A stretch of 37,128 bases of DNA from a virus, in IMG/VR virus record IMGVR_UViG_3300044712_002702, positions 1-37,128 of that record; one strand, 5' to 3'. How positions within the stretch are numbered: position 1 is the first letter of the stretch; each line of letters begins with the position of its first letter. Position numbers and translations under genes: made by a program. Shown here in pieces: positions 1-37,128 of this stretch. The notes beneath the pieces were generated by a model. It had not been told where the DNA came from. It did no database searches and was given only the letters and a program-made list of their open reading frames with translations.

Positions 1-534
1 TCACTGAGGTAATGTACTCGAAGTTTCCTTTTTAAGCGTTTCCTGGATGTCTATTTCAATATAACCAAACCAATCTCGAAGGTTCAGATAAACGAACAAC
101 CAATCAATAATAACCAGCGTCAGCATGCCTGATGCGAGAGCGGGGGCAATCAGCTTTACCGAGAACACAGGGCAAAACCCGATCGTAACCTGAGCGACCG
201 AAGTGACGAAGGAAGCGATCACGCTGACAACCAACAAGTAGCCTATATCCTTCAGACCTTGAAAATAGTCGATCTTATGCGGCCCGCAGCACTGTGCTTT
301 ATACCTGCGCTTGTACTCAGTATGCAGGTAGATGTCATCTTTCAATCTAACAAGTAGAAAGGCTTTCATAGCCAGCAGTAAGCTTCCGACTGTTAAGAAG
401 GCGGTAAAAAAAGCGAACTGAAGCCGGTCATCATAAATTTTTGCAAACTTACCGCTGTCAACCAGAAGATATAGAGCCAGCCACGTACCGATGGACACTG
501 TTATTGCGAGCAAATAAGGGAAGAATTTTTTCAT
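1..534 (-). CDS. Four-TM membrane protein, unknown function
   Basis: A 177-aa protein with four hydrophobic stretches (about residues 5-25, 40-62, 98-120 and 128-150), so probably an inner-membrane protein. The loop between TM2 and TM3 is basic and contains a Cys-Cys pair; the C-terminal tail is acidic to polar. I do not recognise a family. Its start lies 9 bases after the stop of the 299-aa gene at 544-1443, so the two are probably co-transcribed leftward and may work together. The stop codon is the first triplet of the window, so anything further downstream is not visible. Base composition is AT-richer than the phage core, as expected for an accessory gene. A membrane effector or superinfection-exclusion role would fit the position but nothing in the sequence proves it. 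Confidence 0.65.
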   Translation of the reverse strand: MKKFFPYLLAITVSIGTWLALYLLVDSGKFAKIYDDRLQFAFFTAFLTVGSLLLAMKAFLLVRLKDDIYLHTEYKRRYKAQCCGPHKIDYFQGLKDIGYLLVVSVIASFVTSVAQVTIGFCPVFSVKLIAPALASGMLTLVIIDWLFVYLNLRDWFGYIEIDIQETLKKETSSTLPQ

Positions 535-543
535 GAGAACATC

Positions 544-1443
544 TCAACCAGAGATCCAGTTGTCGCGCCTCGCTATCTCATACAGACGCGTGATTACTGG
601 GGCGTTGGTCATGCTTTGGTGAACGTGATCTGAATCAAATTCAGTTTCAAGGACAATATCATTGAAATCAAAACGGTCGAGAGTTTCTGGTTCGTCGAGT
701 AGCCGGAAAGGTCTCTCCGTAAAATCATCAGCGACTCCGGTGCCTCGTAAATCTTTTAACATATTGCCTTGGACCATTGCAACCAGATCCCTCACGATAG
801 ATACATCCCCGTGCGATGCGAATGTGAGACTGTGTTTGATAGTCTTGGCGTTCCTGGCCAAGGATCGAAACAATGGCTGGTTCGGGACATATTCATTAAA
901 TTGAAAGGTGATGTTCTTGAGGTAACTCAATTCATCCATCAGTTCTGCGAAAGTTTTTTGCCTTAGCACGATGGAACATTTCATCCGTCCACTGAATTTC
1001 CTTTTTATTGGTCCGGGAATATTATTAATATCTGCATCGGCAACTCGACACGCCTCGTTCAACAATGTTTCCCTGAGAATCTTGTACTTCCTTTTCAGGG
1101 CAAAGAAAAAGGAGTTGATAGAGGACGAACCAAAGTAGTACTGAAAATATCCTTTTCCCGATTCTGGGTTAAACAGAAAAAAATTGAAATGGGCGAGCTC
1201 TCCATTATGAATTGCTTCAGGGCTGAGTTTTACGATGCCCCTTTCTTTCACCAAACGGCTAAAGGCTTTTATATCCTTCGACGTCAATACCAGACCGCGC
1301 CACCAGCCTCGTTCTTGATCGAGGTAAATAAATCGCTTATCTATCGCTATACCAGACGTCGCAACAATGTAATCATACAGGGCAGCCATGGATATTCCTC
1401 TGCCGAGACTTATTTCAAAGGCCATCACTTTAACATCCATCAT
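544..1443 (-). CDS. Hypothetical soluble protein, 299 aa, paired with a membrane protein
   Basis: A 299-aa protein without signal peptide or membrane segment, rich in aromatic and basic residues in the first half (FFLFNP, YFQYYFG) and acidic near the C-terminus. No catalytic motif is recognisable to me. A GGGGG stretch just upstream supports initiation at one of two adjacent ATG codons (1443 or 1440). It is the first gene of a tight two-gene unit with the 4-TM protein. A soluble sensor plus membrane effector is a common layout in phage-borne defence, for example Kiwa KwaA/KwaB, but here the gene order is reversed and I cannot show homology. Function is unknown. Confidence 0.65.
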   Translation of the reverse strand: MMDVKVMAFEISLGRGISMAALYDYIVATSGIAIDKRFIYLDQERGWWRGLVLTSKDIKAFSRLVKERGIVKLSPEAIHNGELAHFNFFLFNPESGKGYFQYYFGSSSINSFFFALKRKYKILRETLLNEACRVADADINNIPGPIKRKFSGRMKCSIVLRQKTFAELMDELSYLKNITFQFNEYVPNQPLFRSLARNAKTIKHSLTFASHGDVSIVRDLVAMVQGNMLKDLRGTGVADDFTERPFRLLDEPETLDRFDFNDIVLETEFDSDHVHQSMTNAPVITRLYEIARRDNWISG

Positions 1444-1499
1444 CGCCCCCTTTTATTTATTTCGTTAAGCCTCCCCTGTGCGTTTCAGCATATATATCG

Positions 1500-1766
1500 T
1501 CAACAATGACCGCGGCCATCGAAATAGGGATTATCCTTCCGGTCCCCTGCGTGTTCCGTTGCAAAAGCATTTTCGAGGCTAAGTTTCAGATTGGAAAACA
1601 CGTTCGGAGACCGGACCAATTTCTCAATTTCTTTACCAACTGAGCTGGAAACCCCATAAACAGGAATGATTTCTTCGGATAATTTTAATAGTTTGAGGCT
1701 CATCTGATTGATTATTATTGAGGTCTTATAATGATCATCCAGTGTGAAGCTCTTCTTCTTTGGCAT
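1500..1766 (-). CDS. Small hypothetical protein, 88 aa
   Basis: A short protein with a basic N-terminus (MPKKKSF) and mostly helical-looking sequence. It is preceded by a clear ribosome site (AAAGGAGGG, about 8 bases before ATG), which makes it credible as a gene despite its size. The last residues are Gly-Arg-Gly-His-Cys. No family is recognised. It sits between the 299-aa gene downstream and a 157-base gap upstream in the leftward accessory arm, in the same orientation as its neighbours. The basic start could bind nucleic acid, which is only a guess. Confidence 0.55.
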   Translation of the reverse strand: MPKKKSFTLDDHYKTSIIINQMSLKLLKLSEEIIPVYGVSSSVGKEIEKLVRSPNVFSNLKLSLENAFATEHAGDRKDNPYFDGRGHC

Positions 1767-1923
1767 ATCAATACCCTCCTTTCGGTTATATCTCCATCTC
1801 CCTCTCCCTCCCGTACCAGTTCACCGTAAAGCAAGTGCGGCAATCCAGAGGCAATGATTGTGTGCCTCCGGTCGCGAACAGCCTCCCTGAATTGTGCTTC
1901 TCGCGCCTGTAGAGTCTTTGCGA

Positions 1924-2253
1924 CTATTTAGTTATTTTTTTAGCCAAAGCGTGCATCCTGTTCTTGATTGCGCCGATCTGTCTTGAATAAGATTTAATTT
2001 CACACTTATTCCGCCAGATCTCGATACACGCAGGGCAACCTTTCGTAGATAATCTTTCGCTAAAGACCTTTTCAGGAACATGATGCCTTTCAGAAAAAAT
2101 GAGCTCATCACTTAGAGTGCCAATGCAAGATTCTGATTCAGGGTTGCTTCTTACTATTTCACAAAACAATCCGCTATTTATCTTTTTTAACCTAATCCTT
2201 TTTGTGGTCAATTCATGGAAACGAATTATCAATTCCTCCGCATCCATCAGCAT
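1924..2253 (-). CDS. Small Cys-containing hypothetical protein, 109 aa
   Basis: A 109-aa protein with helical ends and a central Cys cluster (CPAC about residues 73-76, another Cys some nine residues on), which could hold a metal ion, although a fourth ligand is not obvious. The C-terminus is strongly basic (KNRMHALAKKITK). ATG at 2253 and ATG at 2247 are both possible starts; an AGAAAGAG stretch favours the first. The coding sequence is AT-rich and lies in the leftward accessory arm, separated by gaps of 157 and 88 bases from its neighbours. No family is recognised. Confidence 0.55.
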   Translation of the reverse strand: MLMDAEELIIRFHELTTKRIRLKKINSGLFCEIVRSNPESESCIGTLSDELIFSERHHVPEKVFSERLSTKGCPACIEIWRNKCEIKSYSRQIGAIKNRMHALAKKITK

Positions 2254-2341
2254 TGCTCTTTCTTTTTTGTCCCTGGATCGCTGAATCGAAGCTGCGCTTT
2301 CAGCGCCTCTATTGCCCCCATCATTCTACTATCTTCCTGCC

Positions 2342-3007
2342 TCATCGACTCGTGGCGTCTCCCGGAAACGTAAACTGAAGAATTCGCTCACCAGGAAATA
2401 TCTTCATTAATTGGTCAACCAATTTTCCATGAACTTTCTTCAGCCCTTCCATTCCTTCATCCGTATGTTCGATGATGGCAGTGGTTAACGTTTTTAGCCC
2501 CCCGACTATAGCTGCACCGAGAGCCTCCTCGATCTGAGGAGCAAGAACGTAATCACCACGCTGCAGTTTAAGGGTCGCAACTTGTGACTGAAGTCTATCG
2601 CGATGGAGAATAGACCTTTCATTTACCGCTTTTATAGCTTCAAAGAATCGTTGTTCCTCCAACAAAAGCTCGCCGAGGAGGTTGGGATTTTCAGAATTGA
2701 GGAGAAACTGTAAAGCTGCAACGTCGAATCTAAGATCGTCATGAGTCCGCGGTAGAGAAGCCGGCATGTTCATCCAACCTCCAGGATCGTATCTATAGGG
2801 TTCGATGAGTTGGTTTTTAAAGGAATATAATATATTATACTGCTGGGATATTAAGAAAATGGCCCGAGTACCAGCGGCCAAATCCTTTTTCCTTTCATCA
2901 TCCTCTTTCTTGCGCCTTTCCAAAAGGAATGCTGCGCTCGTACCTGCAAATGCAGATAGCACGGTAGTAGAAATGTAGAGCATTAAAGAGGACCAGTCAG
3001 TCGGCAT
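2342..3007 (-). CDS. Membrane-anchored hypothetical protein, 221 aa
   Basis: One N-terminal hydrophobic segment (about residues 8-28) is followed directly by a charged stretch (LLERRKKEDDERKKD). The rest is a largely helical domain of about 190 residues, probably cytoplasmic, with Leu/Glu-rich probable coiled-coil stretches. This is the form of an anchored cytoplasmic protein rather than an exported one. It starts one base after the stop of the 94-aa Cys-rich gene upstream, so the two are likely translated together. No enzymatic motif is visible and I do not recognise a family. Low GC and its place beside the methyltransferase gene suggest accessory cargo. Confidence 0.6.
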   Translation of the reverse strand: MPTDWSSLMLYISTTVLSAFAGTSAAFLLERRKKEDDERKKDLAAGTRAIFLISQQYNILYSFKNQLIEPYRYDPGGWMNMPASLPRTHDDLRFDVAALQFLLNSENPNLLGELLLEEQRFFEAIKAVNERSILHRDRLQSQVATLKLQRGDYVLAPQIEEALGAAIVGGLKTLTTAIIEHTDEGMEGLKKVHGKLVDQLMKIFPGERILQFTFPGDATSR

Positions 3008-3008
3008 T

Positions 3009-3293
3009 TTATCGTCTTTTCTTACTGGATGGTGACCAATGATTCAATTCGGCAGTAGGTCCGGTTATTACATATATTCTGGCAAATCCATGAGCACGGC
3101 AAATCCGTGTTTGACGATAAGCATCACAACAGTCGATGCGATCCCAGTCACCATTCTCGCGAATTGATAACTGACAGCCTTGGGGGCATTTGTTGACTTG
3201 AAATTGATCTGGTACCCAATAAGATGCCTCAACGTCTTTATACAACCCGCTCTCTTTCCATTTATCCTCAAGATCTTTTAATAGTTCTGTCAT
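3009..3293 (-). CDS. Cys-rich small hypothetical protein, 94 aa
   Basis: A 94-aa protein with a CPQGC motif and, about 20 residues later, a CC...C group, so a zinc-binding fold is plausible. The C-terminus is basic (SSKKRR). The reading frame can be extended to a GTG at 3302, but AAAGGTGA then overlaps that codon; the ATG at 3293 has better spacing and was chosen. It lies directly downstream of the methyltransferase gene (27 bases) and one base before the anchored 221-aa gene, so the three probably form one leftward unit. No family is recognised. Confidence 0.5.
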   Translation of the reverse strand: MTELLKDLEDKWKESGLYKDVEASYWVPDQFQVNKCPQGCQLSIRENGDWDRIDCCDAYRQTRICRAHGFARIYVITGPTAELNHWSPSSKKRR

Positions 3294-3320
3294 ATAACTC
3301 ACCTTTGTTTGAGCTTTTAA

Positions 3321-4946
3321 TCACACGAGAAATTCCTGCTGCTCCCCTTTCTTGTCTGTCACCTTCGGCGCCTTCTTGAACGTCGCCCCTACTTGCCGGA
3401 TAGGGGGCATTTCGATCTTCCTTCCGTCCAGAAGTTCAGCCACCGTGTAAAGCTGAACCTTCGGATACTTTTGCCCCCATAATGCTGACTCATAGAAACC
3501 CGCAGTAGCCGCTTCCGTTTTCATCTGTGCAGTGGGCTTTTGCATGGAGATGAGAACACCAATCGCCGCTTTTTCCCGCTCCAGGACGCCTTCCAGATCT
3601 CGGACATGGCCAGAGCCGGTCTTCCCTGCCTTCACCGAAAGGATCACGCTTTCGAAGCTCCCCGGCTTGTCCCCCTGGAAGATAATCCGTCCGTCAATGC
3701 CCTTGTCCGCCCCCTTTTTTTGCTCAACAGGTCGCGCCCCCACGAGGCCAAGCGCCCACCACTGGAATTGATACGGATCAGATGCAGCCAGCCGTTCGGC
3801 GTCAGGCACGCTCACAGGCTCTCCGATGACCTGATAGGTAGCGCTATCACCGAAGGCGTCCTTCAGCCTATGCTTAATGAGATTGATCGCCAGGTGTGTG
3901 ATGTCGATGCCGATCCATGGCCGGCCCAGTTTCTGGGCGGCGGAGATGGTCGTCCCACAGCCGCAGAACGGGTCGAGAACCACGTTTCCCGGGCCGCTGC
4001 TCGCTTCGATGATGCGTTCAAGCAGCGCGAGGGGCTTCTGGGTGGGGTAGCCCAGGCGTTCCTGAGCCTGAGAGTTGATAGGAGGGATGTCTGTCCACAC
4101 GTTACCCACGAGAACGCCGGGCATCTCGTCCAGGTACCGCTTCAGCCGGGGGCGTTTCGAGGTTGAATCGGGGTACCAGATGCGGCCTTCGGCGTCCAGC
4201 CTCGCCATCGTCTCCTTGGAATAGCGCCAGCCGAATGCCGGAGGCTGATGACCTTTCCATTCATAGGTCATGTTCGGTCTGGGTTGAGGACTTGTCATGT
4301 TGTCGAGCTGGTAGAACCGGCCGTCGGCGTCCTGGTAGCGGTACTTGTCCCGGACATACTCATCGGAATGGGGTGCGTGGCAGGGGCGCCACACCAACTC
4401 GTCCGTCTTGCCGTAGTACAGGAGCGTGTCAGTCACTGGGCTCCAACGTTTGGCGTCGCTGTGGGTGTTCGTCCTCTGCCAAGTGATGTCTGAACGGAAA
4501 TTCTCCGGCCCGAATACAGCGTCCATGAGCATCTTCAGGTAATGGCTTGCTGTTGGATCACAATGAAGGTAAATGCTTGCACTCGACCTCATCACTCGCC
4601 TAAGTTCTACCAGGCGTGGGGCCATCATCACGAGGTAGGCCAGCATGTCGCACTCGCCCAGGAAGGTCCTGAATGCCTGAAGGCAATCGGAGACCTTCCC
4701 TCCCGCCGTCACAATCTCTGCAAAGATGGATTCGCTTTCCTGGTTCCATGTCCAGGTGTCTGTGAAGGCATGAATTTGACTTGCGGCTTTGCTTCCGTCT
4801 TTTTCCGCGAATAGGACGTTGTAATTTGTATTGGAGTTGAATGGTGGATCCAGGTAAACGAGGTCAACCGTTTCATCCTTCACGTACCGCCGGAGAATGT
4901 CCAGGTTGTCCCCGTAGTAAAGTAGGTTTTTTGAGCCTTCCGTCAT
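3321..4946 (-). CDS. Beta-class adenine DNA methyltransferase with C-terminal PD-(D/E)xK-like domain
   Basis: Residues 1-360 form an AdoMet-dependent DNA methyltransferase of the N4-cytosine/N6-adenine family. The catalytic motif IV is DPPF at residues 33-36 and the AdoMet-binding motif I is DPFCGCGTT at 325-333, so the order IV-(recognition region)-I is that of the beta class; DPPF favours N6-adenine. Residues of about 390-500 look like an Mrr-type nuclease fold: GADKGIDG (Asp418) followed by ILSVKAG (Lys439). The usual Glu or Gln two residues before the Lys is a Ser here, so cleavage activity is uncertain. It could be a one-polypeptide restriction-modification enzyme, or a methylase with an inactive DNA-binding module. 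It heads the leftward accessory group, downstream of the repressor unit; GAGG lies about 11 bases before ATG. Confidence 0.9.
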
Positions 4947-5036
4947 TCTGTAATATTCCTCAAAGCTGTATCATTCCCGGAGCCCTCCTTGATTGATTAA
5001 CCTCCTCGTTTGTCGTTCTTCTTTAACGGTAAGAGG

Positions 5037-5462
5037 TTAAACGGAGACGACGGTTGATCCGCAGTATCGGCATTTAATTGCATCGGCCTTGATATCCTCG
5101 GCACAAAACGGGCACTTCTTAATGCCGCGGCCGGTGGCCGCCAATGCCGGTGCCACACCACTGATGCCGACGAGGGCGTTCTTGCCCAACACTCCGCAGT
5201 TGGGACACTTATACTTCCCCCATCCCCAGGCGATAAAGATCAAGCCTGGGATGAAGAAGAATAGAAGGAGCAAAAGAGCTATGAATTGAGCCGCCCCATA
5301 ATTACCGAGCCATGTTTTCATGGGGCCGGTAAAACCACACGCCACACAACGGCGTTGCGGTATGTTTCCCGCGATCTTCTTTTGCTTTTTGACGAGAAAA
5401 AAAATCCCGGCGATAAGTAGAATAACAACAACATATGCTCCAATATCTGCTGCATTATTCAT
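5037..5462 (-). CDS. Membrane protein with three zinc-ribbon knuckle sets
   Basis: A 141-aa protein with two hydrophobic segments (about residues 8-24 and 58-80) and eight Cys in CxxC pairs: C39/C42, C86/C89, C117/C120 and C131/C134. The last two pairs (CPFCAEDIK...CRYCGS) match the common bacterial zinc-ribbon module. The open frame extends upstream to 5570, but that part overlaps the repressor gene in another frame. GAGAGGTGACGATATG fixes the start at 5462, and this ribosome site overlaps the last codons of the repressor. It should therefore be expressed in the lysogen together with the repressor. Its role is unknown; a membrane-bound prophage product made in lysogens could act in exclusion or sensing. 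Confidence 0.75.
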   Translation of the reverse strand: MNNAADIGAYVVVILLIAGIFFLVKKQKKIAGNIPQRRCVACGFTGPMKTWLGNYGAAQFIALLLLLFFFIPGLIFIAWGWGKYKCPNCGVLGKNALVGISGVAPALAATGRGIKKCPFCAEDIKADAIKCRYCGSTVVSV

Positions 5463-5466
5463 ATCG

Positions 5467-6153
5467 TCACCTCTCCAATTCTCGGGCGTACCAGATGACT
5501 TTTCCGTTGACCAGGACCTTATCCTTTTCGAGCTCGAACGCGGGATACTGCTTATTATCGCTGATGACAAGGAGCTTGTCGGGGAACGCGGGCTGAACGC
5601 GCTTGATCATGATCTCGTCCTCGATTGCGATCGCGTAGATCCCTCCCTGGGGAGCGATGGCATTTCGGCCGTGGTCGACCAGGACGAGATCCCCGGCAAC
5701 GAGTGTCGGCTCCATGCTGTCGCCTTCGACCTTGATCAGAGACATCCTATCCGGCTTCCCCCCTTTTCTTTTTATCCAATCCTTCCGGAACGCCGCCAGA
5801 ACATCAACCGATTCGTCCGGCACAACGCCGCCGCCGGCGCTGATTTTGCCGTTGACCTGGCGGATGAGGACGAAGTCATCGGACGGAAAGTCGGGCTGCA
5901 CCGGACCATACTTGGTCCCGGGTGATTCGACCGACGTTCCTTCCTTCTTCATTGGGCCTTCGCCGGTCAATATCCATTCGGACCTATATGGATAATTAGT
6001 ATCTATCTTTATCGCGACCTCATGGGTAACTTTTATCTTTCCAGCCTCAATATCCTTGACCTTATACCACTTAAATCCCAGAGGTGTGCCGAACTCTTCT
6101 TGAGTTAAATCAAGTGATTCACGAATATACTTTACGCGCGCGCCTGGCTTCAT
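5467..6153 (-). CDS. Phage repressor, HTH plus S24/LexA-like peptidase
   Basis: A 228-aa protein with a Cro/CI-type helix-turn-helix at residues about 5-45 and an S24 autopeptidase domain at about 95-225. The catalytic Ser146 lies in VEGDSMEPT and Lys184 in EIMIKRV. An Ala-Gly pair (A106-G107, in KISAGGG) sits where LexA/CI proteins are cut, so RecA-dependent induction by DNA damage is expected. That differs from the Mu c repressor, which is not of this type. It is transcribed away from the Cro-like gene, with the shared operator region at 6154-6220, and is followed in the same unit by the zinc-ribbon membrane gene. It is the likely master regulator of lysogeny. Confidence 0.93.
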   Translation of the reverse strand: MKPGARVKYIRESLDLTQEEFGTPLGFKWYKVKDIEAGKIKVTHEVAIKIDTNYPYRSEWILTGEGPMKKEGTSVESPGTKYGPVQPDFPSDDFVLIRQVNGKISAGGGVVPDESVDVLAAFRKDWIKRKGGKPDRMSLIKVEGDSMEPTLVAGDLVLVDHGRNAIAPQGGIYAIAIEDEIMIKRVQPAFPDKLLVISDNKQYPAFELEKDKVLVNGKVIWYARELER

Positions 6154-6220
6154 AATAATTCTTGCCGATAGATAAAAATACTCTTGACAAATAGATAATA
6201 ATGATCTATTTCTCTATCCC
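6154..6220. promoter_or_regulatory. Divergent repressor/Cro operator-promoter region
   Basis: The 67 bases between the repressor and the Cro-like gene hold a rightward -35 TTGACA at 6184-6189. A perfect 8-bp inverted repeat follows: AAATAGAT at 6189-6196 and ATCTATTT at 6204-6211, with a 7-base spacer. It lies between the -35 and the expected -10 (around 6206-6212), the usual place for a repressor operator. A second copy of ATAGATAA (6168-6175) repeats the left arm (6191-6198) 23 bases away on the same face. A -10 at this position would start the transcript almost at the ATG at 6221, so the Cro mRNA may be nearly leaderless. No strong ribosome site is seen there. Confidence 0.75.
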
Positions 6221-6466
6221 ATGAACGCCATGAAAATAACAAAGCAAGTCAAAAAAAAGGGCCGCTACGTCAGCGGGCTGCTCATCCAGCACGGCATCAA
6301 TCAGGCCGAATTAGCCGAGAAGATCGGCGCTACCCAGTCCTTCATTTCACAGATCATCAACGGCCGGAGAACCGGCGCAAAGGCGAAAGGCAAACTGGCT
6401 CGACAGGTCATTGCTGAATCCCTCGGCATGAAGGTCGAGGATCTCTGGCCGAAAAAGGCCGCGTAA
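6221..6466 (+). CDS. Cro/Ner-like HTH regulator
   Basis: An 81-aa XRE/Cro-type DNA-binding protein: the helix-turn-helix spans about residues 27-50 (QAELAEKIGATQSFISQIIN), followed by GRRTG and a basic stretch. It is the first rightward gene, opposite the S24 repressor, the position of ner in Mu and cro in lambda. It is expected to bind the shared operator and turn repressor (and later early) transcription down. ATG at 6221 and ATG at 6230 are both possible starts. There is no good Shine-Dalgarno sequence, in contrast to nearly every other phage gene here, which agrees with a leaderless or near-leaderless transcript. Confidence 0.85.
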   Translation: MNAMKITKQVKKKGRYVSGLLIQHGINQAELAEKIGATQSFISQIINGRRTGAKAKGKLARQVIAESLGMKVEDLWPKKAA

Positions 6467-6511
6467 TTTCAAAAGTGAATTTGAATTTTGCACAAATGGA
6501 AGAGGATTGCA

Positions 6512-7000
6512 ATGTCAAAAATACGCAAACAGATTGACGAAAAACAGATCAGCCTCTTCGCTTACCTCGAACCGGAAGCCCCGCCGGCGCCGGGCAGCAT
6601 GAACATCAGCATCCTACTCCGCCACGCCGTTTCAATCGCCATCAAGAATTCAGGAAAAGACCGAATCGATATCTGCGCGGAGATCTTCAAGCTCAGCGGC
6701 ATCGAGGTGCCCAAAAGCACCCTCGACGGATGGTCGGCAGAGAGCCGCGATCTGTCAAACGAGGGCATCGATTTTAACGGCAACAGGCGGTGGGGGATGT
6801 CCGGCGATGTCCTGCCGGCCTTTTGCGCGGTAACCGGCGACTGGGAGACGCTCTTCATCCTGGTGGACGCCTGTAATTACAAGGCCCTCAAGGGAAAGGA
6901 CGTCGTCCGGGCGCGGATCGGCCTGCTGAAGGAAGAAATTACGAAGAAGACCCAGGAGCTCAAAAACCTGGAAAAGGCCCTGGTTAGGGCAACGGAATAA
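6512..7000 (+). CDS. Early phage protein, probable HTH-type regulator, 162 aa
   Basis: A 162-aa protein. Residues about 25-75 (RHAVSIAIKNSGKDRIDICAE and the following SKSTLDGW-like segment) resemble the N-terminal DNA-binding pattern I know from conserved early genes of Mu-like phages, and the C-terminal 40 residues look like a coiled coil. The frame can be opened to a TTG at 6488, but AGAGG six bases before ATG at 6512 supports the shorter form. It lies between the Cro-like gene and a winged-helix gene, so a control role is likely. I cannot name its target. Confidence 0.65.
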   Translation: MSKIRKQIDEKQISLFAYLEPEAPPAPGSMNISILLRHAVSIAIKNSGKDRIDICAEIFKLSGIEVPKSTLDGWSAESRDLSNEGIDFNGNRRWGMSGDVLPAFCAVTGDWETLFILVDACNYKALKGKDVVRARIGLLKEEITKKTQELKNLEKALVRATE

Positions 7001-7013
7001 ACGGGAGGTGACC

Positions 7014-7325
7014 ATGGCGGCAACGAGTTGCAGAAAGATCGAGGTTTTGATGACCGCGGACCGGATCCTGGGGGTCCTTCAGGATGCGAAGGCGCCCTTG
7101 AGCGTTGCGGAGCTGGCACGCTTGACGGGATTCTCCGTAGACGTGGTCTTCAGGCAGGTGGGGACGATGGAAGATCTGCGGTGGGTGGAGCGGATCAGCG
7201 AAGGGTACGTCCTGGGACTGCGGCTGGCTGTCATGTTGGCCAAATGCAGGGCACTGGCGGAGGAAAAGATCAAACGGGCGCAACGGGATTTATCAGAACT
7301 GACGGGAGGCAACGATGACAACTGA
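7014..7325 (+). CDS. Winged-helix protein, IclR-N-like, 103 aa
   Basis: A 103-aa protein whose residues about 12-65 read as an IclR-type winged helix: ILGVLQDAKAPLSVAELARL, then TGFSVDVVFRQVGTMEDLRWV. It lacks the effector-binding domain of full IclR proteins, so it is probably a stand-alone DNA binder. GGGAGGTG at 7003-7010 points to ATG at 7014 rather than the in-frame GTG at 7008. Its end overlaps the start of the coiled-coil gene by 11 bases, showing it is part of the early operon. Likely an early regulator or a replication accessory protein. Confidence 0.7.
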   Translation: MAATSCRKIEVLMTADRILGVLQDAKAPLSVAELARLTGFSVDVVFRQVGTMEDLRWVERISEGYVLGLRLAVMLAKCRALAEEKIKRAQRDLSELTGGNDDN

Positions 7326-8361
7326 AGCGGGCAATCGGGTGAAAAGTAATATTGAGGCGGCGGAATCGATGGAGGCGACCAGGCGCAACATCGAGCAGAA
7401 CGCCGTGACGGAACAGCGGGAGAAGGAGGAGGCGATAGCAAATGTCTACGAGATGGCGGGGAAGATCAAGGCCACGAACTTCCAAAAAGCTCAATCTGAT
7501 TTTTTTAGATTGCTGATGCTGAAGAAGGTCAAGGACTCTAAAGAGTACCGGGATCGTTTTGGAATGACCTGGGAAAAATTCTGCGAGCACGTCGGAGTAA
7601 ACAAGCGATGGATTGATGAACAGCTCGCGGATCTCCGACCATTCAAGGCTGAATTTTTGGAGGCATTCCTCCAATTTTCCGGAGTCCCGGTAAGTAAAAT
7701 CAAATACTTAGCTGAATCAGTAGTGGAGGGAACCTCCAATTTATCGATTGAGGGCATTACCTACAACGGGGAAGTCATCCCCATAGATGCCGATCACAAA
7801 GACGAAATTCGCTCCTACCTGGAAACCATTGAAGAAGAACACAAAATAAAAACCGAAGAGCTCGAAGCAGACCTCCGCGCCAAGACGAAGGTCGCCGCCG
7901 CCAAGGAGAAGGTCATCAACACTCTGGAGCGCGATCTCAAGCGGCTGGAACGGCGAGTCGAGAAAACCGACCTGACCGAGGAGGAGCAGGACGCGATCCA
8001 CCTCCTCGCCCAGGTTCAAACGGACTTTCTTCAAGGTCTTTCAGACGTAAAGAAGCAGATCAAACCCCACGAAGCCCCCGAAATCGTCCTGCGCAGTTAC
8101 TACTTCCTCCTCATCTTCATGGCCAAAATCTGCATGGATGAACGCATGGCTCTGAACGAGGCATATCAGGATGCCGAGAGCGTTCCCTGGGAAATCATGG
8201 AGCAGGAGATCCCGGAGCAGGACGTCCTCGCCGACAACCTTCCGACGTTCGTCGGCCAGGGAGTGGGGGAAAAGATCCGAGCCAAGAAGGCGAAGCGCCA
8301 GGCCGCAGCCGCCACGAAGAAGACTGGCCAGGAAGGAGGCTCCGATGGAAACCATCAATAA
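7315..8361 (+). CDS. Coiled-coil early phage protein, 348 aa
   Basis: A 348-aa charged protein. Residues 1-100 are helical with a short globular part (FGMTWEKFCEHVGVNKRWIDEQL, resembling a small HTH). Residues about 160-215 form a strong coiled coil (LETIEEEHKIKTEELEADLR and similar), then comes a helical domain, and the last 35 residues are basic and Ala-rich. GGGAGG precedes the ATG. It overlaps both neighbours (the winged-helix gene and the 133-aa zinc-finger gene), so all are translated as one early unit just ahead of the transposase. Function unknown; a DNA-binding structural role near transposition is possible. Confidence 0.65.
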   Translation: MTTEAGNRVKSNIEAAESMEATRRNIEQNAVTEQREKEEAIANVYEMAGKIKATNFQKAQSDFFRLLMLKKVKDSKEYRDRFGMTWEKFCEHVGVNKRWIDEQLADLRPFKAEFLEAFLQFSGVPVSKIKYLAESVVEGTSNLSIEGITYNGEVIPIDADHKDEIRSYLETIEEEHKIKTEELEADLRAKTKVAAAKEKVINTLERDLKRLERRVEKTDLTEEEQDAIHLLAQVQTDFLQGLSDVKKQIKPHEAPEIVLRSYYFLLIFMAKICMDERMALNEAYQDAESVPWEIMEQEIPEQDVLADNLPTFVGQGVGEKIRAKKAKRQAAAATKKTGQEGGSDGNHQ

Positions 8362-8746
8362 CGGCTGGACGGAGAAGATCAAAGAACTGGAGGACGAAGT
8401 TGCCCGCCTCACCGCTGAGCGTATCGCGATTCAGAACAACAGCCGCGCCCTGACCTGTGTCTTTTGCGGCATGGTCTACCCGCCGGGCACGCCGCCCAGC
8501 AATCACGCGGCCCTGGTCGCGCACGTGCAGGAGTGCCCGAAGCACCCGCTACGGCTCTTCAAGAGGCGCGCCGTAGCCGCGGAGAAGTATCTCCACGTAC
8601 TGCGGGACGCCTACGAATTCTTGGGCAAAACGGACGATGAGCTTGTTGCCCAGGAGGAGAGGATGTTCCAGAGCTGCTGCAGGTTGGACCTCATCCCCGT
8701 CATCGACGCTGAACTGGAGTACCGACATTTTTCAGAAGGAAAATGA
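8345..8746 (+). CDS. Zinc-finger-like early protein, 133 aa
   Basis: A 133-aa protein with an N-terminal coiled coil (KIKELEDEVARLTAERIAI), followed by a C2H2-like cluster: CVFCG, then H...H (NHAALVAHV) and a further Cys (QECPKH). Metal binding and possible nucleic-acid binding are therefore likely. GGAAGGAGG five bases before ATG at 8345 fixes the start; the frame continues upstream only as an overlap with the coiled-coil gene. It ends one base before the transposase start, so its translation is probably coupled to TnpA. No named family. Confidence 0.65.
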   Translation: METINNGWTEKIKELEDEVARLTAERIAIQNNSRALTCVFCGMVYPPGTPPSNHAALVAHVQECPKHPLRLFKRRAVAAEKYLHVLRDAYEFLGKTDDELVAQEERMFQSCCRLDLIPVIDAELEYRHFSEGK

Positions 8747-8747
8747 C

Positions 8748-10550
8748 ATGGTCTCGGAAACGATCTTGAATCACGTGGAATCGAATTTGCGGGGCCTCCA
8801 GGGCGGGGAGTATTCCCGGAAGGTGCAGGAACTGGCCGCCCATTACGGAGTTCCCGGGGCGACGGTGAACCGCTGGGCGGTCAAGCGCGGCGTGCGCGTC
8901 CGCAAGGAGCGGGCCACCAAGGGCGCATCGGCCGCCTCCCGGGAGGTCCTCCTGGAGGCCTCGACGCTCCAGCTGGCCTCGAAGCGAACCTCGAAGCAAA
9001 TTTCGCTCCCCGCCTGCGATGCCAAGGAGATCCTCGAGGACTCGGGCAAAGAGACGGGCGTCTCCACCAGCTGGTTTCGCGCCCGCATGCGCCAGGAGCA
9101 GATCTCCGCGAAAGACCTCCTCCGGCCCTCCCCCCATGTCACCCTCCTCTCCGATCATCCGAACCACGTCTGGCAATTCGACGTGACAAACTGCCTCCAC
9201 TATTTCCTGGACGACAAGCGCGGCCTGGGTGAGCGGGACGAGGAGATGACCCTCTACAAAAACAAGCTCGTCAAGACCGTCCGGGCCATCAAAAAAGAGC
9301 TCCTCCGCTTCGCCGTGGTGGACCACTGCAGCGGGGCGTTCTACTTCCGGTACTTCTACTCCACGGGCGAGCGCGCGGCCGATGGTTCGCAGTTTCTCTT
9401 TGAGGCGATGCGGCCGAAAGATGAGCTGATCAAAAAGACCTGGAACGGCCAGTCGGCGACGAAGCTCGGGAAGTTCCGCTTCCACGGCGTGCCCTTCATC
9501 CTCGTATCGGACCGGGGCTCCATCGCCACGGCAAAGGCCAATCAGGCCCTCTTTGACGCCCTCCGGATCGATCTGCAGCCCCACATGCCGGGCAACCCCC
9601 GCGCGAAAGGCGCGATCGAGGGGATGATGCATCACTTGAATCGGTTCGAGGGGCGCTTGAAGCTGCAGCGGCCCGCGGATCTGGACGAGCTCAACCGCTG
9701 GGCGCTCGACTGGTGCATCGCCGCCAACGGCGTCAAGATGATGCGAAACGTCGCCCCCCGCTCCGTCCTGTGGTCCTACATCACGGCGGAGCAGCTCCGG
9801 CTCTGCCCGGAAGAGGAGTACTTCCGCCGCTGCATCAAGGAGCCGACCTTCCAGCGCAAGGCCAACGGCGCCTGCCTGATCAGCGTGGACGGAATGTCCT
9901 ATCAGGTGCCCGACCCGCAGGCGGCCGGGCACTGGGTCGACGTCGTTCTCCATCCCTACGAGCGCCCCTCCCTGGAGGTCCATTTCAACGGCTTCGTCTG
10001 GCTCTGCCCGCCGATCCCGCTGGATCAGTACGGCCGCCTGACCAACGGCGTCCGCTACGGGGAATACAAGGCGCACAAGCACACCGCGACGCAGCAGGCA
10101 AAGGGCGAGATGGAAGCGATCGGCGAGCAGTGGGGCCTGACCTGGAAGGGCACCGGAGACAAGCGCCGGGCCGAGGCCCCGCCGATGGGGCAGGAATCGC
10201 CGCTCACGGTATTCGGCCACCAGGCCGAGAAGGTGGGGAACGTCGAATTCATCGAACGGCGCGGCACGCCGCTCGATATCAAGCCGGCCGCGGATATTCC
10301 AGCGAACGAGGAATTGAGGACCGACGCGGCGGCAGTCTCGCGGGGGATCGCCGAGCGGCGAATCTCCACCGTCGAGTTCCTGAAGCGTCTCAGCGCCGAG
10401 ATCGGCGTCATCGCCCCGGAGATGAACCGGACCCTCCGGGCGCAGTACCCCTCCGGGATTGAGGTAAAAACGGCAGAGGAGGTGATCGCGTCAATACAGG
10501 ACGGAACGTGGGGTGCGGAGGAATGCACATCGGCAGTGGTGGGTGGATAG
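8748..10550 (+). CDS. Mu-type DDE transposase (TnpA, MuA/BcepMu-like)
   Basis: A 600-aa transposase that catalyses strand transfer for integration and replicative transposition of the phage. The N-terminal 115 residues contain HTH segments for end binding. The rve catalytic core follows with the DDE triad at Asp145 (WQFDVTN), Asp255 (LVSDRGS) and Glu291 (AKGAIEGMMHH). The mu-type beta-barrel and C-terminal region (about 400-600), which contacts the ATPase, follow. AGAAGGA lies upstream of ATG at 8748; the longer open frame overlaps the zinc-finger gene. The next gene is an AAA+ ATPase, the classical TnpA/TnpB (MuA/MuB) pair. The order and length match Mu-like phages better than a stand-alone IS21 element. 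Confidence 0.93.
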   Translation: MVSETILNHVESNLRGLQGGEYSRKVQELAAHYGVPGATVNRWAVKRGVRVRKERATKGASAASREVLLEASTLQLASKRTSKQISLPACDAKEILEDSGKETGVSTSWFRARMRQEQISAKDLLRPSPHVTLLSDHPNHVWQFDVTNCLHYFLDDKRGLGERDEEMTLYKNKLVKTVRAIKKELLRFAVVDHCSGAFYFRYFYSTGERAADGSQFLFEAMRPKDELIKKTWNGQSATKLGKFRFHGVPFILVSDRGSIATAKANQALFDALRIDLQPHMPGNPRAKGAIEGMMHHLNRFEGRLKLQRPADLDELNRWALDWCIAANGVKMMRNVAPRSVLWSYITAEQLRLCPEEEYFRRCIKEPTFQRKANGACLISVDGMSYQVPDPQAAGHWVDVVLHPYERPSLEVHFNGFVWLCPPIPLDQYGRLTNGVRYGEYKAHKHTATQQAKGEMEAIGEQWGLTWKGTGDKRRAEAPPMGQESPLTVFGHQAEKVGNVEFIERRGTPLDIKPAADIPANEELRTDAAAVSRGIAERRISTVEFLKRLSAEIGVIAPEMNRTLRAQYPSGIEVKTAEEVIASIQDGTWGAEECTSAVVGG

Positions 10551-10561
10551 AGGAGGTGAAC

Positions 10562-11806
10562 GTGGCAAAGGCAAATGCGGCAACGGCTTACAAGATGGCA
10601 TTCGCACCGATCGTCCTGAAGGAGCTGGCGATTGACTGCGGAATCAGTCAGCAGACGATCGCGGGCGTGCTGGCGGTATCCAGGCCGGCGGTCAACCTGA
10701 TGCTCAACCGGGGCTACCTGCCGGTCGATCATCTCTGCCCGAAGGAGACCGTGGAAGGGATGCTCCGGACGTTCCCCCGATGCATGCGGTGGCTGGCGGA
10801 ACGGAACCTTACCGAGGCGGACGTCTGGCAGCCCCTGGGCAAGGATTTGCGGCACGTCTCGCCGGCGGCGGATAATCAAAAAATGTGGAAGACCCGGCGG
10901 ACGCCGGCAATGGTCCCGGGCAATCCGAACGAACTACTTTTGAACAAGGAGGCGGTGATGGTTAATCAAGAGGCAATGAAGCACTTCAAGATTTTCAGGA
11001 ATCCATTCGTAGACGACATTCAGAAGGACTCGGATATCTTCATGAGCGATGAGCACCGCTACATCGAGGCGGCCATGCTCGACGCAGCCCGCCACGGCGG
11101 ATTCCTCGCGGTGATCGGGGAGGTGGGCTCCGGCAAGAGCGTCATGCGGCGCAAGGTGGTGGAGCAGCTCCGGAAGGACGGCGACGTGATCGTGATCTTC
11201 CCGCAGATGATCGACAAAAACCGGGTGAACGCGGCCAGCATCTGCGACGCGATCGTGATGGACCTCTCCGACGACCGGCCGCGGCTGAAGCTTGAGGACA
11301 AGACCCGGCAGGTCCACAAGCTCCTCCTGGAACGCGCGAAACAGGGCTTCCGCGCGGTCCTGATCATCGAGGAGGCCCACGACCTGCACACCAGCACGCT
11401 CAAGTATCTGAAGCGGTTCTACGAGCTGGAGGACGGATACCGGAAGCTCCTCGGCATCATCCTGGTCGGCCAGGTCGAGCTCAAGGACATTTTCAGCGAG
11501 CAGGCGCACATCGACATGCGCGAGGTGATCCGCCGGATCCAGACGGCGGAGATCAAGGGGCTCAACGGCAACATCCGCGATTACCTGGCGCTGAAGTTCA
11601 AGCGCGTCGGCTGCAAGGTGGACGATATTTTCGCCGCGGACGCGTTCCCGGCCATCTCGGCCCGGCTGAAGCTGATCGACCGGCAGAACCGGAGCATCTC
11701 CCACGCCTACCCGCTCACGGTCAATAACTTCGCGGCCAGAGCGATGAACAAGGCCCACGAGCTGGGAGAATCGAAGGTCACCGAAGCCATCGTAATGGCC
11801 ATCTGA
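10562..11806 (+). CDS. Transposition AAA+ ATPase with N-terminal HTH (TnpB, MuB-like)
   Basis: A 414-aa protein that should bind target DNA and activate TnpA. Residues about 22-50 form a helix-turn-helix (DCGISQQTIAGVLAVSRPAV), as in MuB. From about residue 140 comes an ExeA/TnsC-like AAA+ domain with Walker A GEVGSGKS (186-193) and Walker B VLIIEEA (266-272). AGAGGAGGTGAAC before GTG at 10562 fixes the start. A second strong ribosome site, AAGGAGG at 10946-10952, lies five bases before the in-frame ATG at 10958 (Met133), so an HTH-less 282-aa ATPase may also be made. The stop is followed by GAGGAGG for the next small gene. Confidence 0.9.
   Translation: MAKANAATAYKMAFAPIVLKELAIDCGISQQTIAGVLAVSRPAVNLMLNRGYLPVDHLCPKETVEGMLRTFPRCMRWLAERNLTEADVWQPLGKDLRHVSPAADNQKMWKTRRTPAMVPGNPNELLLNKEAVMVNQEAMKHFKIFRNPFVDDIQKDSDIFMSDEHRYIEAAMLDAARHGGFLAVIGEVGSGKSVMRRKVVEQLRKDGDVIVIFPQMIDKNRVNAASICDAIVMDLSDDRPRLKLEDKTRQVHKLLLERAKQGFRAVLIIEEAHDLHTSTLKYLKRFYELEDGYRKLLGIILVGQVELKDIFSEQAHIDMREVIRRIQTAEIKGLNGNIRDYLALKFKRVGCKVDDIFAADAFPAISARLKLIDRQNRSISHAYPLTVNNFAARAMNKAHELGESKVTEAIVMAI
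10958..11806 (+). CDS. Possible internal-start form of TnpB (ATPase only)
   Basis: An in-frame start within the TnpB gene. AAGGAGG at 10946-10952 and a five-base spacer precede ATG at 10958; the product would be 282 residues beginning just before the conserved HFKIFRNPF segment where ExeA-like ATPases usually begin. It keeps both Walker motifs and loses the HTH. The ribosome site is as good as those of true gene starts in this phage. Production of two isoforms is inference; it has to be measured. Confidence 0.45.
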   Translation: MVNQEAMKHFKIFRNPFVDDIQKDSDIFMSDEHRYIEAAMLDAARHGGFLAVIGEVGSGKSVMRRKVVEQLRKDGDVIVIFPQMIDKNRVNAASICDAIVMDLSDDRPRLKLEDKTRQVHKLLLERAKQGFRAVLIIEEAHDLHTSTLKYLKRFYELEDGYRKLLGIILVGQVELKDIFSEQAHIDMREVIRRIQTAEIKGLNGNIRDYLALKFKRVGCKVDDIFAADAFPAISARLKLIDRQNRSISHAYPLTVNNFAARAMNKAHELGESKVTEAIVMAI

Positions 11807-11819
11807 GGAGGAGCCGGTC

Positions 11820-11984
11820 ATGGTCAAGAAATTCATAAACTACATCGAGCGGGGTACCTGGGAGGAAGACATCGAGCGGCAGTTCGATCTTCTCGACGGA
11901 TTCTGCTGGGTCGTGATCATCATCGCGGCGATCTACTTCGGCCCGACATTCCTGCGGGTGATTATGCAGGAGGTGAGCCGATGA
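11820..11984 (+). CDS. Small single-TM protein, 54 aa
   Basis: A 54-aa gene with GAGGAGG seven or so bases before its ATG. It encodes an acidic amphipathic first half (GTWEEDIERQFDLLDGF), then a hydrophobic segment (CWVVIIIAAIYFG) and a short tail. Its stop overlaps the start of the next gene (ATGA at 11981-11984), the usual sign of coupled translation. It lies between transposition and Gam genes, a position where transposable phages often carry small membrane proteins of unknown role. No family recognised. Confidence 0.6.
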   Translation: MVKKFINYIERGTWEEDIERQFDLLDGFCWVVIIIAAIYFGPTFLRVIMQEVSR

Positions 11985-12202
11985 CGAAACGAGAGCGCCG
12001 ATGGGCAAAACCAAAACAAAAAAAGCCGCGTCGAACCGAAACCGAACAGCCCGGACTCTTTGCAGGATCCCCGGGTGAACGGACCGTCGGCAATGGAATC
12101 CACTGCCAAGTGAGGAGGGGTCGGGTCGACACGGCCGTATGCATTGTACAACAGTCCCGCGAGCCCGGCAAGTGCCTCGGCTGCGAACAATTCAAATCAT
12201 AG
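11981..12202 (+). CDS. Small basic Cys-containing protein, 73 aa
   Basis: A 73-aa protein. The first 25 residues are very basic (KRERRWAKPKQKKPRR), so nucleic-acid binding is plausible. Five Cys are absent from this part but the C-terminal half has several (HCQV, AVCIV, GKCLGCEQ), which could chelate a metal ion. AGGAGGTGAGCCG precedes ATG at 11981, inside the end of the 54-aa gene. It is the last gene before Gam. Family unknown; length and composition resemble other small early phage proteins. Confidence 0.55.
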   Translation: MTKRERRWAKPKQKKPRRTETEQPGLFAGSPGERTVGNGIHCQVRRGRVDTAVCIVQQSREPGKCLGCEQFKS

Positions 12203-12227
12203 ACGATCAAGAGAAAGGATTAATAAC

Positions 12228-12764
12228 ATGGCAAATTTAGGGGAGATCGAGCGGTTGACCAAGGAATACGCGGACTGGCGGGAGCAGCTTTCCGAGGCGG
12301 TCCTCGTGGCAGAGCATGAGCTTGCCGCATTGAAGCGGCAGCATGTTGTGACGATCAAGAGAAAGATCGAGGCGGTCGCGGAGCGCCAGGCGAAGTTGAA
12401 GGCAGCGATTGAGGAGAGCCCGGAGCTGTTCCGGAAGCCCCGCACGATGATTATCCACGGAGTGAAGGTAGGATTCATGAAGGAGAAGGGGAAGATCTCC
12501 TGGGCCGATAAAGACCAGGTGGTCAAGCTGATCAAAAAGCACTTCCCGAAGCAGGCCGACGTTCTCATCAAAACCGTCGAGACGCCGGTAAAGAAAGCGC
12601 TGGCGCAGCTCTCCGCGGCGGAACTCAAGCAGATCGGCGTGACGATCGGGGAGACCGGAGACGCGGTGGTCATCCAGAGCACGGACAGCGAGATCGACAA
12701 GCTCGTCAATGCGCTCCTGAAGGAGGACGACGAGGTCGACGCGGAAACTGAGACGGCGGCATAA
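12228..12764 (+). CDS. gam: Mu Gam-like host-nuclease inhibitor
   Basis: A 178-aa protein that matches the Mu Gam family, relatives of Ku: they bind double-strand DNA ends and shield them from RecBCD-type exonucleases. The first 60 residues form the long helix typical of Gam (ERLTKEYADWREQLSEAVLV...), followed by the beta-rich part (MIIHGVKVGFMKEKGKISWAD) and a C-terminal acidic tail. GAGAAAGGA precedes ATG at 12228; the longer frame overlaps the small Cys gene. Position after TnpA/TnpB is that of Mu gam. Length is close to Mu Gam (about 174 residues). Confidence 0.9.
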   Translation: MANLGEIERLTKEYADWREQLSEAVLVAEHELAALKRQHVVTIKRKIEAVAERQAKLKAAIEESPELFRKPRTMIIHGVKVGFMKEKGKISWADKDQVVKLIKKHFPKQADVLIKTVETPVKKALAQLSAAELKQIGVTIGETGDAVVIQSTDSEIDKLVNALLKEDDEVDAETETAA

Positions 12765-12779
12765 CCAGGGAGCAGTGGC

Positions 12780-13157
12780 GTGGATCAGGCGGCGTTTGAT
12801 TTCAACACGACGATGACGGCGGAAGAGGCGGCGGTTTACTGCTGCCTGATGAGCGGGCGCGCCTCCGCCCTCTCCGCCCGTGATCTGAGCGCCCGGACGG
12901 GCCTGAGTGACGTCCGGGTCCGCCAGGCCGTCCGCAGCCTCATCATGGAGCGCGGCATCCTCGTGGCCTCGGCAGTGGACGATCCACCCGGATTCTTCAT
13001 CGCGGAGACGCCCGATGAAATCATCACAGCAACCAAGAGCCTGCGGCACCGGGGCATCATGATCCTGGTCCGCGCAGCCCGCCTGCAGAAATCGTCCCTG
13101 GAGCTGGTCTTCAACCAGGGAAGACTCGAAATCGAAGGGGAAGGAGAAAGAACATAA
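12780..13157 (+). CDS. Winged-helix DNA-binding protein, 125 aa
   Basis: A 125-aa protein whose residues about 25-75 read as a winged helix (LSARDLSARTGLSDVRVRQAVRSLI followed by a hydrophobic wing). It starts with GTG at 12780 after GGGAGC; the first residues (MDQAAFDFN) are acidic. It lies in the early operon between Gam and a small membrane gene, with a one-base-scale overlap at its end (taATG). A role in control of early or middle transcription, or in replication, is likely but not shown. Confidence 0.65.
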   Translation: MDQAAFDFNTTMTAEEAAVYCCLMSGRASALSARDLSARTGLSDVRVRQAVRSLIMERGILVASAVDDPPGFFIAETPDEIITATKSLRHRGIMILVRAARLQKSSLELVFNQGRLEIEGEGERT

Positions 13158-13426
13158 TGCAAATGGAACAAGCTCTGAGCGGGCTATCCCAGGCCATGTT
13201 TTTCATCGGGATCTCCGTGCTGCTGCTCGCGTTAACGGCGCTCGCGTTCGAGGTGATATTCCTGCTTTTTGTCAAGACGGCGAGATTTCTTCTGGTCAAA
13301 ATCCGGAGGGACCTGGCCGCATTCAGCGATGTGATCGACGGCAAGGCGCCCCGGAAGGCAACGGTGGCCAGGATCGAGAACGGGAGGAAGAAGTTTCCCA
13401 AGGCCGCCGCAGGGAGGGCCGTCTGA
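13157..13426 (+). CDS. Small membrane protein, 89 aa
   Basis: An 89-aa protein with one long hydrophobic region (about residues 14-45, enough for one long or two short membrane helices) and a basic C-terminal half that should face the cytoplasm. AAGGAGAAAG precedes ATG at 13157, which overlaps the stop of the winged-helix gene. No family recognised. It is an early gene, so a role in lysis is less likely than one in host take-over. Confidence 0.55.
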   Translation: MQMEQALSGLSQAMFFIGISVLLLALTALAFEVIFLLFVKTARFLLVKIRRDLAAFSDVIDGKAPRKATVARIENGRKKFPKAAAGRAV

Positions 13427-13427
13427 G

Positions 13428-13622
13428 ATGGCCAAGGTGACTATGATCATCGAGGATTCCACAACGCAGGACGGCGAACCCGTTATCAGTCTCCAGGCGC
13501 GTCCGTCTCGCTTGCCGAAGACGAAGAAGTCGCCGGCGCATTGCCTGGCGATACATTTCGTTAACGAATTCAAAGACCGCAGGGCCTTGGCGAGAATATT
13601 GCGCAAGATGGGGGCGATCTGA
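13428..13622 (+). CDS. Small hypothetical protein, 64 aa
   Basis: A 64-aa protein with a short strand-rich start (MAKVTMIIEDST) and a basic helical C-terminus (FKDRRALARILRKMG). AGGGAGGG lies about nine bases before ATG. Its stop shares a base with the start of the next gene. No motif points to a function; the tight spacing on both sides is the main evidence that it is a gene. Confidence 0.5.
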   Translation: MAKVTMIIEDSTTQDGEPVISLQARPSRLPKTKKSPAHCLAIHFVNEFKDRRALARILRKMGAI

Positions 13623-14125
13623 TGCGCCTGATCTGTCCATCATGCGGGGCCGTGGCCAGCGCTGAAGCCTGGATGAACGATTCGATCATCCGGAATTTCT
13701 TCGAAGCGGCGCTCAAGCTGCCCCCACCCGTCCAGATCCGGACGCTGCACTACCTGGGGCTCTTCCGCCAGGGGGAGAAGGCGCTCCCTTGGCGGAGGGC
13801 TCTGACCCTGGTCAGGAGCCTCCGGGATCTTACCGAACCGGAAACGGTCCACTGGCAGGGCGGCGAGACGCGGCCCGTCACGCCGGATATTTGGGGCCGG
13901 GCGATGGAAGCCACGCTGGCGAGCGGACCGAAGGGGCTCAAGAATCACAACTACCTGCGGCACGTCGCCTGGGAGATGGCGGCGGAGGCAGCCTCCAAGG
14001 CCGAGAGATCCGCCGAGACGGCCCGGCGGAACCGGCCCCGGGAAGTGGAGGAGGAGCCGGCGCCGCTGTCTGAAGCCAACCGGAAGGCGATCGACGCATT
14101 CAAACAGAAAGTGGGCTTGAAATGA
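13622..14125 (+). CDS. Conserved phage protein with N-terminal CxxC, 167 aa
   Basis: A 167-aa protein. It opens with RLICPSCGAVASAEAW and continues with a segment (PVQIRTLHYLGLFRQGEKAL-PWRRA) that I know as a conserved pattern in early phage proteins, often beside replication genes, with no agreed function. The last 40 residues are charged and probably disordered. It overlaps the stop of the gene before it and the start of gemA after it (ATGA-type), so it is firmly in the early/middle operon. Confidence 0.65.
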   Translation: MRLICPSCGAVASAEAWMNDSIIRNFFEAALKLPPPVQIRTLHYLGLFRQGEKALPWRRALTLVRSLRDLTEPETVHWQGGETRPVTPDIWGRAMEATLASGPKGLKNHNYLRHVAWEMAAEAASKAERSAETARRNRPREVEEEPAPLSEANRKAIDAFKQKVGLK

Positions 14126-14580
14126 AAATGATCGAACCGATCCAGATCCAGCTCATCCACATCGCGAAGGCGCAACTCGGCCTCTCCCGGGAAGAATACG
14201 AGGCGGCGATCGCCGGGCAGACAACCGGGACGAAGTTCTCCAGCATAGCCCTGACCTATGCCGAGGCGGACGGCCTCATCAACTACTTCAAGACGCTGGG
14301 CTTCAAGATTCAGCCCAAGCGCCGCCGGCCGCGCCGACCAAGGACCCAGGGAAACGTCGTCGGTCTGCCGTCGCGGGACGAACTCAATCTAATTGCGCTC
14401 CTGGTCAAGAAGGTGCCCTGGCGCATCGAGGACGGCTATCAGCGGTGGCTGACGAAGCACATGCGGATCAGGAAGGTCGCCACGGCCGAGCAGGCCGAGA
14501 AGGTGATCGAGGGGCTCAAGGGGTTGCTGAAGCACACGAAACCGCAAACGGGGGACACGCAATGCCGGACAACTGGCTGA
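14122..14580 (+). CDS. gemA: GemA-like protein (Mu gp16, DUF1018)
   Basis: A 152-aa member of the Mu GemA/gp16 family. The N-terminal part carries the family pattern IHIAKAQLGLSREEYEAAI and the later segment DELNLIALLVKKVPW...W fits too. In Mu, GemA affects host gene expression and DNA supercoiling through gyrase; here that role is taken from family knowledge. It sits directly before the Mor gene, as in Mu, and overlaps both neighbours (14122-14125 and 14562-14580). A strongly basic stretch (PKRRRPRRPR, about 54-64) could bind nucleic acid. Confidence 0.85.
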   Translation: MKMIEPIQIQLIHIAKAQLGLSREEYEAAIAGQTTGTKFSSIALTYAEADGLINYFKTLGFKIQPKRRRPRRPRTQGNVVGLPSRDELNLIALLVKKVPWRIEDGYQRWLTKHMRIRKVATAEQAEKVIEGLKGLLKHTKPQTGDTQCRTTG

Positions 14581-14882
14581 GCGAGCTCGCCGACGAGCTC
14601 ACCATGGAGGATCTGCCGGAGAACTACCGGATCGTGGCGGAGATCTGCGGGATGGAAAGCGCGGTCAAGCTGTCTCAGCAGATGAGCAGCCTGACGATCT
14701 ACGTCCCGTCGTTCGACAAGCTGACTCGCGACCGCCGGGACGAGCGGATCCGCGCCGAGTTCACCGGGTTCAACCTCCGCCCGCTCGCTCAGAAATATGG
14801 CCTGTCGGAGACCTGGATCCGGGAGATCGTCCAGCGTAAGCCCGCCGACGTGACGGTCGATATGTTCGAGGAGAAGCCATGA
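14562..14882 (+). CDS. mor: Mor-type middle/late transcription activator
   Basis: A 106-aa protein of the Mor/C family. The N-terminal dimerisation part (ELADELTMEDLPENYRIVAE) is followed by a C-terminal helix-turn-helix (RPLAQKYGLSETWIREIV, about 78-96). Mor activates Mu middle promoters by contacting RNA polymerase subunits. Only one such gene is present here, with no separate C activator, so one regulator may serve both middle and late steps. Its start lies inside the end of gemA and its stop overlaps the next ATG. The lysis and head genes begin after the non-coding block at 15551-15836, the likely place of its target promoter. Confidence 0.88.
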   Translation: MPDNWLSELADELTMEDLPENYRIVAEICGMESAVKLSQQMSSLTIYVPSFDKLTRDRRDERIRAEFTGFNLRPLAQKYGLSETWIREIVQRKPADVTVDMFEEKP

Positions 14883-15550
14883 ACGATGCGGCCTACATGA
14901 CCTGCGACAAGATGCACGCGCGGATCCCGATCTTGACCTGCATCGGCCGGCAGACCAGGGGCGTCGGCGAACGGCAGGCGCAGAAGACCATCCCGCCCGA
15001 ATGCGGGAATTGCGCCCAGGGGAGCGCCGTCCGGGCCACCGCGGGGGACCTGGCACCCGCGCCGCGCCGCCAGCCGAAAAAACAACCCGAATCAAGGCCG
15101 GAGAGGCCGGAAGGAGTGGTGGATATGGGAACGGGAACATGGAACCGTAAAAAAGGTTGCAGCAACTGCCACCGGGACAAGTACGTCGTCAGCGGCGATT
15201 TATGTAATGTATGCGCCAAGGCTGCTGCGGGGAAAACCGGCGAGGAGCGGGAAGTCGCCCTGGCCGAGGCGAAGCGGAAGCTCGACGCCGGGGAGATTAA
15301 GACGCGAAAGCATCGCGATCCTCGGACGGATCCGCCGGGTCCCCTCTCCGCGCCTTCAGGAAAAAAGCCCGCCCCTGATGCCCGCCAGCAGAGACCTTCC
15401 GAAGGCGCTTCCGCGCCTGAAGGCGAGAAGTGTGCGCCGAATGGCGTAAAATATGAGCTGGTCGAAATGCTGCCGGCGCCGCAGGTCGTCCCCGTCACGC
15501 TCCGGCTGGCGATCGAGGTGACGATAAAGGTCAACTGCATCCAGGCATAA
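14879..15550 (+). CDS. Cys-rich two-part protein, 223 aa
   Basis: A 223-aa protein in two parts. Residues 1-50 carry Cys at CDKM, LTCIG and ECGNC, typical of small phage zinc proteins; residues about 93-115 have a second cluster (CSNC...CNVC), a treble-clef or ribbon type. The rest is Pro/Lys-rich and probably unstructured, ending in a strand-rich segment. GGAAGGAG at 15109-15116 lies eight bases before an in-frame ATG at 15125 (Met83), so the second half may also be made alone. It overlaps the end of mor and is the last gene before the hairpin-rich block. Function unknown. Confidence 0.6.
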   Translation: MNDAAYMTCDKMHARIPILTCIGRQTRGVGERQAQKTIPPECGNCAQGSAVRATAGDLAPAPRRQPKKQPESRPERPEGVVDMGTGTWNRKKGCSNCHRDKYVVSGDLCNVCAKAAAGKTGEEREVALAEAKRKLDAGEIKTRKHRDPRTDPPGPLSAPSGKKPAPDARQQRPSEGASAPEGEKCAPNGVKYELVEMLPAPQVVPVTLRLAIEVTIKVNCIQA

Positions 15551-15836
15551 CCCCCCTTCCCCTCCCCTCGCGCGCGCGAGGGGAGGGTTCTCTCCTAACC
15601 GCTTCCCTCAATTAAGTTTCTCAAGCGCTTTAGTAGACCCTTATTTTCGACTCCCGTATATCCGTCCTCAACATTGCCACCTCCTCACGGAGCGGGTTGG
15701 CGTCCGGTATGCCGGCCGGACGCCAACCCACCCACGGATTCCAAACCACGAAGTGGTTTAAGGGCGCTTACACAGGCCGACCCGCTGTCCCCCGGGAGAT
15801 GCCTCCTCCCGGGGGCGGCACCCAAAAGGGAGCCCG
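15551..15836 (+). promoter_or_regulatory. Hairpin-rich intergenic block: early terminator and probable late promoter
   Basis: This 286-base stretch carries no convincing gene. It holds four perfect stem-loops: a 28-base GC palindrome at 15560-15587, a 14-bp stem at 15694-15707/15716-15729 with an 8-base loop, a 7-bp stem AAACCAC-GAA-GTGGTTT at 15743-15759, and a 10-bp stem at 15789-15798/15806-15815. The first lies right behind the last early gene and should stop transcription, though its T tract is poor (TTCTCT). The AT-richer part at about 15600-15665, between the first and second hairpin, is the best place for the Mor-dependent late promoter; TATTTT and GTATAT are possible -10 elements but I cannot choose. 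Confidence 0.6.
15560..15587. terminator. 28-base GC palindrome, probable terminator of the early operon
   Basis: Both halves of 14 bases are exact reverse complements, with CGCGCGCG at the centre and CCCTCCCC / GGGGAGGG arms. It begins nine bases after the stop of the last early gene. A run of pyrimidines rather than pure T follows (TTCTCTCC), so intrinsic termination may be partial. Being a perfect palindrome it works on either strand. Confidence 0.6.
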
Positions 15837-16289
15837 ATGGCCAGCAGGAAAATCGAAGACCTGACGCCAAGGATGCAAGACAAGATCCGGATATTCGAGG
15901 AGCGTCTTGAAACCGCTGTTCCCGGGGTCTTCAAACGCTCCTGCACCTATCGCTCCCAGCAGGAGCAAAACGCCCTGTATCAACGGGGACGGGCTTCCCT
16001 GGACATCGTCAACGCGGCATACCGAGCCGTGGGCCTGGCCGAGATCACCGAGGCGGAGAACGCCCGGCCTGTCACCTGGAAGGTCCTGTCCGTCCACACC
16101 TCCCGAGAGGCGGTCGACTATTTCATCCAGCGTGACGGTAAGTACTGCACCGACGTCAAGGTCGATACCGACGGTGACCACATGCCGGACTGGGAAGAGT
16201 TCGGCCGGATCGCCGCCGAGTGCGGCCTGACGTGGGGCGGGATCTGGAAGAAGAAGGACATGCCGCACGTTCAGTGGAGGAATGCATGA
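15837..16289 (+). CDS. Endolysin, M15 (L-Ala-D-Glu type) peptidase with calcium-type loop
   Basis: A 150-aa peptidoglycan peptidase of the M15/VanY superfamily. Residues 37-52 (TYRSQQEQNALYQRGR) match the family start. The zinc ligands are His87 and Asp94 (SVHTSREAVD) and His144 (PHVQW), with Asp141 as catalytic acid. An insertion at 110-121 reads D-x-D-x-D-x3-D-x2-E, an EF-hand/TSP3-type calcium loop. The T5 endolysin, also M15, is calcium-regulated through a similar loop, so activity here may be low until calcium enters after membrane damage. There is no signal peptide, so a holin is needed. AAAAGGGAG precedes ATG; it is the first late gene. Confidence 0.85.
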   Translation: MASRKIEDLTPRMQDKIRIFEERLETAVPGVFKRSCTYRSQQEQNALYQRGRASLDIVNAAYRAVGLAEITEAENARPVTWKVLSVHTSREAVDYFIQRDGKYCTDVKVDTDGDHMPDWEEFGRIAAECGLTWGGIWKKKDMPHVQWRNA

Positions 16290-16822
16290 ATTACCCGCTG
16301 GTCTGTCCAGGCTTTGAGTTCGCCTCCAGGAACCCCATGGCCCTGGGCGCCGTGATCAATATCACGCAGGCGGCCAAGGCGGTCGACAATGAGTCGCAGT
16401 ACTCCCACACCGGCATCATCACTGACCCCTTCGGGGCAACAATCGAGGCCCTTTGGACCGTCAAGTCGCAAAACCTCTGGGAAGCCTACCGCGGCGTGAA
16501 GGTCCTGGTCGTGCGGAACGTGTACATGCAGCCCGAGGTCTATGCGGCGGGGTTCGAGAAGATCCGCCAGCACCTGGGCCAGTGGTATCCGGCTCACCGG
16601 CTCCTCCTCCATCTGGTCGGCCTGGCCAAGTGGATCCACTGGGACCGGATCGTCTGCAGCGAGCTGACCGCGAAATTCGAGACGGGATGCGCCGAGTTCC
16701 TGGGGCCGGACCGGGCTGCCGGGTTCCTGCGCAACTATTACGGGGTCAACCCCGACAACCTGGTCGACCGGTGGCGGGAAAGCCGGTACTACGAAATCGT
16801 CTTCGAAGGAGTAGTGGAATGA
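16286..16822 (+). CDS. Permuted papain-fold (NlpC/P60-like, YiiX-type) amidase/peptidase
   Basis: A 178-aa protein with the layout of permuted papain-fold enzymes: His41 in QYSHTGI, an acidic residue in TIEAL (Glu54) and a nucleophile candidate Cys124 in RIVCSELTAK. This group includes YiiX/DUF830 amidases. No export signal is visible. Its ATG overlaps the endolysin stop (ATGA, 16286-16289), which ties it to the lysis cassette. It could be a second wall hydrolase, but related genes also occur in tail modules and as lipid-modifying enzymes, so the substrate is open. Confidence 0.7.
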   Translation: MNYPLVCPGFEFASRNPMALGAVINITQAAKAVDNESQYSHTGIITDPFGATIEALWTVKSQNLWEAYRGVKVLVVRNVYMQPEVYAAGFEKIRQHLGQWYPAHRLLLHLVGLAKWIHWDRIVCSELTAKFETGCAEFLGPDRAAGFLRNYYGVNPDNLVDRWRESRYYEIVFEGVVE

Positions 16823-17154
16823 CCCCTGAGCAGATAGCGGCACTTACGGCAATCGCGGCGATCGTCGCCAAGGTGGGCACCTGGGAGATCGGATCGGTCA
16901 TCTTCGCGATCGTCTTCGGCCCCTGGATGATGATGTATTTCGTCTCCCGGTCGATGGAGAGGCGGCACGAGGCCGCGCTCAGGATGTACGAGAACAGCAA
17001 CAAGCTGGTCCAGAAATACGACAAGATCGCCGGTGAGCAGGTCGACACGATCCGGCTCTCCACCTCGGCGACCGTCGAGCTAACGAGGTTCCTCCGGGAC
17101 CGGACTCCCTGTTTTCAACTGATCGGGGACAAACAGAGGCGGATACCATCATGA
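16819..17154 (+). CDS. Single-TM protein with helical tail, holin/spanin candidate, 111 aa
   Basis: A 111-aa protein with a hydrophobic region of about 35 residues near the N-terminus (residues about 5-45, possibly two helices: IAALTAIAAIVAKV and IGSVIFAIVFGPWMMMYFV). It is followed by a charged helical part (SMERRHEAALRMYENSNKLV) that looks like a coiled coil. It overlaps the stop of the papain-like gene and lies in the lysis cassette, so it is the best candidate for the missing holin, or an inner spanin. No sequence match to a known holin family is claimed. Confidence 0.6.
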   Translation: MTPEQIAALTAIAAIVAKVGTWEIGSVIFAIVFGPWMMMYFVSRSMERRHEAALRMYENSNKLVQKYDKIAGEQVDTIRLSTSATVELTRFLRDRTPCFQLIGDKQRRIPS

Positions 17155-17396
17155 GCGTACAGAACGAGATGCGGCGCACGCAGAAGACCAATCTGGAGTT
17201 CAAGGCCCGGCGCCTCCGCGGGGAGATCGACAGCCTCTGCCGGCTGATCCAGATCAACCTGGATTGCAGCCTGAAGAAGCCCGAGGAGCTGCCCGTCGGC
17301 GAGATTGACGCCCAGTGGGATGACCTTAAATCGAAGTGGGCCGACCTCTCCGTCGCGAATGCCGAGATCGCCCGCCTGGAGCAGGAGCTGAAGTGA
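17151..17396 (+). CDS. Small coiled-coil protein, 81 aa
   Basis: An 81-aa highly charged helical protein (FKARRLRGEIDSLCRLIQ at the centre, ARLEQELK at the end). It overlaps the genes on both sides by one to four bases. In Mu-like phages small proteins of this size lie between lysis and terminase genes (Mu gp25/gp26 region). No specific function can be given; position suggests help to lysis or packaging. Confidence 0.6.
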   Translation: MSVQNEMRRTQKTNLEFKARRLRGEIDSLCRLIQINLDCSLKKPEELPVGEIDAQWDDLKSKWADLSVANAEIARLEQELK

Positions 17397-17836
17397 TGGC
17401 CGAAAAGGGCGCCCGCACACAGCTTGAGACCGTGGCCCGGCAGATGTACGTCGACGGGAAGACCCTGACGGCCATCGAGACCGAGCTGGGCGTCTCCCGC
17501 CAGACCCTCTCCGCCTGGAAGGCCCAGACGAAGAAGCCGGACGAGGAGTTCGACGAATGGGACAAGGCCCGGGCGCGCAAGGCGGCCTTTGGTCTTCGCC
17601 TGGAGGCGCTCCTCGATCGGGAGCTCACCTTCGCCGAGGAGCGGCAGCCGGGGGCGATCGGAGGGGCAAGCCTGGACAATCTTACCAAGCTCGGCTCCCT
17701 GGTCGTCCGGTTCAGGGAGGTGGAAGGCCGAAAGGGCAAGATTGATGCACCGGCCGACGATAAACCCGCCGCAAAGAAAGAAGGGCTGACCGATCAGAAG
17801 GCGGCGGAGATCAGAAAGAAGATTCTGGGGGTCTGA
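17396..17836 (+). CDS. Terminase small subunit-like, DUF1804 (Mu gp26/gp27 region)
   Basis: A 146-aa protein with an N-terminal HTH (YVDGKTLTAIETELGVSRQTLSAWKAQ, about 17-43), a central helical region for oligomerisation and a short C-terminal motif (DQKAAEIRKKILGV). This fits the DUF1804 proteins of Mu-like phages and small terminases in general: they recognise phage DNA and load the large subunit. ATG at 17396 shares its first base with the stop of the gene before. The large terminase gene follows after a 145-base gap. Confidence 0.75.
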   Translation: MAEKGARTQLETVARQMYVDGKTLTAIETELGVSRQTLSAWKAQTKKPDEEFDEWDKARARKAAFGLRLEALLDRELTFAEERQPGAIGGASLDNLTKLGSLVVRFREVEGRKGKIDAPADDKPAAKKEGLTDQKAAEIRKKILGV

Positions 17837-17838
17837 CG

Positions 17839-17949
17839 ATGAAAAGTGCCATAGGGCCAAAAATGCCCCAGGATCGATCTGGACGTCCGGACGACCCATT
17901 AGTCGCAAAGTCCCTTGACAACTGTCTGACACGTGTCAAGCGGCCTTGA
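17839..17949 (+). CDS. Possible 36-aa small protein between terminase genes
   Basis: An ATG two bases after the stop of the small-terminase gene opens a 36-codon frame ending at TGA 17947-17949, with GGGGG about ten bases upstream. The product would be basic and Pro-containing (MKSAIGPKMPQDRSG...), with one Cys and no TM. It spans the palindrome at 17927-17938. Either this is a real micro-gene or it is chance translation of a regulatory gap. Only its spacing supports it. Confidence 0.3.
   Translation: MKSAIGPKMPQDRSGRPDDPLVAKSLDNCLTRVKRP
17914..17940. promoter_or_regulatory. Nested inverted repeats before the large terminase gene
   Basis: CTTGACA (17914-17920) and TGTCAAG (17934-17940) form a 7-bp inverted repeat. 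Inside it lies the perfect 12-bp palindrome TGACACGTGTCA (17927-17938). This is the shape of an operator for a dimeric regulator. A further TTGACA sits at 17960-17965. The next gene starts at 17982, so the site could control the head operon, bind the small terminase, or act as a packaging signal. No -10 with good spacing was found for the first TTGACA. Confidence 0.45.
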
Positions 17950-17981
17950 ATGGCCCATTTTGACATATAGCCGGGAAATTT

Positions 17982-19517
17982 ATGACGACCCCTGAAACCG
18001 ATTTCAATAAAGCGCGCTCCGCGACCGGCATCCTCCTGCCCTACCAGGCGAGGTGGGTGGCCGATCAATCGCCCGTCAAGGTGATGGAAAAGTCCCGACG
18101 GATCGGGATCTCCTGGGCGGAGGCTGCCGACGATACCCTGTACGCCTCCGAGAAGGGCGCCGGCGAGAAGCGGAACGTCTGGTACATCGGCTACAACAAG
18201 GACATGGCCCAGGAGTTCATCAACGATTGCGCGAACTGGGCAAAGGCCTACAGCCTGGCCGCCTCCGAGATGGAGGAATACGAGGAGATCGACGAGGAGG
18301 AGTTCGACGGCGTTGTCCAGGCGAAAAAGATCCTGGCCTTCCGGATCACCTTCCAGTCCGGCTGGCGGATCACGGCCCTCTCGAGCAGGCCGTCTAACCT
18401 CCGCGGCAAGCAGGGGCGGGTGATCATCGACGAGGCGGCCTTCCACGAACAGCTGGGCGAGCTCCTCAAGGCCGCCCTCGCGCTTCTCATCTGGGGCGGG
18501 CAGGTCCGGATCATCTCCACCCACAACGGCGATGCGAACGATTTCAACAGCCTCGTCCAGGACATCCGGGCCGGGAAGAAGCCCTACAGCCTCCACCGGG
18601 TGGATTTCGACGAGGCGCTCGGGGACGGTCTCTACCGGCGGATCTGCGAGGTTCTGAAACGCGAGTGGACCCCCGAGGCGGAGGCGGACTGGCGTCAAAG
18701 TGTAATTGATTTCTACGGGGACGACGCGGACGAGGAGCTCTTCTGCGTCCCGAGCCAGGGGAGCGGCACGTACCTGACGAGGGCGCTCATCGAGACGTGC
18801 CTGTCCGCCGAGATCCCGGTCATCCGCTACGAACAGCCGCGATCCTTCGCGGAGCTTGCGGACCATCTCCGGTATGCCGAGGTCAAGGACTGGTGCGAGG
18901 AGGTGCTGCTGCCGCTCCTGCGCGATCTCGATCCGAAGCGTAACTCCGTCGTCGGCGAGGACTTCGGCCGGTCCGGCGACTTGTCGGTATTCATTCCGCT
19001 CCTCGAGCAGCAGAGTGCGAACTGGCAGGCGCCGTTCCATATCGAGCTCCGGAACATGCCGTTCCTGCAGCAGGAGCAGATATTCTACTACGTATGCGAC
19101 CGCCTGAAGCGGTTCCGCTACGCCGCTCTGGATGCTCGGGGCAACGGTCAGTACCTGGCCGAGCGGGCCATGCAGAAATACGGCGCCGGCCGGGTCGCCC
19201 AGGTGATGCTGACCGATCAGTGGTACCGGGACGCGATGCCCAGGTATAAGGCGGCCTTCGAAGGAAAGAACATCCTCCTGGCCAAGGACGCCGACGTCAT
19301 CGAGGATCACCGGGCCTTCAAGATGATCAAGGGCGTCGCGAAGCTTCCGGAGACGAAAAACAAGGGCCAGGACAAAAAGCAGCGCCACGGAGACTCCGGC
19401 GTCGCCGGCGCGATGGCCTGGTTCGCGGTCCACGCCGAGTGGAGCGACGGCCCGACGGAGTACGAGACGGTGAAAACCAGGGATTCCTTCAAAGGCATGG
19501 AAACGGGGGCATGGTGA
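17982..19517 (+). CDS. Terminase large subunit (Mu gp28-like)
   Basis: A 511-aa DNA-packaging motor. The N-terminal ATPase has a Walker A-like KSRRIGIS (37-44) and Walker B VIIDEAAF with Asp150-Glu151. The C-terminal RNase H-fold nuclease has Asp327 (GEDFGRSGD), Asp384 (ALDARGNGQ) and Asp471 (HGDSGVAGAMAW). Length and motifs match the gp28-like terminases of Mu-like phages, which cut headful packages from integrated copies. The start is preceded by GGGAAA only, a weak ribosome site. The portal gene begins eight bases after the stop. Confidence 0.92.
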   Translation: MTTPETDFNKARSATGILLPYQARWVADQSPVKVMEKSRRIGISWAEAADDTLYASEKGAGEKRNVWYIGYNKDMAQEFINDCANWAKAYSLAASEMEEYEEIDEEEFDGVVQAKKILAFRITFQSGWRITALSSRPSNLRGKQGRVIIDEAAFHEQLGELLKAALALLIWGGQVRIISTHNGDANDFNSLVQDIRAGKKPYSLHRVDFDEALGDGLYRRICEVLKREWTPEAEADWRQSVIDFYGDDADEELFCVPSQGSGTYLTRALIETCLSAEIPVIRYEQPRSFAELADHLRYAEVKDWCEEVLLPLLRDLDPKRNSVVGEDFGRSGDLSVFIPLLEQQSANWQAPFHIELRNMPFLQQEQIFYYVCDRLKRFRYAALDARGNGQYLAERAMQKYGAGRVAQVMLTDQWYRDAMPRYKAAFEGKNILLAKDADVIEDHRAFKMIKGVAKLPETKNKGQDKKQRHGDSGVAGAMAWFAVHAEWSDGPTEYETVKTRDSFKGMETGAW

Positions 19518-19524
19518 AAACGCG

Positions 19525-21675
19525 ATGCTTTTAGACCAGTTCGGCAGGGAAATAAAATCGAACAAGCCGATCCTCGAGGAGGTGGCGGTCCAGACCGTCC
19601 GCGATCGGTACGGCTCGTACCCGTCCCAAGGGCTCACCCCGCAGCGCCTGGCTACCATCTTCAAGGAGGCCGACCAGGGAGACGTGATGCGCCAGGCCGA
19701 GCTCTTCGAGGAGATGGAGGAGAAGGACCTCCACCTGGGCGGCATCATGCAGACCAGGAAACTCGCCGTGACCGGGCTCGACTGGGAGGTGCTCCCCGCG
19801 TCCGATTCGGCGGAGGACAAGAAGATCGCCGCAGCCGCCAAGGAGATGCTCGAATACATCGAGAACCTGGAGGACGCTCTCCTCGACACCCTGGACGCCG
19901 TCGGCAAGGGTTTTGCCGTCCAGGAGATCATCTGGGACATGTCGGAAGGCCAGGTCTGGGCGAAGGAGCTCAAGTGGGTCCACCAGCGCCGGTTCACCTT
20001 CAATGCGCCCTTCGCCGCGCTCCTGGAGACGCCCCGGCTCCTCACCGAGGCCGAACAGACCTGGGGCGAGGAGCTGCTCCCCAATAAATTCATCTACCAT
20101 CGCTATCGCGCCCGGTCCGGGGCAACCTCCCGCGGCGGTCTGTACCGGCCCTGCGCATACATGTACCTGTTTAAGAATTACGACATCAAGGATTGGCTGG
20201 TGTTCAACGAGCTTTTCTCCGTTCCCATGCGTGTCGGCAAGTACAAGCCCGGCGCCGGGAACGAGGAGAAGGAGGCCCTCAAGCGGGCGGTCTTCAACCT
20301 GGGCGTCGATGCGGCCGCCGTCGTTTCGGACAATACGATCATCGAGCTGATCGAGTCGAAGCGGACCGGCGACGCCGGGATCTTCTCCCAACTGGCCGAG
20401 TTCTGCGACAAGGCGATGTCGAAGTCGGTCCTGGGTCATACAGGCAGCGCCGAGGGCACCCCGGGAAAGCTCGGCGGCGAAGACCAGGCGACCGACGTCC
20501 GCCAGGATCTCCTCGAGGCGGACGCCAAGGGGCTGATGAGAACGGGCAAATTCCAGCTCCTGAAGCCCTGGGTCGGATACAACTACGGCCCTGACAAGGG
20601 CGTCCCGATCTGGAAGCTCCATTTTGAGAATGAGGAGGACCTGGAGAAAACGGCACGGGTGTACGGGGTCCTCGTCAAGGATGCCGGGTTCGAGGGCATC
20701 CCGGAGGACCACGTGCATGAGCGGTTCGGGATCCCGAAGGCCAAGCCGGGCGAAAAGACCCTGCGGGCCGTCCAGGTCTTTCCCTCCGGTCCGGACCTGA
20801 GCGCCGTCCGCCGTGTCGGCGAGGCCGCGCAGGCGAACAAGCGCCTCGCCATGATGATCAACGCCGGTGGCGGGGAAACGGACTGGGTGAAGCGCTATAT
20901 GGAGCGTCTCGCCCCCGCCCTGCAGGACGTTCGCACGTCCGCCCTTGACGGCATCGAGGCCTATCTGCGGTCGCTTCCGGCGCCTCCCCCCCAGGAGCAA
21001 TTCATCGCCCAGGTCCAAGGGATCCTCGGCGCCTCTTTCGCCGATCTGGATCAAGCGGCCGTCTCCGGCATGGTCGGCGAGATCTACCAGGCCTACCGCG
21101 CGACGCCCGGGATGGATCTCGTCCTCGGCGGCCCGGATACCCGCGCCATTGACTTCCTGGCGAAGCTCGACAACCTGCACGTCTCCTCCTACCTGCGGAA
21201 CTCCGACGCCCAGGCCGTAATCAAAAACTTTTTGACCGAGCGGTACCTCGATCAGGGCGCCGGCCTCTTCGGGCGGGGCAAGCCGGAAGACGTCCAGGCG
21301 TTCAAGGATCTTTTCGGCCAAAAGCTCGCCGACATGCAGGGTTGGCAGGTCGAGCGCATCCTGGACACCTCCGTCCAGCGGATCCGAAACTGGGCCGGGG
21401 TCTCCCAGCTCGAGGAGGCGGGCATCGCCGAGATCGAGATCTACGAGCCGACGATGGACTGTGACTTTTGTGCCGCGATGAACGGCCGCGTAATCAGCGT
21501 CCCGATCGCCTACCGGAGGATGACCGAGCAGGCGGCCATGAGCCCGGAGGAATACATCGCCGACCTCCAGGCGACGCCGGCGACGCTGGGCAACCTGGAC
21601 GATATCATCGAAAGCGGAATGCTCCCGCCGTACCATCCCCACTGCCACGGCCGGGCGCTCAAGAGGGTCAAATGA
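19525..21675 (+). CDS. Portal protein (Mu gp29, DUF935) fused to a MuF/gp30-type minor head domain
   Basis: A 716-aa protein. Residues 1 to about 430 match the Mu gp29/DUF935 portal (MLLDQFGREI start, GGIMQTRKLAVTGLDWEV, LVFNELFSVPMRVGKY, GSAEGTPGKLGGE). Residues about 450-716 read as the SPP1 gp7/MuF minor head family, ending with the metal-binding pattern Cys646-x2-Cys649 and HxHCH (704-708, in PPYHPHCHGRALK). In Mu these are two genes, gp29 and gp30. No good internal ribosome site was seen near the junction, so they are probably made as one chain. The protein forms the DNA entry ring and carries the neck-side minor protein into the capsid. Confidence 0.9.
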   Translation: MLLDQFGREIKSNKPILEEVAVQTVRDRYGSYPSQGLTPQRLATIFKEADQGDVMRQAELFEEMEEKDLHLGGIMQTRKLAVTGLDWEVLPASDSAEDKKIAAAAKEMLEYIENLEDALLDTLDAVGKGFAVQEIIWDMSEGQVWAKELKWVHQRRFTFNAPFAALLETPRLLTEAEQTWGEELLPNKFIYHRYRARSGATSRGGLYRPCAYMYLFKNYDIKDWLVFNELFSVPMRVGKYKPGAGNEEKEALKRAVFNLGVDAAAVVSDNTIIELIESKRTGDAGIFSQLAEFCDKAMSKSVLGHTGSAEGTPGKLGGEDQATDVRQDLLEADAKGLMRTGKFQLLKPWVGYNYGPDKGVPIWKLHFENEEDLEKTARVYGVLVKDAGFEGIPEDHVHERFGIPKAKPGEKTLRAVQVFPSGPDLSAVRRVGEAAQANKRLAMMINAGGGETDWVKRYMERLAPALQDVRTSALDGIEAYLRSLPAPPPQEQFIAQVQGILGASFADLDQAAVSGMVGEIYQAYRATPGMDLVLGGPDTRAIDFLAKLDNLHVSSYLRNSDAQAVIKNFLTERYLDQGAGLFGRGKPEDVQAFKDLFGQKLADMQGWQVERILDTSVQRIRNWAGVSQLEEAGIAEIEIYEPTMDCDFCAAMNGRVISVPIAYRRMTEQAAMSPEEYIADLQATPATLGNLDDIIESGMLPPYHPHCHGRALKRVK

Positions 21676-22118
21676 AGAGTTTTGAAATCAAGATCCCCGA
21701 TATGGCCAAGTGGGCGCGCGAACTCGACGCGGATTTCCTCGGCGCCCGGCGCGCCGGGCTCATCAATATCCTGGCTGACGTGGAGGCCCGCGCCGTAAAG
21801 GGCGCGCCGAAACGCACGTCGAACCTGGCCGGATCCGGCAGCAGCGACGTCAATGCGGAGGGAACCAAGGGGACGGTCAGCTTCAGCGCCCCCTACGCGC
21901 AGTTCGTCCACGAGGGGACGGGCCTTTACGGGCCGCATAAGAAGTTGATCGTCCCGACGAACAAGAAGGCCCTCTCCTGGCCGGGGGCGAGGCATCCGGT
22001 CCGGTCGGTCAGGGGCATGGTGGGCCGCCCCTTCCTTACGGACGCGGCGGCGGCGACCGACCCGAACAGGCTCTTTACCGAGGGGCTCAACAATTATCTG
22101 ACGCGGGAGAGAGGATAG
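21672..22118 (+). CDS. HK97 gp10/Mu gpG-like neck or tail-completion protein
   Basis: A 148-aa protein with the compact fold typical of tail-completion proteins: an N-terminal helix (KWARELDADFLGARRAGL), ADVEARAVKGAPKRTSNLAGS, and APYAQFVHEGTGLYG, the sequence pattern YAxFVExGT found in HK97 gp10-like and Mu gpG-like families. It ends with GRPFLTDA. Its ATG overlaps the stop of the portal gene. The place after the portal/MuF gene is that of Mu G, a virion morphogenesis protein. Confidence 0.8.
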   Translation: MKSFEIKIPDMAKWARELDADFLGARRAGLINILADVEARAVKGAPKRTSNLAGSGSSDVNAEGTKGTVSFSAPYAQFVHEGTGLYGPHKKLIVPTNKKALSWPGARHPVRSVRGMVGRPFLTDAAAATDPNRLFTEGLNNYLTRERG

Positions 22119-22123
22119 CGACG

Positions 22124-23116
22124 ATGGAAGGCACGCTCGTATTGGTTTGCAGGGAAGTGGCGGGGATCCCCACGGAGATCCAGGTGATCCCCTACGGGAA
22201 CATCGAGACGCCGAAGGGTCCTTTCACGCTGGACGACGAAAGCGCCCGGGCCGTGATTGCCGCCTTCGAGGCGCAGAAGAACGACATGGTCATCGATTAC
22301 GAACACCAGACCCTGATGGGGGTCCAGGCGCCGGCGGCGGGCTGGATCAAGAAGCTCATCAACAAAGGCGCGGAGGGAGTATGGGCCGCGGTCGAGTGGA
22401 CCGAGCGCGCCCGGGAGTACCTGAAGAACAAAGAGTATCGCTACGTCTCGCCGGTTTTCCTGAAACGGATCACCGACAACAAGGTCGTGCGGCTGATCAA
22501 TGTCGCCTTGACCAACGAGCCGAACATCGACGGGATGGTCCCGCTGATCAATAAGAACGCGGCATTCACCATTGAAAACATCAATCAACCCAAGGAGGAC
22601 GACACCATGAAGGAACTGTTGAAGCTGCTCGGGCTGGCCGAGACGGCAACGGAAACCGACGCAATCGCGGCGGTAAACAAACTCAAGACGCCGGTTCAGA
22701 TCGTGGCCAACAAGGGCGTGCTCACAGCCCTCGGGCTTGCCGAGACCGCGACGGAGGCCGAGGTGACCGGCACGATCATGGCCATGAAGCAGTCGCACGG
22801 CCAGGTCGGCACCCTGGCCCAGGAGGTCGCCGGGCTGAAGACCAAGCTGGGCGAGCGGGACGCGGCCGAAGTCGTCGCCCTGGCCATGAAGGAGGGGAAG
22901 ATCACCCCCGCGCAGAAGGAATGGGCCGACGAATACGCCAAGCGGGATATCGAAGGGTTCAAGGTGTTCGTCGCCAAGGCCCCGGTGGTGGTCGTCCTGG
23001 GCAAGACCGTCGATGACGACAAGCACGAAACGGGCGGCGTTCTCGACGAAACTCAGCAGCAGGTCAACAAGATGATGGGCGTTTCCGACGAGACGTTCAA
23101 GAAGTACAACAAATAA
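22124..23116 (+). CDS. Prohead protease with scaffold domain (Mu gpI-like)
   Basis: A 330-aa protein. Residues 1-150 are the Mu I-type prohead protease: IDYEHQT with His61, YRYVSPVF with the probable nucleophile Ser109, and NEPNIDG (131-137), the fold of herpes-type assemblins. Residues about 160-330 are helical, charged and Ala/Lys-rich, the scaffold half. AAGGAGGA at 22592-22599 directs an internal start at ATG 22607, as for the scaffold protein Z inside Mu gene I. During head assembly the protease half cleaves the scaffold so that DNA can enter. The major capsid gene follows after one decoration-like gene. Confidence 0.9.
   Translation: MEGTLVLVCREVAGIPTEIQVIPYGNIETPKGPFTLDDESARAVIAAFEAQKNDMVIDYEHQTLMGVQAPAAGWIKKLINKGAEGVWAAVEWTERAREYLKNKEYRYVSPVFLKRITDNKVVRLINVALTNEPNIDGMVPLINKNAAFTIENINQPKEDDTMKELLKLLGLAETATETDAIAAVNKLKTPVQIVANKGVLTALGLAETATEAEVTGTIMAMKQSHGQVGTLAQEVAGLKTKLGERDAAEVVALAMKEGKITPAQKEWADEYAKRDIEGFKVFVAKAPVVVVLGKTVDDDKHETGGVLDETQQQVNKMMGVSDETFKKYNK
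22607..23116 (+). CDS. Nested scaffold protein (Mu gpZ analogue)
   Basis: An in-frame internal gene: AAGGAGGA at 22592-22599, a seven-base spacer, and ATG at 22607 (codon 162 of the protease gene). The 169-aa product (MKELLKLLGLAETATETDAI...) is the C-terminal scaffold half without the protease. The two repeats of the motif LGLAETATE (about 8-16 and 47-55 of the product) show an internal duplication. Mu gene Z is nested in gene I in the same way, so both forms are likely made and co-assemble inside the prohead. Confidence 0.8.
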   Translation: MKELLKLLGLAETATETDAIAAVNKLKTPVQIVANKGVLTALGLAETATEAEVTGTIMAMKQSHGQVGTLAQEVAGLKTKLGERDAAEVVALAMKEGKITPAQKEWADEYAKRDIEGFKVFVAKAPVVVVLGKTVDDDKHETGGVLDETQQQVNKMMGVSDETFKKYNK

Positions 23117-23170
23117 CCGACGCCCCGGCGTCCCCGCGCAGGCGGGATCAGGGATGAGAAGGAGGAAAGC

Positions 23171-24376
23171 ATGAAAAGGTTTATCAACGGTACGTTCGGA
23201 AGCACGGCGATGTTCTTCGCCGTCATGGTCGTTTGTCTCGTAGCGGTGTTCGTCAAGGCGTTCGGCTGGGAGGAGGGCACTCCGCCGCTCATCTATTTTG
23301 GCATCCTGGCGGCCGATAAGGCCGTCGAGTACACCGACGGCGTGGAGCTGGCCTTCCCGGTGATCAACGCGGACTGCATCTACGGCGGATCCCTTGTGTG
23401 CGTCAACGCCGCCGGGTACGCCCTTCCGGGTTCCGACACGGCCGGCCTGATCTTCGAGGGAGTAGCCATGAACCGGGCCGACAACACCTTGGGAGCGGCG
23501 GGCGCGATCAACGTCAACCTCCGGAGACGCGGGCTCTTCAAAGTGACTCTGGCCACGGCGATCACCATCGCCAACGTGGGCGATAACGTGTTCCTCGTTG
23601 ACGATGAGTCGGTGGACCTGGCGGCGAATACCGATAACGACATCTTCTGCGGGATCATCGCCCAGTACATCGACGCCACCCACGCGATGATCGATATCGA
23701 GCCGGCGATCCGTCAGGCCGACGTGGCCACCCACATCCAGGATGCCTCCGCGGCGCATGCCGCATCGGCGATCTCCGTCGCCGACGCCGGTACGTTCACC
23801 GAAACCGCCGAGGTGGAGGCCGCCCTCCAGGAGCTCTACCAGGACCGGCTCACCGCCAAGGGGGTCATCCCCATCCCCATGCCGGTGATCACCGACGCGG
23901 GAGCGGCCCTGGCCGCATTCGCGGACGGCGACAGCACGGTGCCGGGCTACTGCGTCACCGCCAAGGGGCTGGGGATCCGCTGGAACAACCACGCCACCCC
24001 CGCAGCGGTGGGGGCGAAGGTGATGGTCCCGCCGGATATGGACGTAACCACCAACGCCGTGCTCCACATCCTGGCGGCCAAAACAGGCGCGACCGTGGGC
24101 GACGCCACCAAGTTCACGGTGGCGGCCTACAACAACGTGAAGGATGCCGCCTATGACGCCGATGCGGACTTCGGTGGTGACTCGGGCGCGATGGTGGGCG
24201 ACGACACAGCGAAGCATGTGCAGGAGGTGACTCTTGCCCTGGCGCTCGCGAACCTCGCCGCCTACCCCGCGGCGATTGAGCTGACCATCAAGCCCAAGGC
24301 CGGGACCCTCGGCACCGACGACGTGATCATGCTGGCCGCCTGGATCGAGTACCAGAAGAAGCTTCTGACGGCGTAA
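23171..24376 (+). CDS. Head decoration-like protein with N-terminal hydrophobic segment
   Basis: A 401-aa protein. Residues about 10-32 are strongly hydrophobic (STAMFFAVMVVCLVAVFVKAF), like a signal anchor. Residues about 55-180 match the DUF2190/decoration pattern (ELAFPVINADCIYGGSLVCV, GRRGLFKVTLA-like strands). A linker (AAHAASAISVADAGTFTET) of a type common in phage structural proteins leads to a C-terminal beta-rich domain (210-401). AAGGAGGAAAGC before ATG at 23171 shows the hydrophobic start is real. It lies between scaffold and major capsid, the place of a decoration protein. A hydrophobic start is unusual for such a protein. Confidence 0.7.
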   Translation: MKRFINGTFGSTAMFFAVMVVCLVAVFVKAFGWEEGTPPLIYFGILAADKAVEYTDGVELAFPVINADCIYGGSLVCVNAAGYALPGSDTAGLIFEGVAMNRADNTLGAAGAINVNLRRRGLFKVTLATAITIANVGDNVFLVDDESVDLAANTDNDIFCGIIAQYIDATHAMIDIEPAIRQADVATHIQDASAAHAASAISVADAGTFTETAEVEAALQELYQDRLTAKGVIPIPMPVITDAGAALAAFADGDSTVPGYCVTAKGLGIRWNNHATPAAVGAKVMVPPDMDVTTNAVLHILAAKTGATVGDATKFTVAAYNNVKDAAYDADADFGGDSGAMVGDDTAKHVQEVTLALALANLAAYPAAIELTIKPKAGTLGTDDVIMLAAWIEYQKKLLTA

Positions 24377-24389
24377 CGAGATAACGAGG

Positions 24390-24421
24390 CCGCGGGGCCG
24401 TCAACGGTCCGGACCCCGCGG
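24390..24421 (+). other. Stem-loop before the major capsid gene
   Basis: CCGCGGGG (24390-24397) and CCCCGCGG (24414-24421) form an 8-bp perfect stem; the 16-base loop holds a second small hairpin (CCG-tcaa-CGG, 24398-24407). It lies 34 bases before the capsid ATG with its AGGAGGAAA ribosome site. There is no T tract, so it is more likely an mRNA-protecting or processing structure than a terminator. Confidence 0.5.
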
Positions 24422-24455
24422 AGATGAAACCCATAGAAAAGACAGGAGGAAAACC

Positions 24456-25361
24456 ATGTTAGTGAATAAAGCGACCATTGTGGCGGTCTTTCTTTCCCTG
24501 AAGACCACGTTCAACAACGCCTTCGATGCTGCCCCGAGCCAGTGGCAGTTGACGGCTATGCTGGTTCCGAGCGGCTCCAGTCAGAACGACTACACCTGGC
24601 TCTCGCTCTTCCCCAAGATGCGCAAGTGGATCGGGGACAAAGTGATCAAGGCTCTCGAGGCCTTCAAGTACACCGTCGTCAATGACGACTGGGAGGCCAC
24701 CGTCGAGGTGGACCGGAATGACATCGAAGACGACAATCTCGGGATCTACGCGCCCCAGGCGCAGATGGCCGGTTACAGCGCCCGGCAGCTCCCCGACGAG
24801 ATCGTTTCCGACCTGAAGAACAACGCCTTCGCGAACAAGTGCTACGACGGGCAGTACTTCTACGACAGCGACCACTCCGTCGGCGGGGCGTCCGTCTCCA
24901 ACGTGGGGACGGCGGCGCTTTCGGCAGCGACGGGCGCCGCGGCAGCCGCATCCTATGGAGCAGCCCGGACCGCCATCATGAGCGTCAAGGACGACGAGGG
25001 CCGGCCCCTGGGCCTGGTTCCCGATACCCTGGAGGTGCCGCCCGCCCTGGAGATTACCGGGAAGCGGCTGCTCGAGATGGACCGGCTGACGGACGATTCT
25101 CCGAACCCGTACAAGGGCACGGCGAAGCTGGTCGTCAACCCGCGGCTCACCTCCACCACGGCCTGGTTCCTCCACGTAACCAGCATGCCCGTGAAGCCCT
25201 TCGTCTACCAGGAACGCAAAGCCCCGGTATTCGTTGAGCAGACCGACGCCCAGGCGGAGGGAGTCTTCAAGCGGAAAAAGTTCCTCTTCGGCGCCGAGGC
25301 TCGCGCCGCCGGAGGCTATGCCTTCTGGCAGATGAGCTGGGGCAGCACCGGACTCGGGTAA
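24456..25361 (+). CDS. Major capsid protein (Mu gpT-like)
   Basis: A 301-aa member of the Mu T-type major head subunit family. Typical segments are the start (LVNKATIVAVFLSLKTTFNNAF), the central KYTVVNDDWEATVEVDRNDIEDDNLG, and the C-terminal KRKKFLFGAEARAAGGYAFWQMSWGS. Length is close to Mu T (about 305). AGGAGGAAAACC precedes ATG. It is bracketed by stem-loops at 24390-24421 and 25387-25410, which may stabilise its mRNA, as the capsid subunit must be made in hundreds of copies per virion. Confidence 0.93.
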   Translation: MLVNKATIVAVFLSLKTTFNNAFDAAPSQWQLTAMLVPSGSSQNDYTWLSLFPKMRKWIGDKVIKALEAFKYTVVNDDWEATVEVDRNDIEDDNLGIYAPQAQMAGYSARQLPDEIVSDLKNNAFANKCYDGQYFYDSDHSVGGASVSNVGTAALSAATGAAAAASYGAARTAIMSVKDDEGRPLGLVPDTLEVPPALEITGKRLLEMDRLTDDSPNPYKGTAKLVVNPRLTSTTAWFLHVTSMPVKPFVYQERKAPVFVEQTDAQAEGVFKRKKFLFGAEARAAGGYAFWQMSWGSTGLG

Positions 25362-25386
25362 TTCACCGGACGTTCCTCCTTCTTCA

Positions 25387-25410
25387 GCCCTCCCCCGCGG
25401 GGGGGAGGGC
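25387..25410 (+). other. GC stem-loop after the major capsid gene
   Basis: GCCCTCCCCC (25387-25396) pairs exactly with GGGGGAGGGC (25401-25410) over a 4-base loop, a 10-bp all-but-one GC stem. It is followed by ACGGGAGAGGGTGAAAGGAG, which carries the ribosome site of the next gene, not a T tract. It may slow transcription, protect the 3' end of the capsid message, or belong to a short dispersed repeat family. Confidence 0.5.
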
Positions 25411-25436
25411 ACGGGAGAGGGTGAAAGGAGAGAACC

Positions 25437-25754
25437 ATGATCAGAATCAAAAGCAAACAGAACAACTTCCGGCGCTGCGGCATGCCCCATCCGGATACGC
25501 CGGTCGATTATCCCGATGGCAAATTCAGCGCGGCGCAGCTCGCGATCCTCAAGGCCGAGCCGATGCTGATCGTCGAGGTCATCAAGCAGAAGGCCGAAGA
25601 TACAGGCGCCGATCTGGCCACCCTGACGGTCGAGCAGCTCAAGGCCGAGATCGCCAAGTATCAGCCGACCGAGCCGCTCAAGGGACTGAGGAAGGCGGAG
25701 CTGGTGGAGATACTGAAAGCGCACTGGAGCTCACCGATCGCACCGAAGGAGTAA
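25437..25754 (+). CDS. Mu gp35-like HeH/LEM-type protein, 105 aa
   Basis: A 105-aa protein. The second half has two helix-extended-helix-like units, LTVEQLKAEIAKYQ and LRKAELVEILKAHW, the SAP/HeH-LEM pattern of Mu gp35-type proteins. The first half has a beta-like segment (FRRCGMPHPDTPVDYPDGKFS). It follows the major capsid gene, as in Mu. AAAGGAG precedes ATG by about nine bases. Likely a minor head or connector-associated protein; its precise job is not known in Mu either. Confidence 0.7.
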   Translation: MIRIKSKQNNFRRCGMPHPDTPVDYPDGKFSAAQLAILKAEPMLIVEVIKQKAEDTGADLATLTVEQLKAEIAKYQPTEPLKGLRKAELVEILKAHWSSPIAPKE

Positions 25755-25757
25755 GGA

Positions 25758-26183
25758 ATGGGCTACTGCACCAAGGCAAATATCGTGAGCCTGATCAGCG
25801 AGGCAACAGTGATCTTACTGACGGACGATGCCGGCGCCGGAGTGGTTGACGATGACAAGGTATCGGCCGCGATCGCCGACGCCGACGCCACCATCGACGC
25901 CTACTGCCAGTCTCGCTACACCGTCCCTCTCTCGCCGGTTCCCGCGAAGGTCGCGCAGCTCAGCGTCGATGTCGCCGTCTATAACCTCTACTCCCGGAGC
26001 GATTTGGAGATGCCCGAGGTCCGCAAGGATCGGAACAAGGAGGCGATCCGGTTCCTGGAAAAGGTTACCGACGGCAAGATCAAACTGGGCGCCTCGGCGC
26101 CGGCGCCCGTCGACGCCCCCAGCACGGCGGATTCCGCGGCCGCCGAGCGGGTCTTCACGCGGGACAAGATGACGGGGTTTTAG
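25758..26183 (+). CDS. Head-tail connector, Mu gp36-like (DUF1320)
   Basis: A 141-aa protein that matches the DUF1320 family: GYCTKANIVSLISE at the start, then DADATIDAYCQSRYTVPLSP, the hallmark segment, and VAVYNLYSR. These proteins form the ring under the portal to which the tail is joined. Residues 108-125 are an Ala/Pro-rich linker (ASAPAPVDAPSTA), probably flexible. It lies four bases after the gp35-like gene, with AAGGAG before ATG. Confidence 0.88.
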   Translation: MGYCTKANIVSLISEATVILLTDDAGAGVVDDDKVSAAIADADATIDAYCQSRYTVPLSPVPAKVAQLSVDVAVYNLYSRSDLEMPEVRKDRNKEAIRFLEKVTDGKIKLGASAPAPVDAPSTADSAAAERVFTRDKMTGF

Positions 26184-26585
26184 ATGATCGAGGAGTATCA
26201 AACCGGCATCATCGAAGAACTGACGGAGATCGCCGGCGTGAACACCGTAGGCGCCTGGCAGGGCGATATCGAGGATCTTCTGAAAACGCCTCAAAGACTG
26301 CCGGCGCTCAACGTCGTTTACCGGGGCGCGGACTTCGAGGAAAACCAGACTGATGGCGGGCATGACATGAATTTCCTCATCATGCTGGTCGGGAAGAATG
26401 TCCGGAACCGCGCGGCGGGCGCGGCGAGCTGCAACACGATCATCGAGGCCGTTCGGGGGAAGCTGATCGGGCTCAAGGTCACCGGGTTCGACAAGCTCTG
26501 GCCGGTGAGCGAGGATCTGATCCTCGCACGGGGCGGCATACTCGTCTATGCCCTGAATTACCGGACGCATAACGTTCTACCATAG
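26184..26585 (+). CDS. Head-tail joining protein, Mu gp37-like (DUF1834)
   Basis: A 133-aa protein that fits DUF1834: MIEEYQTGIIEELTE start, GADFEENQTDGGHDMNFLIMLVGKN in the middle and DLILARGGILVYALNY at the end. In Mu the gp37 gene follows gp36 as here. It starts right after the gp36-like stop. Family members are tail-terminator or neck proteins at the head-tail joint. No odd features. Confidence 0.82.
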   Translation: MIEEYQTGIIEELTEIAGVNTVGAWQGDIEDLLKTPQRLPALNVVYRGADFEENQTDGGHDMNFLIMLVGKNVRNRAAGAASCNTIIEAVRGKLIGLKVTGFDKLWPVSEDLILARGGILVYALNYRTHNVLP

Positions 26586-26599
26586 GGAGGAAAGCGATC

Positions 26600-26830
26600 A
26601 TGTATCGACTGAAAACAGGGCAGGAATCGTTCACGCCGGTCGAGGGACCCCTTGCCGGCCGGGACTTTGTCCCCGGGAAGCTCTACAGGGAAATCCCGCC
26701 GGGAACGGAGGGAAAATTCCAGAAGATCCCGGACGAAGCCCCGCCCCAGGATCCGGAAACGGCACGGCCGGCGAGAAACGCCGGCAAAAAGGGGCAAAAC
26801 GACGCCCCGGAAAACGGTGAGGTGAAATAA
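26600..26830 (+). CDS. Small protein in Mu gp38 position (DUF2635-like), 76 aa
   Basis: A 76-aa protein. Its N-terminal half (ESFTPVEGPLAGRDFVPGKLYREIPP) resembles the short DUF2635 proteins of Mu-like phages, which contain a PxxGxxVP...-type stretch. The C-terminal half is charged, Pro/Lys-rich and probably disordered. AGGGAGGAAAGCG precedes ATG; the stop overlaps the next gene's ATG by one base. In Mu this position is followed by the sheath gene; here a tube protein follows. Confidence 0.6.
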   Translation: MYRLKTGQESFTPVEGPLAGRDFVPGKLYREIPPGTEGKFQKIPDEAPPQDPETARPARNAGKKGQNDAPENGEVK

Positions 26831-28113
26831 TGCGCAGTTACATGGGAACCGACAATTTGATCTGCGTATCGGCCAACGTGCGCGAGGGCGCGATCAATAC
26901 CCCGGCGACGCTCGACACCACACTGCTGTGCGATATCGGCGACGTCATCAACCTGGACCCCCGGCGCGTGCCCAATGAAAACGAGGCCACGGGCAAGGAA
27001 GAGGTCGACCGCATCGATGACTTGGGCTCGCTGTCCAGCTGGTCCCCGAAGTTCGAGAAGGCCCAGCCGCAGCATCTGGCGTTTCTGTGGGGGTACGGCC
27101 TGGGCGTCTCCACGCCTGCGGCCGCCGGCGCCGGCTACAAGCATACCGGGACCCCGATCGACGGCGATCTGGACAGCGCCCGGTCGGACCCGTCGTTCAC
27201 GGCCGCGCAGCGCTATGGCGACACGGTGCTCCGACGCCGGTACTCCTCCCTGTTCGTCGACTCGTTCACGACGAAATTCGAGCGCGACAAATGGGTCTCG
27301 ATCGCCGGTAAGTGCAAGGGCACGGGCAAGGTGGATACGAACGTAACCGAGGAGGTGATCAACGCCTACGCCGACGCGGTGTCGCTGAGCCTGGCCGCCA
27401 ACGCGGTGCAGGGATCGGACGCCGCGACAAGGCTCGCGAACGTCCAGCGGATCAGGGTGGAACTGGCGGATGGCGTGTGGACAGAGGTGGCGTATTCGGC
27501 AGTCTCCGCCGACACGCCCGCGGCGATCACCATCACCTCGGCAGGCGGCGGCCACGTCCTTAAGAATTATCGCGTGCTCTACATCCCGGCCGAATCGGGC
27601 TGGATGACCTTTCCCGCGCGTGTCAACGAAACCCCGCTTCGCGTCTCCGAGATGACGCTCAAGGTTGGCGGCGCCTGGAGCGGATCGGCCTTCGTCGGCG
27701 GCCGAAGCATCCAGAGCGAATTGAAGTCCCTCGAATGGTCGTTCAACAAGAACATGGCCATTCAGTTCGTGCCCGGCGCCGGCGGCGCGTATGCTTCTTC
27801 GGGGCTCCGGGGAGGCCGCGTGCAGGTGATCAAGCTGAACCGGGAGTTCAGGGAGTTTATCCTCCAGCAGCACCTGGTGGCGAACGACACCCTGGGGCTC
27901 TATGTCCTGGCCGAGGGGGCGCTGTATGACGCCACCTACAAATACCAGGCCGAGGCCATATTTCCGAAAGTGGGCGTGCTGTCGGCGCCGATCTCCGTCG
28001 ACGGCAAGCGCCTGGCGGAGGCTGGCGATCTCCAGGTGCTCCAGCACGATACATACGGTTCAGTGATCACGACTGTGCAAAATTTGCAAACGAAGTACGC
28101 CGCGGCGGCGTAA
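26830..28113 (+). CDS. Major tail tube protein, siphovirus type, 427 aa
   Basis: A 427-aa protein. The first third (DNLICVSANVREGAINTP, RVPNENEATGKEEVDR, FTTKFERDKWVSIAGKCKGTG) and the repeated strand patterns (SEMTLKVGGAWSGSAF, SLEWSFNKNMAIQF) fit phage tail tube subunits of non-contractile tails. Its length is large for such a protein, and two related beta domains may be present. There is no sheath gene (Mu L/gp39) in the window. Position before the chaperone pair and tape measure is that of the lambda V gene. The assignment rests on context and fold-like features, not on a catalytic motif. Confidence 0.75.
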   Translation: MRSYMGTDNLICVSANVREGAINTPATLDTTLLCDIGDVINLDPRRVPNENEATGKEEVDRIDDLGSLSSWSPKFEKAQPQHLAFLWGYGLGVSTPAAAGAGYKHTGTPIDGDLDSARSDPSFTAAQRYGDTVLRRRYSSLFVDSFTTKFERDKWVSIAGKCKGTGKVDTNVTEEVINAYADAVSLSLAANAVQGSDAATRLANVQRIRVELADGVWTEVAYSAVSADTPAAITITSAGGGHVLKNYRVLYIPAESGWMTFPARVNETPLRVSEMTLKVGGAWSGSAFVGGRSIQSELKSLEWSFNKNMAIQFVPGAGGAYASSGLRGGRVQVIKLNREFREFILQQHLVANDTLGLYVLAEGALYDATYKYQAEAIFPKVGVLSAPISVDGKRLAEAGDLQVLQHDTYGSVITTVQNLQTKYAAAA

Positions 28114-28230
28114 TTTTGCGGGGGCGGCCGCGGTAAGCCGGGAGATATCCCGGCCTATGGGGAATGAACCCCACCGCCCCCCGCCTTCAATCATAACCCC
28201 CGCTCCCCGGCGGGAGAAAGGACATACCCC
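28114..28230 (+). other. Structured gap before the tail chaperones (three-way junction candidate)
   Basis: This 117-base gap can fold into a closed multi-branch structure. GCGGGGGCGG (28118-28127) can pair with CCGCCCCCCGC (28174-28184), enclosing two hairpins: GCCGGGA-GATA-TCCCGGC (28137-28154) and TGGGG-aatgaa-CCCCA (28158-28173). There is no gene and no T tract. It may tune expression between abundant tube protein and scarce chaperones, by partial termination or RNA processing. Confidence 0.45.
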
Positions 28231-28758
28231 ATGCCCAGAGAATTGAGCAACCAGCCCTGCGAAGTGACGTTTAACGACAAGATATCGGGAGACAAGATCA
28301 CGATCCACTACCGCATGCCTACGACGGAAGAGCGGATCAAGTACGTGAACGGTTTCGTCACAAGACAGGGAAACCAGATCGTCTCCACGATAGGCGAGCT
28401 CCGGATGAAGGCGGGGGCCAAGATCTTCGTCGGATTCAAGAAGGGCTCGTTCAGCGTGCCCGGTAAAGGCTTAATCTCATCGACGCCGGGCGAGGAGAAT
28501 TACGAGCCCGCATGGAAGGCGATCGTGCGGCAGTATGCCCCGGACGTGATCGAGATGCTGGCCCTTCACGCCTTCGAATCATCACTGGTGCGCAACAACG
28601 CTCCGGCGACGGACCAGTTGAATATCCTGCCGCAGACCCTTGACGACTGGGATGATGAAGGAGCTGCCGCACCGGCGCCCGGCCCGGCGCCCGCCGGCGA
28701 AGATTTGGAGACGGCCGCGGAGGGAAAGGCGCCGGCGGACGTTCACCCTTTGTCGTAG
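28231..28758 (+). CDS. Tail assembly chaperone, lambda gpG-like (frame 1)
   Basis: A 175-aa protein with a compact N-terminal domain (LSNQPCEVTFNDKISGDKITIHYRMP) and an Ala/Pro-rich C-terminal part from about residue 145. It lies between tube and tape measure, where siphoviruses encode two chaperones. Near the end, GGGAAAG at 28722-28728 reads Gly165-Lys166 and fits the slippery heptamer X XXY YYZ; it is the same heptamer as in lambda G/GT. Without slipping, the stop is TAG at 28756. With a -1 shift, translation continues into the frame ending at 29030. It coats the tape measure during tail assembly. Confidence 0.8.
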   Translation: MPRELSNQPCEVTFNDKISGDKITIHYRMPTTEERIKYVNGFVTRQGNQIVSTIGELRMKAGAKIFVGFKKGSFSVPGKGLISSTPGEENYEPAWKAIVRQYAPDVIEMLALHAFESSLVRNNAPATDQLNILPQTLDDWDDEGAAAPAPGPAPAGEDLETAAEGKAPADVHPLS

Positions 28759-29030
28759 ACCTGGTGGCGCTCCGCAGCCTGCCGCCGCCCTGCGACGCCA
28801 TCCAGAAGAATAAATGCCGGAAGGAAATCCCCGAAGAGGAGATGCTGGTCTGGACCTGCTCGAAATGCGAGCGCGGCGGAAAGAGGGAGATTGAGCTCGG
28901 AGAGTACACACAAAAGATGTTCCGGTGGATCCGGTTGAGGAACGCCGGATACCCAGTCCGGCCGAACGACCTGACCCCTGAAGAGTGGAATGATCTCGGG
29001 CTGATCGAGGAAATGCTGAGTGGCCAATAA
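28231..29030 (+). CDS. Frameshifted tail chaperone fusion, lambda gpGT-like
   Basis: The -1 product: residues 1-166 of the first chaperone, then about 100 residues read from 28728 to the stop at 29028-29030, giving about 266 aa. The added part has a possible zinc site, PPCDAIQKNKC and WTCSKC, then EYTQKMFRWIRLRNAGY and an acidic C-terminal helix. Its T-like domain should recruit the tail tube while the G-like part binds the tape measure. A GTG at 28764 could start it separately, but no ribosome site of quality is seen there. The end overlaps the tape measure start (29020), so the three are translationally coupled. Confidence 0.8.
28722..28728 (+). other. Programmed -1 frameshift site GGGAAAG
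   Basis: The heptamer G GGA AAG lies in the reading frame of the first chaperone with exactly the phase needed for simultaneous -1 slippage (GGA AAG to GGG AAA). The -1 frame is open from well upstream of the site until TAA at 29028-29030, and the normal frame ends 28 bases downstream. Lambda uses the same heptamer to make gpGT. A low frequency, a few percent, would be expected from lambda. Confidence 0.85.
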
Positions 29031-31725
29031 GAACACGATAGCCGTCGAGCTCACCGTCAACGACAACGGCACCGTGACGATCCGGAAATTCGGCGCCGAG
29101 GCGGAAGGGTCGCTCCAGAAGGTGGAAAAGGCAGCCGGCGGACTCGGCGTGGGGTTCGATAAGACCTGGGCGGGGATCACTGCCGGTGCCGCCGGCGCGA
29201 TCTATGTCTTCGAAAAGATCGTCTCATACATCAAAGCCCCCATCGAAGCGTTCATGACCGCGGAGACGTCGGCCCTGAAACTCGGCATGGCCCTGAAGAA
29301 CCAAGGCGACTATTCCCGTGAGGGGCTGGAGGGCCTGCAGGAGTACGCCGCCCAGCTCCAACAGCTCACAGCCTACGAAGACGACCAGGCAACCGCCGTG
29401 ATGGGGAACCTGAAGTCCTACGGCATGCTGAACGACGAGGTCAAGCGGGCGACGCTCACCGCAATGGATTTCGCATCGGCCAAGGCCAACGAGGGGATGA
29501 CAATCACCTCAGCCTCCGAGCTGATCGGGAAGGCCTATGCCGGCGAGACCGCGATGCTCAGCCGTTACGGGATTATCATCGACGACAACATCCCGAAGGG
29601 CGAAAAGTTCGCCGCGGTCATGGCGCAATTGAACGCCCGTTTCGGCGGGTCGGCCCAGGCCGAGCTCTCCACCTACGCCGGCCAGTGGAAGCAGATCAAG
29701 AACCAGTTGGGGGACGTCCAGGAACTCATCGGCTTTGGGCTGTTGAAGGGGATCCAGGGTCTGACCGTCGGCGCCGGCCTCCTGGCGACGACCTTCCTCA
29801 CTGCCGGAAACGCCATCCTCGGGATCCTCCGGATGCTTGTTTCTCCGGTGATGCTGCTCATCGACGGTCTTGCCCTCCTCGCGGAGAAGGCGGGCATGCC
29901 CGGCGTGGCAGAGGGGATGCGGGAGGTGACCTCCGCGATCGGAAACGCCCAAGGAAGCATCGTCGCGGCCCGCGAAGAGGTGCTCGGCTGGACGAGCAAG
30001 AATTATGACCTCATGACCTCCACGGAGGGCGTTACCGGCGCCCTCGATAAGATGAACATCTCCGGGCAGCGTACCCAGCAGGTCGCCGCCGATAACGCCA
30101 AGATCCTGCTGGCCCTCAGCTCGGTCATGGCGAAGCTCGGCGAGGATCAACTGAAATTTTCCTCTGCCGACTACAGCGAGATTCTGAAAAAGGAGAACGC
30201 CTCACTCGGTGAGATCAAAGCGGGCCTGGAATCGTACCTCGGGACGCTGAAAGCGGTCTACGACGCCCGTATCAAGGGCCAGGATGCCATAGAGGCCGCG
30301 ATGATGAAGGCGAAGCCCGAGGAGCAGATGAAGACCCAGCTCGAAACCCTGAAGACCGAGAAGGCCTATCTGACCGAGCGATTGGGCGGCTGGCAGCTCT
30401 ATTACAACACGCTATTGGCCTATCACGGCAAGGCGGCCGACCTTATGAAACAGAAGACGGAGGAGCTGAAGAAGATCGAGGAGGACCTTGCCGGCGTCCG
30501 GAAGACCGGTGTCGAAACGATGCTCTCCCTCCAGATCAAACTGATGGAGGCCCAGGGCAAAGCGGCAAACGACGAGGAGATCTACCTCCTGAAGAACAAG
30601 GCGGCTGAGGAGCAGTGGGCGCTCGCGATGAGCCAGACCGGCGAGGCGCGGGTAAAGTCCATCCAGCAGTACATCCAGATGGTGGGCCAGTTGACCGGAG
30701 AAGTGGTCCGGTACGGGGAGACTTGGATAAACGCCCAGGGCAACATCGCCGGCGGGAATCAGACCATCATGACCTCCCAGGATGCGATCAGAGTTGCGAT
30801 GGAACGCACCCAGTTCGCCCAACAGGCTTTGATCACAACCGTAGAAGGGATGGCTGCCGCAAAACAGAAGGAAATGGCCGCCATCCAGCAGGCCGACAAC
30901 GCGAACGACGCGGCAATGGCCGACGCAAGGGTTAAGATCGGCGAATACCAGCAGCAGGTCCTCATCCTGGCAGGGATCATCGAGAAGATGGACCGGGATA
31001 TCGCCATCGGTGTCCAGGACAACACAGCCGGCCCGATCGCGCAGATCAGGGCAGCCCTGGACAGCCTATACCCCAACGGTAAGGTCATCAATGTCACGAT
31101 CAACCAGCGGACCGTGAGCAGTGGAGAGGGCGTCGAGCAGAATGGGGCAACGTCCACCCCTGGCCCTGGGACCGGCGGGGGCAACAGCTGGGTTCTGCCC
31201 GACGACAATTGGTTTTTGGGTAATAATAATAACCAGCCCAGCTCGTTTGTGTGGAACAGGGAAACATTGTTTCCCAATAGGGGTGGGGGGGCCGCCCCGG
31301 AACCCGTAACGACCCCATACCCACAGTTATACAATTCCTATCCGGAAGCCGTGGAGTTTCCGGCAGGCAGCAGCGGCCCTTACAGCAATTATTCGTTGCC
31401 CGGTACTGGCTCCTACATGCCGATGGGCCTGGGTGGTTACACCATGCCCGACTGGGAAAGTTATTCGGGGATCCCCCAATATGCGATTGGGACGAAATAC
31501 GTGCCTAAAACGGGGCTTGCCGTGGTCCATCAGGGCGAGGAGATCCGCACCGCGGCCGAGGTACGGCGATCGTCCGACCGGCCGATCGAGCTCCACATCG
31601 CCCCGGGTGCGATCGTCATCCAGGGCGCCAACAAGTCGACCGACCAGCTCGCCCGGGAACTCGTTCCGGCACTGGTACGTCCGCTCACCGAGGAGATGAG
31701 GCGGCAGAATTCATGGGCGGCATGA
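29020..31725 (+). CDS. Tape measure protein
   Basis: A 901-aa protein that sets tail length and is threaded through the tube. The N-terminal half is helical (AETSALKLGMALKNQGDYS, YAAQLQQLTAYEDDQATAV) and has Gly/Ala-rich hydrophobic segments at about 240-300 (GLLKGIQGLTVGAGLLATTF, RMLVSPVMLLIDGLALLAEKAG) that may insert into the host membrane. A long coiled-coil region follows (about 370-640). The C-terminal end is Asn/Gly/Tyr-rich and then has YAIGTKYVPKTGLAVVHQGE, a motif typical of tape-measure C-termini. Start GTG at 29020. With the usual rule of about 0.15 nm per residue the tail would be about 135 nm. Confidence 0.9.
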   Translation: MANKNTIAVELTVNDNGTVTIRKFGAEAEGSLQKVEKAAGGLGVGFDKTWAGITAGAAGAIYVFEKIVSYIKAPIEAFMTAETSALKLGMALKNQGDYSREGLEGLQEYAAQLQQLTAYEDDQATAVMGNLKSYGMLNDEVKRATLTAMDFASAKANEGMTITSASELIGKAYAGETAMLSRYGIIIDDNIPKGEKFAAVMAQLNARFGGSAQAELSTYAGQWKQIKNQLGDVQELIGFGLLKGIQGLTVGAGLLATTFLTAGNAILGILRMLVSPVMLLIDGLALLAEKAGMPGVAEGMREVTSAIGNAQGSIVAAREEVLGWTSKNYDLMTSTEGVTGALDKMNISGQRTQQVAADNAKILLALSSVMAKLGEDQLKFSSADYSEILKKENASLGEIKAGLESYLGTLKAVYDARIKGQDAIEAAMMKAKPEEQMKTQLETLKTEKAYLTERLGGWQLYYNTLLAYHGKAADLMKQKTEELKKIEEDLAGVRKTGVETMLSLQIKLMEAQGKAANDEEIYLLKNKAAEEQWALAMSQTGEARVKSIQQYIQMVGQLTGEVVRYGETWINAQGNIAGGNQTIMTSQDAIRVAMERTQFAQQALITTVEGMAAAKQKEMAAIQQADNANDAAMADARVKIGEYQQQVLILAGIIEKMDRDIAIGVQDNTAGPIAQIRAALDSLYPNGKVINVTINQRTVSSGEGVEQNGATSTPGPGTGGGNSWVLPDDNWFLGNNNNQPSSFVWNRETLFPNRGGGAAPEPVTTPYPQLYNSYPEAVEFPAGSSGPYSNYSLPGTGSYMPMGLGGYTMPDWESYSGIPQYAIGTKYVPKTGLAVVHQGEEIRTAAEVRRSSDRPIELHIAPGAIVIQGANKSTDQLARELVPALVRPLTEEMRRQNSWAA

Positions 31726-31726
31726 T

Positions 31727-34696
31727 ATGATCACAGAAACAGCAGGGCTTGCAGCCAAGACAGCACTTCGCAACGGCGCCGCGCCCGCCTGGATCTTGAA
31801 GATCCCCTTTGCGTCCGGGACAGTCTACCTCTCCGATCGCGTGTTCACCATCACAAACTGGGCCACTCCCGCGATCGTCACCCTTCCCTGGATCGCCTCC
31901 TGGGGGAAAATCGTGGAGAACCTCGCCGGCGTCATGGCCATGCCGATGGTGTCCGGATTTAGCGTCGACGTCATCATCGATCCAAAAGCGGCGACGAGCA
32001 TCCGCACTATGATCCGGAGCGCCCCGGTCGAGAAGCTCCGCTGCACCCTCTACCGGTGGGACGAGGATCTCGATACCGCCACCGACCCGCCCGTGCCCCG
32101 GTGGGTTGGGAATATCGTTGACCACGAGCAGCGTAACGAGCTCCTCTACCACCTCGACCTGGTGGACGAGAGCGTCATCCTGGACAAACCCATCGGCCGC
32201 GTCCTGTCCCTGGCGGATTATCCTCTATGCGATCTGAACCAGGTTGGGCGTCAGCTCCCTATCCTTTACGGATCCGTCGAGGGTTCTCCGGCCATCGGCC
32301 TCGACGTGGGCGCGAAAACGTCATTGCCGTCCGATCTTGCCGGGTATCCGGACGGGATTGCAGGCACTGGAGTAAATCTGCGTATAGGCTCTAACGTTGC
32401 GTATGTGGCGCACGACGCTTTCAGTTATGTAATCAACGGGGTCTTATACTCAAAGGCGGCTAACGCCGTTGGCGTCGCGCCGGGCAATGACGTGCTGCAA
32501 ATATGGGCTTACGGTGCGGTGGCTTTTGATATCGGGAGCGACGGCACGATCGACGCAATCGAGGCGGCCAATCAGGAGACGGCCAATTACGCCACGGAAG
32601 CGGCTGCGATAGCAGCGCTGCCCGCCGTTGCCGCCGGGCATCTGCGCATGGGATATGTCACGGTGCTGGGCTGGGGGTCGGTCTTTACATTGGGGACGAG
32701 CGCTCTGAACCGGCAATATTCCTCGGTGGCATACTATTCAACCGCCCCCGTGACCGCCCCGGTCGACTTTTACGTCTCGAATGAACGTAGCCTGACAAGC
32801 GGATCGGTTCTGGTGATCGAGGAAGAGGAAATTCTTATTGCCACAATAACGGGGAATCACGTCACAGCCTGCACGCGCGGGTATAATTCAACGACTGCTG
32901 TCGCCCACAAGGCGGGCGCACTGGTACAGCAAAAAAAACTGGCGTGCGTCTACATGTTTGCAGATCACCGCGTGCATTCCATCGGAAACATCTATGCAAA
33001 CACGACCGACGGTGTATCCGTCGATATTACCGCCCGTTGCACGAAATATACCGGGCAGCCCGGCTGTGAGCTTGCAGGTTACGAGGGAAAGGCAGTCGTG
33101 ACTGTTCCGTCCATCCTGTCTACGGAAGTATATACCTGCACGGATCTGCCCAAGACCCTTTCTGAGACGGTTCTAAGCGCGACGGGGATATTTGCCACCC
33201 CCGCCGCTGGTTCCTATACTGAGAAGTATTTTCTGATTCATTTCACCGCGAACGTATCGGCTAATCCGACGACCGCGGCAACGGTTGATATGAATGATAC
33301 CGGGTATATCCGGCAGGTAAAATCTGGTGCTGGTGCGCCGTCATACTCTGGTAATTATAGCATTCCTCAGCACCCATCTCCTGGGTCGCCGACGAAGGCG
33401 CTGACGATCACGTGGACGGCCGATTATGCGGTCCCAACCGATGCAGATACATACTGGGAATTCACGCTGTCAGGGGCAGGGTGCGCCAACAAAGTCTGGC
33501 AATTCATTCCTCTCGGACTCATGAATACCCCCGGGGCTTCGCCAATCGTCACGACCTTTACGGGGGACCCTTCGACGCTTGTTTTGTCCTGCACGCATAC
33601 GGGAGGCAGTAGCGCCCGATTCGACCTGAAAATATGGTGTAAATGGGAGTGGGCCGGGACGGGGGCATCAACATTCAAAATCAACGTGGACGGAGACATC
33701 AGTATAGGCACGGTTGACGAGACGGGCTGGCACCCGGCCATAACATCGCCACATAAAGTAGTTGAAGCTGGCGCATGGAACACCGGGAATATTGCCATCA
33801 CATACGGTGGAGGAAATCTGATCGGCGGAACATCGCTGCTGACGATAGACAAGGTGGAAATGTGCCAAGTGAAGGAAACGGCGGCGGAACTGACTGAAGC
33901 CGGAGTGCCCACCAGTATGAATGGCGAGGGCTGGCAGGATGACGGTAGCGGCACAATCACCGGGACGCCGGATGCCCTGATCGAGCGGCCGGACCATATC
34001 TATCCGCACCTGTTCTATACCTACCGGGGCTGGCCCCTTGCGGATTTCATCACCGATGCGGCCTCGGCCTTTGCCGCCGACGGGTACAAATTCAGCCTGC
34101 CGATCCTGGAACGCAAGCGACTCAAGGAAATCTGCGCGGCGCTGGCGTTTCAGTGCCGGTGCTGGTTCCGGTTTTCCGGAGGGAAGGCCCGGCTGACCTA
34201 CCGCCCCGACACCCTGACATCAGCGATGATCGTCCGGGCGGGCATGACGGCCATGAACGCCGATTACACCACAACCAGAACAGTCCGTCCGTCGCCGCTC
34301 GATGAGGTGATCAACGTGATCCACCTCTACTATAAACGCGATTGGACCCTCCCCGCGGGGCGTTCCGCATACCAGGCCGTCTTGCGGGATACGCACGCCG
34401 ATTCGATAGCCGCCTATGGCGAAAAGGAAAAGCCGGACCTCTTCCTCTTCGATTACGTCCGGGATGACGCTATGGCCGCCGACCTTCTGGCCTTTTATCT
34501 GGCGCAGTACCCGTTCCGGACTGATGTGGTTAAACAGGAGGTTTCCATGCGGTGCTCTGCCCTGGAATTCGGCGACGCCGTGACGCTCGCGGAGCTCGAC
34601 AGCCTGGTCGGGCAAGTGATGGAAGTCGGGATCGCGCCAGGGTCCAAAGATACCCTCGACATGATTTCCCTCATCGTGCGTGGGGTCCAGCCATGA
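31727..34696 (+). CDS. Large tail tip/hub protein with mosaic central region, 989 aa
   Basis: A 989-aa tail-tip protein. The N-terminal 200 residues look like a distal tail/hub domain (SDRVFTITNWATPAIVTLPW, GVMAMPMVSGFSVDVIIDPK). The last 270 (about 730-989: HIYPHLFYTYRGWPLADFIT, RLKEICAALAFQCRCWFRFS, LEFGDAVTLAELDSLVGQVM) look like a hub domain of GTA/lambda-J type. Between them lies a Ser/Thr/Gly-rich region of about 520 residues with strand-rich modules, encoded by visibly AT-richer DNA (about 32350-33900), as if exchanged by recombination. It starts one base after the tape measure stop. Probably contacts the receptor and cell surface. Confidence 0.7.
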   Translation: MITETAGLAAKTALRNGAAPAWILKIPFASGTVYLSDRVFTITNWATPAIVTLPWIASWGKIVENLAGVMAMPMVSGFSVDVIIDPKAATSIRTMIRSAPVEKLRCTLYRWDEDLDTATDPPVPRWVGNIVDHEQRNELLYHLDLVDESVILDKPIGRVLSLADYPLCDLNQVGRQLPILYGSVEGSPAIGLDVGAKTSLPSDLAGYPDGIAGTGVNLRIGSNVAYVAHDAFSYVINGVLYSKAANAVGVAPGNDVLQIWAYGAVAFDIGSDGTIDAIEAANQETANYATEAAAIAALPAVAAGHLRMGYVTVLGWGSVFTLGTSALNRQYSSVAYYSTAPVTAPVDFYVSNERSLTSGSVLVIEEEEILIATITGNHVTACTRGYNSTTAVAHKAGALVQQKKLACVYMFADHRVHSIGNIYANTTDGVSVDITARCTKYTGQPGCELAGYEGKAVVTVPSILSTEVYTCTDLPKTLSETVLSATGIFATPAAGSYTEKYFLIHFTANVSANPTTAATVDMNDTGYIRQVKSGAGAPSYSGNYSIPQHPSPGSPTKALTITWTADYAVPTDADTYWEFTLSGAGCANKVWQFIPLGLMNTPGASPIVTTFTGDPSTLVLSCTHTGGSSARFDLKIWCKWEWAGTGASTFKINVDGDISIGTVDETGWHPAITSPHKVVEAGAWNTGNIAITYGGGNLIGGTSLLTIDKVEMCQVKETAAELTEAGVPTSMNGEGWQDDGSGTITGTPDALIERPDHIYPHLFYTYRGWPLADFITDAASAFAADGYKFSLPILERKRLKEICAALAFQCRCWFRFSGGKARLTYRPDTLTSAMIVRAGMTAMNADYTTTRTVRPSPLDEVINVIHLYYKRDWTLPAGRSAYQAVLRDTHADSIAAYGEKEKPDLFLFDYVRDDAMAADLLAFYLAQYPFRTDVVKQEVSMRCSALEFGDAVTLAELDSLVGQVMEVGIAPGSKDTLDMISLIVRGVQP

Positions 34697-35064
34697 GCCT
34701 GATAATCCTTAGCTGCACCGCTCCGGTCGCCTCCTTCGCGCCGTCCGTCAACCCGGATTACGACCCGGGCTACATCAGAACGAAACGGTATCACCAGCCC
34801 CGTCGGATGATGGATGACGGTATGTTCGACAGCGCCCGAAAGGGCGAATCCGGCGGCCGGACGATCCGCTGGCCGCGGATGCCGGCCGCTGACCTGCCGA
34901 GTTTCAGAGCATTCTTTGACACCATCGGCGGCCCGATCAATTCTTTCACGCTGACTGATATGGACGAGGCGACCTACGCGGCCCGGCAGGTGGCCGATTC
35001 GTTGAGCTGGCGGGAAGTGGAACCCGGATTCTTCGACGCATCCGTCGATCTGGAGCTTGAATAA
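34693..35064 (+). CDS. Small tail protein, 123 aa (DUF2460-type neighbourhood)
   Basis: A 123-aa beta-rich protein beginning SLIILSCTAPVASF and with a segment RTIRWPRMPAADLPSFRAFF followed by NSFTLTDMDEATYAARQV. ATG at 34693 overlaps the stop of the big tail gene (ATGA). Its layout is close to the N-terminal half of the next protein (see 35064-36182): start, RM...F segment, TD/TDS segment, and a final strand that ends in LELE or LILM. It could be a hub or baseplate-like ring subunit made from a duplicated gene. No certain family. Confidence 0.6.
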   Translation: MSLIILSCTAPVASFAPSVNPDYDPGYIRTKRYHQPRRMMDDGMFDSARKGESGGRTIRWPRMPAADLPSFRAFFDTIGGPINSFTLTDMDEATYAARQVADSLSWREVEPGFFDASVDLELE

Positions 35065-36182
35065 TGCCGATTATCCTTTCATACACAGGCACATCGCCGG
35101 CGACGGTATGCACCCTCTCAACGGCCCCGGCAATGGGTGACGTTACTACCGAGCAGGTCTGGATGTCGCCGAGGATCAAGGCAGCATCAGGGAAAAACTC
35201 GTTCGTATTCGACAAGGGCATCGTGAAGTCGTTTCATCGGATCGACTGCCGCCGGATGACGGCCACCGAATATGCATCCGTCATGGCGTTCGTCGCTGCC
35301 GTCGATGGAATCTCGCATGCATGGGATTACACCGACAGTGCCGGTCTGGCCTGGAAAGCATGGTTCTGGAACGCCGACGAGATCAGATCCGGCCTGGCCC
35401 GCCACAACCGCTGGCAGCAGCAAATCCATCTCATCCTGATGAACCACGTCGACTATATCGACATGCGGGTCAAGGAGATCTTGGACCCCGATAAAATTCG
35501 TGGGTTCTGGATCTTCGACCAGACCGGGGCGACCTCGACGATTACGGACCGGAGCGGCCGGGGGCACAACATAACCCTGCGGGACGGCTCGCTGGTTCCC
35601 ATCACCGCATCGGCCTGTTCTCCCGGAGTAACTGGATTTGCGCCCTATTTGATCTTCGGAACCAATAAACTCTGGAATACCCCCGATCACGATGACTTCA
35701 CGGCCTCGGCAGGCAACAAACTATCGGTGCTCGGAATGGCCGACATTATCCCGGGGAACAACCGCTATCTGCAGAAAGGTGCGGCCGGGCAGTATGAATG
35801 GGCGATCTGGTTTCTGCCCAATACGATCAATGTCTTTATGGCCGATCCGACGTTCACCAATTATATCGGGCGCAAGTTCAATACCTCGCTCGCCGGCGAT
35901 CCCGGAACTCCCCACACCTACGGCTTTACCTATGCGGGAGGTATCGCGGCTTCATCAATCAAGGTTTTCCGCGATGGCAGCCGGGTTGATGACACCGACT
36001 TCAACGGTGGCACGTTCACCGGCATGACGAACGGATCCGCGACGGTCGAAACCGGCCAGGCTGGAGTCATCAACCCTCCGACGGGGAAGCAATATGCTGT
36101 GATTATTTCCTCTGAGGAGTGGACCGCGGCACAGTGGGATGAACTCGATACCCTCCTGCGCGGGTACGCAGGGGTGCTATGA
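35064..36182 (+). CDS. Tail-tip protein with lectin-like (LamG) C-terminal domain, receptor-binding candidate
   Basis: A 372-aa protein. Residues 1-130 share the plan of the neighbouring 123-aa protein (PIILSYTGTSPATV start, RRMTATEYASVMAFVAAVDG, HAWDYTDSAGL). Residues about 150-372 match a concanavalin/LamG sandwich: DQTGATSTITDRSGRGHNIT, WNTPDHDDF, RDGSRVDDTDF and AQWDELDTLLRGY at the end, with Asp/Asn residues that could bind calcium. Such domains bind sugars, so it is the best candidate for host recognition. ATG overlaps the stop of the gene before by one base. No tail fiber gene or chaperone is seen otherwise. Confidence 0.75.
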   Translation: MPIILSYTGTSPATVCTLSTAPAMGDVTTEQVWMSPRIKAASGKNSFVFDKGIVKSFHRIDCRRMTATEYASVMAFVAAVDGISHAWDYTDSAGLAWKAWFWNADEIRSGLARHNRWQQQIHLILMNHVDYIDMRVKEILDPDKIRGFWIFDQTGATSTITDRSGRGHNITLRDGSLVPITASACSPGVTGFAPYLIFGTNKLWNTPDHDDFTASAGNKLSVLGMADIIPGNNRYLQKGAAGQYEWAIWFLPNTINVFMADPTFTNYIGRKFNTSLAGDPGTPHTYGFTYAGGIAASSIKVFRDGSRVDDTDFNGGTFTGMTNGSATVETGQAGVINPPTGKQYAVIISSEEWTAAQWDELDTLLRGYAGVL

Positions 36183-36354
36183 AAGGATCTCACGATTAAT
36201 TCAGCGAAAAGAAGGCGGACAGTATTCCAGGGAGCACCACCTCCCCAAACCAAGCGCTCACACGCCCGACGGGTTAACCCGCTACCATCCGCCCCACCAA
36301 GAATGAGGCAGCCTATAGCAGGGTTACTCCCCGATTGCAACCTGCGGAGGACCT
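36183..36354 (+). promoter_or_regulatory. Gap between tail and Dam genes with palindrome
   Basis: This 172-base stretch has no gene. It holds a small hairpin GGGAG-caccac-CTCCC (36230-36245), perhaps the end of the late transcript, and the perfect 12-bp palindrome CGGGTTAACCCG (36270-36281). TATAGC (about 36314) could serve as a -10 for a separate promoter of the methylase; a good -35 is not evident. GGAGG at 36346-36350 is the ribosome site of the methylase. Confidence 0.45.
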
Positions 36355-37128
36355 ATGAAGAGTTTCCTGGCGTATATGGGCGGTAAGTCATTGTTAGCGA
36401 AGAAGATTATCACGAAGATGCCTGAACATAACTGTTACTGTGAAGTATTTGCCGGCGCAGCCTGGCTCCTGTTCAAGAAAGAGGAGTCAGAGGTCGAGAT
36501 CATCAATGACATCAACACCGATCTGGTAACCCTTTATCGTGTTGTGAAACACCACCTCGAGGAGTTTATCAGGTATCTAAAATGGATCCTTGTGGCCAGG
36601 GATGAATTTGCCCGGTTTCGATCGGAAAACCCGGAATCGCTAACGGACATCCAGCGGGCGGTCCGGTTCTATTATCTCCTCAAGCTGGGGTATGCGAGCA
36701 AAATTCACAACCCAACTTTTAACATTGTGACTACCACACCGCCGCGTCTGAATCTGCTCCGCGTGGAAGAGGAGCTCTCGGCCATTCATCTGCGCCTGTC
36801 ACGAGTTTACGTTGAAAATAGGCCATATCAGGACATCATCAGGCGCTTTGATAAACCGTCGACGTTCTTTTATCTGGATCCGCCCTACTATGGCTTTGAG
36901 GATTATTACGGACCGGGGCTCTTCTCGCAAGACGACTTTGTAAAGTTGAGGGATATTCTGACCGGAATCCAAGGGAAATTCATCCTGTCAATCAACGATG
37001 TAGGAGAAATAAGAGAGCTGTTCCGGGGCTATTACATCGAAACCGTCGAGACCGCCTATACGGCCGCCGGAGGTGACAAGAAGAAACGGGTCACGGAACT
37101 GCTGATTATGAACCATCACCCATCATAA
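36355..37128 (+). CDS. Dam-type D12-class adenine DNA methyltransferase
   Basis: A 257-aa alpha-class N6-adenine methylase. YMGGKS (7-12) and EVFAGAA (30-36) form the AdoMet pocket, NDIN (51-54) fits the following strand, and DPPY (175-178) is the catalytic motif. Length equals that of Dam/M.DpnIIA-like enzymes. The recognition site cannot be read from the sequence; GATC is common for relatives. It lies alone at the right end after the tail genes, the place of the DNA-modification gene mom in Mu, and is AT-richer than the tail genes. It probably protects phage DNA against restriction or resets GATC-type marks. The stop codon is the last triplet of the window. Confidence 0.9.
   Translation: MKSFLAYMGGKSLLAKKIITKMPEHNCYCEVFAGAAWLLFKKEESEVEIINDINTDLVTLYRVVKHHLEEFIRYLKWILVARDEFARFRSENPESLTDIQRAVRFYYLLKLGYASKIHNPTFNIVTTTPPRLNLLRVEEELSAIHLRLSRVYVENRPYQDIIRRFDKPSTFFYLDPPYYGFEDYYGPGLFSQDDFVKLRDILTGIQGKFILSINDVGEIRELFRGYYIETVETAYTAAGGDKKKRVTELLIMNHHPS

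Follow-up and report, generated by a model that had tools for sequence, protein, structure and literature searches.

Probable -1 frameshifting at a stop-adjacent CCCTTTG heptamer in the tail chaperone genes of a Mu-like phage

In the window, i.e., the whole stretch of 37,128 nucleotides of viral DNA analysed here, two overlapping reading frames, G and T, precede a long open reading frame, and the question raised by this locus is at which sequence ribosomes would pass from the first frame into the second. The earlier note took G and T for two tail chaperone frames joined by a -1 shift on GGGAAAG, the heptamer used by phage lambda, and tied the tail half of the phage to lambda-type phages. Frameshifting in tail chaperone genes is general to long-tailed phages. 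The coordinates of GGGAAAG and its phase (G GGA AAG), the position of the 0-frame stop, the -1 frame open from 28659 to 29030 (stop codon 29028-29030), and the joined GT product of 266 amino acids were all reproduced by translation of the window (Table 1). A second in-phase heptamer, CCCTTTG, was missed in the earlier note; it is located 24 bases 3' of GGGAAAG, which itself lies 27 nt from the 0-frame stop, and both heptamers are within a single open overlap. The -1 frame of the window is open for 100 nt, so that a downstream slip site is not forced by the window's own sequence. As to chance occurrence, GGGAAAG is present in nine copies in the window as against 8.1 expected, and an in-phase XXXYYYZ heptamer of any type is expected by chance in about 14% of such overlaps.

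Table 1. Features at and around the G/T junction, in window coordinates.
Feature	Position	Strand	Remarks
Upstream tail protein, probably tube, 427 aa	26830..28113	+	phrog_290, conserved neighbour
G, probable tail assembly chaperone (0-frame form), 175 aa	28231..28758	+	ATG with ribosome site AGAAAGGA
GGGAAAG, phase G GGA AAG, possible secondary slip site	28722..28728	+	background frequency for its position
CCCTTTG, phase C CCT TTG, 3 nt before TAG	28746..28752	+	most likely -1 slippery heptamer
T, -1-frame extension after slip	28752..29030	+	four invariant cysteines, lacks a ribosome-site start of its own
0-frame TAG stop of G	28756..28758	+	
RNA hairpin CUGGUGGCG...CGCCAUCCAG	28761..28805	+	likely stimulator, 8 nt past CCCTTTG, spacer UCGUAGAC
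Long ORF, 901 aa, tape measure by place and length	29020..31725	+	no family match

The phage is Mu-like with respect to its head genes (portal, protease I, gpT, Gp36, and Gp37), as had been supposed from the sequence before. Genes for a transposase (phrog_310), an AAA ATPase, and a Gam-like protein at 8637-11806 and 12144-12764 also fit a Mu-like transposable phage, and at the left end the minus strand (3321-4946) encodes a fusion of a DNA methylase (N6_N4_Mtase) with a restriction-endonuclease-like domain (Mrr_cat / NA-iREase1). In the tail region, the protein encoded upstream of G gave a weak match to phrog_290, "minor tail protein" (E 7e-4). The corresponding protein of L010-L014 (match 4001 to about 5515-5680) contains an in-frame insertion of roughly 80 amino acids or more, possibly an extra surface domain. 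Downstream of T, the open reading frames at 29020-31725 (901 aa) and 31727-34696 (989 aa) gave no convincing match in Pfam or PHROG, and the former is presumed by position and length only to be the tape measure gene.

Single-sequence searches with G or T gave no relatives in IMG/VR or among GenBank phages, and relatives were reached only via the neighbouring tail protein (26830-28113) and profiles. Alignments of this neighbour, G, and T brought together about 200 loci, taken from IMG/VR and from MAGs, the latter mostly labelled Deltaproteobacteria, and the G and T profiles yielded a total of 101 non-identical loci (IMG/VR and bacterial MAGs) that differ around the junction. Both parts were found paired in 17 more host-genome loci, one of which (L211) is identical in sequence to L020. 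The frame of T is -1 to that of G throughout, in all of the 101 loci as well as in all 17 of the additional ones, for which the G matches were loose (E<1). Of the 101 loci, 94 offer T no start with an associated ribosome site. The proposal that two tail chaperone frames are joined by a -1 shift is supported by these counts and, modestly, by the resemblance of the G model to known tail assembly chaperones, and so is the expected conservation of the -1 frame, but the choice of the heptamer is probably mistaken. Almost certainly, the phage makes a short and a long form of the tail chaperone via -1 slippage.

The place of the slip site is conserved across the family. In 66 of the 101 loci an in-phase XXXYYYZ heptamer adjoins the stop codon, directly in 51 of them and with 3 nt between in 15, while no other codon position within 150 nt of the stop carries one in more than two loci; heptamers out of phase, counted in a set of 82 loci, gave just a minor echo of A-runs. 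In 11 loci the overlap is 10 nt, consisting of the heptamer and the stop, and in 64 of 101 it is shorter than 37 nt, indicating that in these loci a shift is impossible at the place corresponding to GGGAAAG of the window. At the place where the relatives carry their heptamers, 0-3 nt before the stop, the window has CCCTTTG.

The sequence at this fixed place varies widely. The types of heptamer at the stop include AAAAAAC, CCCTTTG/A, CCCAAAC, GGGAAAG, GGGAAAC, GGGTTTT, and others, and the class has changed at least 31 times on the G+T tree. A perfect heptamer at the stop is missing in about a third of the relatives, many of which keep only C_CCT or GGACTGA. In-phase C_CCT is present within the last four codons of 31 loci, including 15 without a full heptamer. 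The G ends with GGACTGA, observed in L007, L023, L052, L053, and L083, and also in L108, L120, L122, and L163, are accompanied by neither a slippery heptamer nor an obvious T start; this class fits no tandem-slip rule.

On the G+T tree the window belongs to a clade of six (support 97/98). All six members carry CCCTTT[G/A] at the stop-adjacent place, whereas GGGAAAG was found in none of the five other members; the conservation of GGGAAAG that had been looked for among relatives thus turned out to belong to CCCTTT[G/A]. The junction of the nearest relative, L020, reads C CCT TTG TCT TAG, as compared with C CCT TTG TCG TAG in the window, and in L020, L005, and L156 (19-nt overlap) the -1 frame is closed 5' of the CCCTTT heptamer. 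GGGAAAG of the window lies within a linker insertion that the relatives do not have, and no locus other than the window has GGGAAAG in phase at this distance (27 nt) from its stop. The slip site in the earlier note was probably misplaced by 24 bases. As the case against its own proposal, that note had named relatives that lack the heptamer and start the second frame at a strong ribosome site of its own; GGGAAAG is indeed unconserved, but such a start is absent from the second frame in the 94 loci mentioned above.

The RNA following each heptamer was then compared by folding. The hairpin after CCCTTTG has a predicted energy of -22.9 kcal/mol (z -2.74), and 4 of 200 shuffled sequences folded equally well or better; no notable structure was detected 3' of GGGAAAG (z +0.66), and a fold spanning both heptamers was at the level of chance (z 0.00). 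Several clade members have a hairpin at equal spacing from the slip site. Across the family, folding peaks right after the stop-adjacent site, where z is below -2 in 25% of the 101 loci; the share is 4-5% at 60-90 nt on the 5' side and at 120 nt on the 3' side. The mean signal of SD-like sequence is strong 18-25 nt before the stop across the family. An SD-like upstream stimulator was nevertheless set aside as evidence, this signal being mostly explained by acidic linker codons (p = 0.04). The strongest SD-like stretch of the window, GGAGGG at 28719-28724, overlaps GGGAAAG, and some 22 nt separate it from CCCTTTG, more than the usual distance. Transcriptional slippage is unlikely in the window, CCCTTTG containing no long homopolymer run, but the relatives with AAAAAAC could permit it.

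Based on position, phylogeny, and the hairpin, CCCTTTG is favoured, and a programmed -1 frameshift with this heptamer as the main slip site is the probable reading of the locus. The frame relation, the fixed place of the slip site, and the predicted hairpin were observed here; slippage itself, how efficient it would be, and what G and GT would do during tail assembly are inferred, as follows. The majority of ribosomes would translate G and terminate at 28758, while a minority would slip back by a single nucleotide on C CCU UUG, with pairing moved from the codons CCU-UUG to CCC-UUU. The hairpin located 8 nt 3' would aid the slip, and perhaps the adjoining stop codon as well. Slipped ribosomes would continue through T to 29030, leading to the GT fusion with the junction ...EGKAPADVHPL-VVDLVALRS.... 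On the lambda precedent, coating of the tape measure protein may fall to G, and recruitment of the tube protein to the T part. The two heptamers predict different products: the junction would be GK-GAGGRSPFVVDL after a slip on GGGAAAG as against KAPADVHPLVVDLVALR after a slip on CCCTTTG, and the tryptic peptides would be GAGGR and SPFVVDLVALR for the former and APADVHPLVVDLVALR for the latter.

If GGGAAAG were the main slip site, CCCTTTG would be an inherited relic. GGGAAAG is in phase and one of the three most efficient heptamers in E. coli, where heptamers ending in UUG do not rank in the best group (PMC4066793); it is preceded by SD-like GGAG at about 11 nt upstream, and just about 2.6% of overlaps of this kind are expected to contain at random an in-phase heptamer of its class, VVVAAAR, the most slippery one. 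It is, moreover, used in eight other loci, though there it adjoins the stop. In the window, however, it is located in an insertion particular to this genome, is shared with no close relative, is followed by no 3' structure, and stands at a distance from the stop where heptamers are at the family background, while the supposed relic is still intact and followed by a properly spaced hairpin. With this balance, GGGAAAG is unlikely to be the main site. According to the study that gave the efficiency ranking, bacterial insertion sequences very likely make use of AAAAAAC and GGGAAAC, although both are weak in E. coli (PMC4066793). An arrangement of similarly low probability is the use of both sites in tandem, GGGAAAG having been recruited recently in the lineage of the window and adding to the frameshift on CCCTTTG. 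Two GT isoforms of equal length, differing over nine residues, would then be made; both heptamers being in phase inside one open overlap, this would be feasible, and the difference between the isoforms would be confined to a linker that appears to be disordered (pLDDT below 65 past residue 120), but no relative was found with two spaced sites.

Independent initiation of T, at GTG 28764 or ATG 28842 and coupled to the end of G, would dispense with frameshifting altogether. Such an arrangement is suggested by the distant host-genome relatives L212, L216, and L222, in which ATG or GTG of the T frame, with SD-like sequence, overlaps the G end, and by L062, which has ATGA with a strong SD; in these distant relatives T may be initiated separately, and a frameshift and a coupled start may interchange in evolution. 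In the window, GTG 28764 is without SD, and a start at ATG 28842 would cut into the conserved T domain, being located past the first two invariant cysteines. Given also that the large majority of relatives have no start of this kind and that slippery heptamers peak at the stop, separate initiation of T in the window is very improbable, and the frameshift on CCCTTTG is retained as the preferred reading.

The predicted structures were examined for the nature of the two products. G is conserved across the family, and its model is of high confidence for residues 1-120 (pLDDT >90). Against BFVD the model matched proteins named tail assembly chaperone, the best two with probability 0.95-0.99 and E 0.03-0.04, and structural alignment gave Z 4.5 with the HK97 chaperone 2OB9, Z 5.1 with YqbN 3KLU, and Z 6.9 with 3FGX, while a Foldseek search of PDB gave no significant match. 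Residues 1-120 of the model may thus resemble tail assembly chaperones, these Z values being modest and proving little alone. Neither G (searched against Pfam, PHROG, and NCBIfam) nor T (Pfam and PHROG) matched lambda G/T or other TAC families. In the family alignments, T has invariant cysteines at C16, C24, C38, and C41, the pattern of which would be consistent with a metal site. The T model (pLDDT 86) found nothing in a fold search of the viral library (best E 2.7), and its sequence found nothing convincing in PDB.

The locus resembles lambda gpG/gpGT in that two overlapping reading frames precede a presumed tape measure gene, that the -1 shift is near the 3' end of G on an X XXY YYZ heptamer, and that T has no start of its own. 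It differs from lambda in the heptamer, GGGAAAG in lambda and most likely CCCTTTG, 3 nt before the stop, here, in the predicted hairpin stimulator, and in the four invariant cysteines of T; no sequence homology of G or T to lambda is detectable. The eight loci with GGGAAAG beside the stop fall in other clades than that of the window, indicating that this heptamer is no sign of lambda descent, and the lambda kinship proposed for the tail half was thus not borne out, although the failure of the profiles to match leaves room for a remote one. The presumed gene order and the logic of the -1 shift are in common with the TACs of other long-tailed phages (HK97, P2-like phages, and mycobacteriophages), and the weak alignments of the G model with HK97 2OB9 and YqbN 3KLU were noted above. 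Different from these TACs are the lack of a matching TAC family profile for G and T and the position of the slip site, 0-3 nt from the stop; in the SEA-PHAGES set the mean distance between slip site and stop is 26 nt (PMC10885494). Phage Mu is alike in head genes, but its tail chaperone shift is -2 (PMC5009743) instead of -1. In Listeria phage PSA, the shift likewise takes place at a proline codon adjoining the stop codon, but there the major tail protein is affected, by a +1 shift on CCC_UGA, different from the -1 shift in the chaperone here.

The pinning of the slip site at the stop, together with the turnover of the heptamer, suggests that slow termination may be part of the stimulus. That the -1 shift of this family is coupled to the stop codon in this manner is a tentative proposal, which we hold with considerable doubt. 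The turnover spans AAAAAAC, CCCTTTG, CCCAAAC, GGGAAAG/C, single C_CCT tetramers, and the GGACTGA class, and the shift may not require exact pairing of the XXXYYYZ type.

Taken together, this locus is a divergent new addition to the known frameshifts of tail assembly chaperones, with an unusual slip site next to the stop and a high turnover of the heptamer. A familiar heptamer seen in a single genome can mislead as to the site, and comparison of relatives corrects it. The locus belongs to a large tail chaperone family without a matching PHROG or Pfam model, in which a single frameshift persisted through repeated changes of the heptamer, and which provides a natural series for testing which slip sequences function beside a stop codon in non-model bacteria.
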